From positions 1 to 64,000 of the forward strand of contig CAMAUY010000001.1 of the NCBI GenBank assembly GCA_945861565.1: DNA of 64,000 nt, in the 5' to 3' direction. The DNA is from Akkermansia muciniphila. Lineage in GTDB: Bacteria > Verrucomicrobiota > Verrucomicrobiia > Limisphaerales > UBA9464. The translations under genes and the position numbers were made by a program. The notes under the pieces were generated by a model that did no database searches, was not told the DNA's origin, and was given only the letters and a program-made list of their open reading frames with translations. This document shows positions 1 to 64,000 of the stretch, piece by piece. The first letter of the stretch is position 1. Each line of letters begins with the position of its first letter.

Positions 1-117
1 AGCGCAAGAAACCGCGACCTGGCCAAATTCGAAAAATTCGCCACCACCCTCAGAAATTTCCGACGTTTACCGGCTCACGAGCGGCCGCTAATGCCCAACT
101 TCTTTGACCAAATCTGA
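1..117 (+). CDS. C-terminal end of an unidentified protein (partial)
   Basis: An open frame enters from the left edge and stops with TGA after about 38 residues, ending in LMPNFFDQI. The visible part is basic and has no motif I recognise. It may be the true end of a gene starting outside the window or a chance open frame. It is followed by a short hairpin-type repeat (about 127-149) and a decayed fragment. Confidence 0.25.
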   Translation, partial: SARNRDLAKFEKFATTLRNFRRLPAHERPLMPNFFDQI

Positions 118-163
118 GTGGCATTGGGCAGGATGCCAGCGCTCCCAGGGTGGCGGTTCATGG

Positions 164-280
164 ACAGCGTTGTTCGAGAACCTTGAGGACGGAGCCACCG
201 TCGATGACTTCCTTGCAGCAGTCTGCCATGTACTCGGAGGAGGCTATGAGGAAGGGCCGTTTTGGAAACTGCTCTCGTAG
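164..280 (+). pseudogene. DUF433-like antitoxin remnant
   Basis: The frame starting with the codon at 164 reads TALFENLEDGATVDDFL and stops with TAG at 278-280. The LFENLEDGATVDDFL stretch resembles the helix-turn-helix-like core of DUF433 proteins, which are usually small antitoxins of PIN toxins. No start codon or N-terminal half is present, because a GC-rich repeat with the core ggatgccagcgctcccagg lies just upstream. The fragment overlaps the 3' end of the opposite-strand fucose synthase gene by 37 bases. I infer a broken remnant; the assignment rests on a short match recalled from the family. Confidence 0.35.
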
Positions 281-1185
281 GTCGCTCGGATGCCGGCTTC
301 GAGACTTATCTCAGGCTTCCAGCCCAACGCAAAGATGCGGGATGAATCCAACAATTTCCGGGGTGTTCCATCCGGCTTGGAGGTGTCCCACATAATTCGC
401 CCTTTGAACCCGACGACGTCGCCCACCAGTTCGGCCAGCGCACGGATTGTGAGGTCGGTGCCGGAACCCACATTGATTACTTGCTCGTCGCTGTAGCGAT
501 CCATCAGGAGTGTTGCGGCCCGGGCGAAATCATCAACGTGGAGGAACTCGCGCAGGGCCGACCCGGTACCCCAGCACACCACCTCGGGAGCGCCGGTGAT
601 CTTGGCCTCGTGAAATTTGCGCAGGAGGGCGGGCAGAACATGGGAGTTCTGCTGGTCATAGTTGTCATGCGGTCCGTACATGTTGGTCGGCATGGCGGAA
701 ATAAAGTCGCAACCGTGTTGCCGGCGAAAGGCCTGGCAAAGTTTGATGCCGGCAATTTTGGCGATCGCGTACCACTCGTTGGTGGGCTCAAGCGGGCCGG
801 TCAGCAGGGATTCTTCCTTGATCGGCTGGGGGGCATGTTTGGGGTAGATGCAGGAGCTCCCCAGAAACAGCATCTTCGTTGTGCCAAACTTCCATCCGGC
901 GTGGATCAAATTAGACTGAATCATGAGGTTTTCCCAGATGAAGTCCGCCGGTTGGCTTTGGTTGGCCTGAATGCCGCCGACTTTCGCCGCTGCCACGAAA
1001 ACGTGGGTTGGGCGCTCACGGTCGAAGAATTGATCCACCGCCGCAGGGTCAAAAAGATTCAGTTCCGCCCGGGTCCGGGTCAGGAGGGTGGAGTACCCTT
1101 GTCGCCGCAGATCACGGACGATCGCGCTTCCAGCCAGCCCGTTGTGACCCGCGACGAATATCCTTCTTTGCGTATCGATCATCAT
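244..1185 (-). CDS. fcl: GDP-L-fucose synthase
   Basis: An extended short-chain dehydrogenase that epimerises and reduces GDP-4-keto-6-deoxymannose to GDP-L-fucose, the donor for fucosylated surface glycans. The N-terminus has a Rossmann nucleotide-binding loop (FVAGHNGLAGSA). The catalytic set is visible as SSCIYP and a YAIAK motif (Tyr and Lys four residues apart). The length of about 313 residues is normal for the family. ATG codons at 1185 and 1182 fit the family N-terminus. A longer reading from TTG at 1230 adds 15 residues that do not look conserved. The usual partner, GDP-mannose dehydratase (gmd), is not in the window. Downstream glycosyltransferases and an exporter on the same strand suggest a role in surface polysaccharide synthesis. 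Confidence 0.92.
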   Translation of the reverse strand: MMIDTQRRIFVAGHNGLAGSAIVRDLRRQGYSTLLTRTRAELNLFDPAAVDQFFDRERPTHVFVAAAKVGGIQANQSQPADFIWENLMIQSNLIHAGWKFGTTKMLFLGSSCIYPKHAPQPIKEESLLTGPLEPTNEWYAIAKIAGIKLCQAFRRQHGCDFISAMPTNMYGPHDNYDQQNSHVLPALLRKFHEAKITGAPEVVCWGTGSALREFLHVDDFARAATLLMDRYSDEQVINVGSGTDLTIRALAELVGDVVGFKGRIMWDTSKPDGTPRKLLDSSRIFALGWKPEISLEAGIRATYESSFQNGPSS

Positions 1186-1325
1186 TAGCGTTTTCCGAGG
1201 TGCTTGAGGGCACTGATTATTTAACTTCAACCGCAGCCGGTCGCGCTGAGGTTAACGGCTGTCAAACTAATCGACCGGGGTTTTGATGGCAAGGTGGGAA
1301 GGCGGAAAGCACCCCTTGGCGGTGT

Positions 1326-1597
1326 GAGACAAAGATCTTCACGAATTCGCGAATCACCCACATTACTCCCGAAAGCGGGTCAATCCCGTGTTCGGGCTCT
1401 CCTCGAACAGAACCACGCGGTAGGATTCGCACGCGAAGCCGCGAAGCCGCGAAGCAAAACAACGCAGACTCGGGCAACAACTTCGGCATGGATATGGCGC
1501 GCCGAAGGGTACGGCCACGGCGGATTTTCATTTCCCGCTCTCGTCGTGGCTTCGCAACTTCGCGCGAGTATTCAAGTCCGCAGACAAAGACTTGAAT
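1326..1597. repeat. Dispersed repeat A, copy 1
   Basis: About 270 bases closely resembling 6648-6921. Both copies begin with a tcttcacga...cgaatcacccac segment. Both contain a run of cgcgaagccgcgaag units and end with gtccgcagacaaagact. Both are followed by a copy of repeat B. Long open frames cross it on both strands, but they match only the other copy, so I do not call a gene here. Confidence 0.75.
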
Positions 1598-1663
1598 GCT
1601 GAATGGGGAGTCCCTCACACCAAGGACACAAAGGTCACGACGGCGAAGGGGCCAAACTTCAGG

Positions 1664-1836
1664 GCGCGGAGCGCCGCCAGAGCGCAGGCCACGGCGTGAG
1701 CCGTGGGTTTCAACGCGCGCACTGCGCGAGGGTCGTGTCGTCCTCCCGCTCTGTCGCCCCTGGCGGGGCTTGGACTATTTGCGAATGCGGTCCCATGGCT
1801 CACGCCATGGGCTACGCTCTAGCGCTGCTCCGCAGC
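1664..1836. repeat. Nested palindromic repeat B, copy 1
   Basis: A modular inverted repeat. The left arm carries gcgcggagcgccgc and then a cggcgtgagccgtggg hairpin. The right arm carries ctctgtcgcccctggcgggg, then cccatggctcacgccatggg, then a gctgctccgcagc hairpin. Three other copies follow the same module order at 6937, 10353 and 15440. It fills the space between fcl and the glycosyltransferase gene. In this copy the left-arm gacagag module is poorly preserved. Confidence 0.8.
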
Positions 1837-1915
1837 TTTGCCTTTGCGCTCGGCTGCGGCGGGATTTTCGCGGGCTGGCGGGTACGTCCGGTCGTATCTA
1901 AAGCCACCGCCGATC

Positions 1916-4543
1916 TCAAGGCTGCGGAGACACGCCGGCAGCGGGCTTCAACTCATAGATCGATGCAGTCGCTTCGTCGTTCACAACAATGCAATGCTGC
2001 TGCGACAAGTGCACAGCGAAGTCTCCATAGTGATCGAGCCACCAGGATGAGGTTTTGGGTATTACCAGATGGGTTGCCCCGAGAGTGACCAAATCTTCGA
2101 GGTGTGCGACCGCCTCCCGGCTGTCTGCCGGGTAACGGTTTGCGTAGGTACCATTCGCCGCCTTTGGAAAGTGCCAGCCGCTTCTTCCGGTAAAACCGAG
2201 CAGGGCATCATCGCCCTTGCTGATGACGACCACCTGGGCTCCCGGCGGAGTCATCGCTTCGACGCACTGCAGGATCGCCCGCCGCAATGCACGGTACTCT
2301 GCGGTCTCGCGGCGACTGTGAGGCTGCCAAACGCAATTCCACTTCTCTTCAAAGCGTCTCCGGTTGGCCTCAAAGATCCGGTCATACTCCCCGACGGCAC
2401 ACAACTCGCCGACCGATGCCTGCCCGAAGTGATGGACAAAGACATCCTCGGCGCAAATCACGCGAAATCCCGCCTGCCGAACCCGAAGGGCGTAGTCATC
2501 ATCCTCGAACATGCCGATCTCGAACCGTTCGTCGAGGGCACCGACTTTTGCGAACAGATCCCGCCGAAAGGCAGTGCAATACATGGCCAGCATTCGCAGT
2601 TCGGAGAGCCGACCCCGATGGATCCCCGCATTCGCACGCGCGAACTGTTTGAATTCGGCATACGTCTTATACGGGGAGTCAATTTGCGCTTCGTTACACG
2701 TTCGGTTCGTCACAGGTCCTACCAGGCCCACTTCCGGATCCGCGAGGACCCGCACCAGACCGTCCCGCCAACCGTCTGCAACCAGGGTGTCGTTGTTCAG
2801 AAGAATCAGAATATCGCCCTGCGCCAACGCCAACGCCTGGTTGTTCGCATGGGCGAACCCCCGGTTTGTATCGTTGAGGAGGATGCGCACAAAGGGATTG
2901 AGACAGGCTACCTCGGCAAGAAACTCACGCGTTCCGTCGGTCGACGCATTGTCGACGACAATCAATTCATCTGCAGCGGGCCATCCATTCTCGAACAGAC
3001 TCGCCAGGCACATGCGCGTATAGACGAGTCCACCGAAGGTAACCATGATGACGCTGGCACGCTGTCGCACGGGTGCACCCGTGGGGCAGGCCTCCGGCCT
3101 GCCAGTTCGTGGAGGCTCCGACTCCACGCGGGGTCCGAGACTCTCGCCTCGGCCAGACCAGGGTGTTGGCACCGCGTCTTGGTCCGAAGCGACGATGGCC
3201 GAGGTTGACGTTTCCAGCCGAGCCACCGGCACCTGCAGGTTCCTCGCCGTATCCAATGTCTGCTCCGGCAATCGCGTTGGCCATCGTCCCGTCGGGGTCA
3301 ACACCAGTGACGGGGGCAGCACAGACGGCTCCGGTTGCGATGGCCGCAATGGCCGCGTCGCGCCCGGGAGGCGAATGCCAACCTCGGCGAGCAACCGCGG
3401 CAGCACCACGTCATGGGCAAAATATTCACGGGCCACGGCCCACGCGGCGCGGCGGTGCTTCCCGTAATCGGAATTGATCGATTCGATTCCGGCGATGATT
3501 TCGTCCATCGTCAGGAATCCAAACAATCCGGCGCCGGTGGGGAGGCTGTTGCAGAAACCCGTTTCTTGAGTTACCACCGGCCGGCCGGCCGCCAGATAGG
3601 TGACGGCGCGATCGCTAAACCAACCGCTGCGCAGGCGGACGTTTTGGTCCTTTGCGACGGTGAATTCACCTCGGGAATCGGCGATGTACGCCCGATAGGC
3701 GTCGGGATCGGCCGAGAAATCCACCGCCGGTCGGACGTGCCAACCGTGCGCTTCGAGCATTCGTTGCGCATCGGCGTCATAACGGGCTAGAGCCAATTCG
3801 AACGGTTGCTGGACCCGCCGCGGCAACTCGATGAACTTCAGGAATTCGAGATGCTTGCTCCATCGGTAGACGTCTCCTTCGAAATGAACCTCGCGCCCGG
3901 GTTGGCACCAATTCCCGATCGTGGTGAAGGCGTTTGCGTCGTCGCGCCCGCGGCCCTCCCAGAATTCCATCACGACCGGTTGGCGGGTGGGAAGGAAATG
4001 GAATTGCGTGGGTTTCGGCACCCGACAATCGGATCGTCCGAGATTTTCTCCGAACGTGAAGAAGGCGCAATGGGGCGAGAGGTAGTCGATGGTTTCCTCT
4101 TTTCCGTCGTACAGTTCCATCTGAACGTCAACCGGGTCCGTCTCGAGGAAGACCAGCCGGTTTCCTCGGGTCAGCTCCTCGGTTGGAAGGTGACTGCCAT
4201 GCAGATTAACGATGAGGGCAGCTGATTTATACAAATCCATCAGCTGCAGTTCTGTCATTCCAAAGTACCGACTTTCATACGGTGCGTGGTAGGCCCATTT
4301 GTTGCCAAAGCCGAAGCGCGAAAGAATCCCGGAAATATAATCTGCGGCCCGTGCCGGCCCGTCGTCGGTCGAGCTGCGCATCAATTTGCTGGGAGTGCAA
4401 CCATGAGCCTCGACGTAATAGACATCGAACCCGAGCCGTTCCAGACCCACGAGGTAGTGGAGGGTTTGCCAGGCAACTCCGGCGACGGGAAAGTGACCCA
4501 GAAATCCCAGGAGGACTATTTTCTCAGGACTCCTGACGTTCAT
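1916..4543 (-). CDS. Two-domain glycosyltransferase (GT-B-like plus GT2)
   Basis: Large protein of 875 residues. Residues 8-395 look like a retaining GT-B-type glycosyltransferase; the later part has SDRAVTYLAAGRPVVTQETG, typical of the nucleotide-sugar site. Residues 395-495 are a Pro-rich linker. Residues 496-740 form a GT2 domain with VDNASTDGT, LLNNDTLV (metal-binding region) and FEDDDYALR. The last 130 residues (about 745-868) are a separate small domain that I recognise only as a tail of some glycosyltransferases. It probably adds two sugars to one surface glycan. The start ATG overlaps the stop of the upstream ABC exporter by four bases (ATGA), so the two are probably translationally coupled. 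Part of the linker is encoded by repeat-like DNA. Confidence 0.85.
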   Translation of the reverse strand: MNVRSPEKIVLLGFLGHFPVAGVAWQTLHYLVGLERLGFDVYYVEAHGCTPSKLMRSSTDDGPARAADYISGILSRFGFGNKWAYHAPYESRYFGMTELQLMDLYKSAALIVNLHGSHLPTEELTRGNRLVFLETDPVDVQMELYDGKEETIDYLSPHCAFFTFGENLGRSDCRVPKPTQFHFLPTRQPVVMEFWEGRGRDDANAFTTIGNWCQPGREVHFEGDVYRWSKHLEFLKFIELPRRVQQPFELALARYDADAQRMLEAHGWHVRPAVDFSADPDAYRAYIADSRGEFTVAKDQNVRLRSGWFSDRAVTYLAAGRPVVTQETGFCNSLPTGAGLFGFLTMDEIIAGIESINSDYGKHRRAAWAVAREYFAHDVVLPRLLAEVGIRLPGATRPLRPSQPEPSVLPPSLVLTPTGRWPTRLPEQTLDTARNLQVPVARLETSTSAIVASDQDAVPTPWSGRGESLGPRVESEPPRTGRPEACPTGAPVRQRASVIMVTFGGLVYTRMCLASLFENGWPAADELIVVDNASTDGTREFLAEVACLNPFVRILLNDTNRGFAHANNQALALAQGDILILLNNDTLVADGWRDGLVRVLADPEVGLVGPVTNRTCNEAQIDSPYKTYAEFKQFARANAGIHRGRLSELRMLAMYCTAFRRDLFAKVGALDERFEIGMFEDDDYALRVRQAGFRVICAEDVFVHHFGQASVGELCAVGEYDRIFEANRRRFEEKWNCVWQPHSRRETAEYRALRRAILQCVEAMTPPGAQVVVISKGDDALLGFTGRSGWHFPKAANGTYANRYPADSREAVAHLEDLVTLGATHLVIPKTSSWWLDHYGDFAVHLSQQHCIVVNDEATASIYELKPAAGVSPQP
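3071..3152. repeat. Hairpin repeat inside the glycosyltransferase linker
   Basis: Contains the palindromes gggtgcaccc and ggcaggcctccggcctgcc, followed by ggctccgactccacgcgggg. A very similar ccgactccgcgcggggt unit lies in intergenic DNA near 26,950. Here the repeat is read in frame and encodes roughly residues 465-491 between the two catalytic domains. Confidence 0.6.
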
Positions 4544-6420
4544 GCGATCGCAGTGCTTTGTTCGACTGTCGGCGTTGCCTTTTCTCGCGCCAGTCCAACC
4601 TGGGCGTCGTAGAGTTGTTTGTAATGCTTACCGAGGGCGAGCAGTTCGGCCTGGGTTCCTTTTTCGACTAATTGACCCTGCTGCAGCACCAGGATGATAT
4701 CCGCGTTGTTGAGCGTTGAGAGTCGATGAGCAATCATGAAGGTTGTGCGTCCGGCCATCAGGCGGTCGAGCGCATCCAGAATTACCGCTTCGGTCTTGGA
4801 ATCGACCGAGGAGGTGGGCTCGTCAAGAATGAGAATTGGAGCATCCTTCAGAAATGCGCGAGCGATGGAGATTCGTTGCCGTTCACCGCCCGAGACGGCG
4901 GCACCGCGCTCCCCCAGCATGGTCTGGTATTTTTGGGGCAGGTTCATAATGAAGTCATGGGCGTTTGCGCACTTGGCTGCCTCCACGATCTCTGCGTCGG
5001 TCGCATCCAGCCGGCCGTACCGAATGTTTTCAGCGATCGTGCCTGAAAACAGGAGCGGTTCCTGCAGAACGACACTGACCTGATCTCGGAGGGATCGAAG
5101 TAGGATCTTCCGAATATCCACTCCATCGAGCAGAATCCGGCCTCCTGTGATGTCATAAAAGCGTGGCAACAAACTGACGAGCGTGCTCTTTCCGGCTCCG
5201 GTTTGTCCGACGATTCCGACCACCTGTCCGGGCTTCACCTCGAACGAAATGTCCGAGAGGGTATTCGTCCTGCCCGGGTAGGCGAACTTGACGCCCTCCC
5301 ATTGCAGATGCCCCTTGGCTCGTTGCATCGCCTGGGCACCGGGCTCATCCCGGATGTCGGGTACGGTGTCGAGGAGTTCGAACGTATTTTTCAGGCTTAT
5401 GAAGCGATCCTGCAACGAGCCGATGGTAAAACTTATGGCTTCCAACGGCTTGTAGACTGCAGCGATATAGGCGATCACCACCAACATTTGGCCAACGGTC
5501 AGCCGCCCTTGTATTACCTGGTACGCGCCGATCCCGAGAACAACCGAGGTGCCGATCGCGGTGATCATATTCACCACGAGGGAAAAAACGGTCTGGCGAA
5601 CGGTGATCTTGACTCGCTCAGTCACCGCGTGAGTTGTCTGGGTGCGAAAACGTTTGAACTCATGTTCTTCGCGTCCAAACGCAACAATGACACGCATGAT
5701 GGACAAGCTTTCATGGATGACGGAGAGAGATTCCCCTTCGAGTGAGAGGACGCGCTGAAGGCGATTCTGGATGTGGGAGGCATAATACCCGACCGAGTAA
5801 TAAAGGAAAGGCACCACGGCGAGCGATGCCAAGGCGATCCACGGGTCCATGGCAAACGAGATCCAGAGCATTCCGACCAGAGTGAGCGCGCTTTCCATGA
5901 GCATGGGGACCGTCATGATCAGAGCCGCGGGTGCGTCGCCCTGGCTGTTAATCATATAGATCAGCATGCCTGACCGGCGGCGCTCGTGATAGGCCAGCGA
6001 TAGGCGCTGGGCATGCAGGAACATCTGGCTGCGAAAATCGAGGGTGATAAACTGGTCAATCCGGGTGTTGATGTAATTCGACACCACATGCAGACTGTTC
6101 AGGAGCAGCGTCACGGCCAAGCCACCGCAGACCGCGATGACCAGCAACGAGATCCGGTCGGTGCCGACGGTACCCAGGGCGCGGGCCAAAATGGGAGGCA
6201 GTGGCTGCCGTTCGAGCACATGATCGACCACGATCTTGAGGGTCCACGGCGTCAGCAGCGCGGCCGCCGCCGACAGCATGGTGACGACAATCGAGGCCGC
6301 TGCCAGCCGCCAGTGGGGCTTTAGATACCGGAAAACCCGGATGACGTATTTGAAAGGAATCGCGTTCATCCGTCGGTCACACGGGTCTGGCCGATTCAAA
6401 TTCACCCGGGTAGACGTCAT
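4540..6420 (-). CDS. MsbA-like ABC exporter (fused permease-ATPase)
   Basis: Half-transporter of the ABCB/MsbA type, 626 residues. Residues 35-330 form the six-helix membrane domain. Residues 370-605 form the ATPase, with Walker A GQTGAGKST (about 405-413), signature VSGGERQR (509-516), Walker B ILILDEP (529-535) and the H-loop histidine near 565. It would act as a homodimer in the inner membrane, flipping a lipid-linked sugar or another amphipathic compound. Coupling to the downstream glycosyltransferase gene (four-base overlap) points to a glycolipid or oligosaccharide precursor as substrate. Either ATG 6420 or ATG 6369 could be the start; the second gives an N-terminus closer to the family. 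Confidence 0.9.
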   Translation of the reverse strand: MTSTRVNLNRPDPCDRRMNAIPFKYVIRVFRYLKPHWRLAAASIVVTMLSAAAALLTPWTLKIVVDHVLERQPLPPILARALGTVGTDRISLLVIAVCGGLAVTLLLNSLHVVSNYINTRIDQFITLDFRSQMFLHAQRLSLAYHERRRSGMLIYMINSQGDAPAALIMTVPMLMESALTLVGMLWISFAMDPWIALASLAVVPFLYYSVGYYASHIQNRLQRVLSLEGESLSVIHESLSIMRVIVAFGREEHEFKRFRTQTTHAVTERVKITVRQTVFSLVVNMITAIGTSVVLGIGAYQVIQGRLTVGQMLVVIAYIAAVYKPLEAISFTIGSLQDRFISLKNTFELLDTVPDIRDEPGAQAMQRAKGHLQWEGVKFAYPGRTNTLSDISFEVKPGQVVGIVGQTGAGKSTLVSLLPRFYDITGGRILLDGVDIRKILLRSLRDQVSVVLQEPLLFSGTIAENIRYGRLDATDAEIVEAAKCANAHDFIMNLPQKYQTMLGERGAAVSGGERQRISIARAFLKDAPILILDEPTSSVDSKTEAVILDALDRLMAGRTTFMIAHRLSTLNNADIILVLQQGQLVEKGTQAELLALGKHYKQLYDAQVGLAREKATPTVEQSTAIA

Positions 6421-6647
6421 TCCAGTAGCCCGGGGTGTTCAGGTTGGGGGAGTTCATCATCCTCTCGGAGGCACAGCTTCGTAGCGGGTTAATTCGGTGA
6501 AAAGGATTTTCGGGGGAGCGGAGCTCCCTGGCGCTGTCGGGAATCTCTTCCATTGCGTCGGCATCTCATGCAAGACAATGAGAAAACCTTTAACACTCAG
6601 CGCCAAAAACACAATTAAAAGCGCACCGGGCAGGACGCAGGCGGCGT

Positions 6648-6921
6648 AAGACATGAATCTTCACGAGTTCTCGAATCACCCACCGTATTGCTGCAAACGG
6701 GTCGATGCCTTGATCGGGCTCTCCTCGACAGAAACCAACCCGTATGATTCGCACGCGAAGCCGCGAAGTCGCGAAGCAAAGCAGAGCAGAGCAGAGCAGA
6801 CTTGGGCACGGACTGCGGCATGGATGGGATCCCCCGATGGGCACCCCCATCGGCGGATTTCCAATTCCTGTTCGCCTCGCGCCTTCGCGCGAGAATCCGG
6901 GTCCGCAGACAAAGACTCGAG
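6648..6921. repeat. Dispersed repeat A, copy 2
   Basis: Matches 1326-1597 from the tcttcacga...cgaatcacccac opening to the gtccgcagacaaagactcgag end. It has an extra short duplication (agcagagcagagcag) and an inserted gatgggatcccccgatgggc palindrome. Repeat B copy 2 follows directly, the same order as at the first locus. The stretch 6421-6647 before it holds no gene that I can support. Confidence 0.75.
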
Positions 6922-6936
6922 TTTGACCATTCCGGA

Positions 6937-7144
6937 GGCGCGGAGCGCCGCAAGAACTTAGCCCATGGCGTGAGCCACGGGATTTCAGGCACGGGGTGCG
7001 CGAGCCCCGGAGGGGCGACAGAGAATATCGCCACAATAGGATGAATTATCCGCAGGCTCTGTCGCCCCTGACGGGGCTTGCGTCATGCGCCAACACCGTC
7101 CCACGGCTCACGCCGTGGGCTAAGATCTGACGCCGCTCCGCGGC
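6937..7144. repeat. Nested palindromic repeat B, copy 2
   Basis: The clearest copy. Left arm: ggcgcggagcgccgc, then agcccatggcgtgagccacggg, then agccccggaggggcgacagag. Right arm: ctctgtcgcccctgacggggct, then cccacggctcacgccgtgggct, then gccgctccgcggc. The right arm mirrors the left, and most modules are also self-complementary. Confidence 0.85.
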
Positions 7145-7240
7145 TAGGAGCCGCTCAAAAAGGTTCCTAGACATTCTCTGCCAAGAAAATGGCCTGTTTT
7201 TCAGTGGAATCGGATTTTTGTCTTACACCCGGACGCAGGC

Positions 7241-7403
7241 GGTGCATTCACAAGTTGTTGGTAGAGGGGTTGTCGCGCTGCGACAACCCCGCCCGCGTTC
7301 AGCGGGCAAGCAGGGCAGCAGTGATGTTCGTGCCGCACCTTAACGGCGCGGGGACGCCGCAGCGCGGCGTCCGCTACCTTCTCCAACAACTTCGGGATGC
7401 ACC
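7241..7403. repeat. Structured repeat C, copy 1
   Basis: About 160 bases with imperfect terminal inverted repeats: ggtgcattcacaagttgttgg at the left and ccaacaacttcgggatgcacc at the right. Internal hairpins are gttgtcgcgctgcgacaac, cccgcccgcgttcagcgggc and ggacgccgcagcgcggcgtcc. A full copy occurs at 19,175 and a 3'-truncated one at 10,289. It has the layout of a non-autonomous miniature element. Confidence 0.8.
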
Positions 7404-7417
7404 GGGACGCAGACTCT

Positions 7418-8365
7418 TTAAGAGTTGTTACCGGGCGTTGCTCCGTTTTCCACCACTTCGCGAGTCACGGATTGAGGTCTCTTGTTGACGGTGAGGTAGA
7501 TTCGACCGATGTACTCACCGGCCATCCCGAGAACCAACAGCTGTGTGCCTGAGAAGACAAGAATTGCGGCCATCAACGACCCCCAACCCAGGGGCGTTTT
7601 GTACCAGTAGCGTTCGGCAACGACTGCGATCGTAAAAAGAAAGCCCGCCGCCGCGAGAGCGAATCCCAGCAGGGTCGCCAGGTGCAGGGGCATCACGGAA
7701 AAATTAACGAACATGTTCAACCAGAGCTTTAGCAGCCGACCGATGGTATAGCCGCTTTGCCCCGACTCGCGTGGGGCGTGCGTCACGAGCACCCGGCCGA
7801 TGTTTTGAGTCACCTGAAGAATGAGGCCATCGACATAGGCAAATGGCCCCTCATACCGGCATATTTCGGTGGCGACAAATGCGCTCATGCATCGAAAACT
7901 GGAGAGGTAAAGCCCTTTCGGTTTGTCCAGCAGGAGGTCTGCGACGGAGTTCGTCAGCCAACTTCCCAGGTTACGCCAGCCTTGATGCTGCTTTTTTTCG
8001 TAGTAACTGTAGACGACCTCACAACCGGTCGCGCGGGCGTGGCTCAAGAGCTTCAAGACCTCGGAGGTCGGGTTCTGGAGATCGTCGTCCATGGTGACAA
8101 CGTGGGCACCGCGGGCATGACGCAAGCCCGCCATGACGGCGTTGTGTTCGCCAAAATTTCGGGCGAGTTTCACGAGTTTTATCGGGCACGCGTATTGCAT
8201 CATGAGCTTCTCGCAGGCGGCGGCGGTGTTGTCGCGACTCCCATCGTTGACCAACACTAATTCGCAACCGCCGTCAACGGGAAGAGCGGTCAACTCGCGT
8301 AATAAGCGTTCGATGGTCTCCTCCGAATTGTACAGCGGCACGACGATGGTGAGCGCGGGTCTCAT
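7418..8365 (-). CDS. Polyprenyl-phosphate glycosyltransferase (GT2, DPM/GtrB-like)
   Basis: A 315-residue GT2 enzyme with the N-terminal signature IVVPLYNSEETI, VNDGSRDNT and a metal-binding MDDDLQNP motif (92-99). Two hydrophobic segments close the protein (about 225-250 and 263-290). This layout is that of enzymes such as GtrB, ArnC or DPM synthase, which transfer a sugar from a nucleotide donor to undecaprenyl phosphate on the cytoplasmic face. The start ATG overlaps the stop of the upstream membrane glycosyltransferase by four bases, so the pair probably makes and then uses one polyprenyl-phosphate sugar. The exact sugar cannot be read from the sequence. Confidence 0.88.
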   Translation of the reverse strand: MRPALTIVVPLYNSEETIERLLRELTALPVDGGCELVLVNDGSRDNTAAACEKLMMQYACPIKLVKLARNFGEHNAVMAGLRHARGAHVVTMDDDLQNPTSEVLKLLSHARATGCEVVYSYYEKKQHQGWRNLGSWLTNSVADLLLDKPKGLYLSSFRCMSAFVATEICRYEGPFAYVDGLILQVTQNIGRVLVTHAPRESGQSGYTIGRLLKLWLNMFVNFSVMPLHLATLLGFALAAAGFLFTIAVVAERYWYKTPLGWGSLMAAILVFSGTQLLVLGMAGEYIGRIYLTVNKRPQSVTREVVENGATPGNNS

Positions 8366-10182
8366 GGTTGAACCTGATGGTTGGCCCGGGACCGAAGGGT
8401 GTTGAGGGCGAGCAGGGTGAGCATGATGAGCAAGGGAAAGACGAGAGCGGGCAGTGATCGCAGCGAATAGATCCAGGCGGGATTGCTGCCTTTATACGCG
8501 ATGGTGATGTAGAGGCTGGGCACGAAGGCAGACAGGATCACGGCGCAGCGTGCCGGTAGCCGGGTGGGTGCCAACGCTCCGACCGCCAGGGCCCAGTTCG
8601 CATACCAAGGCCAGAATTCAGTGATGATCAGGAAATAGCAGGCGATGAGGGACGCCGCCGACCAGACCAGAAACTGCCGCAGGTTCGTGGTGCGGAATGC
8701 GGCCAGCAACCCGAACGAGGCGAACAGCAGCCACGTAACCGCTCGAATCCAGGTGTTGGCGGTGTGGACTGTGGATCGATCCATCACCATCATCTCGTTT
8801 TGAAGGATCATCGGGTCGGTCGTCGCCTGGGTGGGCCGGGTTGAATCTTTGAAGAGCTTGAGATCCACCAGCCCAATGGAGCGTGTTTCCGGATCGTAGA
8901 CCCGGGCTTTTTCTGTCAAAGGTCTGGCCATGACGAGCACACGGCGGTCGGGCGGAAGCCGGGTCACGGGAGATTCTGAACCGGGGAGCTCGGTCCGAAA
9001 TTCCGCTTCCGCCGTTGCCGCAATCCAGTACCCCTGAAAATAGATAGGCTGCGCAACCGACACGGCATCTTCGCCCAACGCGCGGCGGAGACCCTTAAAG
9101 ATCAGTTCATGGAAATTGTGGGCGTAGAAATCGGTCGATGTTGCAGCCTTGGAGGCCGGAGAACCGGCGCTGGATTTCGAGAACAAGATGACAGGGAAAG
9201 ATATGAGTGCCGCTGCGCTGGAACTCAGAAGCAGGAACTTCCAGCGCTCCCGCCAAGCCGGCAGTTCGCGCAGAACGAGGAGGAGGTACAGCGGCACGAG
9301 CATCGCGGTGAGAAATTTCACGAAGGCGGAAAGAATCAAGGCGAGGACCGCCGCCGTCTTCCAGCCTTGCAAATGCAACCACACGGCGAGCACGACAAAA
9401 AAGAGCATGAAGACGTCGTTGTGGGCACTGAGACCCGTTTCCAGAACCAGGAGGGGATTCCAAAGAAACAGGAGGACCCCCCGCGTCGCCTGTCGTGGTT
9501 CGATCCGCAGAAGGATTTTCCGGATGAGGATTGCGATGCCGATGGCTAGGCTCAGGCCGAGGCTGCGGAAGACCAGGATCGTCCATCCCGTATGTTCACC
9601 CGTCACCCGGGTGATCCCGGCACAGATCAACGTCCAGAGCGGACCATACCAGGACGGCAGGTATTTGTCCCCGATGAAGTTTGCAAACGGATCGGTTGCG
9701 GCGAAAACGGGTGCGACACCGTACGGACTCACTCCGTAAACGGAAAGCACCCGGCCATACAGAGCATAGAAATAGACATCCCACGACAGCAGCACGGGCG
9801 AGAACAGCTGGATCCCGAGAAAAACCGCGCCGGCTCCGATGACAATCGAGGGTTTGCATGGGGGCTGGCCCGTGCGCGTGACCCGCAGTGCCAGCAGGTA
9901 GATTGCGAACAAGGCGGCGTAGACGGCTCCAAACACAAAGGCCGGAATAAACACTCCCTCGGCCTGGTGAATCCGATGGAGCGTGGCGCTATCTACGTGC
10001 GGGACCCAGGGAAACACTTCGCCCGAAAGACTGGGCTCGGCCAGCGCCATACCCTGCACGATGCGCGGCATGAGCAGGTAGAGCCCGCTCGCGATCCCAG
10101 CGAGGACGAGGAGGGTTTTACTATTCGCAGCCGGGGACGCCTCCATGGGGTGAGTTTCGTTCGTGAGATTAAGGCGGTTCAT
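8362..10182 (-). CDS. Membrane glycosyltransferase, GT87/MptB-like
   Basis: A 606-residue multi-pass protein with roughly ten or more hydrophobic segments. An early luminal-loop motif, SWDVYFYALYGR followed by GVSPYG, resembles polyprenol-phosphate-mannose-dependent mannosyltransferases (GT87 and relatives). There is a further conserved-looking LSAHNDVFML segment. A hydrophilic stretch of about 100 residues (around 340-455) interrupts the helices and probably faces the periplasm. It should take a polyprenyl-phosphate sugar on the outer face of the inner membrane and pass it to an exported acceptor. The 3' end overlaps the GtrB-like gene by four bases. ATG 10182 is used here; a second ATG lies 12 codons in. 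Confidence 0.75.
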   Translation of the reverse strand: MNRLNLTNETHPMEASPAANSKTLLVLAGIASGLYLLMPRIVQGMALAEPSLSGEVFPWVPHVDSATLHRIHQAEGVFIPAFVFGAVYAALFAIYLLALRVTRTGQPPCKPSIVIGAGAVFLGIQLFSPVLLSWDVYFYALYGRVLSVYGVSPYGVAPVFAATDPFANFIGDKYLPSWYGPLWTLICAGITRVTGEHTGWTILVFRSLGLSLAIGIAILIRKILLRIEPRQATRGVLLFLWNPLLVLETGLSAHNDVFMLFFVVLAVWLHLQGWKTAAVLALILSAFVKFLTAMLVPLYLLLVLRELPAWRERWKFLLLSSSAAALISFPVILFSKSSAGSPASKAATSTDFYAHNFHELIFKGLRRALGEDAVSVAQPIYFQGYWIAATAEAEFRTELPGSESPVTRLPPDRRVLVMARPLTEKARVYDPETRSIGLVDLKLFKDSTRPTQATTDPMILQNEMMVMDRSTVHTANTWIRAVTWLLFASFGLLAAFRTTNLRQFLVWSAASLIACYFLIITEFWPWYANWALAVGALAPTRLPARCAVILSAFVPSLYITIAYKGSNPAWIYSLRSLPALVFPLLIMLTLLALNTLRSRANHQVQP

Positions 10183-10288
10183 TCAGCGGCGATCCGTTGT
10201 TGACCGCAGCATGTGGGAGCGTCCTACGGTAGAAACTGCAGGGTTGCAAGCCTGCAGCCGTGGCTTGGAGCGGGCGGCCGTGTCTCCC

Positions 10289-10352
10289 GAAGTTGTTGGT
10301 AGAGGGTTGTCGCGCTGCGACAACCCCGCCTGCGTCCAACGGGCGGACAAGG
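10289..10352. repeat. Structured repeat C, truncated copy 2
   Basis: Starts gaagttgttggtagagg and carries the gttgtcgcgctgcgacaac and gggcggacaagggcc parts of repeat C. It then breaks off where repeat B copy 3 begins. The distal half and right inverted repeat are missing, suggesting that one element inserted into or recombined with the other. Confidence 0.7.
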
Positions 10353-10556
10353 GCCGCTGCGCAGTGTCAGATCGTAGCCGATGGCGTCAGCCCGTGGGAT
10401 TTCAGGTGCGCGGTGCGCGAACCCTGGAGGGACGACAGAGCATTTGGCACCAGGCGCTATCCTCCCGCTCTGTCGCCCCTGACGGGGCTACCGTTTTGTC
10501 CGAACGTCATCCCCACGGCTCGCGCCATGGGCTACGGTCTGTCGCCGCTCCGCGGC
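10353..10556. repeat. Nested palindromic repeat B, copy 3
   Basis: Contains the modules gtagccgatggcgtcagcc, ctggagggacgacagag, ctctgtcgcccctgacgggg, cccacggctcgcgccatggg and gccgctccgcggc in the same order as the other copies. It is followed at 10,561-10,617 by a unit ending in atggccaatctccagg, which recurs in reverse orientation before copy 4 near 15,381. This block occupies the region upstream of pyrG. Confidence 0.75.
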
Positions 10557-10667
10557 TTTTCTAAACGCCGACTGTCCATCGGGGACACGCGCGCCAACAA
10601 ATGGCCAATCTCCAGGGTGCTCATTTTTCTCTGGTATCGCTCCGAGGGCTTGGGACGCTGTCACTCC

Positions 10668-12281
10668 ATGAAATATGTTTTCGTCACGGGCGGGGTGGTG
10701 AGCTCCCTGGGCAAGGGGCTGACGGCGGCGTCGCTTGGGACACTCCTGGAAAATCGGGGGATCAAGGTGGCACTCCAGAAGTTTGATCCCTACCTCAATT
10801 TGGATCCGGGCACGATGAGCCCCTTTCAGCATGGCGAGGTGTACGTGCTCGACGACGGCGCGGAGACGGATCTGGACTTGGGCCACTACGAGCGATTTAC
10901 GAGCACGAAGCTGACTCGGCGCAACAACACCACGAGCGGACAGGTGTATCAGCAGGTCCTCGACAACGAACGTGCCGGCCGGTACTTGGGCAAGACGGTG
11001 CAGGTCATCCCGCACGTGACGGACGAGATCCAGCGGCGAATCCACGTGATCGCGGAGGAGTCCAAGGCGGATATTTTGATCACCGAGGTGGGGGGCACCG
11101 TGGGGGATATCGAAGGGCTGCCCTTCTTGGAGGCGATTCGCGAGTTCGCCCAGGATGCCGGTCCCGGTAACGTCTGTTTTATCCATGTCACCTACGTGCC
11201 CTTCATCAAGGCCGCGGGCGAATTGAAGACCAAGCCCACCCAACAGAGCGTCGCGAAGCTTCGCGAAATCGGCATCACGCCGCATCTGCTGGTATGCCGT
11301 TGCGAGAAGCCGCTCGACAAAGAGCTCCGTCAGAAAATATCAATGTTCTGCAATGTGCCGTTCGAGGCGGTGATCGAGGAAAAGGATGTCGACCACACGA
11401 TCTACGAGGTGCCCCTCATGTTGCAGCGGGAGCGGATGGACGATTTGGTTTGCGAGACCCTGCGATTGAATCCGCCGCCAGCCAACATGGGTGCCTGGCA
11501 GGATATCGTCCGTAAGACGATTGCTCCGCAGCACCGCGTGCGAATCGGAGTGGTGGGCAAGTACGTGGAATTGCAAGACGCCTACAAGTCTGTGTACGAG
11601 GCCCTGAAGCACGGCGGTATCGCCAATGATTGCGGCGTTCAGATCGAACAAATTGAGGCCGAAGAAGTGGAGAAGGGCGACCCTGCGAAAATCTTCAAGG
11701 ACCTGGGAGGGATCCTTGTCCCGGGCGGATTCGGTGACCGAGGCATCGAGGGCAAGATTCTCGCCGCCCGGTATGCGCGGGAAAACAACCTACCCTATCT
11801 CGGCCTGTGTCTTGGGATGCAGATCGCCACCATCGAGTTCGGGCGCAACGTGCTGGGACTCACGGGCGCGAACTCGATTGAATTTGATCCGGCGACGCCG
11901 CATCCGGTCATTTCACTGCAGGACTCTCAAAAGGATGTCAAACTTATGGGCGGCACGATGCGGCTTGGAGCGCAGCCTTGTCAGCTCGTCCTGGGGACGA
12001 AGGCGCAACGATTGTACGGTGCGTTTGTGATCCACGAACGACACCGGCACCGGTACGAATTCAACAATACCTATCGCGCACAATTCGAGAACGAGGGGGT
12101 CTGCTTCAGCGGCACGACGCCGGACGGAAGTCTGGTCGAGATCCTCGAGTTGACGAAGCATCCATTTTTCATTGCGTGCCAGTTTCATCCCGAATTTCAA
12201 AGCAAACCGAACGGGCCTCACCCCCTGTTCAAGGGATTCATTGCGGCGGCCCACGAACGGATGCATCACCGGGCGCTGTAG
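10668..12281 (+). CDS. pyrG: CTP synthase
   Basis: Converts UTP to CTP using glutamine and ATP in the cytoplasm. The synthase domain opens with [17 protein letters not shown], the family P-loop and start. [16 protein letters not shown] and the KTKPTQ segment follow. The C-terminal class I glutaminase has the nucleophile elbow LGLCLGMQ and the closing His/Glu region FHPEF. The product is 537 residues, close to the usual 535-550. The ATG at 10668 matches the conserved family start exactly. The frame stays open upstream to 10,260, but that part runs through repeats B and C and should not be annotated as protein. Confidence 0.97.
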
Positions 12282-12335
12282 GCTTCCGGTGATTGTGAAT
12301 GCGTCAAGACACAGTATCTTATTAACCGGAGTTTG

Positions 12336-12443
12336 GAACCGCGGATGAACGCCGATAAACGCTGATTCCGGGCACTCACTCAGAAGGTGAGAGGCAACGG
12401 CTTCCCCTTATCCGCGTCAATCCGTGTCAATCCGCGGTTCTCC
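12336..12443. repeat. Dispersed repeat E, copy 1
   Basis: Begins gaaccgcggatgaacgccga and ends tgtcaatccgcggttctcc, so its ends are inverted repeats of each other. The complete unit occurs again in the opposite orientation at 50,297-50,424. It lies between pyrG and rlmI. No gene or clear terminator is seen in the rest of this gap. Confidence 0.75.
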
Positions 12444-12537
12444 CCCCCCCCGGCAATTTGCGTTTTCAGGAAAATCGCCCATTTACGTTCAGCAATGGAT
12501 CAGCGAGCTCACGTATCGTCCCGTGGGCTGCAGTGCG

Positions 12538-13797
12538 TCAAAACTGGAGGTAGATCGCCTTCAAGTACCATGCTTCCGGGAACGTGGCGGGGTGATCGGG
12601 GGCGTGGCGGGTGGTGCACAACTCGCTGTGGTGTCGACCCGATCGGCGTGCGGTGTCGCGCACGACGCCGAAGAATTCCCCTTCCGTGACATGGGCCGAA
12701 CAAGAGGCTGACAGGAGAATGCCTCCGGGCCGAAGCCGTCCGATGCCGCTGGCGGCGAGTTTGCCATACGCTTGGATGGCTCCGGCGCGCTCGTGTTCGC
12801 GACGGGCGAGCGAGGGGGGGTCGAGGATGATAAGATCGAACTCACGCCGTGGACCCGTCGCGAGCCAATCGAAACAATCAGCCTGCACCGACTCATGGCG
12901 GCAGCCGGTGATCCGGGCTTGATCCAGGTTGAGCGCCACGTTTCGTTTCGCGCTGGCGAGGGCGTGTGCGGAAATGTCGAGATCTGTCAGGGAGCGGGCG
13001 CCGCCCCGGGCAGCATACAGTGAAAACCCACCTGAAAAACTGAACGCGTTGAGCACGTCGCGACCCGCCGCATACGTTTCCACTCGGCGGCGGTTTTCCC
13101 GTTGGTCGAGGTAAAACCCCGTCTTTTGACCCCGCACGACCTCCGCTTCGAATCGCAAACCGGATTCCTGGAAAACAATCACCGGATCCGCTGTTGCCGT
13201 GACAAAGCGAACGTCTCCCGCTTCCGGGCCAGGCGCAACCGCCTCGAAGCCGTCTCCGAGACCGGCCTTGGCAGCTGCCTCTTGGATATTGCGGCTGAGG
13301 CGGAGGATCAGGCGGTCGGGGTGAAATTCTGCGAACAGCATCGGAACCAGTTCCGTCAGGCGCGACAGCCAGACGGTGGAATATAATTTCAGCACGACGG
13401 TCTGTTCATACCGATCCAGGACGAGTCCGGGCCAGCCGTCGTTCTCGCCATGGATCCAACGGTAGCCCGTGGTTTGATCATCAAAAAGTCCGCGCCGCCG
13501 TTCCCGGGACGCACGCAGACGTTCCCTCCACCAATCGGGTGTCACGGTCACCGGTTTCCCGACATGCAGAATTCGCAGTCCGATGGCCGAATCCGGATCG
13601 TATAGACCGAGCGCAAGAAACCGATCCTGGCGATCATAGATCACGGCCAGCTCGCCTGCGTTACCGGCCCGGTTTTGTTCCTTGATGCGGTCGGTATAGA
13701 CCCATGGGTGGCCTTGGCGGACGGCGGATTCCGCAGCGGGTCCAAGCCGCATCCTGAGGCGGGGAGGTGGTTGGGAGGCAGGAGCTACCGCGTTCAC
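12538..13797 (-). CDS. rlmI: RlmI-like 23S rRNA cytosine methyltransferase
   Basis: SAM-dependent class I methyltransferase of the RlmI family, which makes 5-methylcytosine in 23S rRNA. The N-terminal 85 residues form the PUA-like RNA-binding domain ([10 protein letters not shown]). The catalytic domain shows YLDQRENR, the SAM loop [20 protein letters not shown] and the SCSAHV segment that carries a conserved Cys. The length of 419 residues is a little above the usual 395-400. The start appears to be GTG at 13797, giving a four-base GTGA overlap with the upstream DUF1501 gene. An in-frame ATG lies 16 codons further in. The overlap looks like chance compaction, since the functions are unrelated. 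Confidence 0.88.
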
Positions 13798-15257
13798 GCG
13801 AGGACGCTCTGGACCACGCGGCCGTGAACGTCGGTCAGGCGGTAGCGGCGTCCTTGGTATTTGAAGGTCAATCGTTCGTGATCAATGCCGAGTTGATGGA
13901 GCAGCGTTGCCTGCAAGTCATGCACGTGGACGGGGTTTTCTGCCACGCTGTAACCAAATTCATCGGTCGATCCGTAACTGGTTCCCCCCTTGATGCCGGC
14001 GCCTGCCATCCAAATGGAGAAACAGCGCGGGTGATGATCTCGCCCGTAGTCGGTCGGCGTCAGCCTGCCTTGTGAATAACTGGTGCGGCCGAATTCGCCG
14101 CCCCAGACGACGAGTGTTTCGTCGAGCAGACCCCGTTGTTTCAAATCGGTTACGAGGGCATAGGCCGCCTGGTCGATGTCCTTGCATTGTCGCCGGATGC
14201 CGCTCGGGAGACCCCCGTGGTGGTCCCAGCCCGGGTGGTAGAGTTGGATGAAGCGGACGTTGCGTTCGGCGAGGCGGCGAGCGAGGAGGCAGTTGGCGGC
14301 GAAGGTGCCCGGATCGCGCGACTCGGGTCCGTAGAGTTCATAGACGCTGGCAGGCTCGCCGGAGACATCCATCGCCTCGGGGACGGAGGTTTGCATTCGG
14401 TAGGCCATTTCGTATTGGGCCACTCGCGCATTGATTTCTGGATCGCCGAGATCTTCGAACTGCAGTGAGCTCAATTCCGCGAGACGGTCGAGCATCTTGC
14501 GGCGACTGCCGGCGGATTCGCCGTCTGGATTCTGCAGATAGAGAACCGGTTCGCGTCCGCTGCGGAACTGAACGCCCTGATGAATGCTGGGCAGGAATCC
14601 GTTCCCCCACAGGCGGGAGTAGAGGGGTTGATCGATCCGTTGTTTCGAGATGAGCACGACAAAGCAGGGCAGATTCTGATTTGCGCTCCCGAGACCGTAA
14701 CTCAGCCAGGCGCCGAAGGACGGTCGCCCGGCGATTTGATGGCCGGTTTGAAAGAAGGTGATGGCTGGGTCGTGGTTAATGGCCTCGGTGTGGAGGGATT
14801 TTACGATGCAGAGGTCGTCCGCCATCTTCGCTGTCCACGGCAACAGTTCGCTGATCCATCCACCGCTTTGGCCGTGTTGTGCGAACTTGAAAATGGAACC
14901 GGCCATCGGGAGCGTGGCTTGGTTGGCCGACATCCCGGTGAGCCGTTGGCCCCTGCGAACGCTCGCCGGGAGGTCTTCACCGGTGCGACGGACCAGCTCC
15001 GGCTTTGGGTCGAAGAGATCGAGCTGTGACGGACCGCCGCTCATGAAGAGATAGATAATCCGTTTCGCTTTGGGCGCGAAATGGGTGGCGTCGAGGACAC
15101 CGCGAAATGGGTCCGGTAGGGTGGAACCCGCTGACTCCTTGGCGGTGGCGGAAAGTGGATTGAGCAACGTGCCCAACGCTGCTCCGCCGAGGCCCAGGCC
15201 GAACCGGCCGAAGAAGTCGCGGCGGTTCATTTCAAAATTCACATGGGAGCAGTTCAT
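13794..15257 (-). CDS. DUF1501 family protein, Tat-exported
   Basis: A member of DUF1501, a sulfatase/alkaline phosphatase-fold family that is abundant in PVC bacteria. The N-terminus is a Tat signal ([12 protein letters not shown] then a hydrophobic stretch ending SATAKE). Downstream motifs include [27 protein letters not shown] and [13 protein letters not shown], which carry the Asp/His residues of the fold. Length is 487 residues from ATG 15257, or 478 from ATG 15230, which gives the more usual MNRRDFF start. DUF1501 genes typically sit beside a PSCyt1/DUF1549/DUF1553 gene, and one lies upstream on the same strand beyond a 0.6-kb repeat block. The substrate is unknown. Confidence 0.9.
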
Positions 15258-15380
15258 GGAGAGGGAGGTTTTTCAAAAATGGAGATGAATTGAAACAATG
15301 AACAGAAGCCCCCCTCACCCGGCTTGCGGCCACCCTGCCCATGAACCGACTCCATAGTGGTGCCGGCATCCTGCCGGCGA

Positions 15381-15648
15381 CTGGAGATTGGCCATTTACT
15401 GGCGCGTGTGTCCCCGATGGACAATCGGCATTTACAAAAGCCGCGGAGCGGCGCCAGACCGTAGCCCACGGCGCGAGCCGTGGGGATGATGTTCGAATAA
15501 AACGTAAGCCCCGGCAGGGGCGACAGAGCTGGAGGAGCGCGCCTTGTTCCAAATTCTCTGTCGCCCCTCCGGGGCTTGCGTGCGGCCCGCCCGGGAACCC
15601 ACGGCTGACGCCATGGGCTACATTCTTACGGCGCTCCGCGCCTCCGGA
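15381..15648. repeat. Nested palindromic repeat B, copy 4, with reversed flank
   Basis: 15,381-15,439 is the reverse complement of the flank after copy 3 (starts ctggagattggccat). From 15,440 the B modules run: gccgcggagcggcg, gtagcccacggcgcgagccg, agccccggcaggggcgacag, ctctgtcgcccctccggggc, cccacggctgacgccatggg and ggcgctccgcgcc. This copy has the longest centre between the two arms. Confidence 0.8.
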
Positions 15649-15849
15649 GTACGCCTCAGCTGTTAGAAGAGCGTCCATTTTGTATTCCCAGAATGGCCAA
15701 TCTCCAGGCGCCGGCAGGGATGCCGGCCCTCCCAGGTTCATGGCATCACGGCGCGCACTGTTAAGTTCGGTGGGTTCTCTCCCCCCGCTCGGAGCGGGGG
15801 GAGAAGAGGGCAGGGAGAGGGGGCGGTTCATGGAGACTAGAAGGGTGCC
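15649..15849. repeat. Mixed short repeats between DUF1501 and PSCyt1 genes
   Basis: Contains a second atggccaatctccagg flank, a gccggcagggatgccggc hairpin ending in ccctccc, and a ccccccgctcggagcgggg hairpin within 15,777-15,810. It ends with ggcggttcatgg, a short motif also found at 152-163. No protein-coding gene is seen between 15,258 and 15,849. Confidence 0.5.
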
Positions 15850-18800
15850 CTAGCGGCGTGCGAGCGCTTCGTCGTGGTTAAGCAAGGCCTTCGCCAGGAT
15901 GGTTCCAGCCGCCAAGTCGATGGGATTAACCGAGGGATCGTTCGCCGAGTCTCCCACCGCAAGCAAACGGGCGGCGGCCTGTGGATCTGCGACGAAACCG
16001 TCCCGCTGTTCCCGGTAGAGGCGAGTGAGGACGTTCAATTCAGCACGGGTCGGACGTCGGCTTGTCGTCAGTCGGAATACGTGCGTCAATTGTGCGGTCA
16101 GATCCGGGCCGCCGTCCTGGAGCATTCGCTGGGCCAGAAACCGCGCCGCTTCCACGATCTGCGGATCACTTAGTAACACCAGCGGCTGAAGTGGCGTACT
16201 GGTTGATTGGCGTTGAACCGAACAATTGCTCCGATCGGCGGCATCAAAAATCATCATCGCTGGATGCGGCACCGTCCGCTTCCAGTACGAGTATAGGCTC
16301 CGCCGGTGAAGGTCGTCACCGTGCGCCTGATCATAGTTCGCGCCATTCGATGCCACATCCAGGACACCGGCCGGTTGGTAGGGTTTGACGCTGGGCCCGC
16401 CGATCTTGGGCGACAGCAAACCACTGGCCGCGAGAGCTTGATCCCGCAGCATTTCGGCGGTGAGCCGTCGCGACGGTCCACGGGCAAGCAGCGTGTTGCC
16501 CGGATCCTGCGTCAGCATTTCGGGTGACGTGCGTGAGGACTGCCGGTAGGTAGCACTGGTGACGATCAGTCGACACAAGTCTTTCCAACGCCAGCCCAGT
16601 GCGGTTCTCGAGGACGCAGCATTCGTGTTCACCGGCGAGCGAAACGCATCGGCAAGCCAGTCGAGTAGTTCTGGGTGCGTTGGCATTCCACCCTGCGAAC
16701 CGAAATTGTCAGCCGTTTCCACCAGGCCCTTGCCAAAGAAAAGCTGCCATGCCCGGTTCACGGTCACTCGAGCGGTCAGCGGGTTTTCCTCCGACAACAA
16801 CCACCGGGCGAATCCCAATCGATTCCGCGGTTCACCCTTCGGAAATGGCGGGAGGAATTTGGGCGTATCGCCCGTTACTTCATCGGTGCGCTGGTCGTAC
16901 GCACCCCGGCGCAGGACGTACGCCTTCTTCGGCGTCGGCATCTCGTCCATCACCATGATGTCTTGGATGCTCGATACCAGCGCGCTTTGTTCACGCCTCA
17001 TTGTGGCCAGTTCGGACCGGAACTGCCGGGCACCCGGATGCTGAGTGGCCACATAGTAATCGAGTAGTTGGCGACGTTCATCGGCTGTGAAATCGGGAGG
17101 GGCGGTGGACAATGCCCGGACGAGATCGGAATGCCCCGCCAAATGGGCCATCTCCAGAGTTGTCAGGGCCCGGTTGTACACGCGAAATTCATCGACCTGT
17201 CCTCCCCGGAACCCGCTGTCCCGCATCCGGAATCCGATCGCCAGATCGGGTTCTCCACCCGCATAGGTGATGTCCCTCCAGAGGCCGTCCCGGACAATCT
17301 CCACCGCCGCCTGACGGCCATTGAGATAGAGCTTAAGTCCGGAGGCACGACTGCTGCCGTCATAGGTGAAGGCCACGTGCGTCCAGACATGGGTGGAAAT
17401 GGCTTCCCGGGCGCGGAGCTTGAGGCTGTTCCCGGGCCACATATGGTGCAGCCCGACTGTCGCATGCCCGTTCTCAAGCAGGAGTTCGTAACCGCGACTT
17501 CCGGCATCCATCCATGCCCGGCTATGATGCACGACTACCTGTCGTTCCATGAGCGTGGGCGTCCGCAACCAGATACTCACAGAGAATGCGTCCGCCCGGC
17601 CGAAGTGTCCGATCCCGGGGAACGTCAACCCGTTCTCCCCCGTCAACTCAACGCCGGCACCGACGAGCCCCGCCACCAGGGCCGGTTCATCGGCCAAACT
17701 GGCGGGCTTCGATCCATCGACTCCGTTCGTGTATTTGCCCTCCTTTCGTTCTTCGAATCCAAAGGTACCCACGGCTCCAGGTATCACCTCCGCCGGTACG
17801 ACCTGATTGAGGGCATCGGGTCCACTCGACAGCTTCGGCATGGATTTTCGACCCTCGGCCAGCCAGGCTTCGAATGCCGGTGTTGCCATCGCGGCCAGTG
17901 CAGACTCTTGCGTTTCGCGAGCCCCAATGCGCCGACGGATCTCAGCAAGACGATCCTCCTGTTCCGGGGTGCTTAAGAGCATCGTCGGCACCGGCATAAT
18001 ATCACCGAAATAGACGCTCTGACCGGATTCATCGATGTTCTGGAAAAAGGAGAACAATGAATAGAAATCCTTCTGCAAGAGAGGATCGTACTTATGGTCG
18101 TGGCACCGTGAGCATTCCGATGTGAGCCCCAGAAAGGCCGTACTGACGGTATTCACGCGGTCCACGACATAGGAGACTCGGAACTCTTCCTCCACAATGC
18201 CGCCTTCTTCGTTCTGCATGTGAAGCCGGTTAAAAGCCGTGGCGAGCCGCTGTTGGCGGGTCGCCCCCGGAAGGAGATCGCCAGCGAGTTGCCACGTCAC
18301 GAATTGGTCGAAGGGGAGATCTTTGTTAAATGCATCGATGGCCCAGTCCCTCCAGGGCCACATGGGCCGGTAGCGGTCACTCTGAAACCCATGGGTGTCG
18401 GCGTAGCGCGCGACGTCCAACCAATCGTTCGCCATGCGCTCTCCGAAGGCGGGGGAGTTCAGGAGGCGGGTGACCACCGTCTCGTAGGCGTTGGTGGAGG
18501 AGTCGGCCAAAAAGGCGTCGAGATCGGCCAGCGTCGGTGGAAGACCGGTAAGATCAAATGTGACCCGTCGGAGGAGTCGCTCGCGATCGGCCTCGGGCGA
18601 CGGAGTCACCCCCGCCTTGTCCAGCCGGGCGAGAACGAATGAATCAATCGGGTTCCGAATCGTCCGGCCGCCCCGGACGTGCGGCGGAGTCACTTTCCGG
18701 ATGGGGTTGAACGACCAGTGGGGACGATGTTCGGCACCCTCTTCAACCCACCGGCGCAGGAGTTCTTTCTCTTCGGAGGAAAGCGCGAGGTTAGATTCCG

Positions 18801-19107
18801 GCGGCGGCATGACTTCGTCCTTCACCGTTGAATAAATCCGACGGATCAGTTCCGAACCCTCCGGGGCACCGGGTGTGATGATCTTCTTTCCGTCCTTATT
18901 TTGACTGAAGGCACCTTCGTGGGTGTCCAGGCGCAGCTTTCCCTTTCGTTGCTTCTCGTCGGGTCCGTGGCAGGCGTAGCAGCGGTCCGAGAGCAGCGGT
19001 TGAATCTGAAAATTGAAGTCCAGCCGGTCCGCCGCCCGACTGTGGCGGACGGACAAGGCGAGACCGAGCGCGAGCAGGAACCGGCCGATGACGCGAGTTA
19101 AAAGCAT
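15850..19107 (-). CDS. PSCyt1-DUF1549-LamG-DUF1553 exported protein
   Basis: Large exported protein of about 1085 residues, typical of PVC bacteria. It opens with a signal peptide (MLLTRVIGRFLLALGLALS), then the PSCyt1 cytochrome-like domain with a CYACHG heme-type motif at about residues 43-48. DUF1549 follows (NPIDSFVLARLDKAGV, NDWLDVARYADTHG). A concanavalin/LamG-type domain occupies roughly residues 475-655 (FSVSIWLRTPT, FTYDGSSRASGLKLYLNG). The C-terminal DUF1553 has PLTARVTVNRAWQLFFG. ATG 19107 gives the signal peptide; upstream in-frame codons run through repeat C. These proteins are usually paired with DUF1501 proteins, as here. They are thought to act in periplasmic breakdown of complex carbohydrates, but the chemistry is not established. 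Confidence 0.9.
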   Translation of the reverse strand: MLLTRVIGRFLLALGLALSVRHSRAADRLDFNFQIQPLLSDRCYACHGPDEKQRKGKLRLDTHEGAFSQNKDGKKIITPGAPEGSELIRRIYSTVKDEVMPPPESNLALSSEEKELLRRWVEEGAEHRPHWSFNPIRKVTPPHVRGGRTIRNPIDSFVLARLDKAGVTPSPEADRERLLRRVTFDLTGLPPTLADLDAFLADSSTNAYETVVTRLLNSPAFGERMANDWLDVARYADTHGFQSDRYRPMWPWRDWAIDAFNKDLPFDQFVTWQLAGDLLPGATRQQRLATAFNRLHMQNEEGGIVEEEFRVSYVVDRVNTVSTAFLGLTSECSRCHDHKYDPLLQKDFYSLFSFFQNIDESGQSVYFGDIMPVPTMLLSTPEQEDRLAEIRRRIGARETQESALAAMATPAFEAWLAEGRKSMPKLSSGPDALNQVVPAEVIPGAVGTFGFEERKEGKYTNGVDGSKPASLADEPALVAGLVGAGVELTGENGLTFPGIGHFGRADAFSVSIWLRTPTLMERQVVVHHSRAWMDAGSRGYELLLENGHATVGLHHMWPGNSLKLRAREAISTHVWTHVAFTYDGSSRASGLKLYLNGRQAAVEIVRDGLWRDITYAGGEPDLAIGFRMRDSGFRGGQVDEFRVYNRALTTLEMAHLAGHSDLVRALSTAPPDFTADERRQLLDYYVATQHPGARQFRSELATMRREQSALVSSIQDIMVMDEMPTPKKAYVLRRGAYDQRTDEVTGDTPKFLPPFPKGEPRNRLGFARWLLSEENPLTARVTVNRAWQLFFGKGLVETADNFGSQGGMPTHPELLDWLADAFRSPVNTNAASSRTALGWRWKDLCRLIVTSATYRQSSRTSPEMLTQDPGNTLLARGPSRRLTAEMLRDQALAASGLLSPKIGGPSVKPYQPAGVLDVASNGANYDQAHGDDLHRRSLYSYWKRTVPHPAMMIFDAADRSNCSVQRQSTSTPLQPLVLLSDPQIVEAARFLAQRMLQDGGPDLTAQLTHVFRLTTSRRPTRAELNVLTRLYREQRDGFVADPQAAARLLAVGDSANDPSVNPIDLAAGTILAKALLNHDEALARR

Positions 19108-19174
19108 CGGACCGAAATGTAGGCTCACTTCCGCTCGATGGCCAACCCTCAAAGCGGGGTCCCGTTTCAATGGG

Positions 19175-19335
19175 CGCATCCAGAAGTTGTTGGTAGAGGT
19201 TGTCGCGCTGCGACAACCCCGCCCGCGTCCAGCGGGCGGACAGGGCCACTGCGCGGTTCGTGCCGCGCCTGAACGGCGCGGGGACGCCGCAGCGCGGCGT
19301 CCGCTACCGTCTCCAACAACTTCAGGATGCACCGC
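19175..19335. repeat. Structured repeat C, copy 3
   Basis: A complete copy with ends gcgcatccagaagttgttgg and ccaacaacttcaggatgcac. It has the internal hairpins gttgtcgcgctgcgacaac, cccgcccgcgtccagcgggc, cgcggttcgtgccgcg and ggacgccgcagcgcggcgtcc. It lies between the PSCyt1 gene start and the tatC stop, ending three bases short of the tatC stop codon. Confidence 0.85.
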
Positions 19336-19338
19336 ATC

Positions 19339-20739
19339 TCAAGCGGTGGCACCGGAGTCGGCCTGAGCGGCCATTCGTTTCGCCTTCCGATCCCAATACC
19401 ACGCAACGATAACCGTAATCTCGTAGAGGATCTCGAGCGGCAGGAACAAGATTACCATGTTGATCGGGTTGCCGTCCGGGGTGATGAACCCGGCGATGAC
19501 CAACCCGATGACCACCCAGTACATTCGGAACGACGAAAGTTTGGCGGCGTCCAGGATGCCGATCTTGACCAGGGTGAGGAGCACGAGCGGCAGCTGGAAG
19601 GCGACGCCCATACCCACCATAAACCAGAGTACGAACGAGATATACTGCTCGGCTTGCCATTGGTCGGAACCGAAGCCCAGCCAATTCGAGAAACTGACCG
19701 TTGTACTGAGGCAGATAATGAGGAAAACGAGGTAGCAAAGGGTTACCCCGAGCAAAAACAGAAACGAAGCCCAACCGGCGACTTTGTAGAGAAACTTCTT
19801 CTCAGGGACGTGGAGGGCTGGAAGTACGAACTGGCCGATAAAGAGGAGGAGGAACGGAGCCGCCACCGTAAGTCCACCGTAGAGCGCGATCTGCATCACG
19901 ATGTTGAAGGCGCTGATGGGGCCGAAGTTCTTCAAGTCAACCGTCGATTGACGGGTGGCGGAGACGGGTGGATTTGTCTCCAACTGAAAAGCCGCGACCC
20001 AATTGGTGCCGATCTGCACCGGGGTAAGCCTGTACACGGAGCTCACATTTGTTGGGACTCCCGGCAATGAACTACCGAGGGTGGCTTCCCGGCCGATCAC
20101 ATTGGTGCCTACCAGATACGTGATCGAATGATTGGATGTGATCCGTTTGTTCATGGCCTGCTCAAGCGGCCATTTCAGAAAACCCGTGATATAATTGGCA
20201 CCGCTCAGGCAGAGAATGAAGGAGACCGCGTAGGCTACCGCACACTTGATGAAGGTCCAGCGAAGGTCCTCGAGGTGTTCGATAAATGTTTTGACGGGTC
20301 CGCCACCCTCGTCTTCCGCGATAGGTTCCAAGTCGGATTCAGGAGTGTGATGCCACGAAGATTTTGAGTGAGGCGAAGAATACGGCTGCATGGCCGATTC
20401 GTGCCCTGACTCGTGCCCTGACTCGTGCCCCGACTCGTGCCCCGACTCGTGCCCTGACCCGTGCCCCGACTCGTGCCCCGACTCGTGCCCTGACCCGTGC
20501 CCCGACTCGTGCCCCGACTCGTGCCCTGACCCGTGCCCTGACCCGTGCCCTGACTCGTGCCCTGACTCGTGCCCTGACTCGTGCCCTGGCTCGTGCCCTG
20601 GCTCGTGCCCTGGCTCGTGCCCTGGCTCGGGGCTTGGCTCGGGCGTCGGCTCGGGCGTCGGCTCGGGCCCTGGCTCGGGGCTTGGCTTGTGAGCAGGGTC
20701 CGGAGCGCTAGGGGACAAGTCCTTGGGATTTTCGCCCAT
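19339..20739 (-). CDS. tatC: Twin-arginine translocase subunit TatC with repetitive N-terminus
   Basis: Multi-pass core subunit of the Tat protein-export pathway. The TatC fold starts near residue 150 with FIEHLEDLRWTFIK, the conserved cytoplasmic start, followed by about six hydrophobic segments to the C-terminus. The product of about 466 residues is nearly double the usual 240-260. Two additions explain this. An N-terminal extension of about 140 residues consists of PEP-type units and then tetrapeptides GHEP, GHES and GHGS. There is also a long loop between the first two membrane segments. ATG 20739 is chosen over TTG 20772. tatA lies upstream on the same strand. Several proteins in this window carry Tat signals, so the system has clients here. 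Confidence 0.9.
   Translation of the reverse strand: MGENPKDLSPSAPDPAHKPSPEPGPEPTPEPTPEPSPEPGHEPGHEPGHEPGHESGHESGHESGHGSGHGSGHESGHESGHGSGHESGHESGHGSGHESGHESGHESGHESGHESAMQPYSSPHSKSSWHHTPESDLEPIAEDEGGGPVKTFIEHLEDLRWTFIKCAVAYAVSFILCLSGANYITGFLKWPLEQAMNKRITSNHSITYLVGTNVIGREATLGSSLPGVPTNVSSVYRLTPVQIGTNWVAAFQLETNPPVSATRQSTVDLKNFGPISAFNIVMQIALYGGLTVAAPFLLLFIGQFVLPALHVPEKKFLYKVAGWASFLFLLGVTLCYLVFLIICLSTTVSFSNWLGFGSDQWQAEQYISFVLWFMVGMGVAFQLPLVLLTLVKIGILDAAKLSSFRMYWVVIGLVIAGFITPDGNPINMVILFLPLEILYEITVIVAWYWDRKAKRMAAQADSGATA
20397..20634. repeat. 12-bp tandem repeat array coding for GHES/GHGS/GHEP units
   Basis: About 19 copies of a 12-base unit (plus strand variants gactcgtgccct, gactcgtgcccc, gacccgtgccct and ggctcgtgccct) inside tatC. 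Differences between units are single-base changes that keep the frame. Read on the minus strand, the array gives tetrapeptides with His at position 2. The plus strand is also open, reading DSCP units, which I take to be a by-product of the repeat. Confidence 0.92.
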
Positions 20740-20823
20740 GAAACGGGGAATCAGTCGGCCGAAAAACGGCAACGGCGGTCATCGACCGCCGTTGCGCCCA
20801 GTTCGGTGGGAAAACGTGTGGAC

Positions 20824-21087
20824 CTATTTGGACTGGGCAATCGAGTCTGTGGGACGGTGGGGACCTGGGGGCGTGGGAGGATGCGCTTCCTCGTCGAAGG
20901 CCCGTTGCACTTCGTCCTGGACATCGCGGGAGGCCTTCTTGAACTCCTTGATGCCAGTGCCCACGCCCTTCATCAGTTCAGGCACTTTCTTGGCTCCGAA
21001 CAGCACCAAAACGACGATGGCGATCCACATGATCTCGGTGCCACCGATCCCGGCCAGCACCGGCGAGAATTGAGAAATAGTGATCAT
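20824..21087 (-). CDS. tatA: Twin-arginine translocase subunit TatA/TatE
   Basis: An 87-residue small Tat component. A short periplasmic N-terminus precedes one membrane helix (about residues 18-34, [19 protein letters not shown]). The FGAKKVPEL hinge and a charged amphipathic helix ([16 protein letters not shown]) follow. This order is diagnostic of TatA/TatB-type subunits; the FGxKK hinge favours TatA/E over TatB. It lies 84 bases upstream of the tatC start on the same strand, so the two are probably cotranscribed. No tatB is present in the window; many bacteria use a single TatA plus TatC. Confidence 0.92.
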
Positions 21088-21306
21088 TGTGATGGGAACC
21101 TAGAGACGCGGCGCCGGTTGCACAAGGGGCAATTGAATGGGACCTGTCAGCGTGCAAGCCTTGGTGAATTTGGTCTCGGGCGCGGTCTCGCACCGACCGT
21201 CGAGTCATATGGCCGCAAGCTTGCGAAACCCCTTACCTACCCTTTGAGATGGTACAGATGGTACCTATGCAGTCGGTCGGATGCCTTTGAACCGGGCTGA
21301 TGAAAA

Positions 21307-21381
21307 TGGTGCGCGGTACAGGGTTCGAACCTGTGACCCCTACAGTGTCAATGTAGTGCTCTACCACTGAGCTAACCGCGC
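21307..21381 (-). tRNA. tRNA-Val (GAC)
   Basis: The minus strand folds as a complete cloverleaf. The acceptor stem is gcgcggt paired with accgcgc. The D-arm has agctcagtggtagagc. The anticodon stem ctaca/tgtag encloses the loop ttgacac, giving anticodon GAC (Val). The T-arm is acaggttcgaaccctgt. A CCA end is encoded at 21307-21309. It sits between tatA and hprK. Confidence 0.95.
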
Positions 21382-21447
21382 GTCTGTCAGAAGCGGCGTG
21401 CAATCTACGGTTCGACCCGGGTGAGGCAAGGTCTTTTTCCAAAGCCG

Positions 21448-22419
21448 TTACAGTTGCAACCCGGATTGCATCTTTTCGGCGAGGCGTTTCGTGAATTCCT
21501 CGGCCGCGTTGTAGCCGGAGATTTTCAGTTTCGTCTGGAATGCCGCCACCTCGATCAGGCGGGCCAGATCACGCCCCGGCCGCACCGGAATGGTCATCCG
21601 CGGCACCGGAATCCCCAACAGTTCTTCGTACACCTGATCCAGCCCTAAACGGTCCACCTCCTTGGCGTCGTCCCAGTTTTTCAGCTCCACCAGCACGTCG
21701 ACGCGCTTCTCGCGCCGGATGGCCCCGACGCCGAACGTGGCGGCGACATTGATAATCCCGATGCCGCGCACTTCCATCAAATTGCGGCCTTCCTCCTTCG
21801 CCGTGCCTACCAGTTCGCGCCCTTCCCGGAGTTGCAGCAGGACCACGTCGTCGGCGACCAGGCTGTAGCCGCGTTCAAGCAGTCCCAACACGGCTTCGCT
21901 CTTGCCGATGCCGCTCTCCCCTTGAACGATCACTCCCACTCCCTGAATGTCCACCATGCAGCCATGGACTTGCCCGGTCGGAGCAAACATGTCTTCGAGC
22001 GCCAGCGTCGCCAGATTAATGAACTTCATGGTGATCCATTCGCTCTCGAAGACGGGAACGCCCGCTGCATCGGCGGCATCAATCAGACTTTCCTCGGGTT
22101 TGAGACCACGACAAAAAACGACGCAAGGAATCCGGTGCGCGAACAATTCACGGTACCGGGTCTCGCGGATTTGACGGTCGAGCGAACGGAGATAGGCCGT
22201 CTCGACCTTGCCCATGACCTGCACACGACGCGGGGCAAAGTATTGCTTGAAACCGCTCAGGACGAGGCCAGGGCGGTTCACGGTGGGTTCGCGGATTGGG
22301 CGTTGGAGCCCGTTCTCGCCTGCGAGCTGCCGCATCTTGAGGGCTTCGGAGTGTTTGGCGAAGAATTGTCGTACCGTGATAGGCGCCTTTTTCGGGGAAT
22401 TCATAGAAGGGGTTGCCAT
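21448..22419 (-). CDS. hprK: HPr kinase/phosphorylase
   Basis: Bifunctional Ser/Thr kinase and phosphorylase that controls HPr-type phosphocarriers in response to carbon state. The N-terminal half matches the family regulatory domain. The catalytic half has FAPTGQVHGCMVDIQG (catalytic His region), the P-loop GESGIGKSE, VADDVV and the signature MEVRGIGIINV. From ATG 22419 the product is about 323 residues, normal for the family; ATG 22404 is an alternative, while TTG 22467 would add unconserved residues. The gene is last in a probable operon after the fucokinase-like fusion and the ROK kinase. No HPr or PTS enzyme gene is visible nearby. Confidence 0.92.
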   Translation of the reverse strand: MATPSMNSPKKAPITVRQFFAKHSEALKMRQLAGENGLQRPIREPTVNRPGLVLSGFKQYFAPRRVQVMGKVETAYLRSLDRQIRETRYRELFAHRIPCVVFCRGLKPEESLIDAADAAGVPVFESEWITMKFINLATLALEDMFAPTGQVHGCMVDIQGVGVIVQGESGIGKSEAVLGLLERGYSLVADDVVLLQLREGRELVGTAKEEGRNLMEVRGIGIINVAATFGVGAIRREKRVDVLVELKNWDDAKEVDRLGLDQVYEELLGIPVPRMTIPVRPGRDLARLIEVAAFQTKLKISGYNAAEEFTKRLAEKMQSGLQL

Positions 22420-22463
22420 GCCAGCCGTGCGGGCCGGCGACCCGTCAGGGCAGGCTGTTTCAT

Positions 22464-23411
22464 TCAAGCGGCATTCTTGATGCCTGTCGAGCCGGGAACC
22501 ATCGCGACCTTGGCCAACTCGAGGGCGCCGACCGGTACGGAGTCTTCCCGCAATCCGGCGAGAGCCACTCGGGGCCCGGGTTGGAAAGAGTCCATGACAT
22601 ACCGCGGGAGTTGGTTTTCGACGCGGGATCGCAGGGGTTCACCCAGCAGGGCGAGTCCACCCCCAAGAATAATGATCTCGGGGTGGAGTAAATTTACGAC
22701 ATGCGACAACCCAAAAGCGAGGTCGTCGACCGTCTCGTCCAGCAACCGCGTTGCGAGGATATCGTGGGCCGCGAGAGCGGCTGTGAGGTGGCGTGCCTCG
22801 CTTCCCGGAGAACGGACACACAGTTGTCCGAGCAGCGTATGCGGATCGAGGACGATGGCTTCACGGATTCTTTGATCCACGGCCCAGCCGGAACACCGCT
22901 TCTCGAGGAGCGTTCCCGTGCGGTCGAGTCGGATGTGACCAATTTCAGCCTCGCCCGGTTTGGCCCCGTGATAAATCCGTCCATCCACTACCAGTCCGCC
23001 GCCGACGCCGCTGCCGAGGGTGATATAAAAAACGGGATTCGAACCACGCCCGGATCCATGGTGGGCTTCGCCGAGGGCCCCTGTATTGGCGTCGTTGTCG
23101 ATGGCCACCGGGAGATGGGTTCGCTCGCGCAACCATTCTCCGAGCTCAAAATCCGACCAACCCATGATTTGATGCGAGCAGCAAATCCGGCCCGTTCCCC
23201 AATCCACGGGCCCACCAAAGCCGACCCCCACGGCCGCCGGGTGCCAGCGGTGGAGCAGGGGCGGCAAGGTCGAGGCAATTTGCGATCGGATGCCAGCGCC
23301 GCCGCTGGCAGGATCGACGGTGAATCGGTGCCGCTCGACGATCGAGCCGGTGGCATTTCCGGCGACGACCTGCAATTTGGTGCCGCCAATTTCGATTCCA
23401 ACAAAATGCAT
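22464..23411 (-). CDS. ROK family sugar kinase (divergent zinc site)
   Basis: A 315-residue ROK protein, probably an ATP-dependent hexose kinase. It has the N-terminal phosphate loop GIEIGGTK, the substrate-site segment AIDNDANTGALGE, and LGSGVGGGLVVDG followed by GEAEIGH, which carries the conserved His. After that His, where most ROK proteins have the CxCGxxGCxE zinc motif, this one reads TLLEKRCSGWAVD and keeps only one Cys. No DNA-binding domain precedes the kinase fold, so it is unlikely to be a repressor. It starts 31 bases after the fusion gene stops and ends 44 bases before the hprK start, suggesting one transcript. Confidence 0.87.
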   Translation of the reverse strand: MHFVGIEIGGTKLQVVAGNATGSIVERHRFTVDPASGGAGIRSQIASTLPPLLHRWHPAAVGVGFGGPVDWGTGRICCSHQIMGWSDFELGEWLRERTHLPVAIDNDANTGALGEAHHGSGRGSNPVFYITLGSGVGGGLVVDGRIYHGAKPGEAEIGHIRLDRTGTLLEKRCSGWAVDQRIREAIVLDPHTLLGQLCVRSPGSEARHLTAALAAHDILATRLLDETVDDLAFGLSHVVNLLHPEIIILGGGLALLGEPLRSRVENQLPRYVMDSFQPGPRVALAGLREDSVPVGALELAKVAMVPGSTGIKNAA

Positions 23412-23442
23412 GAGGGGATTGAGTCGATCGTGCTTTGAATTT

Positions 23443-26400
23443 TCAGCCAGGCTCTGAGCCCCAATCGCACAACGATTCGACGGCGGCGGCGGATCCGTCC
23501 CGCAACCAGCCGTCCAGTTGCGCGGGGTCCTTTAGTTGCTGGCCGCGCTGGCGGGAAACCGCCACAAATTGGCAGGCCACCTCGGGCAATGCCGTCAGAT
23601 CACTCCAAAGTTTTTCGAATTGGAGCACGGGGAAGACATCCTCCTGGCCGTGCCCCCACCGCTTCTTAACCTCCTTAAGCGTGATATAGGTTGGCAGGCG
23701 GGCGGCGAGGATTCGAACGGCGTCCGTGATCTTTTCGGCCGGCCCGGGGCCTGCCTGGGGATCGTTTCCCGCGAGTATATCCGCCCGCGACAGGCCGAAG
23801 ACCGTCAGCAGGCGGTCGAGATCAATCCAGGTGGTCATCGAGTTGTAGTAGCGGAGGCGGAATTCCTGGTCCTCCCGCGGGAGGGCCAATCCCTCGATCA
23901 GGCGGACCGATCGGTTGATTCGGGCCAACCCTCCACCCCGGTCCTCGAGACGGCGGGAGATGACTTCGAAGGAAAGAGTCACACCGCGTTCCGCGTGCAT
24001 ACCGAGCAACCCGGGATCCACACACGCCCCCAGGGTATCGATGTTGTGAAGGAGAAAATACTTCAGCTGCGGCCGCTCCCGCAGCAGACCTGCCAAGACC
24101 CCGTTTCGCAGCAGATTCGGAAACTCGTAAAAATGCCCGACTGGGTGCAGACACTGCAGCGGCACGTTGTCGGTATAATCGGAGGCCTCGGGCGCGGATC
24201 GCGCCCAGCGGATGAGGGCGGTGCGCAGGCTATCGCGAACTTTTTGCTGCTGTTCGTCCAAGCGCTGCTGAGGCATCTCCTCCCAGGCAAACCGCAAGTC
24301 ACGCTCGGTCGGCACAAGCCGGAGTCCAACGCTTCGCCCAGGGGAGAGGCGCAACGGCCCCGGATAGCTTGGAAAATCCGGCCGATCGAGAAACGCGGCG
24401 GTCGGGCCATGCGTCAGATGGCTGGTCGTAAATACGTGCGGTATCGGGGCTCCGGCGAGGCGTGAACTCTGCCGGGATTTCGCCAGATGCACGTCCAGAA
24501 ACGTCCGATGCCGACCGGCAAACTGGTGAAAGGGACTCAATGCTTTGCAGATGCCGGCTCCCTGCGTCCAGCGCGATCCCGCACCGGCCGAAAGCGTGAT
24601 GACCGCCACCTCGCCGTTCTGCATGATTTTTTCCCCTCGCCGCCGCCACCCCTCGGCGTCGGATCCTCCCGATGCCACCTCTTGAACATCGGAATCCCCG
24701 ACATCCTCGATGCTCGTGTCCGCGCGAAGACGATTCTGTGCGAGTCCGATTCGTCCGCTACGCAAGTCCGCCCGGATCTGCTCGTGTTGCACCCGGTCAA
24801 ATCCATTCTCGTTGAGCAGGGACGTCAACGAATCGCTGCCCGACGCCACTCCCCGCCCGCGCGGCAGTAAGACGTCGAAGAGCCCCGACGCTAATCCGCG
24901 AAACGCGTCGATGCTGCGGGCCGCATTCCCCACGCGGTCGAGTTCGGCTCGTCGGGCGGGGGTCAGTTCGTGCCGCTGCTGACGCAAGAGACGAGGAATC
25001 GTGAGCGTATAATATCCAGCTGGCATGAGAGCGCCTTCGCCCGTCAGCAAATCCGCCCGGGTGCCGTGTTCGTTGATGGCATAGTCAAAAACCACCGGCT
25101 CCATTGCAAAGGGAAGGGCGTGCTGCAGCTCGCGTCGCGTGTTGGAAAGAATCTCCTGAAGGCGTGATTGCGCCGCCTTCTTTCGCCGTGGATCAACTAT
25201 GAATCCCATGCCTCCCCCGGACATGCCGCCCAACATCCAGAACCCCCAAAAATCCTCGCCAAATTCCGCCTCCACTCGCGCAATCAATTGTTCCGTATAG
25301 TAATTGGTGGCCCACGGGATGATGGCCTGGATGGGCCCGCGAAAATTGCGAGTCGTGGCCTTGCCCAGCCCTCGGATGTCCCCTTGTTTCAGGGCGGCGA
25401 GGATTTCATCCAGAATGCCCAACGCATCGCGTCGAGCCTCCCATTCCTTCCCGGACCGTAATAAGTACTTCTCCGTGACCATCTCCAGGATGGGACCGAC
25501 GTTTTGGGCCATGCCGCCGTGGACGACGACTAGGGAGTCCTGCAGTTTTTGTCGCGTTTCCTCCGACACGGCATCCCGCCCGAGAATCCGGTGCGCTGGC
25601 ATCAGACGCCCGCGGCTGATCCCCCACTCCGGATCGCCTTCGGCCGACAGAACACCTTCGATCAGCTTCATCCCCGGCCAGACGCCCCCCGAGTCCTGCC
25701 AACCCCCGCCGGAGCCCCCGAGCCATTCTCCCAGCAGTGCCCGGGCGAGAACCAGGCGCCGTTCGGATTCCTCCAAGGGACCGGTGAGTGACGCCGCCTG
25801 GCCGGTCGCCCGCATGCAGACGCTAATCAAGGCTCCCAAGAGGTTCGTGGAAACCGCCAGACGCGATCCCTTCGGGATGTCGTTGACCGACGAAACAATC
25901 TCCAATCCGCGCCCGGGCCCGGCCAACCGCGCAAGCAGGTCAGCGAGCGATTGTCCCGAGCCCTCAATCCCCGGTGGCACGACGCCCGATGCAATCACCG
26001 CTGCCTTCAGCAATCCAAGGTAGTCCTGGGCGAAATCAAAGACCTCCGCCAGGGACGTGAGATCGGAGCTTGTTCCCAGATCGACCGACGTCAGCCGCAG
26101 CACCGGCTCATCCAGAACCCGCAACCAAGCGCTCAACGGGGGCCGTGGTTCCGGATCCCGGCCGTGCACCCCGAGGTCTACCGAAATGTTTAGGACGCGC
26201 GCTCCCTCCGGGAAATCCATCCCGAGGAAAAAAATGTCGCTCCACGCCGAATGCGTCAGATCCATTCGCACCGGCGTCAGCTCACGAAGAATCGGATACG
26301 AGCCATCCGGACCGCACTGCAACAGTTCCCGCCGCAGTCGCAAGGGCTGATCCATGGGGTGACCCATTCGGAACATCCACTGATTTCCGCGCACCGTGCG

Positions 26401-26829
26401 CACACTCCGCCGGACTTGATCGGCGAGTGTCTGGAAAGCGAGCCGTTGATACGCCGAGGCGAGCGCCGAACAAAGTCCGTCCGAGGCTCCTCCTTTTTCC
26501 TGCACGGCCAAGAACGTGTCGATCGCCTCCTCGAACCGCCGGTCGAGCAGCAGTTCGAAACCAGGGAAGGGAATGAGGGGCGGTTGTCCAACCGTTCGGC
26601 CGGGTGTCGCCGTGGCAAGGAGTGGCGGCAGATGAAAACGGTGCAGGGCGTAGAGAAAAAAGAGCGCGCGCACCCGTTCATAGAGGTTGTCGCTGCGGCG
26701 GCGGAAAAGATCCAGTTCAGCGGCGGCGGCGAGCAGTTCGGATGCGTTGACCCCGCGACACATCCCATCGAGCGATTGATTCCGCACGATCGGATCCGAC
26801 GAAGTGATGAGGTCGCAAAGACGGTGCAT
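23443..26829 (-). CDS. Fusion of a fucokinase-like GHMP kinase and a UDPGP-type pyrophosphorylase
   Basis: An 1128-residue protein with two recognisable enzymes. Residues about 185-600 are a GHMP kinase close to L-fucokinase. It has [11 protein letters not shown], the ATP-binding motif [18 protein letters not shown] (316-333), GGGWQDSGG (374-382) as in fucokinases, and the C-terminal [11 protein letters not shown] loop (534-544). Residues about 740-1100 resemble UDP-sugar/UDP-glucose pyrophosphorylases, with [19 protein letters not shown] (746-764), [14 protein letters not shown] (926-939) and [11 protein letters not shown] (994-1004). It should phosphorylate a free sugar at C1 and then activate it to a nucleotide sugar. 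Known salvage fusions such as Bacteroides Fkp have the pyrophosphorylase first; here the kinase is first. The sugar and nucleotide are not certain. Confidence 0.78.
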
Positions 26830-26929
26830 GACAGGGGCGAAGACTCCGCGAAGGTTGGCGAACGGTCAATGTCGGGCGGTGACGCTCCGGCGGTTCCCAT
26901 TTTGCGCCGGGGGTCCGGATCTCCAACGG

Positions 26930-27000
26930 GCCGTTCCGGGGAGCCTCCGACTCCGCGCGGGGTTGCATACCCTGCGACGGGCCGAGTCGGAGGTCTGCCC
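26930..27000. repeat. Intergenic hairpin repeat D
   Basis: Contains cctccgactccgcgcggggt and, 30 bases on, gagtcggaggtc, which together form a long stem. A related ccgactccacgcggggt unit is found inside the glycosyltransferase gene near 3,120. No gene is seen in 26,830-27,021. Confidence 0.5.
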
Positions 27001-27021
27001 CCAGGGCTGCATCAAGCCTGC

Positions 27022-27101
27022 CTGGGAGCGCCGGCATCCCTGCCGGCGGGTTCCAATTCCACACGCCGGTAGGATGCCGGCGAGACGCCGGCGCTCCCAG
27101 C
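27022..27101. repeat. REP-like inverted repeat beside the RAYT remnant
   Basis: An 80-base hairpin with arms ctgggagcgccggc and gccggcgctcccag, and internal gccggcatccctgccggc and gccggtaggatgccggc palindromes. Shorter pieces of the same unit occur near 127-149, 15,357-15,378, 15,708-15,730, 27,369-27,401 and 27,468-27,511. The unit ends exactly where recognisable RAYT coding stops. Confidence 0.7.
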
Positions 27102-27431
27102 GGGGTTCACCAGGCCCAATTCATTCTTCCACCGGTCGAGCACCTCCTGAGCCATGGCATCGCCCAGCCGGAAGTTGAGCGACTGGATCATGCCGGGATG
27201 ATCCCAGTGCGGCAGATACCCACGCGAATGCCAGCCGCGATGCGGCTCCGGCGAAACGACGTTGGGGACGACGCGCCCGGTTTCCTTCGACGACAATGGG
27301 AAACTCGGCGTGAGCGATGGCGAAGGTGGTTGGCGCGGATTCACGGCGGGATGGTGCCTGGCGACTGGTTCTGGGAGCGCTGGCGTCTCGCCGGCGTTTT
27401 GCTGTTTCTCGTTTGGGTCACTCATTTTCAT
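27102..27431 (-). pseudogene. 5' remnant of a RAYT (REP-associated tyrosine) transposase
   Basis: About 45 residues (27,242 down to 27,102) read HSRGYLPHWDHPGMIQ followed by NFRLGDAMAQEVLDRW. This is the N-terminal signature of RAYT/Y1-like transposases that mobilise REP elements. The frame then runs into the REP-like hairpin and loses similarity. The catalytic HUH pair and Tyr of the family are absent, so the product cannot be active. Residues 12-24 are also encoded by a short copy of the same repeat. I interpret it as a gene truncated by repeat insertion or recombination. Confidence 0.65.
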
Positions 27432-27662
27432 TCAGCTCGCCGGCTTGTTCATCAAACTTCCCCTCACCTTTACCAACCCGCCGGCGGGACGTCAGCGCTC
27501 CCAGCCGCAGCTCAGTGGCCTCCAATTCATGAGCTTGATGCAGCCCTGGTCTGCCCCTGCATGGGGAAAAATCCGCTCGCCACAGTGCTCGTGGAATCAT
27601 AGCGTCTGGGGGGTTGAAGCGATTCTGCCCCCCCATTTCGTCAATGACCGGCTTAAATTTTC

Positions 27663-28442
27663 ATGCTCCCGCGTTTTCTACGTGAACTCATCAAAGGTGC
27701 TCTCAAGCGCGCCGGTTTTGATGTAATCACCAACCGGTTGCCGCCCGCAAGCCGGTATCGGCCCGTGGGCAATGGCCACACATTTTTTGAAGATGTCCGC
27801 GTGCGTGGATTTTCTCCGGGCTGGGTGTTTGATGTGGGGGCACACCACGGGAATTGGAGCCGCACGGTCCATTCAGTGTTTCCCGCCGCGCGCTTTGTTC
27901 TGGTCGAGCCGATCCGGGTGCTAATACCCGAGTTGGAGTCGCTCGCCCGTGAAATGGCCGGTTCACAGGTGGTAAACGCCGGTGCCGGAAGCCAGGCAGG
28001 TGAATTGGAGATCGAGCAGCTCACTACTTTCGACGGACAAGTTAGTTCGAGCTCCAGTTTTCTCGCTCGCGCCACCGATGGGGCCTCGAAGCAAATGGTC
28101 CGCGTACCGGTGCTCACCTTGGATTCATTGATCGACTCCGCCTCCGGTGGAACGATTCCGGACTTGGTCGAAATTGATGTCGAAGGCTACGAGCCGGAGG
28201 TGCTCAAGGGGGCTCGGCGATTATTCGGAAAGACGGAAATGTTTGTTCTCGAGATTTCTCTTTTTTCATTTTGGGGCCAGCCCATTCTGCACGAAATGCT
28301 CCAACTCATGGCCGGCTACGGCTATGTGGCGTATGACTTCGTGAGCTTTAACCGCCGACCGATCGATGGCGCACTCGGCCTCGTCGATATCGTATTCGTG
28401 CGAACAGCGTCGGCCCTCCGGACCAATTCGCGGTACGATTAA
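27663..28442 (+). CDS. FkbM family methyltransferase
   Basis: A 259-residue SAM-dependent methyltransferase of the FkbM type, which usually O-methylates sugars of surface glycans or natural products. The SAM-binding motif FDVGAHHGNWS lies at residues 55-65, followed by VLVEPIRV. The family signature VEIDVEGYEPEVLKGA is present at about 171-186. ATG 27663 gives a basic N-terminus and the right length. It is the first plus-strand gene after the RAYT remnant. About 230 bases before it (27,432-27,662) hold only a partial REP-like unit. Confidence 0.87.
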   Translation: MLPRFLRELIKGALKRAGFDVITNRLPPASRYRPVGNGHTFFEDVRVRGFSPGWVFDVGAHHGNWSRTVHSVFPAARFVLVEPIRVLIPELESLAREMAGSQVVNAGAGSQAGELEIEQLTTFDGQVSSSSSFLARATDGASKQMVRVPVLTLDSLIDSASGGTIPDLVEIDVEGYEPEVLKGARRLFGKTEMFVLEISLFSFWGQPILHEMLQLMAGYGYVAYDFVSFNRRPIDGALGLVDIVFVRTASALRTNSRYD

Positions 28443-28509
28443 TTGATTGGCGCGGGCGACCGTTTCGGTATTTCTCGAATTCCTCGGCTTTCCTCCGTCA
28501 ATCTCAATC

Positions 28510-28839
28510 ATGTTTCATTACGTCTCTCTCGCGGACGGCCAATCATGGCAACGGGGCCCCTACGCTGGCGTCGAACTCAAGGTGCTCCACCGGAATGAAG
28601 CCACCGGCGGTGTTACCGTACTGCGAAAGTTCCTGGCCGGCGTGACGGTTCCAGCCCACACCCATCCACTGGCGAACGAAACCGCTTATGTGCTCAGCGG
28701 TGAATGGGAGGAGAGCGGCGTTCCCTATGGCGCCGGCACTTGCTTCTTTGCCCCGCGGGGTGAACCCCACGGCCCGCATGTCGCCCGCACCGAGGTGCTG
28801 AGCCTGACGATCTTCGACGGACCGCTCACGGTGGCGTGA
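28510..28839 (+). CDS. Small cupin-domain protein (ChrR-like)
   Basis: A 109-residue single cupin barrel. The metal-binding motif is HTHPLANETAYVLSGEWEE, with His-x-His and a following Glu, and the second motif has PHGPHVA. ChrR-type cupins bind zinc or another metal and can be sensors or small enzymes. The ATG at 28510 begins MFHYVSLADG, typical of the family; the open frame reaches back to TTG 28447 without conservation. It lies between the FkbM gene and rlmN on the same strand, with short gaps of 67 and 28 bases. Its substrate cannot be told from the sequence. Confidence 0.8.
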   Translation: MFHYVSLADGQSWQRGPYAGVELKVLHRNEATGGVTVLRKFLAGVTVPAHTHPLANETAYVLSGEWEESGVPYGAGTCFFAPRGEPHGPHVARTEVLSLTIFDGPLTVA

Positions 28840-28867
28840 GTCGTTTTGTCATCGACGCCCGCCGTGC

Positions 28868-29998
28868 TTGAGTGCGCCTACGACAAATCAGAATCATCAC
28901 GTGTCCACCGCCCTCGCTGACTTTGATCTCGCGTCCCTCGGACAACAGTTTGTGACTTGGGGCTACAAACCGGGGCACGCTGCACGGGTACTCCGGGCAT
29001 TTTATTCCGGCGATGACTTCTTGCCCGCGGTCACGGAGGGTCTGCCCCGGGGACTTGTCGAGCGGATGCGGACTGGGCTTGCTCCCAGCGTCGCGACGGT
29101 GGTTGAGCGGCAGGTGGCCACCGATGGAACTACCAAGCTCCTGCTCCGTCTGGGCGATCAGCGAACCGTGGAGTCGGTGCTGATGCCCGGCTTCCGTGCG
29201 GATCGCGCCGCGGGTTGCCTTTCCTCGCAGGTCGGCTGCGCGATGGGTTGTGATTTTTGCGCTACAACCAAGACCGGATTCGAACGGAATCTAACCGCCG
29301 CAGAAATCGTCGAACAGTTTCTCGCCCTGCGTCGCGAGGCCTCCGCCCTTGGACGAAGACTTCAGACCGTCGTCTTCATGGGAATGGGCGAACCTCTTCT
29401 CAACCTCGAACACGTTCTCGCGGCCGTGCATCGGCTGGCAGACAATTCTCTCGGATCACTCGGTTGGCGGCAGATCACCGTCTCCACTGTGGGTATCGTG
29501 CCCGCCATGGATGCGCTCACCTCCACGGGCCTCAATTTCCACCTCGCAGTTTCCCTCCACGCCCCCGACGACGCCACGCGCGCCCGGTTGTTGCCCATGG
29601 GCAGGCGATTTCCCATCGCGGACATCCTGGCTGCAGCCGATCGTTTCCAAGCCCGCCGAGGGCGGCCCGTGACCATCCAGTACTGCCTGCTCGCCGGCGT
29701 GAATGACTCGCTGGACCACGCCCGTCTTCTCGCCGAATTAATCGGCACGCGCCGCATGCACATCAATTTGCTGCGCTACAATCCCACCGGCTTGAGTTTG
29801 CGAGGCGTCGCCTATGAGCCGTCTTCCGACGAAACCGCTGCGGCGTTTGCCAGCGTGTTGCGCGGACACCAGCTCGTCGCGCACTGTCGCCGTTCCCGGG
29901 GCCCGGATATTGACGCCGCTTGTGGACAACTTCGCGGTCGGGCCGCGGCGGTGCGAAATTTGGTGTCTCCAGACCCTAGTCGAGGCGGGCCACACTGA
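28868..29998 (+). CDS. rlmN: Dual-specificity 23S rRNA/tRNA adenosine C2-methyltransferase
   Basis: Radical-SAM enzyme that methylates C2 of A2503 in 23S rRNA and A37 in some tRNAs. The 4Fe-4S motif CAMGCDFC is at residues 124-131, close after a conserved Cys-containing AAGCLSSQ segment. GMGEPLLN follows the cluster. The second catalytic Cys lies in DIDAACGQL near the C-terminus. All residues needed for the Cys-relay mechanism are therefore present. The start is not certain: TTG 28868 gives 376 residues and GTG 28901 gives 365; no ATG is available. The 3' end overlaps the opposite-strand small gene by 23 bases. Confidence 0.93.
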   Translation: MSAPTTNQNHHVSTALADFDLASLGQQFVTWGYKPGHAARVLRAFYSGDDFLPAVTEGLPRGLVERMRTGLAPSVATVVERQVATDGTTKLLLRLGDQRTVESVLMPGFRADRAAGCLSSQVGCAMGCDFCATTKTGFERNLTAAEIVEQFLALRREASALGRRLQTVVFMGMGEPLLNLEHVLAAVHRLADNSLGSLGWRQITVSTVGIVPAMDALTSTGLNFHLAVSLHAPDDATRARLLPMGRRFPIADILAAADRFQARRGRPVTIQYCLLAGVNDSLDHARLLAELIGTRRMHINLLRYNPTGLSLRGVAYEPSSDETAAAFASVLRGHQLVAHCRRSRGPDIDAACGQLRGRAAAVRNLVSPDPSRGGPH

Positions 29999-30272
29999 GG
30001 ATCTCCACGGCGGCAAAGGGACACCGTTCGATGCGCAGGTTCAGTTTGGGATTGCGCTCGGCGTCCAGCAACAGCTCTTCGGTCGCCAGTTGCAGCAACC
30101 CGTCCAGGGTCGTGCCGTCCTGGAGTTCAACGTGGCATCGGCGTCCCAGCGGCAACCCATTGGCTCGTGCCATCGCTTTGAAGATTTCCTGGCGCTGACC
30201 GCGCCACCGTGCCAGTCCATCCATGCCCGGTTGCTCTGCAGGCTGAAAATTTAGTTCGTCCTGGATGCTCAC
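29976..30272 (-). CDS. Small conserved-looking hypothetical protein
   Basis: A 98-residue protein with a GTG start at 30272. The first half is helical and basic-polar. The second half is a run of short alternating strands (CHVELQDGTTLDGLLQLA, LNLRIERCPFAAVEIL), which could be a small Sm-like or SH3-like barrel. No signal peptide or membrane segment. I do not recognise the family. It converges with rlmN and shares 23 bases with it, so it is probably a separate transcript. The gap to the next gene (30,273-30,473) holds nothing clear except a ccatgaaccggggagtcgat-type repeat fragment near 30,372. Confidence 0.55.
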   Translation of the reverse strand: MSIQDELNFQPAEQPGMDGLARWRGQRQEIFKAMARANGLPLGRRCHVELQDGTTLDGLLQLATEELLLDAERNPKLNLRIERCPFAAVEILSVARLD

Positions 30273-30473
30273 AACAAATTATCACTACTCCCGAGGATCG
30301 TCGCACTCCAGCGAATTCTGGACGAGTTCATTGGAAGGAAAATTTTCCTACGAATGGACCTGAATTGAGACCATGAACCGGGGAGTCGATTCATGGAGAA
30401 TGGACGGAGTGAGGCTGTGATTACCGCTTGAATCTGTACCGCCTCCGGGGATGATCATTCCCTCTTCCCATCA

Positions 30474-31820
30474 ATGAGCACTTCCATCACACGCCGACGT
30501 TTCATCCGATCTACGGCCCGTGCGGCGACCGTCTTTACAATTCTCAAGGCGGGTTCCGCACGCACCTACGCTGCGAACGAGAAGCTCAACATTGCTTCCA
30601 TCGGCGCCGGAGGCCAGGCGGCGGGCGACATCGGCCAGCTTGCAAGCCAGAACATCGTGGCGCTCTGTGATGTGGACTGGCGGCACGCGGCCGGCACATT
30701 CAAGAAATTTCCCGACGCGAAGAAGTTCAAGGATTACCGGAAGATGCTCGATACGATTCATAACGAGATCGACGCGGTGATCGTGGGTACTCCGGATCAT
30801 CATCACTTCTTTGCTTCGATGGCGGCCATCCGGCTGGGCAAACACGTCTACTGCGAGAAGCCGCTCACCCATTCAGTTTGGGAGGCACGAGTACTCACCA
30901 AAGCCGCGCGTGACGCGAAGGTCGCCACCCAAATGGGGAACCAGGCGCAGGCTTCCGAGGAAACCCGCCGGCTCCAGGAATTCGTCTTGGACGGCGTGAT
31001 CGGCCCGATTCGTGAAGTGCACATCTGGACCGACCGTCCGTCGCGCGGCCTGTTCGCCGAGTACTGGCCGCAGGGTGTGACCCGGCCTTCGGATTCACCC
31101 GCTGTGCCGGATACACTGGATTGGGACTTGTGGCTGGGTCCGGCCCCGTGGCGCCCGTATCACCCGGCCTATCTTCCGGCGAAGTGGCGCGGCTGGTGGG
31201 ATTTTGGAACGGGCGCGCTGGGTGACATCGCGTGTCATTATTTCGATCCGGTCTTCCGCGCGTTGAAGCTCGGCGCCCCGATTAGCGTCGAGGCGTCCTC
31301 GACCCGCGTGAACGAGGAGACCTATCCGCTCGGATCGATGATCACCTATCAGTTTCCTGCACGCGGCGAGATGCCGGCGGTGAGATTAGTATGGTACGAC
31401 GGCGGGTTGCGGCCACCCCGTCCGCCGCAGATGAAGGATAACGATCTCATGGGCGACAACGGCCACCTGCTCGTTGGCGACAAGGGCATTATCACCACGG
31501 ATTGGAGCAAGTGGCGCCTCTATCCAGAGAAACTCGCCACGGAATACGGCGAGCCAACGAAGCGGCTGCCGCGCTCGCCGGGGCACCATCGGGAATGGGT
31601 CATTGCATGCAAGGGTGGACCCAATGCGGGTTCTAATTTTGACTGGGCCGGTCCGATGACCGAGACCGTTCTGCTTGGCAACGTCGCATTGCGAACGCAG
31701 CTTCGCGAGCGTCTAACCCGTGCGCCGTTGAAGTGGGACGTGGAGAAGGGTGCCTTCAGCAATGTTGCCGAGGCAGATCCGTTTCTTCGCCGGGAGTATC
31801 GATCGGGATGGACGGTCTGA
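30474..31820 (+). CDS. Gfo/Idh/MocA family oxidoreductase, Tat-exported
   Basis: A 448-residue NAD(P)-dependent oxidoreductase of the Gfo/Idh/MocA family. The N-terminus is a Tat signal (TRRRFIRSTARAATVF). The Rossmann loop is NIASIGAGGQAAGD at about residues 39-52, and the family EKP signature is HVYCEKPLTHS. The C-terminal domain has DFGTGALGDIACHYFD, in which His and Asp near the active site are expected. PVC bacteria have many such exported members, generally linked to sugar or inositol derivative metabolism; the substrate is not known. In some Tat-exported family members the cofactor is loaded before export. Confidence 0.9.
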   Translation: MSTSITRRRFIRSTARAATVFTILKAGSARTYAANEKLNIASIGAGGQAAGDIGQLASQNIVALCDVDWRHAAGTFKKFPDAKKFKDYRKMLDTIHNEIDAVIVGTPDHHHFFASMAAIRLGKHVYCEKPLTHSVWEARVLTKAARDAKVATQMGNQAQASEETRRLQEFVLDGVIGPIREVHIWTDRPSRGLFAEYWPQGVTRPSDSPAVPDTLDWDLWLGPAPWRPYHPAYLPAKWRGWWDFGTGALGDIACHYFDPVFRALKLGAPISVEASSTRVNEETYPLGSMITYQFPARGEMPAVRLVWYDGGLRPPRPPQMKDNDLMGDNGHLLVGDKGIITTDWSKWRLYPEKLATEYGEPTKRLPRSPGHHREWVIACKGGPNAGSNFDWAGPMTETVLLGNVALRTQLRERLTRAPLKWDVEKGAFSNVAEADPFLRREYRSGWTV

Positions 31821-31925
31821 AAAAGTCGGGCCCAATCCGAATGGGCGACATATCCGGGTTCATGAAGGAGCTAAAACAGCGGTTTAGCCGACGACGACAG
31901 GGACGGCGCGCTATCGGGGGCGGCG

Positions 31926-32517
31926 GACTGGGGCGACGAAGGCTTCAATTGGATGTACCCTTACTACAATCCATCTCTCAAACTCTTCGTCTGCCCGGCC
32001 ACGCGGAACTATTTGCGGACGACAAACCGCCCCTATGACGACACCGGCCGCAACAATCCTTGAGGCCGTAGCCTGAAGGAACGTCGACACGACACCGCGA
32101 TGTATAATCCGGATATTGAGAACAACGCCGGAGAAAATGGGGCGACCAACGGCACCAGTTACGAGGTCTTCGGCTTCCTCACTTCCAAGTTTCTCAAGAC
32201 CCAGAATCGTTGCGCCAACTACGAGCTCATCAAGCCCGGGGGCGGCGATCCCGCACTCACATCGCTGAAGGGGACGCGCATCAGTCCATCCGACAATTGG
32301 CTGATACAATGGGCTGATTCTAGACGATGACGATCCCCAGTTGCTGCCCGGTTCAAAGCCGGATTATCCAGACCGCGGGGATAATCATGGTCCTGAGGGC
32401 AATAATGTGGTCTTTGCCGACGGCCACGCCGAATGGGTTTCGGCCAAGCGCTGGATCCGAAGTTATGTCGTCGGCAACGATTTCCCCATCCTAGGCCGGG
32501 ACAAACTCGCCTTCTGA
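31926..32517 (+). pseudogene. Decayed type II secretion/pilin-like protein (H-X9-DG type)
   Basis: Three consecutive fragments in different frames look like one broken gene. The first (from 31,926) reads GFNWMYPYYNPSLKLFVCPA and stops. The second (32,100-32,330) reads SYEVFGFLTSKFLKTQNR. The third, after a shift near 32,315, reads [17 protein letters not shown], which is the H-X9-DG motif closing the prepilin-like proteins that are numerous in PVC bacteria, and ends at TGA 32,515. The N-terminal cleavage/methylation segment and main helix are missing. It is therefore a 5'-truncated, frameshifted remnant. Confidence 0.7.
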
Positions 32518-32645
32518 CCCGCGGCGGCATCCTTTCTCCCCAATCGTACCGAAACACACTACGTAGCCGCGGAGCGTTAAAAAAAGGGGAACTCTGTTTG
32601 TTGCGGGCGGTCCCTTAGCCCGGCATCACGGATGGAATAAATCCC

Positions 32646-34295
32646 TTATCGTTTCGCCAACGAGCGTATCTGCTCATCGGTTAGCGCCCGGCGAAAAACC
32701 TGCACATCCGCCAGTGAACCGTTGAGAAAATCGCCGGCACCAGCCCCGATTTGCCACGGCTGGTCACTGTTAAGATTCAGCCGCCCGGCATCCGCAGTCA
32801 GGGAAACTGCGACCAGCTTGCCGTCCACGAACAACCGCAGCTTTTCCCCGACCCGTTGGGCCGCGATGTGATGCCAGCCCGCGGGAAATTCCTCGTCCCA
32901 CGTCACGCAAGCGCCCGTTTGCATCGACCACACCTTCCCGGATGGCAACGTGCTGGCGAACAGCCGGCCGACATGCGCGGCCATCGTCCACACGCGGCGA
33001 TATTTCACGTCCGGCGTGGTGTCGAGCTGCTTGAGCATTGTCCACGTCCCACCGCCGTCGTAACGATAGATCTGCCCGAGCGGCAACGTGCCGGCATAGA
33101 AGCTGCCGTTGTGGACCATCATGCCCATCACTTCCAGCTCAGTGCCCAACCGGCCACGGTCCTGCCAAGCTTGGCTCTCCCACGCGAAGACCTTGCCCGT
33201 CGGCCAGGCCGCGACCTGCCATTGGCCGCGATAGGTGGCGAAAGAATACATCTGCGTGTTTTCCGGTTCGCCGACCCGGCCGAGATCGGTCCACTGCTCG
33301 CCGTCAAACCGATACACGTTGCCGTGGTCGTAACTGGTGGCCCAGAGGTTTCCATCAAAAACACCGAGCGCTTCCACCCGTTTCCCATTGGGCACCGGGA
33401 GTGCCGTCCAGCTCTTGCCGCCGTCGTGGCGATGAAGCGCCGCTGGCTTATACAACGAGCCGACAAAGAGCCTGCCACGGTAAATCACCATGCCGCCGAC
33501 GGCTTCCATTTCGGGAAAGTGCGCAATCTGTTCCCACTTGCCCTCGCCCAAGCAACGGAAGATTCGCCCGCCCAGGTGTGGATTTTCCGACTCCGCCAGC
33601 GACGAGCCGCCAAGACGATACTTGCCCGAGCCGACAAACAACTCGCCCTTGCCCGCGCACATCGCCGTAATGCTGTTGGCCCGGTCGGGCGAGCCGCAGT
33701 CGGTCCACTTCCCGGCGCCGTCGTAGCGATAGACGTGTCCGGCCTGGTCCTTTCCGGCTTCGCACGTGCCGGCGTAGAGTTTGCCTCGATAAACCGCCAT
33801 CGATTGCGCGAAGACGGCAGCGCCGGGCCGGCCTTCATCTGTGAACTGCGGCTCGGTCCCCGCATCAAGCCCGAATTGCAGCTGGCGCGAATTCGGTTGG
33901 GAATGTGTGACGCCGGTGTGCTGCCGAAGACTTAGATGGAATCCCGTCCGAGACCGCGAATCGAACTGGCTGACCAGATCGCCGATGTCATCGTCGAGTT
34001 CGGCCGCCGTGTCGATCCACAGGGAAAGGGTGAAATCTTCTTTGCCCAGCGACGGCGCGGACGCGGCCGGAATGGTGATGCGACTGCCACGGCCGTTGAA
34101 GCGCGCAAACATCGCCGGGGAAGTCGCAGTCTTTCCGGGTAAATACTCTACCTCAGCCGCTGTCCCGTGCGCCCCACCCACGGCGTCCCGCGAGTTGCCA
34201 TCCAGCTTCCAACGAGACACCGACCCTTCGGCTGCGTGCGGTGCGGCCTGCGGCACCACCAGCAGGGCGGCGAGGAGTGTGAGTGTGTGTTTCAT
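32646..34295 (-). CDS. Secreted LamG protein with an inserted beta-propeller
   Basis: A 549-residue protein with a signal peptide (MKHTLTLLAALLVVPQAAPHA). Residues about 24-145 are the first half of a concanavalin/LamG fold (SRWKLDGNSRDAVGG, FTLSLWIDTAAELDD). Residues about 155-455 contain six or so repeats of the pattern GKLYAGT...G.VYRYDG, typical of a beta-propeller. The LamG fold then resumes (GWHHIAAQRVGEKLRLFVDG, GSLADVQVFRRALTDEQI). A carbohydrate-binding role outside the cell is plausible; no catalytic residues are recognised. ATG 34295 is clear. It lies between a pilin remnant and a tRNA gene, with no obvious operon partner. Confidence 0.8.
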   Translation of the reverse strand: MKHTLTLLAALLVVPQAAPHAAEGSVSRWKLDGNSRDAVGGAHGTAAEVEYLPGKTATSPAMFARFNGRGSRITIPAASAPSLGKEDFTLSLWIDTAAELDDDIGDLVSQFDSRSRTGFHLSLRQHTGVTHSQPNSRQLQFGLDAGTEPQFTDEGRPGAAVFAQSMAVYRGKLYAGTCEAGKDQAGHVYRYDGAGKWTDCGSPDRANSITAMCAGKGELFVGSGKYRLGGSSLAESENPHLGGRIFRCLGEGKWEQIAHFPEMEAVGGMVIYRGRLFVGSLYKPAALHRHDGGKSWTALPVPNGKRVEALGVFDGNLWATSYDHGNVYRFDGEQWTDLGRVGEPENTQMYSFATYRGQWQVAAWPTGKVFAWESQAWQDRGRLGTELEVMGMMVHNGSFYAGTLPLGQIYRYDGGGTWTMLKQLDTTPDVKYRRVWTMAAHVGRLFASTLPSGKVWSMQTGACVTWDEEFPAGWHHIAAQRVGEKLRLFVDGKLVAVSLTADAGRLNLNSDQPWQIGAGAGDFLNGSLADVQVFRRALTDEQIRSLAKR

Positions 34296-34515
34296 GGAAT
34301 GAGTTTTTTCAAAATGGGCTTCAGCTTCTGCGCCTACACCGCAAAGCCTGCGTGCGAGAGGTGGATACGCTCCGGCGTGAAGAGTTCTTTGACAACCCGG
34401 TACCCTCGGACGAATGGAAAAGCAACATCCCTGACATCCTTAAAAATCCCAGCCTTAGTTTTAGCGGGTAGTTTTAGTTTTCAGAAATTTCTACTTAACC
34501 TATTGCAATGGAGAC

Positions 34516-34591
<76 letters not shown>

Positions 34592-34797
34592 CCGTTTCGG
34601 GAGGATGGATGGGTTGCAGGCTGACTGAACGCCGGGTGAACAGTCAACTGTCGCTTCCACCGCCTCGCCATGCGCAAACCGGGGGATAGTTCGCCTCGGG
34701 ATCCCGTTTGCGGCAAGTGGATTCGCCTTGGCATTTCGCTAAAGGCGTCAAAGTGTCGACTTGCCGTATCGATCGATTCTTCCTCTATCCTCCAGCA

Positions 34798-35676
34798 ATG
34801 AACGCACCTTCCTCCCCCTCCGTCCTCGCCCCGTGGCTGATCGCCGCTCGGGACCGTTGCCCGTTTGCCAGGTGGGCTGCTCTCTTCGCCCCGTTTATTT
34901 GCCTGACGCTTGCCGTGCACTGCGCTGGGACCGTGTCGGCGGTGCCGCTGCCGGGCGCGTTTTCTCACAACGATTATCAACATCCACGACCGCTCCTGGA
35001 TGCACTGGAGCAGGGATTTTGTTCGGTTGAGGCCGACATTTACCCGGTGGACGGAAAGCTCCTCGTCGCCCACGACCGGGATCGTACACAGCCTGACCAT
35101 ACCCTGGAAGGACTCTACCTGCAGCCTCTCCAAAAACGAGTCGATGGGAACGGCGGTCGTGTGTTTCCGGGCGGACCCGAGTTCTTACTATTGATCGATA
35201 TAAAGGCGTCCGCCGAGGAGAGTTATCGGCTCCTCCGCCCACTGCTGGAACACCATGCCGCGATGCTGACTCGGTTCACAGCATCGGCCACGATTACCGG
35301 GGCTGTCACCGTCATCCTCAGTGGTGATCGTCCGATCGAACTGCTTCGCCGCGAGACCAATCGGTGGTGTGCGCTGGATGGTCGCCTTCCCGATCTTGAC
35401 GACAATCCATCGCCGCACCTGTTTCCCCTGGTGAGTGCCAGTTGGTCTCCGACATTTTCCTTGATGGAGAACGAAGCTTTGCCGGAATCGGATCGCGCCA
35501 GGCTGCTGGAGTATGTTCGGCGGGCCCACGCGCAGGGGCGCCGAATTCGGTTTTGGGGGATCCAGGATCAGCCATACGCCTGGAGGGAAATGCAGCGGGC
35601 GGGTGTGGATTTGATTAACTCCGACAATCTTACGGGGTTGGCGCGGTTTCTATCTCCCAAAGGTGCATCCCGCTGA
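34798..35676 (+). CDS. AIM6/PI-PLC-like phosphodiesterase-fold protein, exported
   Basis: A 292-residue protein related to the glycerophosphodiester phosphodiesterase/PI-PLC superfamily, closest to the AIM6-like branch. After a hydrophobic N-terminal segment (about residues 25-45, WAALFAPFICLTLAVH) the mature part starts with FSHNDYQHPRPLLDAL. There His and Asn are expected at the active site. VEADIYPVDGKLLVAHD follows, carrying the Glu/Asp metal ligands and second His. DLINSDNLTG closes the barrel. It probably hydrolyses a phosphodiester outside the cytoplasm. ATG 34798 gives the secretion signal; the frame is open upstream but unconserved. The 34,592-34,797 gap holds no feature that I can name. 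Confidence 0.78.
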   Translation: MNAPSSPSVLAPWLIAARDRCPFARWAALFAPFICLTLAVHCAGTVSAVPLPGAFSHNDYQHPRPLLDALEQGFCSVEADIYPVDGKLLVAHDRDRTQPDHTLEGLYLQPLQKRVDGNGGRVFPGGPEFLLLIDIKASAEESYRLLRPLLEHHAAMLTRFTASATITGAVTVILSGDRPIELLRRETNRWCALDGRLPDLDDNPSPHLFPLVSASWSPTFSLMENEALPESDRARLLEYVRRAHAQGRRIRFWGIQDQPYAWREMQRAGVDLINSDNLTGLARFLSPKGASR

Positions 35677-35794
35677 TCGCCACGGCGCGACGCGCGACGG
35701 ATTCCGGGGGGTGCTCATTCAGGGATTGTCCGACCGAACTTGTCCGTCTTGAATCACGAAAAAGCACATTACTATTGACCGACCCCATAGGTTG

Positions 35795-35854
35795 TCTGTG
35801 ATTGTGGTGATTTTTCCATTTTGTGAAACTGTGGTTTCGTGATACTGTGATGTT
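35795..35854 (+). promoter_or_regulatory. Candidate operator/promoter of the toxin-antitoxin pair
   Basis: An AT-richer stretch before the antitoxin start. The motif tgtga or cgtga occurs at about 35,822, 35,839 and 35,846 and again across the start codon at 35,854. Regularly spaced short repeats like these often bind ribbon-helix-helix antitoxins. No convincing -35/-10 pair with standard spacing could be picked, so the promoter position is open. Confidence 0.35.
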
Positions 35855-36109
35855 GTGAAAAATATCACTGTCGCTCTCGATGACGAAACCTATCGCAAGG
35901 CCCGCATCGCCGCAGCCCAGCGGGAAGTCTCCGTCTCCGCACTTGTGAAAAAATTTCTCGTCACGCTCACTGCCGAGATTCCTCCGTCTCGGAATCTGAA
36001 GCGGGAGCAGGAAGTCTTGCTCGACTCCATCTGGCAGCGCCACTCCGGCTTTACCACAACCGAGAACCTCTCCCGCGACGACCTCCACGAACGCCATGCC
36101 CTTCATTGA
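35855..36109 (+). CDS. VapB-type antitoxin, ribbon-helix-helix
   Basis: An 84-residue protein with the N-terminal strand and helices typical of ribbon-helix-helix DNA-binding antitoxins (MKNITVALDDETYRKARIAA then VSVSALVKKFL). The C-terminal half is polar and probably wraps the toxin. GTG at 35855 is the start. The gene overlaps the PIN toxin by 14 bases, the usual arrangement for cotranslated pairs. It should neutralise the toxin and repress its own promoter, which fits the short repeats just upstream. Confidence 0.8.
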   Translation: MKNITVALDDETYRKARIAAAQREVSVSALVKKFLVTLTAEIPPSRNLKREQEVLLDSIWQRHSGFTTTENLSRDDLHERHALH

Positions 36110-36503
36110 CACCAACGTCCTTCTCTATGGCGTTTGCCCCGCCAGCAATGAACGAGCTAAGGCCGAGACGGCGAGGGACATCCTCCGGCGCGACGACCTC
36201 ACGCTCTCGGTTCAGGTGCTTCAGGAATTCTACGTTCAGGCCACCCGCCCAACCAGAGCACAGCCGCTTTCCCATGCGGAAGCGACGGCTTTGATCGATC
36301 TCTGGCTCCGCTTTTCCGTCGTCGAACTCTCCGTGCCACTCATGCGCACCGCCCTGCGTATCAAGGACCGCTACCAGACTTCCTACTGGGATGCGGCCAT
36401 CCTTGCCGCCGCCGCGATTGCAGGCTGTGACGAACTCCTTTCCGAAGACCTCAACCCTGGCCAGACCTACGACGGCGTCCGCGTCGTCAACCCCTTTCTC
36501 TAA
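36096..36503 (+). CDS. VapC-type PIN domain ribonuclease toxin
   Basis: A 135-residue PIN domain protein. The first acidic residue is in FIDTNVLLYG at the N-terminus. A conserved Glu is in VLQEFYVQA, and SYWDAAILAAA supplies the third acidic position. These three carboxylates bind the metal that supports RNA cleavage. ATG 36096 is within the antitoxin gene. The expected role is translation inhibition by cleaving tRNA or rRNA when the antitoxin is lost; the target cannot be read from the sequence. The downstream neighbour, lnt, is convergent. Confidence 0.85.
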   Translation: MPFIDTNVLLYGVCPASNERAKAETARDILRRDDLTLSVQVLQEFYVQATRPTRAQPLSHAEATALIDLWLRFSVVELSVPLMRTALRIKDRYQTSYWDAAILAAAAIAGCDELLSEDLNPGQTYDGVRVVNPFL

Positions 36504-36561
36504 CTGAAATTGGCTTCCGAGCATCAAATTCGCGGATAGATGGAAAAAGTGTCAACACAAG

Positions 36562-38310
36562 TCATTGTACAGGCGAGTCCTGGGGCGGCAACGTCGGGAG
36601 TGATCGTCGTCGCGGGACGACCCGGCCGAGGCCTATGCGGATGCCGAGTCCACACCACCAGGCCACACAGATCCACCCGAAGACGTCTCCGTATTGGGTA
36701 TAGAATGTCGTGACTCTGGGCTGTGCGCGGGCCGGCAATGGAAGTGCGATCGTTAGGAATCCGGGGCCGTAGACATTGCCGGATTCGCGTCCGAGGATGT
36801 CACGGAACCGCCCGTGTGCGTCGATCCAGCCGGTGAGTCCATTGTTAGCGACGCGCACCAGCGGAATACCATTCTCCACCGCTCGAAATGCTGTGCTGGC
36901 GGCGTGCTGCCATTGAGCAGAACCTTCACCAAACCAGCCGTCATTGGTCAATTCGAGGAGGAAGTCGACATCGGGAGTTGCGTATTCCCGGGTGTAGTGA
37001 GGGAAATTATCTTCAAAGCAAATTAGAGGGGACGCCACGGGTCCGTTGCTGCCGAGTTGAAACGGGACCGGCTCTTTTCCAGCCGTCAGGCTTCCGCTTA
37101 CCGGCGTCAGCCATTTCATGAACGGCAGCCAGTGTTCCAACGGGATGGTTTCCCCGAAAATGACCAATTGTCGTTTGCGATAGGTCCTGGCAAAGCGGCC
37201 GTTTGGATCAAAGAGAAACGCGCTGTTGTAGGCATTCGTCGCCTCCGGAAGAATTTCCAGATCGTCCGAACCAAATATCCAGTAACAGCCCGCCGACGCG
37301 GTTAGAGCCAGCATCCGATCGAATTGATCTCGCCCGATAGACGGCAGGGAACCTTCCGGCCAGATCAACACCGTGGGTTTGCCGATGAGAGCCTTTTCCG
37401 AGAGCGCGTAGATCTGTTCGAATCGATTGGTGCTGCCATCGGTATCCCAGAGGAGCGTTTGCGGGATGCTCGGTTGAATCAGTGCCAGGGTGATGAGTCG
37501 GGTGTCGGCGGAGGATGGAACGGTAATGCAGTGCAGGCCCCAACCCGTTACCGCGAGGAGAACGAACAAAGGCAGACGCAGGTCCGCAGCCCATTCCCAT
37601 GGAAACTTGGAGGGCTGGCCGTGGAGAATTGCGGGGAGTGGGCATCGACTGCGCAGGGCTTGGTAGAGTCGATGGGCTACCAGCGCAACGGAAACGGACA
37701 CCCAGCACACGAGGAAGGAGAGGCCGTAGATGCCGGTAAATGAACTGATCTGGATCAACGGCGCATTGCGGTATTGAGAGATGCCCAGGAAATTCCAGGG
37801 GAATCCGGATAGAAATCGGCCGAGGATCATTTCGCCCAGAACCCATGCGGCCGGGACGGAAAGAAGTACGACCGTCCGTGAAATCCAGGGCATCGCCTCG
37901 CACCGGTGGAGAAAATGGTTATTGGAATCGAGTGAATTCGGAGTGGATCTCGACGCTTCGTCGCGGGTGGGATGGGCTGGGAACGCGGCGGGCATGCCGT
38001 GCCACACGAGCAATGTCCAGGCGGCCGGGTATAAGGCGCAATAGGCAGAGAGCGCCAACCATCCAGCGACGGCTCCGGCAGGGAATGGGATATAGAGCAG
38101 CCAACCAAGAGAAACGAGATAGTGGGTAAGTCCGGCAATGTAAGCAGTCCGAAATGTTCTGCCACGGGGCAGGCCGATTGTGACCGTTAGGAGCAAGCCG
38201 GGAGCGATCCAGGCAAATCCTGACCAACCTGGTTTGGGATAGGACAGTGCGAGCAGTAGTCCCACGGCGGCCGCCCATGGATACCGGTATAATTCGGGTG
38301 GTGCTCGCAA
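36562..38310 (-). CDS. lnt: Apolipoprotein N-acyltransferase
   Basis: Inner-membrane enzyme that adds the third acyl chain to bacterial lipoproteins. The N-terminal 260 residues hold several membrane segments. The nitrilase-like domain starts near ITLALIQPSIPQ. The catalytic triad is visible as E319 in LIWPEGSLPS, K379 in TYRKRQLVIFGE and C431 in LICFEDNFP. The essential ELTNDGWFG and VRVANNGLTGW segments follow. Length is 582 residues, slightly above the E. coli protein. The only start found is TTG 38310; no ATG fits. The HerA-like gene upstream on the same strand ends 41 bases before. Confidence 0.92.
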   Translation of the reverse strand: MRAPPELYRYPWAAAVGLLLALSYPKPGWSGFAWIAPGLLLTVTIGLPRGRTFRTAYIAGLTHYLVSLGWLLYIPFPAGAVAGWLALSAYCALYPAAWTLLVWHGMPAAFPAHPTRDEASRSTPNSLDSNNHFLHRCEAMPWISRTVVLLSVPAAWVLGEMILGRFLSGFPWNFLGISQYRNAPLIQISSFTGIYGLSFLVCWVSVSVALVAHRLYQALRSRCPLPAILHGQPSKFPWEWAADLRLPLFVLLAVTGWGLHCITVPSSADTRLITLALIQPSIPQTLLWDTDGSTNRFEQIYALSEKALIGKPTVLIWPEGSLPSIGRDQFDRMLALTASAGCYWIFGSDDLEILPEATNAYNSAFLFDPNGRFARTYRKRQLVIFGETIPLEHWLPFMKWLTPVSGSLTAGKEPVPFQLGSNGPVASPLICFEDNFPHYTREYATPDVDFLLELTNDGWFGEGSAQWQHAASTAFRAVENGIPLVRVANNGLTGWIDAHGRFRDILGRESGNVYGPGFLTIALPLPARAQPRVTTFYTQYGDVFGWICVAWWCGLGIRIGLGRVVPRRRSLPTLPPQDSPVQ

Positions 38311-38351
38311 ACGCAGGGAGACTGGGACGGATCCGGTGTCAGGATTAAAAA

Positions 38352-39884
38352 TTAGCGGCGGCGGCCGCCTCCAAAAATGCCACCGAGGACGCCGCGGACG
38401 ATTTCGCGTCCAACCGAGCTTCCCATGGTACGCAACATGGACTTAGCCATGGTGGTACCCAAGCCTTCCGGCTGACGGCCGGTTTTCCTGGCAACCGATG
38501 GCAAGGCTGGGATCGCCGGCGCAGAATCGCTATTGCCGCCAAAAAGGCGCGAGAAGAAACCGCCGGGGCTTGACGTTGGCGTTGGAACGTCCGGGTTCGC
38601 CGGCTTAGCGTGTGCACCGGTCAATTTTTCGTAGGCGGATTCCCGGTCTATGACTTTTTCGTAGACGCCGGCGACGATGGATTCGGCGATGAATTTCTTC
38701 CGTTGCTCGGGTGCAACCGGGCCGATCTGGGATCCAGGCGGTAGGATAAAAGCTCGCTCGACGACGGTCGGTTGGCCCTTGGCGTCCAGGAGGGATACCA
38801 AGGCTTCGCCGACGCCGAGTTGGGTGAGCGTCGATTCGGTCTCGAGTTTCGGATTGGCACGGAAGGTTTCCGCCGCCGCACGGACGGCCCTTTGATCCTG
38901 GGGCGTAAAGGCCCGCAGCGCGTGTTGCACTCGGTTCCCCAGTTGCCCCAAGACATTATCGGGAATGTCGCGCGGATTTTGAGTAACAAAATATATGCCC
39001 ACGCCCTTGGATCGAACGAGACGCACGACCTGCTCGATCTTCTCGAGCAAGGCCGTCGGAATGTCATTGAAGAGAAGATGGGCTTCATCGAAAAAGAAGA
39101 CGAGTTTCGGCTGGGGCAAGTCCCCGGCCTCTGGCATCCGTTCGAACAATTCGCTTAACATCCAAAGTAGAAAGGTCGCGTACAGCTTCGGAGATTGCAT
39201 GAGCTTTTCCGCGGCCAGGATATTGACGACGCCGCGGCCGCCATCCGTCGTCTGCATAAAATCGTCGAGATTCAGCGCGGGCTCGCCGAAAAACTTATCC
39301 GCTCCCTGCGTCTCGAGAGTTAGCAATCCGCGTTGAATGGCGCCGATGCTGGCGGCCGACACATTGCCGTAGTCGGTCGTGAACGCGGCGGCGTTTTCAC
39401 CGACGTAGTTCAACATGGCGCGCAGGTCCTTCAGATCGAGGAGCAGCAGGCCGTTGTCGTCGGCAATCTTGAAGACCAGATTCAACACCCCCGTTTGGAT
39501 TTCGTTCAAGGCGAGCAGCCGGGCGAGCAGGAGGGGGCCCATGTCCGAAACCGTGGCGCGCACGGGGTGGCCGGCTTCGCCGAAGATGTCCCAAAAGGTG
39601 ACCGGGCAGGCGAGCGGCGAGAAGTTGGGGATTTTGAGGAGTTGGACCCGTTCCTGGACCTTGGGGGACTGACCGCCGGGCTGCGAGAGGCCCGCGAGGT
39701 CGCCTTTGACGTCCGCCATGAAGACGGGCACGCCGCGGGAACTGAAGCTTTCAGCCAGGACCTGGAGAGTAACCGTTTTTCCCGTACCGGTGGCACCGGC
39801 AATCAGGCCATGGCGATTGGCCATTTGCGGCAGCAGGAACAGATCCGTAGATTTGTTACGGGCGACGAGGATGGGAGTGCTCAT
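38352..39884 (-). CDS. HerA/DUF853-like ATPase
   Basis: A 510-residue P-loop ATPase of the HerA-like DUF853 group. The Walker A motif GATGTGKT is at about residues 30-37, followed by [11 protein letters not shown]. The Walker B region is [12 protein letters not shown]. An arginine-containing sensor region follows ([27 protein letters not shown]). The C-terminus is Gly/Arg-rich ([10 protein letters not shown]). Relatives form hexameric rings and are DNA translocases or pumps; the role of the DUF853 group is unsettled. ATG 39884 gives the standard [10 protein letters not shown] start; TTG 39935 adds 17 residues. It lies just upstream of lnt, with no functional link that I can see. Confidence 0.87.
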
Positions 39885-40318
39885 GATCAGTGACAACAGC
39901 GGGGGAAAAATGCCCTGGGAAACTTCCGGGGACAAGGAATGGATTGCCCTTGGATTTAGTTGGCGGGTTCCGCACCGGGCGCAGTCGTTGAATGTTGACT
40001 CCGCGCCCAGCGTTCAACGAGCACCGCGGCGGCCAGAGCGTGCCAGCCACAGGCAATGCGAGGGTTAGGAACCCGGCAAGCAGTCCCCACCCAATGCCCG
40101 AAGTCTCAGCCGCGGCGAACTCCAACCCGCTTCGTACAGGTGCCGGATTCCGAATGCCCGACACAGCGGCCAAAGGCCTGCCAAGGCGACGATCTGAAGG
40201 CTCCGGTGGACGTAGCGACGGAATGGCTGCCGGGGACTTTCCGTCAGGCCAACTCCTTTTAAAAAAGAGCCACTTCGGCCAAACCTTTTTGAGAATCTAG
40301 TATTCGCAATGGAATTCG
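39885..40318. other. Gap with no recognised gene
   Basis: About 430 bases without a supportable gene. Short open frames cross it on both strands, but none has a recognisable motif or start. A gccacttcggcc hairpin flanked by aaaaaag and ctttttg lies near 40,260-40,293. It could act as a two-way terminator between the neighbouring minus-strand genes. Confidence 0.35.
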
Positions 40319-41356
40319 TCAGAGCTCAAGCGGCGGGGTGGTGAACCGCAGTCTGCCAGGCAAAGTTTGTAATGTTGCGGTGAGCTCCCGAGAGAGGGCC
40401 AACCCGTCCGCTTGCAATAGGTTTGAGATCAAGAGATCGTTCCCCCCTGTCGCAACGCGAAACCACGGTCCCGGCTCCTTCGTTTCGTGCAAAGAAATCA
40501 ATTCCACAATCGAACCGGGGGTCAGGCCACTTTGCGAAGCAATACGTTTGGATCGGGTTACGGACAGGGTGTCGACTCCGAATGTCGTTTTTGCGAATCC
40601 AAATGGATTGCGTTGCATTCCAAAATCGAGTGCGCGCACAAGATTATGGATTTGTTCGTCAGAGTCTGTCCAATCGATAAACCCATTGCGTGGGGGCTTC
40701 CGATCATAGGCATAATACGTTCGTTTCGAAAGATCCTGCATGACCGGTTTCACGGCACCCTCGATCATCTCTTCGAGCAATTCGCTGAAGGAACGGATGG
40801 ACGCGACATAACATCGGAAGTTAAGCGTTCCGCTCGTGTCGTTCGGATTCACCGTGAACAGGGTTTGCTTCAGGATTCTTCCTGCATCAACTTCATCGAC
40901 CATTTCGTGCCAGGTAATGCCGTGTGAGGTCTCGCCATTCATCAGCGCCCAGGTGGTCACACGGGTTCCCGCGTAACGTGGCAGCGGGCCGTCGTGGTAG
41001 TTGATGGCTCCGTATCTTGGGATTCCGAGAATGTCTGCTCCCAGCCATCGGTAATTGATGATGCTGAACAGATAATCAAAGGGTGCCGACGAGCGCAGGT
41101 GGGCAAGTCCCTCGCTCATGTCCCACGCTGGGATTGTCTTCTTTTCGGCCCAGTTGCGGACGTTGATTTCGGGTGAAATAACTCCCCGGAGGTTGCAATG
41201 CTTCCGGAGCAGAATATCACCGCACTGCATCGCGAGTCCTGTCCTGCCTAGGACGTAGCAGGAAAACGTGAGGGGTGAATTCTGATACCGTTTCGGAGAA
41301 AGCGGCGACGATTCCTGCGTCGAACCGGTTTGATGCGATGCGTCTGCAATAGGCAC
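40319..41356 (-). CDS. NRPS-type formyltransferase, stand-alone
   Basis: Formyltransferase of the methionyl-tRNA formyltransferase superfamily, most like the domains at the start of some hybrid NRPS proteins. The fold begins at [19 protein letters not shown]. The Asn/His/Asp active set is visible as [23 protein letters not shown] and [11 protein letters not shown]-terminal Fmt-type domain follows ([13 protein letters not shown]). It would transfer a formyl group from 10-formyl-tetrahydrofolate to an amine. No NRPS module is present in the window. The start is unresolved: the domain has no ATG, GTG 41356 is used here, and the frame stays open to 41,515 through a hairpin repeat. A 5'-truncated relic is possible. 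Confidence 0.7.
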
Positions 41357-41427
41357 AATATTTTTCTTTGTCGATCCGTACCAACTCCCTCGCCGATTCG
41401 GAAGAAAGGAAGTCGGGGCCACACGGA

Positions 41428-41472
41428 GGCGCCGCCCTACCCGGACGGTAGGGCGCTGCTGCCGCAGCGCCG
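41428..41472. repeat. Double hairpin upstream of the dehydratase gene
   Basis: Two adjacent palindromes: ccctacccggacggtaggg and ggcgctgctgccgcagcgcc. It lies in the divergent region between the formyltransferase and the dehydratase. It resembles the other GC-rich intergenic repeats of the window in style, but I found no second copy here. Confidence 0.45.
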
Positions 41473-41704
41473 GGATATTTCTGCCGAGGCTCGCTGGGAT
41501 TTGGTATCTCAGCAAGGCAGTACTGTTCCGATTGAATTGGGATCGTTCGCCGTCTTCACCGTGCGGTCGGGAATCGATTGGAATCTTTTGCGCGGCGAGT
41601 GCGGGCGGTGCGATTCAAGGGCGATGGCAGCGATGGCATCGGCTGCATTCGAATTTTCGAGGTCCAGTATTCCGCTTTTGACCGCTCTGGTCTTTACTTG
41701 CTCC

Positions 41705-43660
41705 ATGTCCAGCACGGCCCCATTTCATCCGCTCGCAACCGCAGAATCCTCCTACGAACTAAAGACCCGCGGACCGGGTCCGGCGGGCAAGCTGCCGATC
41801 ACCGATGCGATGTTGCGCGAGGGACCGAGCGGAGATCTGTTTGGGTGGACACAAAATGCGGGCATGGGGTGGGCACCGGAGGAGTTGGGGAGGAAGCAGT
41901 TTTTGATTCTGAGCACGCTGGGTGGGGTTCGAGCGCCGGACGGCAAACCCATTGCCTTGGGATATCACACCGGGCATTGGGAGATTGGGTTGCAGGTGGA
42001 GGCAGCAGCCAACGAGATCCGGCGGTTGAAAGGAATTCCCTTTGCGGGATTTGTTTCAGATCCGTGCGACGGCCGGACGCAGGGAACCACCGGGATGTTC
42101 GACAGTCTGCCCTATCGGAATGACGCCGCGATTGTATTCCGCCGTCTGGCGCGTTCCTTGCCGACACGGTCGGGAGTGATTGGGGTAGCGACCTGCGACA
42201 AGGGCCTTCCGGCGATGCTGATGGCTCTTGCCGGGTTGCCCAACTTACCGGGAATCGTGGTGCCCGGTGGGGTGACATTACCTCCGACGGTCGGCGAAGA
42301 TGCGGGCACGGTACAAACGCTCGGGATTCGTTATGCCCGCGGCCTCGTCACTCTGGATGAGGCGGCGGATTTGGGCTGTCGGGCTTGCGGAAGTCCGGGC
42401 GGTGGATGCCAGTTCCTGGGAACGGCGGCGACCTCACAAGTCGTGGCCGAGGCGCTGGGACTTAGCCTGCCGCATTCCGCCCTCGCTCCAAGCGGACAGG
42501 CCGTCTGGTTGGAAATGGCGACGCAATCGGCGTCGGCGATCGTAGCGATGGAGGCGGCGGGAGTAAGGCTGCGGGACATCCTGACGTCCGCGGCGATTCG
42601 AAACGCGATGACGGTTCACGCCGCATTCGGAGGATCGACAAATCTGCTGCTCCATATTCCGGCTATTGCCCACGCGGCGGGTCTTCCCCGCCCCACGGTG
42701 GAGGATTGGATTGCGGTGAACCGGGCCACCCCTCGTTTGGTCAGCGTCTTGCCGAACGGCCCGGTCTATCATCCCACCGTGCGTGCATTCCTGGCTGGGG
42801 GTGTGCCGGAGGTAATGCTGCATTTACGGGCATTGGGATTGTTGGACCTGACGGTGCGCACGGTCTCGGGCGAGACCTTGGGTACGGTCCTCGATCTCTG
42901 GGCGGTGTCGGAGCGCCGCCGGCGATTCCGATCTCTATTGCGCGAACACGATGGAGTTGAACCGGACGACGTCATCTTACCTCCGGGGTTGGCACGCGAG
43001 CGGGGTCTGACGAGTACCGTGACCTTTCCGCGGGGCAACCTCGCGCCAGAGGGCGCTGTCATCAAGAGCACCGCGATTGATCCATCGGTGGTCGATGCGG
43101 ACGGCGTTTTCCGGCGAGAAGGGCCGGCCCGGGTGTTCCACAGTGAACGAACGGCCATCGAGGCGTTGAAGGCAGGCAACGTTCGCGCCGGAGACATCAT
43201 GGTGTTGATGGGCCTGGGACCGATGGGGACGGGGATGGAGGAAACCTACCAAGTGACGTCCGCCCTCAAGCATCTGCCGTTTGGCAAACACGTGGCCCTG
43301 CTCACGGATGGGCGATTTTCCGGGGTCTCAACGGGGGCCTGCATTGGGCATATTGGCCCGGAGGCATTAGCGGGCGGACCGATTGGCCGGGTCCGGGATG
43401 GAGATCGCATTCGAATTGTAATTGATCGAAATCGCCTCGAGGGGACGGTGGATCTGATCGGGGAGGGAGAGCGTCGGTTTTCTTCGGACGAGGGAGCGCG
43501 AATTCTGGCGGAGCGTCCGGTCCATCCGGAACTTCGGGCTCACCCGGGACTGCCGGATGACACGCGCCTATGGGCCATCTTGCAGCAGGCGGGCGGTGGA
43601 ACTTGGGGGGGGTGCGTCTACGACGTGGAGCAGATTTCAGCGCGCCTGGGACACGTCTAA
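41705..43660 (+). CDS. YjhG/YagF family sugar-acid dehydratase
   Basis: A 651-residue member of the IlvD/Edd dehydratase superfamily, very close to the YjhG/YagF branch (D-xylonate dehydratases), which removes water from an aldonic acid to give a 2-keto-3-deoxy acid. The branch-specific stretches GNLFG-like [14 protein letters not shown] and [12 protein letters not shown] are present. Cluster cysteines are in [20 protein letters not shown] and [27 protein letters not shown] and [12 protein letters not shown] follow. ATG 41705 matches the family start; the frame stays open upstream to 41,330 through a repeat. The stop is three bases from the convergent MBOAT stop. It suggests use of a plant-type sugar acid. 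Confidence 0.92.
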
Positions 43661-43663
43661 CAG

Positions 43664-44872
43664 TCAGGGCGTCGTTCCCGTCGTTCCGGAATTTCCGAGA
43701 AATTTGAGGAGCACCGAGGGAATGGTCCACATCGCGCAGACGATCGTGTAGGTTAGAGCGGCCGACCACAGATCCCGCCTCGGGATTCGGGAGCGCAGGT
43801 CGATTGGACAGATTTGATCGCGGTATTTGCGCCACCCGAGAAACCCGGCGAAGGCGCAGCCGTGAAGAAAGCCCCAGAGGAGCCAATACGCATTCGGGTT
43901 GTGCCAAAGTCCGACGAGCGTGAACAAAATAATGCTGTTCACGTATGGGTTGGCCTTTTTTTGACCCCAACGATTGTAGAACAACAGATCTCGAAAAACG
44001 CCGGTGACCGACATGTTCCAGTTCGCCCAAAAATCCGAGAGATTGGTCCGGCCGAAAGGGCGGACAAAACTGGGTGGCAATACCAGGCCCATCCGTTGCC
44101 CGAGAATTTCCTGACTGCGGAGAATGGCTCCGATCAAGAGCAGGAACCCCCAGGGCCCGAATAGAAATGTATTCAGTAAGTAGGCCACGCGGTTATGGGA
44201 ACTGTGTTTCAGCAGATCGGCGGCGTAGTGGATGCAGCAGAGCCCAGCGAGCATCGCACCGACGGGCAGGAATTGCCGCCACCAAGCGGTTCCGTTGGGG
44301 CCGCAGGTTTCGTCCGGACGGGTCATTCGATCCCACTGGATCAGAAACTGCGAGTAGCGAAAAAACGGCCCAAAACAGGTCACGGGCAGCACCGTCCAGA
44401 TCAGGAATCGCGACGGTGCCAGCGTGCGGACCTTTCCGGAACCCGATTCCCAAAGCAGGACCACCCAGCGCAAGAGAAGGAACATGTCGAAACTGTTCCA
44501 CTGCCACGTCCTTCCGTTGAATGGTATATGAATTCCCCCCGCCCAAATTCGGTGTGCGACCGTGTAGAGCAATACGGAGCCAATCATGAGGACGCACGCA
44601 CGATTCCATCGGACACTCGTTGTACTTTCCGAATGAACCAGGAATGAGGCGGTTCCGTAGGCGAGCAGGTTGATGACAAACCACGTGGGTCCGGCTACCC
44701 ACAGAAAAATGGGAAGAAACGCCACGGTAAGGCCGAGCAAGCCTGCCGGCTTGCGAACCGCGGGGAAAACTTCGATCACCAGCGTCCAGGCGAGCGACAG
44801 ATGGAGGCTTAACAACCAGGGGCGAAGTGTTTCTCCGACTGCTTGCCAGAGGGTATCCGGGAGTCGCTCCAT
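43664..44872 (-). CDS. MBOAT family O-acyltransferase (DltB-like)
   Basis: A 402-residue multi-pass membrane protein. The MBOAT core includes FGRTNLSDFWANWNMSV (273-289), FRDLLFYN, and the catalytic His in VGLWHNPNAYWLLWGFLHG (His324 with a second His at 337). Around ten hydrophobic segments are seen. Proteins of this kind, such as DltB, AlgI and PatA, carry an acyl or aminoacyl group across the membrane to an exported glycan. The start lies eight bases after the aminoacyl-carrier-protein ligase stop. This implies that the acyl donor may be an aminoacyl carrier protein, as for DltB. That link is inferred from gene order; no DltD-like partner is in the window. Confidence 0.85.
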   Translation of the reverse strand: MERLPDTLWQAVGETLRPWLLSLHLSLAWTLVIEVFPAVRKPAGLLGLTVAFLPIFLWVAGPTWFVINLLAYGTASFLVHSESTTSVRWNRACVLMIGSVLLYTVAHRIWAGGIHIPFNGRTWQWNSFDMFLLLRWVVLLWESGSGKVRTLAPSRFLIWTVLPVTCFGPFFRYSQFLIQWDRMTRPDETCGPNGTAWWRQFLPVGAMLAGLCCIHYAADLLKHSSHNRVAYLLNTFLFGPWGFLLLIGAILRSQEILGQRMGLVLPPSFVRPFGRTNLSDFWANWNMSVTGVFRDLLFYNRWGQKKANPYVNSIILFTLVGLWHNPNAYWLLWGFLHGCAFAGFLGWRKYRDQICPIDLRSRIPRRDLWSAALTYTIVCAMWTIPSVLLKFLGNSGTTGTTP

Positions 44873-44880
44873 GCACTAAA

Positions 44881-46080
44881 TCATCGGGAGATGTCCTCGC
44901 GGACACCCGGGGGCCACCCGGCGGGATCCAGACCGTGTTGGGCCACGAGGGCGAGGGCGACACGTTCGAGGCCAAATCCAACACAACCCGTGTGCAGGGG
45001 TTGGCCATCGATGGTTCCGATCGAAAAACTGCGGCCAAAGAAGTCTTGGTGAATATTGAAGGAGCCGATGGCAACGCTGCCGCCCGGCTTGTAGGGCAGG
45101 GCGGCTCGCACTTCAAACTTAAGATCGAAAGCCCGTTGAAAGGAGGATTGCTGCGAAAAGTCGTCGATGAAAAACGGGTCCGTGGCGGTCTTGATTTCGT
45201 AGGACAGATTCCAGCGGTCGAGCAGTTGGGTGGAGGCATCGATCACCTTCTGGCGTTGCTCCAACACGAACTCCTTCGGTCCGACAAAAATCAATTCCCG
45301 CATCGAAAAATCCCACAACCGTTCGAGGCCGCGCAGGTTGCCCGATTCGAATCGGAAGCACTTGCCGCGGGCGGTAATGATTCTCGGACGGGTTTGCTTG
45401 CTGTCGGCTAACCAAGCATAGCAGTGAAAGCATACGGTGGGGGATAGCAACGTCTCGGGCGGGGCGAGACTATCAGGCTTTACGTGCAGGTGGTCGCCCC
45501 CCCACTCTGCCTGTTCCGCGAATCCCTGGATCGCCTCCAAGTCTTCCCTCAGATGATGGACGAGCGAGAGAGAGTGCGGAAACGATTTGATATAGCGGCA
45601 GCGGCTGAGGATATCGCCCCCGATGATACTGGGGAACTGATGCGCTTCGGGCGAGAACGATTCCACGGTCCGGAGGAACTGGCGGTCGAAGGCTTCAACT
45701 AGCGCGACCATATGAGGCCCCAACCCGTACCGCCCATTGCCGTACCGAAAAATTTGCCCTTCCCTTTCGAGCGCCGGATGTGGGTCCTCCTGGCACGCGA
45801 ACTGTTCCCGCGGGCGGCTGACCAGAACCTTGTCCCCCCACGACCGGTAGGATCGGCAGAGCTTGGTTGCGACTTCGCGAAGTCGTTCGGTCACGAGCGC
45901 GCGTTGGGCCTCCTGGCCGGGCTTCAACCGGAACTGCACGGTGTCCCGCGAATCCGAAATTCGGAATCCGGCGAGCTGTTCCGAGACGTAGTGAAGCTTG
46001 CCGACAACGTCGCCGACCAATTCAGCGGGGATGACCAATCCCAGCGGCACCGAGTGGGGGAATTCAGACGGGTTACCCAT
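44881..46080 (-). CDS. Amino acid:[carrier protein] ligase (class II aaRS-like)
   Basis: A 399-residue homologue of the catalytic core of class II seryl-tRNA synthetases that lacks a tRNA-binding arm. Such enzymes adenylate a small amino acid (Gly or Ala in studied members) and load it on a carrier protein. Motif 2 is CFRFES (241-246) and motif 3 is HTGCVGFGLER (363-373). Cys217 (TVCFHC), Glu262 (FSMRELIF) and Cys366 match in spacing the Cys-Glu-Cys zinc site of the family as I recall it. ATG 46080 starts seven bases after the carrier-protein stop; ATG 46131 would overlap that gene. It lies directly between carrier protein and MBOAT genes. Confidence 0.85.
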   Translation of the reverse strand: MGNPSEFPHSVPLGLVIPAELVGDVVGKLHYVSEQLAGFRISDSRDTVQFRLKPGQEAQRALVTERLREVATKLCRSYRSWGDKVLVSRPREQFACQEDPHPALEREGQIFRYGNGRYGLGPHMVALVEAFDRQFLRTVESFSPEAHQFPSIIGGDILSRCRYIKSFPHSLSLVHHLREDLEAIQGFAEQAEWGGDHLHVKPDSLAPPETLLSPTVCFHCYAWLADSKQTRPRIITARGKCFRFESGNLRGLERLWDFSMRELIFVGPKEFVLEQRQKVIDASTQLLDRWNLSYEIKTATDPFFIDDFSQQSSFQRAFDLKFEVRAALPYKPGGSVAIGSFNIHQDFFGRSFSIGTIDGQPLHTGCVGFGLERVALALVAQHGLDPAGWPPGVREDISR

Positions 46081-46087
46081 GGCGTGA

Positions 46088-46339
46088 TCAATTGGAAGGG
46101 TTGCAGATGGCGTCAACGATCGTGGGGACATCCACGAGTTCTGCGATCTGGTGACCCGGGCACGACCAGTTGCAGGCTTCCTCCAGGCCGACGATCAACT
46201 GCATGTGGCCCATCGAATCCCAGGCCGCCGGATCGCCCATGCGGAGCTCACCCGCAGTCTCGGTCGGCGAAAGTCCGAAGGTCTGCCCAATGACGGCCCG
46301 CACCTTTGATTCCACCTGTTCACGCTCCAATTCGCTCAT
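46088..46339 (-). CDS. Acyl/aminoacyl carrier protein
   Basis: An 83-residue acidic helical protein of the ACP fold. The phosphopantetheine attachment site is Ser42 in AAWDSMGHMQLIVGLEE, the classic D-S-x-x-x-x-x-L pattern. The DSMGHM variant is more like carriers used outside fatty acid synthesis than the DSLDTV of AcpP. ATG 46339 is the natural start. The amino acid:carrier-protein ligase begins seven bases downstream and is the expected loading enzyme. It overlaps the upstream small gene by 20 bases. No phosphopantetheinyl transferase gene is visible nearby. Confidence 0.87.
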   Translation of the reverse strand: MSELEREQVESKVRAVIGQTFGLSPTETAGELRMGDPAAWDSMGHMQLIVGLEEACNWSCPGHQIAELVDVPTIVDAICNPSN

Positions 46340-46586
46340 AATAGGGGGCGAGTATCGTGAAACACGTCTCGGTTGCAATTCGTCTTTGATTCCCGATGAC
46401 CGCTTCCGTTGCGAGTTCGTCGACAAACTTGTCGAATTCGGCCGGATCAATGCCCGGCCGAAATTCCCTGGGGCGCGCCTTCGCGACAAATGGCTTTGGA
46501 GCGGGGATTGCGAGTGCGCCGAGGGGCAGCCCGCGGCGCACAGCGGCGTTCAGCACTGCCAATGGAAGGAGCGAGCGGCACGTCAT
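46320..46586 (-). CDS. Small unknown gene at the head of the carrier-protein operon
   Basis: An 88-residue frame starting at ATG 46586, with a ggagg Shine-Dalgarno-like motif ten bases upstream. It overlaps the carrier-protein start by 20 bases. The N-terminus is mildly hydrophobic (LLPLAVLNAAVRRGLPLGAL). The rest is polar and helical (PAEFDKFVDELATEAVIG). I do not recognise a family. Its ribosome-binding site and overlap suggest that it belongs to the operon, but it may be a chance frame in the region before rsmD. Confidence 0.4.
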   Translation of the reverse strand: MTCRSLLPLAVLNAAVRRGLPLGALAIPAPKPFVAKARPREFRPGIDPAEFDKFVDELATEAVIGNQRRIATETCFTILAPYYERIGA

Positions 46587-46648
46587 TCGGGGGAGGCCTC
46601 CGAACACATTTGTCTGGCGGCGGCCTGGATTCTCGCGAGCATCGATCG

Positions 46649-47272
46649 ATGCGGATAAGCGGTGGGGCCAGCGCTCGACGGTTTCTGAAGGTTCCGGAAG
46701 GAATCGGTGTGCGGCCGACACCCGACAAGGTCAAGCTGGCCCTTTTTAACAGCTTGGGGGATCGGGTCGTCGATGCCCGGGTATTCGACTTGTTCGCGGG
46801 CTCGGGGGCGCTGGGGCTTGAAGCGTTAAGCCGCGGGGCTCGGAGCGTGGTTTCTGTCGAGTTGTCCGCACGGCACGCTCGGTTCTACCGGGACAACCTC
46901 GAATCCTCGGGCTTGCCACGGGATGCGGTCGAGCTGCGGGTGCAGGATGTATTTACCGTGATTCAGCAAATGCGGACGGGGGAACGCCTGTTTGACCTGG
47001 TACTGGCAGATCCTCCCTACGGTCCGAAGAACGTGAATCTACGCTCCACCTCGTTCGCACAGCGACTGCTGGACAACCCGGCGCTGCCCCGTCTGCTCGC
47101 TCCCGGGGGATTGTTTGTTCTTGGCCACACGAAACGGGATACTTTGGAACTGGTGGCGCCGTGGCAGGAGCGGAGGTTGCTGAAGCATGGGGACACCGTC
47201 ATGCGGTTTTTGCAGGTCGTGAATCGGCACCCCTCGACGGTGACGGAGAGAGTTTTAGGCGCCCAGGGATAA
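46649..47272 (+). CDS. rsmD: RsmD-like 16S rRNA guanine N2-methyltransferase
   Basis: A 207-residue methyltransferase matching RsmD, which modifies G966 of 16S rRNA. The N-terminus is typical (MRISGGASARRFLKVPEGIGVRPTPDKVKLALFN, RPT-x-x-x-K-x-ALF pattern). The SAM loop is FDLFAGSGALGLEALSRGA and the catalytic motif IV is LADPPYG. ATG 46649 matches the family start. The frame is open upstream to 46,409 but unconserved. The 3' end overlaps the convergent PIN toxin by 18 bases. It is divergent from the carrier-protein operon, so regulatory DNA for both lies around 46,587-46,648. Confidence 0.92.
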   Translation: MRISGGASARRFLKVPEGIGVRPTPDKVKLALFNSLGDRVVDARVFDLFAGSGALGLEALSRGARSVVSVELSARHARFYRDNLESSGLPRDAVELRVQDVFTVIQQMRTGERLFDLVLADPPYGPKNVNLRSTSFAQRLLDNPALPRLLAPGGLFVLGHTKRDTLELVAPWQERRLLKHGDTVMRFLQVVNRHPSTVTERVLGAQG

Positions 47273-47653
47273 AACCTTCAGCTCCGTCACCCGGAACAAC
47301 GGCTTCCCTGGCTTTTCGGTGGTCCAGAATTCCTGGACGCCCTGACGGATGGCCGCGGCGATTTGCAACGCATCCGCTGCGGACAACCCATAGCGCGATG
47401 CCAAGATCTCGGCTTCCTCCGCCAGTTCCCGGCTCAACGGTTCGGATCTCACCAGTTCGGCGAAATGATTTTCGTAAAACCGGACTTCGGTCCTTCGCTT
47501 TTCAAACCGCGGTTTGGGAAGCAATTCCAGTCGGACCATCTGGGAACTGAAGAATTCACGGCGATCGTCGGCCATGATGGAACGGGCGGCATCTTTGAGG
47601 GTGTCAATTTTCCACGCGGCAATGAGAACGCCGGAATCCAGAAAAGTTTTCAA
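47255..47653 (-). CDS. PIN domain toxin
   Basis: A 132-residue PIN domain. The N-terminus is LKTFLDSGVLIAAW, where the first Asp is expected. A middle Glu is in VRLELLPK and the late acidic position in YGLSAADALQIAAAI. The start appears to be TTG at 47653, overlapping the antitoxin stop (TTGA), so translation is probably coupled. The frame reads further back through the antitoxin gene but without conservation. It is expected to be a ribonuclease controlled by the upstream protein. Its 3' end overlaps rsmD by 18 bases. Confidence 0.75.
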   Translation of the reverse strand: MKTFLDSGVLIAAWKIDTLKDAARSIMADDRREFFSSQMVRLELLPKPRFEKRRTEVRFYENHFAELVRSEPLSRELAEEAEILASRYGLSAADALQIAAAIRQGVQEFWTTEKPGKPLFRVTELKVLSLGA

Positions 47654-47919
47654 GCGAACCTCCCCCGTCTCGCACGCAGCTCGTTTTCGAGCCACTCCTC
47701 GCTCTCCATCGTCACTCCCTCGGACTTGCCTTGGGCGATGATGGCGGCCATGCGTCGACCCCGTGCCGTGGTCGGCTGCCATTCAACTGGGGGTTGGCGA
47801 AATATTTTTTCTTCCACCGCCTGCAAAATAAAACAGCTGCGCCCGTGTCCAGCCTTGGGGATGCGCCGCAGGAGCCGTGCTGGAAACTTGACGCTGACCA
47901 CCTGTAATTCATTTGTCAT
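47650..47919 (-). CDS. Putative antitoxin of the PIN toxin
   Basis: An 89-residue protein starting at ATG 47919. The N-terminus MTNELQVVSVKFPARLLRRI has a short strand followed by a basic helix, consistent with a ribbon-helix-helix or similar DNA-binding fold. The C-terminus is polar and charged (ESEEWLENELRARRGRF). It ends within the toxin start (TTGA overlap). The family is not certain. Its placement directly before a PIN toxin is the main evidence. Confidence 0.6.
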   Translation of the reverse strand: MTNELQVVSVKFPARLLRRIPKAGHGRSCFILQAVEEKIFRQPPVEWQPTTARGRRMAAIIAQGKSEGVTMESEEWLENELRARRGRFA

Positions 47920-47951
47920 ACTAAAGAGTAATACCAAGAGCCGAAGACAAG

Positions 47952-48236
47952 TCAATCGGGCGGCTCGTCAACGGCTTTTGCTACCAGTGGGTACTTCTCA
48001 GGATAAAGGATCCTGTCGAGGTCCAAATCGACATCCAACTCCGGCCAGTACAAGTGGTCCTCGTGCAGTAATTCTACGCTGCACAACTGCTCCACCGTGG
48101 CCTGACGGAACCATGGGAAAAAATCAAAGCCCAGAAAATATTCCCGCCCCTTAACCAACAGCCACAAGCCACGCCGTGAGATATTCAGCACCTCAGCCGC
48201 CAAAGTGTCGCCGCCACTGTTCTCGGATTGCTTCAT
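47952..48236 (-). CDS. DUF2442 domain protein
   Basis: A 94-residue protein with the family pattern VLNISRRGLWLLVKGREYFLGFDFFPWFRQA then LYWPELDVDLDLDRIL. DUF2442 proteins are small and usually sit beside a DUF4160 protein in toxin-antitoxin-like pairs. Here the DUF4160 partner lies immediately upstream but is frameshifted. ATG 48236 is the start. Function is unknown. Compared with typical members, both ends look complete, so this gene alone appears intact. Confidence 0.8.
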   Translation of the reverse strand: MKQSENSGGDTLAAEVLNISRRGLWLLVKGREYFLGFDFFPWFRQATVEQLCSVELLHEDHLYWPELDVDLDLDRILYPEKYPLVAKAVDEPPD

Positions 48237-48434
48237 GACGCTCCTCAATCACTCGCCGTATCTCATTCAATTCAACGCTCCCAAAGCCTTTGCTCATCGC
48301 TAACTCGACCCGAGGATCGAGCCAGAACTTGGCCTCTCCATCCGGAGAGACTACGTGTACGTGTGAATCCGTGGTTCTTCTCGCGAGAAAAAGTGAAACC
48401 GGTATTGCCGATGTCTAAATACCGTAGGACTCAC
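48193..48434 (-). pseudogene. DUF4160 gene broken by a frameshift
   Basis: The minus strand from GTG 48434 reads PTVFRHRQYRFHFFSREEPRIH, the usual DUF4160 N-terminus, then hits a stop. In another frame, HVHVVSPDGEAKFWLDP and the helix VELNEIRRVIEERHEAI continue to TGA at 48193. Both halves match DUF4160. The shift lies within the repetitive tacgtgtacgtgtg at about 48,352-48,365, so slippage in the cell or a sequencing error are both possible. It overlaps the DUF2442 gene by 44 bases. If real, it disables the pair. Confidence 0.7.
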
Positions 48435-48465
48435 CTAGGCAAACTACCAGACGCCCGTCCCGAGT

Positions 48466-50259
48466 TCAATCGTGCGCCCAAATCCGCGGATAAGGAAGGA
48501 CAGGATGGTTGCGGGCGGTTTTTGAGACCGCGGAACTCTCCGGTCAGGGTCAAAACGGCCTAAAACGGTGACGGAAGACGACTTGGCGCAGCTTTTGAGC
48601 GAATTCCGCGGGGATGTTATTGGATTCGGCCTGAAAATGACAAAAGGCCGGCTTCGCCCCGGTTCGGTTCGGGACGTGGCGGCCAGATTCTTGCGGTTTC
48701 TCCGCCTACTTGAAGGCCGTGGCTTGGGTGGGCAACTGGAAGATGTCCCACACCTTGAGGAAACGATCGATCACCGACTGGCTTGCACAGAAGCGCAGCC
48801 GCAATTTGCATCCAAATCGGCTCATCCGCCCGCATATATGCACCAGCATCAGCCGGAACTTTTTGAAGCGCACCGTCCGTTCGGCCGGTGCGAAGCATAG
48901 CCCGCGGATCGCACTGGCTAGATTGTAGGCCATCAAGGCCAGCTTAAACCAGGCTGCGTTGACATTAAAATGCTGACTGGGCATATGCCCCCCGCCCAAA
49001 GCGTTCTTCACTTCATCGTGCACGTGCTCGATGGTGCCCGCTTTTTCTCGCTGCCACTGCAGGAGGCGCTGGCCTTCCCAATCGAGGTTGGTAACCACGG
49101 CGTGATGATGGCGATCGGATCCATCGGCAAACAAACTTCCCTGAGCTTTGAGCAGGCGCACCCCAATATAGCGTAGGGGCAGAGAGTCCTTTTTCTCGGC
49201 CTTGTCCCCAGGCACAAAATCCACCTCGGCCCATTGCCGTTGTGTACCGTCGGCCTCCACCGTAATCGTCTTCCATTGCTTCTCAGATATCATCGCCACC
49301 GACCCGGCCAAGGCCCCGCTCAACACCGCACTGATCGCAAAGCCAATCCGACCCCCAGGCTCGGCCGACCGCTCCGGATCTCGAAGCCATTGCATGAGCC
49401 CATTCTCATGGCAAGCACTGTCTCCGCGGAAATAGCGCTGCTTGACCGTGTTGGGAAGTGCCCCGAAGGCGGTCTTGGCACAGCTCAGGGGCTCCTGTTT
49501 GGCGGGGACGTTGCCGTCACGAAATTGATCGGCGACCACCAAATCGGCCTCCGACCATACCGCGACCAGGGGCTGATAGCCCCGGCCCCCCTCATAGTGT
49601 GGCAGTGCCGATTGCTTATGACTTTCGATGATCGTGGCATCCATGTCGATCGTCGCGATGCCCAGGGCTGAATTCTGTTGTCCATACAGTCTGGCCACCC
49701 GTTGAACCAGCCCTTCCTGAACTCGCTGCAGAGATTCGATGCCGGAGCTGGGGGCTAGAATGAAGATCTTCTGTTCTTCGCGTTTAGGGTGCAAAGCGAC
49801 CAGATCCTCCTCGTGGAAGAGATCCAGGAAATCCCGGACCGTTCGGGTCTTAGGCAACGCATAGCCGAGTCCCTTTTCCAGGCAGCTATCGTTGTGGAGC
49901 AGGGAGAAGTCCTCCGGACAATCCCCCCCAAGAGTCTGGAGCAGAAGGATCGATTCGATGAATTGGGATTCCGTACAACCGCGCTTACGGGTTTTGAGCT
50001 GGAGATTAGCGGCAATGAGATCGGGGAGTTTGAGGGAGCGGAAGGCCCGCGAGGTAGCCAGGAGGCCCGCGTGAGCGGAGGAAACCTCGGTGAGTGGGCG
50101 AGAATCGATGGCGAAGGGGGTCTTGGACTGGAGTGGTATGCGTGCAGGCATTCGTGTTAAATACATAATATATATAACATAGGCAAGCGGAAAATGCACC
50201 CCAGAGAGCTTTTTCTTCAAATTTCAGATTTCTATCCGCGGATCAGGGCGTGCGATTGA
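48466..50259 (-). mobile_element. IS1380-like insertion sequence
   Basis: Defined by an intact IS1380-family transposase and candidate terminal inverted repeats. The left end is tcaatcgtgcgcccaaatcc followed by gcggata (48,466-48,492). The right end on the plus strand is tatccgcggatcagggcgtg followed by cgattga (50,233-50,259). The pair matches at about 21 of 27 positions when one is reversed. The span of about 1.8 kb fits the family. A target-site duplication was not convincing by eye. About 215 bases lie between the left repeat and the end of the transposase gene. Confidence 0.65.
48706..50151 (-). CDS. IS1380 family transposase (DDE)
   Basis: A transposase of about 481 residues, the normal size for IS1380. 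Family-like regions include GCTESQFIESILLLQTLGGDCPEDF, TIDMDATIIESHKQSALP (first Asp), YFRGDSACHENGLMQWL (second Asp) and, near the C-terminus, HVHDEVKNALGGGHMPS, which carries a Glu. Codons are uninterrupted, so it may be active. ATG 50151 is chosen (MPARIPLQSKT); ATG 50166 is possible. The region just upstream is AT-rich (atacataatatatataac) and may hold the promoter. Confidence 0.9.
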   Translation of the reverse strand: MPARIPLQSKTPFAIDSRPLTEVSSAHAGLLATSRAFRSLKLPDLIAANLQLKTRKRGCTESQFIESILLLQTLGGDCPEDFSLLHNDSCLEKGLGYALPKTRTVRDFLDLFHEEDLVALHPKREEQKIFILAPSSGIESLQRVQEGLVQRVARLYGQQNSALGIATIDMDATIIESHKQSALPHYEGGRGYQPLVAVWSEADLVVADQFRDGNVPAKQEPLSCAKTAFGALPNTVKQRYFRGDSACHENGLMQWLRDPERSAEPGGRIGFAISAVLSGALAGSVAMISEKQWKTITVEADGTQRQWAEVDFVPGDKAEKKDSLPLRYIGVRLLKAQGSLFADGSDRHHHAVVTNLDWEGQRLLQWQREKAGTIEHVHDEVKNALGGGHMPSQHFNVNAAWFKLALMAYNLASAIRGLCFAPAERTVRFKKFRLMLVHICGRMSRFGCKLRLRFCASQSVIDRFLKVWDIFQLPTQATAFK

Positions 50260-50296
50260 GGATAAAAGGACAGGTAACGGATCAGTCTTCGAGGAA

Positions 50297-50424
50297 GAAC
50301 CGCGGATGAACACGGACCGACGCGGATAAGATGAAGCCTTGCCTTTGACCTTCGGAGTGGGGTCCAGGACGCCGCCGCCCGAGTGACAGGAATCAGCGTC
50401 TATCGGCGTTCATCCGTGGTTCCA
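50297..50424. repeat. Dispersed repeat E, copy 2 (reverse orientation)
   Basis: The reverse complement of this segment runs parallel to 12,336-12,443. The shared parts are gaacgccgata, cgctgattcc, cttatccgcgtc and catccgcggttc. Both ends carry the ccgcggatgaac or ccacggatgaac unit inverted. It directly follows the stop of the heme-binding gene at 50,426. Confidence 0.75.
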
Positions 50425-50425
50425 A

Positions 50426-52477
50426 CTAATTCAGCGACAGCGGGGCGCTGCTCCGCAATCCGAGCGTGGGCGGCACCGATTTGGGGTCGAGACGGACAAC
50501 GACCCGGTGGGTGCCGGCTTTTAGTTCTGTCCGGCTGATGCCATCGTTTCCGACCTTCTGTCCGTCCACCCAAAGTTCGGCGGCAGGATTGGCGGTGAGT
50601 TCAAATTCGACCGGGCCCGCGACGGCAACCGTGACCTCGGTGGCGGCGCAGAGGGCGACGCGAGCGATCCAGGCCCTTGCCTTGGAAGCTTCATCCAATT
50701 GCTCCTTCGGGAGGCGTCCGTTGACGAACGTATGGATTCCCGCCCAGCGCTTGTCTTCCAGCGGCTTTTTCCAAATCCAGTCGCCCTGGCCGTCCTGCAT
50801 ATCGGTGTGCACAACATTCGCGACCCACCATTTCCGGGCGGCGCCACCGCGGCTGGCATCGTAGTCGCCGGGCTTTCCAAGCTGCGACATGAAGGCATAG
50901 AGATCGAGTTGGTCTGCCTCAGGAAGATTGTCGAGCAGGCCGGCGGGCATCAACGAGACGGTGCTTTGCTGGCGGCCGTCGATGTTGTTCTTGGCGATCG
51001 AGACTTCGTGATTGGCGGCGTCGCGCAGCACCAGCTCCGTCGGTGATTCGCGGACGAGGACCCCGTTGAATTCCTGTCCATCGCGGGTCGATACGGCGAT
51101 GCCATGAAAGCCTTCCTTGATTTTTGCATTGGGCAGCAGGACGGATTCCACCAGGTAGTCCATCGGGGCGCTGGCTCCGATGCTGGTCATGTCGGGGCCG
51201 ACTTTTCCGCCGGCGCCCCCGATGGCGTGGCAGGTTACGCAGGCGAGTTCCGGGCGGCGGAACACCAATTGGCCTCGGGCGGGATTCCCCTGCATCGCGG
51301 CTTTTTGGGTGATTTCCTGAACCAATTGTCCGGTGAACGCCTGGGTGTCTGTGGCGAGGCCGCTGGATTTGGCCAGAGCGATGACCAACTCCATCTCATT
51401 CCGTCCGCCTTCGCGGGCAACCCGCATGCCGGTCCGGGCGGCGGTTTGGGGGATGCCGTTGGCCGGGAGAGCAGCGGCGATGGCCTTGGCCGCGCCCTTC
51501 ACCGGAAGAACTGCGCGCCAGAATTCCACGGCCGCTGTCTCCTCGGTTGTCCGCTGAATTGAAGCAATGAGGCCGGGCACAGCCTGCCCGAGATCCAGTC
51601 CGGCAAGGGCAATGCTCGCCGAGGATTGAATTCCCGGGGTCGAGGAGTTTTGCAATCCTGCGAGACCCGCGATGACCGGTTTGCCGCCAACCGCCCGGAG
51701 GGAGTCGAACGCCGTGTTGCGCAGGCTGACAGGGGCCGATGCATTGCCGGCGAGCGACAAGGCTGGCTCAGTCCAATTACCTTCCGTTTTCCATTGAGCT
51801 CCCAAACGAAGGGCTTCAGCCCGGACGGCAACGGGAAGAGAGTCATCGCCAATCATCCGACCGATCGCGGATCGGTCCCCATCGGGCATTACCTTGCGGA
51901 GGCGGGAAGCCTCGGTCAGAGATTTGAGGGCGCGCACGGCGGCCGCGTCGTCAAAACCACCGTTCGCGGTCTGTCGGAAGAGTTGCGCCAGTTCCGGGCC
52001 ACCGCCGGCTTGTCCGATGAGTTCGATCCACGGGCCTGATCCCTGTCGATCCAGCGGACGGTCGCTCAACACTTTTCCTAAGACTCGGCTTGCCTGCGCG
52101 GGCTTGACCGCTTTCAGGGCGAATTCGAGCTGCCGCTCGCGTCCATCGGGTTTCCACGTTCCGCTTTCAAACGCGGCGAGCCAGGGTTCGGACAGGTCGT
52201 TAAGGGTCAGCCAGAGTCCGTAGTCCAGCGTGGAGTCCATCGGCAGATCCAACACGCTCAGTGCGAGCGTTGCGGATTCCGCCGAGGGAATGCGCGCGAG
52301 GGCGCGCAGCGCTTCGAGTCGGACTTTGGGTGACGGATCCCGGATCAGCGCGGCGAGTTGAGGGAGTCGGCTGGCTTGGGACTGGCCGTGAGCCATCGGC
52401 GACTGGGCGAGTAAGGCGAAGGCGAAGGCGGCCAAACTGGCTGAGGCCAGGAGGTCATGAAGGCGACGAGCAAACAT
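50426..52477 (-). CDS. HEAT-repeat and heme-binding c-type cytochrome protein (PVC type)
   Basis: A 683-residue exported protein. Signal peptide MFARRLHDLLASASLAAFAF. Residues about 35-390 form HEAT-type helical repeats (LIRDPSPKVRLEALRAL). A PVC heme-binding domain then has CVTCHAIGGAGGKVGPD (CxxCH heme attachment) and the following SLMPAGLLDNL motif. The C-terminal 140 residues look like a galactose-binding-type fold. In most PVC bacteria this part is fused behind a membrane-bound dehydrogenase-like propeller. Here the propeller is in the preceding separate gene, 51 bases upstream. Confidence 0.85.
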   Translation of the reverse strand: MFARRLHDLLASASLAAFAFALLAQSPMAHGQSQASRLPQLAALIRDPSPKVRLEALRALARIPSAESATLALSVLDLPMDSTLDYGLWLTLNDLSEPWLAAFESGTWKPDGRERQLEFALKAVKPAQASRVLGKVLSDRPLDRQGSGPWIELIGQAGGGPELAQLFRQTANGGFDDAAAVRALKSLTEASRLRKVMPDGDRSAIGRMIGDDSLPVAVRAEALRLGAQWKTEGNWTEPALSLAGNASAPVSLRNTAFDSLRAVGGKPVIAGLAGLQNSSTPGIQSSASIALAGLDLGQAVPGLIASIQRTTEETAAVEFWRAVLPVKGAAKAIAAALPANGIPQTAARTGMRVAREGGRNEMELVIALAKSSGLATDTQAFTGQLVQEITQKAAMQGNPARGQLVFRRPELACVTCHAIGGAGGKVGPDMTSIGASAPMDYLVESVLLPNAKIKEGFHGIAVSTRDGQEFNGVLVRESPTELVLRDAANHEVSIAKNNIDGRQQSTVSLMPAGLLDNLPEADQLDLYAFMSQLGKPGDYDASRGGAARKWWVANVVHTDMQDGQGDWIWKKPLEDKRWAGIHTFVNGRLPKEQLDEASKARAWIARVALCAATEVTVAVAGPVEFELTANPAAELWVDGQKVGNDGISRTELKAGTHRVVVRLDPKSVPPTLGLRSSAPLSLN

Positions 52478-52528
52478 GGGGGCAGGAAAATTAAATGGCG
52501 GGTGGGAGGTGGGTTCGATCGCAACGAT

Positions 52529-54931
52529 TTAGCGAGCCAATTGACGGGCAGCCGCGGTGCGGAGTCTTGCATCACGAGCCGCGATCAGGCTGTTCAATAA
52601 TTCGGGTGCGGGTTGGCCAAATGATTCGTGCAGCCAGAGTGCTTCCAGAGCGGCGCGAGCGTCGGTCTGGTGGTTGATCCAGGTCCGTGCGGCCGGGAGG
52701 ACGTCGTGGGCGGCTCGTTGGCGAAGCACGGCGCGGGATTGCGCCTGCTCCCAGCCGCTTTTCGACAGAGTGCGGTCGAGCAGGTCAGTGACCGAAAGTT
52801 TGGTCAGGTCCGTTGGGCGAGGGGACGGCGTGCCCTTGGCGGCGACACGCCAAATACGGCCATGTTCGTGATCGCGGCGCGCGTCGCGGAAATCAACTTC
52901 GCCGTGCTGAATAATCGGGTTGGACCAGTCGGCGATGTAAAGAGCGCCGTCGGGCCCGAACTTCACATCAATCGGCCGGAAGGTGACATTGGTGGAACGG
53001 GCGAGGTCGGGGAGCTCTCGGGTCTGGTAGCTAGAGCCAGCGTCCGTGAGGCCAAACCGGACGATGCGTTGCGCACGGAAATCGCAGGTAATCAAGTTTC
53101 CCTGCCATTCGGCTGGGAAAGCGGGCGAATGCACGATTTCGAGCCCGCAGAACTTGGGATAATTTCCCGGACTAATGCTTTCCGCTTCGCGGCGCATGTC
53201 CGAGTACGTAAAGTAGGTCCCGCCTTCCATCGCGTGATAAATGCCTTTGGATCCGGCCCCATCGGTGAAAAAGGAATTCCCATATTGATCCCAATGATGT
53301 CCCCAGGGATTGCAGCCGCCCTTGGTGAATATCTCAAGCTGCCAGGTGTCCGGATGGAACCGAAGAATGCCGGCGCTGTTCAGGCGAACGATTCCGTGGG
53401 GGGTTTCCACATGCGAATGCGTATAGATCGACTGGTTCATGTAGAGATGCCCGTCATAGCCCCAGCGGAGCGTATGGAGGTTATGGTGAGTGTCTTCCGT
53501 GCCGAAGCTGCTGAGCACGATTTGCCGACTGTCCGCCCGACCATCCCCATTCGTGTCCGGAAAATGGAGTAACTCGTGGCTGCACGCCGCGTAGCAGCCT
53601 CCGCGGTTGTCGGGCAGCACGCTGGTGGGAATGAGCAAGCCGTCGGCGAAAATGGTCGACGTGTCGGCGCGGCCGTCGTGGTTTGTATCACTTAGCACCA
53701 CGATGGAATCCTCGGCGTCCTGCCCGGGCTTGATCATCGGGTAAACCCGGGAGCTCGCAACCCACAGGCGACCCTGTGCGTCCCAGTTGATGCCGATCGG
53801 CTTGAACAGATCAGGACTCTCCGCCCAGAGCGAGATTTCGAAACCCTCGTGCACCTGAAACGTCGGCACCGGTTGCGGGTTTGCTGGAGGCTTGCGCAGG
53901 ATTGATTCTGCGGTGGCAACCGGGGCAAGTCCCTCACCCCCGGCGAGTCGATGAACCTCTTCGGCGGCGGTGGCGTCCTGTTCCTTGAGGTCTCGCAAGC
54001 GGCTGATTCGCTTTTCCCATTCGACGATCAAGGGCTCGAACTGCGGCATTTCAACAGAATTTCGTCCCTGCTCGTTCTTGCGAAATCCGAAGAGATAAGT
54101 CCAATTTGCCGGACGCCAGCGGTGAAAGAACAGTTCGTTCTTTTTGCGAACCGCAAGGTTCAGGACGGATTCCCGGGTGGAAAGGGATCCGCCGGTCGAG
54201 CCAGGCGAAGCGGAGCCTGCCAGGGCCCGCACGACCTTTTCTGCGGCGAGGCGGTAGCCATCCTCCGTCAAATGAATGCCATCTGAAGTTAGGGAGGTAC
54301 CTGCCTTGAGGGTTCCGCGAGGTAAATCGGCAAGATCGATAAAAACCGCGCCCCGCTTCGCGGCCATCCCGGAGAGAGCCTGATTGTAGCGGTCAATTTG
54401 GGCATTGTGCTGAGCGATTTCCTCGATGGTTCCGAAGCCCGATTCGTGTCGAACGGATCCCAGCAAGACATGTCGGACGGGACGTCCACTCACTTCGTCG
54501 ATGGCGGCCATTAACCGGCCCAGATCCGCCTGAAATTTGGGCAGGCCCTGTTCCCCGTCAAATGACGCGGTCATTCCGAAGCTGAGGAGAGTCACGGTGG
54601 GCTTCACCAAGTCGACCTGGACCTTCACTCGCTGCAACCATTCGGATTCTTGCTTGTTCCAGTCAAAACTGGCGCGTGCGCGCCCCATCGGAGTCTCGGC
54701 GGACCATGCGAGATTCCGGAAGAGGAGATTGCGATCGGGGTAGGCCGCGGTGATCGCGGTTTCAATGTGCCCGAACGCGCCTTCGCGTTCGAAAAATGTG
54801 TCGCCGAGAAAGAGGATGCGGTCGTCGGGAGCCAATTCAAGGACGGCGGCCTGGGTGCTGGGCAGCAGCCTTAGGTGGGTGCCGGCGAGAACGACGAGAG
54901 CGAGGGCGAGACCATGGAGTCGTGATTTCAT
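52529..54931 (-). CDS. SGNH hydrolase plus PVC dehydrogenase-like propeller protein
   Basis: An 800-residue exported protein with a signal peptide (LHGLALALVVLAGTHL). Residues about 35-250 are an SGNH/GDSL-type hydrolase fold (ILFLGDTFFEREG and late SDGIHLTEDGY with the Asp/His pair); the usual Ser of the first motif is replaced in LGDTFF. Residues about 365-720 are the PVC membrane-bound dehydrogenase-like propeller (GFEISLWAESPDLFKPIGI, DTNGDGRAD). The last 70 residues begin HEAT repeats and stop. The gene appears to be the front half of a protein usually fused to the downstream heme-binding part. Confidence 0.83.
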   Translation of the reverse strand: MKSRLHGLALALVVLAGTHLRLLPSTQAAVLELAPDDRILFLGDTFFEREGAFGHIETAITAAYPDRNLLFRNLAWSAETPMGRARASFDWNKQESEWLQRVKVQVDLVKPTVTLLSFGMTASFDGEQGLPKFQADLGRLMAAIDEVSGRPVRHVLLGSVRHESGFGTIEEIAQHNAQIDRYNQALSGMAAKRGAVFIDLADLPRGTLKAGTSLTSDGIHLTEDGYRLAAEKVVRALAGSASPGSTGGSLSTRESVLNLAVRKKNELFFHRWRPANWTYLFGFRKNEQGRNSVEMPQFEPLIVEWEKRISRLRDLKEQDATAAEEVHRLAGGEGLAPVATAESILRKPPANPQPVPTFQVHEGFEISLWAESPDLFKPIGINWDAQGRLWVASSRVYPMIKPGQDAEDSIVVLSDTNHDGRADTSTIFADGLLIPTSVLPDNRGGCYAACSHELLHFPDTNGDGRADSRQIVLSSFGTEDTHHNLHTLRWGYDGHLYMNQSIYTHSHVETPHGIVRLNSAGILRFHPDTWQLEIFTKGGCNPWGHHWDQYGNSFFTDGAGSKGIYHAMEGGTYFTYSDMRREAESISPGNYPKFCGLEIVHSPAFPAEWQGNLITCDFRAQRIVRFGLTDAGSSYQTRELPDLARSTNVTFRPIDVKFGPDGALYIADWSNPIIQHGEVDFRDARRDHEHGRIWRVAAKGTPSPRPTDLTKLSVTDLLDRTLSKSGWEQAQSRAVLRQRAAHDVLPAARTWINHQTDARAALEALWLHESFGQPAPELLNSLIAARDARLRTAAARQLAR

Positions 54932-54961
54932 GACGGGACTAGGGTGTTTATCGGGGACAGA

Positions 54962-55666
54962 TCAAGGGCGTATGGCCTGGTAGACGGTCAGGGCCATGAA
55001 GGCCGCGCCCTCGGCGTTTGGATGGATTTTGTCCGGGAACATTTCAGGGTGATTCGAGAGCGCGTCGTGCAGATCAATTACCGGCGTTTCCCGTCCGGTG
55101 CAAACGTCAAATATGGCAGGTATGACCCCGTTTTCGAGCACCTCGGCATTGATCCCCCACTTGGCTTCATAGACGGGCACGGGGAGACAAGTCCAGATCT
55201 TTGGGCGCGACTTCCACGAGCGGAACGTGGCTAACAAAGCTCGCAGGTCGGTGGCAAATGCCTTCCGATCCTTCCAGTTTTGAGGCTTTGTGTCGTTGGT
55301 GCCGAGCATGAGAATAATTACGTCCGGACGAAAGCTCGCCGCGGCGGTGAACTCGTCGGTGGTCCAATACGGCAGGTCTCCGGCCTTTTGCAGCGTGGCA
55401 CCGTTGCGGCCAAAATTGCGGACTTCGAAGCTGGTGCCGAGCAATTCTTCCAGCTTTTTGGGGAAGTTGTTTTTCTCCCGATCTTCAACCCCGGCGCCAA
55501 ATGTGATGCTGTCCCCAATACAGGCAACGCGAATCAGTCCCCGCTCCCGTCGACGGGCCTCGTAATCTTCGACGCGAATTACCGGCGGCTCCGGCGCGGA
55601 GCAACCCGCCAGCAGCAGGAGGGCGGAATGGGTGAGAAACTGGCGGCGGCTAACAGGAGGCTTCAT
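54962..55666 (-). CDS. SGNH/GDSL hydrolase, predicted Tat lipoprotein
   Basis: A 234-residue esterase of the SGNH family. The N-terminus combines a twin-arginine motif (SRRQFLTHSALLLLAGC) with a lipobox ending in Cys. Catalytic parts are all present: block I IGDSITFGAG with Ser, the Gly in FGRNGATLQ, block III MLGTNDTKP with Asn, and block V DKIHPNAEG with Asp and His. It may remove acetyl groups from polysaccharides, as many PVC relatives are thought to do. It lies 30 bases upstream of the 800-residue propeller gene, so they are probably cotranscribed. Confidence 0.88.
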   Translation of the reverse strand: MKPPVSRRQFLTHSALLLLAGCSAPEPPVIRVEDYEARRRERGLIRVACIGDSITFGAGVEDREKNNFPKKLEELLGTSFEVRNFGRNGATLQKAGDLPYWTTDEFTAAASFRPDVIILMLGTNDTKPQNWKDRKAFATDLRALLATFRSWKSRPKIWTCLPVPVYEAKWGINAEVLENGVIPAIFDVCTGRETPVIDLHDALSNHPEMFPDKIHPNAEGAAFMALTVYQAIRP

Positions 55667-55771
55667 CGAATGACCCGATTGAATCTTCGGTTCCGCCAGT
55701 CGGCAAGCGGCCTTTCGATCGAGATTCCGATTTGCGGAACGTCCTTCATCCGCGTAGCACGTCCTTACGCA

Positions 55772-58756
55772 ATGAATCCTTTGTCCGTTCTCGCCTGGGG
55801 GTGGATCCGCCCGCTGAGGTCAATCGTAGTCGGGGGGGTCCTTTCCACAGGGGTTTTGCGGGGTGGCGCCCCTTCGGTGATCCACATGCTGGTGCCTGGA
55901 TTCCAGGTTGAGGAATTGCCCGTTTCGCTCCCGAACCAGAACAATCTGCGGTTTGCGCCGGATGGGACACTGACGACCCTCGGATATGACGGCCGAGTTT
56001 GGCGATTGCACGATTCGGACGGCGACGGATTGGAAGACACCGCCGTGCCCTATTGGGATCAGCCGACCTTGAGCGTGCCGGTCGGGATGGAATGGGGACG
56101 GGATGGTTTGTACGTCTCGTCAAAGGGCAAGGTATCCCGCTTGGTCGCCCGCCATGCGAAGGGCCGAGCCGAGAAGGAGGAGATCATTGCGAGTGGATGG
56201 CCGACGACGGACGTGGGATCGGGCGGGGTGGACGCGACGGCGGTAACGTTGGATGAGGAAGGCAACGTCTATTTCGGCTTGTTGGTTGCCGACTATTCAA
56301 ATGCGTATCGATTGCGTAAATGGTGCGAACTAAAACCCGAGGAACGGAAGGCCTGGATCCGCCGGCGGGGAAAGCCTGCTTCGAACCGTGAGCCAAACCC
56401 CGAGGAGACAGTTTCGATCTACGACTTGAATTCTCCCCGCGGCACGATTCAAAAATGGCATCGAAAATCGGGCCAATTGGAGACCTTCGCGACCGGTATC
56501 CGTGTCCCCTACGGGCTCCAGTTCAATCAGGCGGGTGAACTTTTCAATACCGATCAGGAGGGCGAAACTTGGATGCCCAATGGCAATCCGCTGGATGAAT
56601 TGAATCAGATTCAACCCGGCCACAACTACGGCTTTCCGCCCTCCCACTCCGAGTGGTTGCCGGGATTGGTCAGCGAGCCTCCGGCGGTCGCGTTCGGACC
56701 CCAGCATCAGTCGGCCTGCGGATTTGTCTTCAACGAACCGGAGCCAGCGCGAACTCCGTCCAGCGCAAATTTCCGGGTCTCTCCCGGCCGAGGATTGTTC
56801 GGTCCGGCGGCCTGGAAGGGAAACGCGATCGTGACCGGCGAGTCCCGTGGAAAATTATGGCGGGTCCTGCTTGGAAAAACGCCCGAGGGCTATGTCGGGC
56901 GGGCCGTGCCGATCGCCCGGCTTTCGATGCTGACGACCGATGTCACGCTCTCCCCCGGCGGGGATTTGTATGTCTCCTGCCATAGTGGTCCGCCGGATTG
57001 GGGCACGGGTCCGCAGGGTGCTGGGCGGCTTTTTCGAATTCGTTATGTCGACCGAGAGGTGCCTCAGCCGGTGGGTGCCTGGCCGGCGTCCAGCACGGAA
57101 GTACGGGTGACATTTGACCGTGCCTTGGATGAATCAATCACCCGATGGACCTCCCCGGATTCCGCGACGCCGAGGCGCCCGCAGATTGAATTCGGCTCCT
57201 ATGTAACGGCGGGCGATCGGTTCGAGGTCTTGAAGCCCCCCTATGCGGTGGTGGCCCAGCAGGCCGCGACGCCGCGGGGACAGCTCCCCATCCTTTCGAT
57301 TCGACTGGAGGACGCCGGGAAAACCGTGGTGCTGACCACCGATCCGCATCCCTTTGCCGTCACGTATGCCTTGACGCTCCCCGGTGTGCGGTCGGTGCGA
57401 TCGGGGACAACTTCTGAAACGATCGATCTCGAGTACGATTTCAGTCGATTAGGAGCCGAGGTTGCACAGGGCCGGGAGCCGGCTGCCTTCAGCAAGCCCG
57501 ACGCGATGTTGAGCGGGTCCCCCCAGGTCAGGGCGACCGCCGGTACCGACAGCCGGGTGCCGAAGTTCGATTCGGGAGACTGGGAGCATGGCAGGGAATT
57601 GTTCCACGGTAAGATTTTGCAATGTGGATCCTGTCACCGAGTTCGGGGCGAGGGCGCCGTGACTGGCCCCGACCTGAGCAACCTCGTCCACCGGGATCCC
57701 ACCAGCATTCTGCGCGACATCCGTGAGCCCAACGCGATGTTGCATCCGGACTACGTCACGTACCTCGTCGTCTCGAAGAATGGGACCGAAGTGACCGGCT
57801 TTCTGCGATCCGCAGCGGACCGCGAGGACTCCATTATCGTGTTCGATGGCAAGGGTGCCGAGACACCGGTGGCTCGGCGTGACATCGCCACCCTGCAGCC
57901 GACCGGCCTGTCGCTGATGCCGGCGGGACTACTCGAGGCCATAAAACCGGCTGAGGTGAAGGATTTGCTGACCTATTTGTTATACGCCCCGCCGGTTGGA
58001 AATCGCCCCGCGGCTGGGAAGATCCTGGAAGGCACCCGGAACTTGGAAAAACGGTCGACCGGCCAAGAAAGCGAGCCGCGGAAAATCGTCCTGATTGCCT
58101 CGAAACAAGACCACGGGCCGGGCCAACACGATTACCCGGCCTGGCAGAAAAAATGGGTTCGGCTTTGGGGATCCCTGGACACGCCTCTAAGCGTGGAAAC
58201 TGCCTGGGAATGGCCTTCGGACGGTCAGTTTCAAACCGCGGACGCGCTGGTGTTTTACTTCTGGAATCACAATTGGAGCGCGGCGCGGCTGGCGGCGATG
58301 GATCGATTTCAAGCACGCGGCGGGGGGTTGATCTTGCTCCATTCGGCGGTGATTGCCGACAAGGATCCCGAACAGTTGGCGGAGCGAATCGGTCTTTCCG
58401 CCCAGCCCGGAAGAACGGGATATCGTCACATGCCATTCGAACTCCAACTGGGTCCCGGCGATCATCCGTTGCTGCGCGGACTGCCCAAGGTCGTGCCATT
58501 GCTCGACGAGCCGTATTGGCCGCTGGTCGGCGAGCCCGGCAGGGTCACCGTTCTGGGAAAGGCGGAAGTCGATGGCGCGGAACGTCCCCTGGTATGGACG
58601 TTTGAGCGGGGGATCGGTCGGGTGTTTGTTAGCATTCCCGGGCACTATCATTGGACTCTCGATGATTCAATCTGGCGAATTTTGTGCCTTCGGGGGATTG
58701 CCTGGGCGGCGCGGTTGCCAATCGGGTTGGCCGAGGGGTTGGCGCTCGAAGAATAA
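55772..58756 (+). CDS. Propeller, c-type cytochrome and ThuA fusion protein
   Basis: A 994-residue exported protein. A hydrophobic N-terminus leads to a beta-propeller of the PVC dehydrogenase/glucose-dehydrogenase-like type (residues about 40-430, starting VPGFQVEELPVSLPNQNN). A c-type cytochrome domain carries CGSCH at about residues 618-622 and the PVC heme-domain ending LSLMPAGLLEAI. The C-terminal 230 residues are a ThuA-like domain (VFYFWNHNWS, GGGLILLHSAV, GHYHWTLDD). The combination suggests oxidation of a sugar in the periplasm linked to electron transfer. ATG 55772 is the start; the frame is open further upstream but unconserved. Confidence 0.85.
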   Translation: MNPLSVLAWGWIRPLRSIVVGGVLSTGVLRGGAPSVIHMLVPGFQVEELPVSLPNQNNLRFAPDGTLTTLGYDGRVWRLHDSDGDGLEDTAVPYWDQPTLSVPVGMEWGRDGLYVSSKGKVSRLVARHAKGRAEKEEIIASGWPTTDVGSGGVDATAVTLDEEGNVYFGLLVADYSNAYRLRKWCELKPEERKAWIRRRGKPASNREPNPEETVSIYDLNSPRGTIQKWHRKSGQLETFATGIRVPYGLQFNQAGELFNTDQEGETWMPNGNPLDELNQIQPGHNYGFPPSHSEWLPGLVSEPPAVAFGPQHQSACGFVFNEPEPARTPSSANFRVSPGRGLFGPAAWKGNAIVTGESRGKLWRVLLGKTPEGYVGRAVPIARLSMLTTDVTLSPGGDLYVSCHSGPPDWGTGPQGAGRLFRIRYVDREVPQPVGAWPASSTEVRVTFDRALDESITRWTSPDSATPRRPQIEFGSYVTAGDRFEVLKPPYAVVAQQAATPRGQLPILSIRLEDAGKTVVLTTDPHPFAVTYALTLPGVRSVRSGTTSETIDLEYDFSRLGAEVAQGREPAAFSKPDAMLSGSPQVRATAGTDSRVPKFDSGDWEHGRELFHGKILQCGSCHRVRGEGAVTGPDLSNLVHRDPTSILRDIREPNAMLHPDYVTYLVVSKNGTEVTGFLRSAADREDSIIVFDGKGAETPVARRDIATLQPTGLSLMPAGLLEAIKPAEVKDLLTYLLYAPPVGNRPAAGKILEGTRNLEKRSTGQESEPRKIVLIASKQDHGPGQHDYPAWQKKWVRLWGSLDTPLSVETAWEWPSDGQFQTADALVFYFWNHNWSAARLAAMDRFQARGGGLILLHSAVIADKDPEQLAERIGLSAQPGRTGYRHMPFELQLGPGDHPLLRGLPKVVPLLDEPYWPLVGEPGRVTVLGKAEVDGAERPLVWTFERGIGRVFVSIPGHYHWTLDDSIWRILCLRGIAWAARLPIGLAEGLALEE

Positions 58757-58763
58757 GGAGCCA

Positions 58764-59993
58764 TTAAAAGTCCCATTCGACGCCTGCCAGAGCCGTATTG
58801 GCCCGGTAGCTGTCGAGGGGTACATTCGAATGGGTGACGTCGTACAACCCTCGAGCATAGAGACGGAGCTGGTTCGTAATCTGTCGTTCAACCCGTGCCT
58901 CAAGTTCAGCTTCTTCGCGGGCGCGTGGCACGGGATTGAACGGGGATACGAGCTGGCGACGGTAGTCATAGGTGGATCCCTTCACCGCCAGTCGAACGAT
59001 CCAATGCGGCGGACTGAATTTTAGCGTGGCGGCCGCACCCAACCGATCGTAGTCGTAATAGCCCGCAGCATCATCGGTGCGGTGGTTGATAAATCCCCGG
59101 AGAGTGGTGCTCCACCAGCGACGCGAATCCCAGGTTTGTCGCCAGACGAGGTCCGCCCGTTTGTCATCCGTCCCGAGTTGGGTTCCGGGAAATGGATTCC
59201 CGGCAAGGTCGGTTTCCAGTCGGGTATCGTACCAGCGGCGATTCGCGCTCAATCCGATTTCCACGCTGGTGTTTGTGTTGGGTGTCCAGCCCGCCGTCAA
59301 TCGCGGGCCCGCCTCCCAGTAACTGCTGATCGGACTTTCAAAATGCTGGCGGCCTCCCCCCACGGCTGCCTCGAGGAAAAAGTACCTTCCAATTCCCCGT
59401 CGGATCGAGGGCAGTAAATTGAAAAAATGTCCCTGGGTCCGGACGGATCCGATGCGGTCATCGAGATCACTGGCGTCGTATACCTGGTCATTGTAGACAT
59501 GCTGCGCTGCGAACGAAAAAATCCAATCGTCTCTCCACGCCTGCTTGAGGGTTGCCTGGGTGATGAAGTACTGGTCCTTGGTTGCCGACGGTTGATTGGA
59601 ACCCGTACGGATCGAAGCAAGGTAGCGACGATCGTCTCCCGAGAAAAACAGATTGAATTCTGGACCCTTGGCCGGAAGGTAGATCAGGAAAAGATCGGCG
59701 CCTACCGCGACAAAGCCGCTCCCCTGTCGACGTTTCTCAGACAGGAGGACATTATCGGCGTAACCCCCTTCGGAACGTGCCGAAACAATCATGTTCCAGT
59801 CGCGAAATGCGGACGTCTGTTGGAGCGGGTCGATCGTTGTCCATCGAACCGGGATCGGACCTTGGGCGGGTTTGACCGGTGGGGTGGGGCTGGAGTCGAG
59901 CGCGGTAACGACGCCGCCGCAGGCGCGACAAAACAGTACGCCGGTCAGGACGAAGCGGTTGATCCGAAGACCCCCCCGAGGCACCGCCCACAT
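58764..59993 (-). CDS. Outer-membrane beta-barrel protein
   Basis: A 409-residue protein with a hydrophobic N-terminus and then many short amphipathic strands with aromatic ends. Examples are FNLFFSGDDRRYLAS, WIFSFAAQHVYND, TTLRGFINHRT and LRLYARGLYDVTH. It ends in the C-terminal Phe (VEWDF) recognised by the BAM machinery. About 16 or more strands are plausible. I find no plug or periplasmic domain, so it may be a porin or passive channel. The family is not identified. The coiled-coil protein upstream on the same strand overlaps its start by three bases. Confidence 0.72.
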   Translation of the reverse strand: MWAVPRGGLRINRFVLTGVLFCRACGGVVTALDSSPTPPVKPAQGPIPVRWTTIDPLQQTSAFRDWNMIVSARSEGGYADNVLLSEKRRQGSGFVAVGADLFLIYLPAKGPEFNLFFSGDDRRYLASIRTGSNQPSATKDQYFITQATLKQAWRDDWIFSFAAQHVYNDQVYDASDLDDRIGSVRTQGHFFNLLPSIRRGIGRYFFLEAAVGGGRQHFESPISSYWEAGPRLTAGWTPNTNTSVEIGLSANRRWYDTRLETDLAGNPFPGTQLGTDDKRADLVWRQTWDSRRWWSTTLRGFINHRTDDAAGYYDYDRLGAAATLKFSPPHWIVRLAVKGSTYDYRRQLVSPFNPVPRAREEAELEARVERQITNQLRLYARGLYDVTHSNVPLDSYRANTALAGVEWDF

Positions 59994-60763
59994 CAGTCGC
60001 CTCCGCGGCGACGTCCCCCCCCGCCGCCCGCACCCGCACTAATGGCTTGGCTATGCTCTTTGAGATCTCGCTTCAAGTCCTCAAGGCGGTCCTGCAATTG
60101 TTCACGGAGCGGGGCGGTCGAGTGGCTGAATTTCTCCTTGTTCACCTGCAAGGCCTCACGCAGGCGTGCCTTCTCCTCAGCCGAGGCTCCCCGGAGCTTT
60201 CGGGTTAATTCCTTCTGCGTGGCCACATAATCGTCGCTGGCCGACCGAAACTCTTTCACCAGACTGTTTAGGGCCTCCGGTAATTTGGCACCGGACGAGC
60301 CCGTCCCAGCCTCGAATCGATCGTCCGTCTTCGACACGATCGAGGATATCTTCTCTTCGGCATGCTCCGGAGACAATTCGACGGGGCGGCTCAGCTTCAA
60401 CGAATCCTCCGATTCCCGCAGCGTTACGGTGACGGGCTCGGATCGGTCTTCGTCTCCCTCGACCTCTGGGAGCTTGCCCGGGTCCTCGACGTCTTCCGTG
60501 CGGGTGGTGACTCGGTTCCGAACCCTTGGAGTTGACGCGCTCGCCGCCGCTGATTTTGCTTTCTCGATATTTACCCGGGTGGCTCGTGTCACCTTTTTTG
60601 AACTACTCTCTGCGGCCGACAAAGAAGCCGAACCGGCAGTAACCCAGACCCAGATGCCGGCCAAGAGGCAGGCCTTCAGCGCTGACCGGAGTGTGCAGGA
60701 ATGGAGCCGAGCGAAAGTCGTCCGGGCATTCAGGCCGGTCTTCATATCGCGCTGTGTCATCAT
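59993..60763 (-). CDS. Exported coiled-coil protein of unknown function
   Basis: A 256-residue protein. A hydrophobic segment at about 29-50 (ALKACLLAGIWVWVTAGSAS) is a likely signal peptide. The next 110 residues are charged and probably unfolded. Residues about 165-245 form a long helix rich in Glu, Lys, Arg and Leu (TRKLRGASAEEKARLREALQ). The C-terminus is GAGGGGGRRRGGD. The stop overlaps the start of the outer-membrane barrel gene by three bases, suggesting that the two act together, for example in the envelope. No family is recognised. Confidence 0.65.
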   Translation of the reverse strand: MMTQRDMKTGLNARTTFARLHSCTLRSALKACLLAGIWVWVTAGSASLSAAESSSKKVTRATRVNIEKAKSAAASASTPRVRNRVTTRTEDVEDPGKLPEVEGDEDRSEPVTVTLRESEDSLKLSRPVELSPEHAEEKISSIVSKTDDRFEAGTGSSGAKLPEALNSLVKEFRSASDDYVATQKELTRKLRGASAEEKARLREALQVNKEKFSHSTAPLREQLQDRLEDLKRDLKEHSQAISAGAGGGGGRRRGGD

Positions 60764-61223
60764 TTGCGTTTTCTACCTTTCCTACCACCGGTCACACTTG
60801 CGAGCCAAACCCGCGAGCCAAACCCGCGAGCCAAACCTGTGGACCACAATGGCCATTGGGGGAATCCTTCGCCCGGGCCAAACCCCGCTGTGTTCCACGG
60901 CGCTCAATGGCTCGAATTTACCGGCCACGAAATTCACCCGTCCGACGTCTTCTCGCAAGAGGAATGCCACCTTTTTCACAAACAACGGTAACAGGAAGGC
61001 CCGAATTCATTGGTATTTCTTCATTTCTTGGTCGCCAGACAGGACTGCCCCTGGGGGTATCTCACCAAAATTGATCGCTTTGCTTCGACTGGCTGTGGGT
61101 CTCTCCCCACGCACGTCGGGCGTCAGCACGGGCCCAACCGATGGTTTGCGGAGCAGGGGGGCTGTGTAGGACTACCTTCGAAAACCAATTGCCGGTGGAA
61201 GGACAAACCGGGATGCTGACGCC
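60764..61223. other. Gap with a short tandem repeat, no gene seen
   Basis: About 460 bases between divergent genes. Near 60,799-60,840 a 13-base unit, gagccaaacccgc, occurs three times in tandem (last unit slightly altered). Promoters for both flanking genes probably lie here. No open frame in it has a motif that I recognise. Confidence 0.5.
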
Positions 61224-63500
61224 ATGCATGCACCCTCTCTGCGCGGGGCAATTGCCGGCTTGGCAATGGGGGTGCTGGGATTTTATCCGGGAACGGCATC
61301 GGGTCGCGGGACATCGGCCGAGGAGAGATTGGGACCGGCTTCCTTTCGTCGGGACGTCATGGCTGTGCTGGCCAAGGGGGGGTGCAGCAGTGGGGCGTGT
61401 CATGGGAATCGCAATGGCAAGGGCGGCTTTCGGTTATCCCTCCGGGGTGAGGATCCAGAGCAAGATTATACGACTTTGGTGAGCGAGCTCGCGGGCCGCC
61501 GGATTGACCGGGAGGACGCCGGCCAAAGCCTTCTCCTGTTGAAACCGACGGGGCAAGTGCCGCATGAAGGGGGAGTGCGATTCGAAAGTTCATCGTGGGA
61601 ATATCGAGCATTACTGGGTTGGATCGCGGGCGGTGTGACCAATGATCTGGCAACTTCGGCACCGCTCGATCGCCTGGAGGTTCAGCCGCGCGAACAGTTT
61701 GTGCGGGCACCGGATCACACGGTTGCGCTGGCGGTGGTGGCGCATTTTCGAGATGGCACCCGTCGGGACGTGACGCACATGGCGGTGTATGAACCGGCCC
61801 ATCCGATTGTGAGTATTTCAGCGCGGGGACAGGTTCAAGCGAAGCAAGCCGGGGAAACGACCGTTCTCGTCCGCTACCTCGACCAGCAGGCACCAGCCAC
61901 TCTCGCATTCCTGCCGGCACGGGAGCCATTCACCTGGAGCCAGCCTCTTTCACTCAACTCCCTGGATCTGCCGATCTTTAGTAAACTCGAATCGTTGCGC
62001 CTCAATCCGGCGGTGCTTTGCGACGATTCCGTTTTCGTTCGGCGCGCGTTCCTGGACCTGTTGGGTGTCATTCCGACCGCGGCGGAGGCGAGGGCATTTG
62101 TGGCGGACGAAAATTGCGCGAAGCGGGCCCGGCTTGCGGACCGGTTGATGGAACGGCCTGAGTTTGCGGATTTCTGGGCGCTCAAGTGGGCGGACCTTTT
62201 CCGGCTTGAAGAGCGGGCACTCGATCGGAAGGGAGCCCAGCTATTCCGCGAGTGGTTGGCTGCCCGGCTCGCGGATCATACGCCACTGGACGTGTTCGTA
62301 AGGGAGTTACTGACGGCCCGTGGCAGCACCTATGCCGTTCCGGCGGCGAACTGGTTCCGCGCTCATCGAACGCCGATGGAACGGTCCGAGGCAGTGGCCC
62401 AGGTGTTTCTGGGAACCCGGTTGCAGTGCGCCCAGTGTCACAATCATCCCTACGAACGCTGGACCCAGAATGACTACCACGACTGGACGGCGGCATTTGC
62501 ACGGGTGGACTACAAAGTCCTTGAAAATCGACGCCGCGACGGCAACGACAAACACGAGTTCATCGGCGAGCAGTTGATCTATGTAAGGCCGGACGGTGCG
62601 CATAAACACCCGCGAACCAGCCGGAATGCGGAACCCCGTTTGCTCGGCCGGCAGGATCCTCTTGGGGTGAGTGTGGACGAGCCCGCCACGGCGGATCCCC
62701 TCCAGGAATTGGCCACGTGGCTGACCGCTCCGGAGAATCCGCTCTTCGCCCGGGCCCAGGCCAATCGCATCTGGTATCACCTGATGGGGCGCGGCTTGGT
62801 GGATCCGGTGGATGATTTTCGGTCCACCAACCCCGCGTCGCACCCGGCTTTGTTGGAACAGCTCGCGACCGAGCTGGTGCAGTCTGGATTCGATCTGCGT
62901 CACCTGATCCGGAGGATCATGGCGTCGCACACCTATCAGATGGCGGCACAACCTGCCTGCGTCGGCGAGGAGGACGCTCCCAATTACTCCCATTCCGCGC
63001 CGCGCCGCCTGGGGGCTGAGCAATTGCTCGACAGCCTTTCGCAGGCGGCCGGTGTTCCGCTCGAGATCCCTGGCCTGCCGATCGGGACCCGCGCGGCCCA
63101 GTTGCCCGGAGTTCTGGCGGAATCCGGGCGTGGACGGTCCTCCGGAAATTCCGATACCGATCGATTTTTGCTTAGCTTCGGAAAACCACCGCGCTTGATG
63201 ACCAGTGAATGCGAGCGATCGTGCGAGCCGGCGATGAATCAAGTTTTTCAGTTGATCAGCGGGCCGATGATGGACCGTTTCGTCTCAGCTCCGGGTAATT
63301 GTCTCGGCGCTGCCGGCTGGGTGGATCATCCGCCCGGACAACGCCTCGACGACCTGTTTTGGGCGGCATTGAGCCGTGCCCCAAGCCCGCGGGAGTCCGA
63401 GCGGCTGCTGGCCCATGTGTCGGGCGATCCAGCGCGACCGCAGTGGGAGGACATTTTATGGAGCTTGCTCAATGCCAAGGAATTTGTGCTCCGCGAGTAG
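61224..63500 (+). CDS. DUF1549/DUF1553 exported protein with Ig-like domain
   Basis: A 758-residue exported protein with signal peptide (LRGAIAGLAMGVLGFY). Near residue 53 is a heme-like GGCSSGACHGNRNG motif. Residues about 150-235 form a bacterial Ig-like fold (SISARGQVQAKQAGETTVLV). DUF1549 follows (DDSVFVRRAFLDLLGVIP, FWALKWADLF), with a second motif CAQCHNHPYERW. DUF1553 closes the protein (PLFARAQANRIWYHLMGRG). ATG 61224 is the start. The sulfatase gene begins 20 bases downstream, so the two are probably cotranscribed. Such proteins often sit beside DUF1501 or sulfatase genes in PVC genomes; the precise activity is not known. Confidence 0.9.
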   Translation: MHAPSLRGAIAGLAMGVLGFYPGTASGRGTSAEERLGPASFRRDVMAVLAKGGCSSGACHGNRNGKGGFRLSLRGEDPEQDYTTLVSELAGRRIDREDAGQSLLLLKPTGQVPHEGGVRFESSSWEYRALLGWIAGGVTNDLATSAPLDRLEVQPREQFVRAPDHTVALAVVAHFRDGTRRDVTHMAVYEPAHPIVSISARGQVQAKQAGETTVLVRYLDQQAPATLAFLPAREPFTWSQPLSLNSLDLPIFSKLESLRLNPAVLCDDSVFVRRAFLDLLGVIPTAAEARAFVADENCAKRARLADRLMERPEFADFWALKWADLFRLEERALDRKGAQLFREWLAARLADHTPLDVFVRELLTARGSTYAVPAANWFRAHRTPMERSEAVAQVFLGTRLQCAQCHNHPYERWTQNDYHDWTAAFARVDYKVLENRRRDGNDKHEFIGEQLIYVRPDGAHKHPRTSRNAEPRLLGRQDPLGVSVDEPATADPLQELATWLTAPENPLFARAQANRIWYHLMGRGLVDPVDDFRSTNPASHPALLEQLATELVQSGFDLRHLIRRIMASHTYQMAAQPACVGEEDAPNYSHSAPRRLGAEQLLDSLSQAAGVPLEIPGLPIGTRAAQLPGVLAESGRGRSSGNSDTDRFLLSFGKPPRLMTSECERSCEPAMNQVFQLISGPMMDRFVSAPGNCLGAAGWVDHPPGQRLDDLFWAALSRAPSPRESERLLAHVSGDPARPQWEDILWSLLNAKEFVLRE

Positions 63501-63520
63501 ATTGAAGTAGCCTCGCCGAC

Positions 63521-64000
63521 ATGACCTTTCGTTCCGCCTTTTTTGTCGCCCTCACATGGATTCTTGGCTGGGCGCGGATGGGTGGCGCGGAGAGTCTGCA
63601 GAAACCGAAGGCACCCGTCCCTCAGCCCCCTCCCAATATCATCGTCATCATGACTGATGATCAGGGGTACGGGGAAATGAGTTGCCATGGGAATCCGATC
63701 TTGCGCACGCCCAACATCGATCGGCTCCATGCGGGCAGCGTCCGGTTTACGGACTTTCATGTCAGCCCAACCTGCTCTCCCACGCGCGCCGCGCTTCTGA
63801 CCAGCCGGCATGAATTTCGATCCGGCGTTACGCACACCATTTTCGAGCGAGAGCGGCTCAATCTCTCGGCCCAAACCTTGCCGCAGACGTTGCAATCTGC
63901 CGGCTACGCCACCGGCATCTTCGGAAAATGGCACTTGGGAGATGAAGAAGCCTATCAGCCCCAGCGACGCGGTTTCGACGAAGTATTCATTCACGGCGGG
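63521..64000 (+). CDS. Sulfatase (partial, runs off the window)
   Basis: The first 160 residues of a type I sulfatase. It has a signal peptide (RSAFFVALTWILGWARMGG) and then NIIVIMTDDQGYGEMSCHGN with the metal-binding Asp pair. The formylglycine site CSPTRAALLTS (Cys type, to be matured by a formylglycine-generating enzyme) and GKWHLGD follow. ATG 63521 is the start and the frame is open to the right edge. It should remove sulfate esters from a polysaccharide or similar molecule outside the cytoplasm; the substrate cannot be told from this part. Confidence 0.93.
   Translation, partial: MTFRSAFFVALTWILGWARMGGAESLQKPKAPVPQPPPNIIVIMTDDQGYGEMSCHGNPILRTPNIDRLHAGSVRFTDFHVSPTCSPTRAALLTSRHEFRSGVTHTIFERERLNLSAQTLPQTLQSAGYATGIFGKWHLGDEEAYQPQRRGFDEVFIHGG

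Follow-up and report, generated by a model that had tools for sequence, protein, structure and literature searches.

A histidine-rich repeat tail on a TatC protein and its counterparts across the order

The window analysed here, a DNA stretch of 64,000 nucleotides, carries a tatC gene whose product begins with a long tail of regularly spaced His residues. This raises the question of whether the tail serves the Tat translocase or is a by-product of repeat expansion. The features on which the argument draws are as follows (all coordinates are those of the window).

13794–15257, minus strand: DUF1501 protein with an RRDFF Tat signal and a predicted alkaline-phosphatase/sulfatase-like fold (Pfam; AlphaFold, Foldseek)
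15850–19332, minus strand: PSCyt1-PSCyt2-Laminin_G_3-PSD1 (DUF1549/DUF1553) gene downstream of tatC (Pfam)
19339–20739, minus strand: tatC coding sequence, 466 aa (translation; full-length Pfam PF00902)
19438–20280, minus strand: TatC core, six TM helices (Pfam match; invariant columns; Foldseek to 4b4a, 9dzz and others)
19930–20145, minus strand: insert rich in beta structure within the first periplasmic loop, approximately residues 199–270 (AlphaFold model)
20305–20739, minus strand: N-terminal tail, residues 1–145, acidic, Cys-free, predicted to be disordered and cytosolic (AlphaFold; composition)
20399–20629, minus strand: 12-bp tandem array of 19.2 copies coding HEPG/HESG/HGSG (TRF)
20630–20687, minus strand: degenerate repeats further upstream that keep the four-residue register and code PEPx (TRF long row 20399–20687; unit table)
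20769–20795, minus strand: strong terminator-like hairpin with a run of T, separating tatA from tatC and conserved in a congener
20824–21087, minus strand: tatA (Pfam PF02416)
21307–21381: tRNA-Val(GAC) between hprK and tatA

The tatC gene and its tail

The open reading frame, with its ATG at 20739 and its stop at 19339, encodes 466 residues beginning with MGENPKDLSP. The repeat (94% matches, TRF score 364) reads in frame as 19 tetrapeptides with His first, namely three HEPG, then HESG/HGSG and a last HESA, and about five PEPx units precede it. Within this genome (G000), a pattern of five His at four-codon spacing matches 22 times, 15 of them inside the array; a further His-rich stretch, HGHGHWGGHGGGHRGGH-like, lies elsewhere, at G000:C165:10404-10466. 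Pfam TatC matched over its whole length (1–208 of 208) with 154 bits against a cut-off of 25.1, which bears out the earlier note's description of about 19 such tetrapeptides, encoded by a 12-base array, ahead of a complete TatC. The AlphaFold core had pLDDT values mostly of 85–98, and Foldseek aligned it to 4b4a with an E-value of 1.5e-9 and a TM-score of 0.88 on the target. The last ~320 residues are thus a complete TatC by Pfam, AlphaFold core and Foldseek to solved TatC and TatBC. The cut-off of the NCBIfam equivalog TIGR00945 was not reached (112 against 132.7 bits, the match spanning the last 178 residues only), probably owing to divergence and the loop insert; this cut-off serves for naming and does not define Pfam TatC. 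The beta-rich insert, of about 70 residues, is found in TatC of the order and is still longer in some f1/g6 members (L079–L081).

The tail would be an untranslated leader if TatC began at the in-frame ATG after the array (MQPYSS), a start that the earlier note had named as its possible refutation. Such an ATG is present both in G000 and in its congener G002, the upstream ATG has no clear Shine-Dalgarno sequence, and the hairpin lies between that ATG and tatA. However, the N-terminus MGENPxDLSP is conserved in frame in three of three congeners, and no stop or frameshift interrupts the frame from the ATG to the TatC body, a 1-base indel lying just upstream of the ATG. A stop in G002 directly precedes the ATG common to both genomes, so that the TTG at 20772 given as the start by the ORF caller is not shared. 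Other families also have long tails with conserved starts. Because of the closed upstream frame, the intact downstream frame and the conserved N-terminus, the MQPYSS start was rejected, and we consider it highly improbable. By all indirect signs the tail appears to be translated.

The genes on the minus strand follow in the order hprK, tRNA-Val, tatA, hairpin, tatC, PSCyt/PSD1 gene and DUF1501, and the hairpin may mean that tatC is attenuated or has its own promoter. One PF02416 and one PF00902 match make up a minimal Tat system in G000 (93% complete); no tatB was found there, tatA being the sole TatA/B-like gene found. Loss of TatB as the reason for the tail was rejected, because genomes with short tails usually have just one TatA-like gene as well.

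The 146-residue tail contains 23 His, compared with 1.0% His in the TatC cores of the order (p about 8e-21 in a binomial test), and 19 of these 23 stand in perfect four-residue register. It has a net charge of −26 and is poor in Lys and Arg. Its best 40-residue span holds 10 His, which places it among the His-rich tails of the order, defined as long acidic Cys-free N-tails in which a stretch of 40 residues holds 9 His or more. The disorder of residues 1–145 is predicted from AlphaFold block-mean pLDDT values of 36–57 for residues 1–150.

The tail joins the first transmembrane helix (TMH1) directly (GGPVKTFIEHLEDLR, mostly invariant). Residues H155, D158, F304 and E313, invariant among 54 relatives, are by sequence motif the equivalents of H12, E15 (Asp for Glu), F94 and E103 of E. 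coli TatC. The twin-arginine (RR) motif contacts E15 in TMH1, F94, Y100 and E103 in E. coli (PMC13323110). RR contacts lie at TMH1 and the TMH2-3 region in solved Tat complexes, and TMH1 begins on the cytosolic side, next to the signal-peptide site (PMC13323110), in agreement with what the earlier note had said of TatC N-termini. Given these contacts and a tail that runs straight into TMH1, we infer that the tail sits at the docking site, provided that the topology is as in E. coli.

The E. coli and Aquifex aeolicus TatC proteins (PF00902; Foldseek E 1e-9 to 1e-7) share the fold and the docking residues (in HLxxLR the H, the R and the acidic position; the F; and the E in the EKK loop). However, the model of E. 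coli TatC begins at residue 6, which leaves an N-tail of only a few residues compared with about 145 here, where the beta insert is a further difference. Lineage-specific sequence has also been added to the atypical TatC of Nitratifractor and Myxococcus, but as large periplasmic inserts (PMC13323110), whereas the tail described here is N-terminal, predicted to be cytosolic, and His-rich.

His-rich tails in the genus and across the order

A comparison of the array in related strains, as the earlier note had proposed, revealed it in all three species examined of the genus, with differing DNA units: HESG/HEPG in G000, HEPG/HEPV/PEPA in G002, where the array is longer and the TatC body 95% identical, and HEPS in G001. 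The G001 contig (L037, G001:C103:1-) ends inside the array after at least 11 units, and the TatC body is absent from the assembly; repeat tails of this kind will be under-reported in short-read MAGs. His is encoded by CAC in G000, by CAC and CAT in G002, and by CAT in G001, and Glu by GAG, with GAA in addition in G002. His and Glu are mostly kept in the four-residue register in all three congeners while the fourth position drifts among G, V, A and S, the exceptions being four E-to-G units in G000 and seven units with Pro for His in G002. An accident of a single strain was rejected, as all three congeners have the tail.

The other TatC proteins read in the family had short acidic tails of about 31–48 residues, with one of 68, except in two g7 genomes with long tails of moderate His content; outside this genus, none of the genera of the family that were read has the array. 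A search for related loci returned only the congener CAMDJH010000012.1 (L032; TatC 95%, 6.4-Mb genome), which is labelled as an Akkermansia muciniphila MAG, a doubtful species label. Taken with the PSCyt/PSD domains, the label points to Verrucomicrobiota (compare PMC5615132). Genomes of the same family also carry GHEH/HEHG tandem arrays (L045, L046, L047, L048) in LarC-type nickel insertion and CobW/CobW_C proteins, their copy number varying between species. The His stretches of LarC and CobW/COG0523 (L046, L047) resemble the tatC array in their tandem 12-bp His/Glu/Gly units, but they have HxH spacing (GHEHGHEH) and belong to soluble metallocentre-assembly proteins, whereas the tatC array is on a translocase.

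Among 126 distinct TatC cores compared across the order, long tails occurred in about sixteen families or genera and were His-rich in ten (f1/g1, f2, f3, f7, f24, f26, f30, f37, f54 and f55). Most His-rich tails lack repeats and carry boxes such as DDPYHDEYSHDYEDEYHQEHHDDFHEHDHGEYEY or, in f24, DDPYHDEYSHDYEDEYHQEHHDDFHEHDHG. They are strongly acidic (net charge −20 to −66) and poor in Lys and Arg, and the order's short tails share this acidity. Tyr accompanies His in most boxes and takes its place in f11, where the tails (L077, L155) have a conserved box, YYAYGYDSQGPEGYTPYPGE, that is rich in Tyr and contains no His. In the 21 His-tail genomes, the motif YHDEY matched once outside TatC. The TatC tree required no fewer than 7 changes in His-richness and 10 in length. 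Supported branches place the window's genus inside a clade of short tails, so that its tail is a separate gain; outside this genus the deep branches are poorly resolved and gain is indistinguishable from loss. No His-rich tail was seen in 20 long-frame TatC proteins read outside the order but within the phylum, a reading that covered long frames among the stronger matches listed; a trait of the whole phylum was rejected to that extent. The literature searched gave no description of His-rich TatC tails.

Close pairs in f7, f24, f26 and f37 were compared with NG86, and the His box mostly had lower dN and dN/dS than the N-terminal linker. For L172–L173, dN and dS were 0.048 and 0.97 in the box, 0.195 and 0.65 in the linker, and 0.050 and 0.67 in the core. 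These values support purifying selection on the His boxes of non-repeat families where measured. Between G000 and G002, dN/dS was 0.23 in the array, 0.32 in the flanking tail and 0.05 in the core. The array's values (dN 0.183, dS 0.81) are blurred by repeat turnover, and because turnover makes the copies alike, selection on the array itself is not cleanly measurable. Selection on the tail is supported. As comparable tails occur in many lineages, mostly those that export unusually many metalloenzyme-like proteins, the tail probably has a use instead of being a random repeat.

Tat cargo load

The median density of DUF1501 genes was 25.8 per Mb in His-tail genomes, 8.0 in short-tail genomes and 3.1 in genomes with long tails without His. 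The association with the His tail gave PGLS p-values of 3e-5 to 1.5e-4, and below 4e-5 with any one His lineage left out; the test was chosen after a weaker one on Tat-signal density, so the p-values should be weighed accordingly, and the correlation has no direction. First-look counts were 73–257 in all 21 His-tail genomes, with medians of 49 in short-tail genomes and 11 in those with long tails without His; these counts are loose, with the best 26 per genome scored, and in His-tail genomes all of those 26 matched. Candidate DUF1501 genes range from 73–257 per genome in some lineages of the order to 0–11 in others. The short-tail genomes G006, G065, G077 and G068 also have many DUF1501 genes, and independent-pair tests offered four supported pairs, too few for significance. 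The density of Tat signals overall (TIGR01409) was 12.1 per Mb in His-tail genomes against 6.9 (raw p 2e-10). However, this association was weak after phylogenetic correction (PGLS p 0.08–0.10) and was set aside.

Where the reading frame was correct, almost every DUF1501 protein carried an RR signal. A Foldseek search with the AlphaFold model of the window's DUF1501 protein revealed similarity with alkaline phosphatases and sulfatases (probability 1.0 at an E-value of about 1e-6, with low TM-scores of about 0.35); DUF1501 had no solved relative by sequence. Alkaline phosphatases and sulfatases are metal-dependent enzymes, and by this structural analogy DUF1501 may itself hold metal.

Metal, charge or repeat expansion

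The reading that we prefer, tentatively and at somewhat less than an even chance, is that the tail is the genus's own version of a trait recurrent in the order: a selected cytosolic His/acidic tail at the docking site, metal-binding, for metalloenzyme-like cargo. Judged by its residues, the tail probably binds metal, and His with carboxylates in the absence of Cys would plausibly suit Ni, Zn, Co, Cu or Mn. A putative metal link is made plausible by this composition together with the comparable His arrays that LarC and CobW proteins carry in this family, and the DUF1501 association and the alkaline-phosphatase/sulfatase-like cargo fold would support it indirectly. A long, disordered tail of this kind would extend into the cytosol from TMH1, beside the twin-arginine docking residues. 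Up to three tails, one per TatC of a trimeric core, could together cover the translocase's cytosolic mouth as a multivalent brush of His and carboxylate groups. Such a brush would bind divalent metal and might help to hold or check folded metal-dependent cargo before export, above all the numerous DUF1501 proteins. It is rather doubtful, though conceivable, that TatC in this order was repeatedly given a disordered, His-rich domain that binds metal, as a metal-responsive checkpoint or metal store for DUF1501-type cargo, with the window's genus rebuilding it from a 12-bp repeat.

The main rival is a cargo antenna without metal, in which the acidic tail would draw basic RR signal peptides by charge, with His and Tyr acting by pi or pH-dependent contacts, or would form condensate-like assemblies that concentrate cargo. 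The strong acidity of the His-rich tails, shared by the short ones, and the Tyr beside or instead of His are consistent with this, the f11 boxes implying that metal need not be the common theme. So are the raw Tat-signal densities and the finding that phase separation aids Tat targeting in chloroplasts (PMC8740050). The STT1/STT2 condensates for Tat cargo likewise involve a disordered region acting ahead of the translocase, but these are separate ankyrin proteins of seed plants, without a His tail on TatC (PMC8740050). However, acidic residues alone would suffice for an antenna, which leaves the repeated choice of His unexplained, and the Tat-signal correlation fades once corrected whereas that with DUF1501 is stronger. 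We regard the antenna as somewhat unlikely. Neutral expansion, the alternative that the earlier note had put forward, would have a 12-bp unit slip and spread in a length-tolerant tail, His being a by-product of the founding unit. At the DNA level this suggestion fits: the array is clean with lineage-specific units, its codons lie one base apart (CCC/CAC, CCA/TCA, GAG/GGG), and the family's other genera lack it. It does not explain the His-rich, mostly non-repeat tails of the nine other lineages, whose His boxes are constrained where measured, or the association with DUF1501 load. Nor does it explain why His and Glu persist in three species that differ in synonymous codons for them and whose fourth position drifts. 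Expansion may account for the window's array itself, but as an account of the tail we consider it unlikely.

Metal handling for metalloenzyme-like cargo is the preferred reading. The Tat system exports proteins after folding and cofactor uptake, which leads to the question of how the translocase senses completed loading. If the preferred reading is true, a His-rich TatC region at the docking site, found in many lineages and tracking the number of metalloenzyme-like cargo proteins, would be a direct and testable link from metal status to Tat export.
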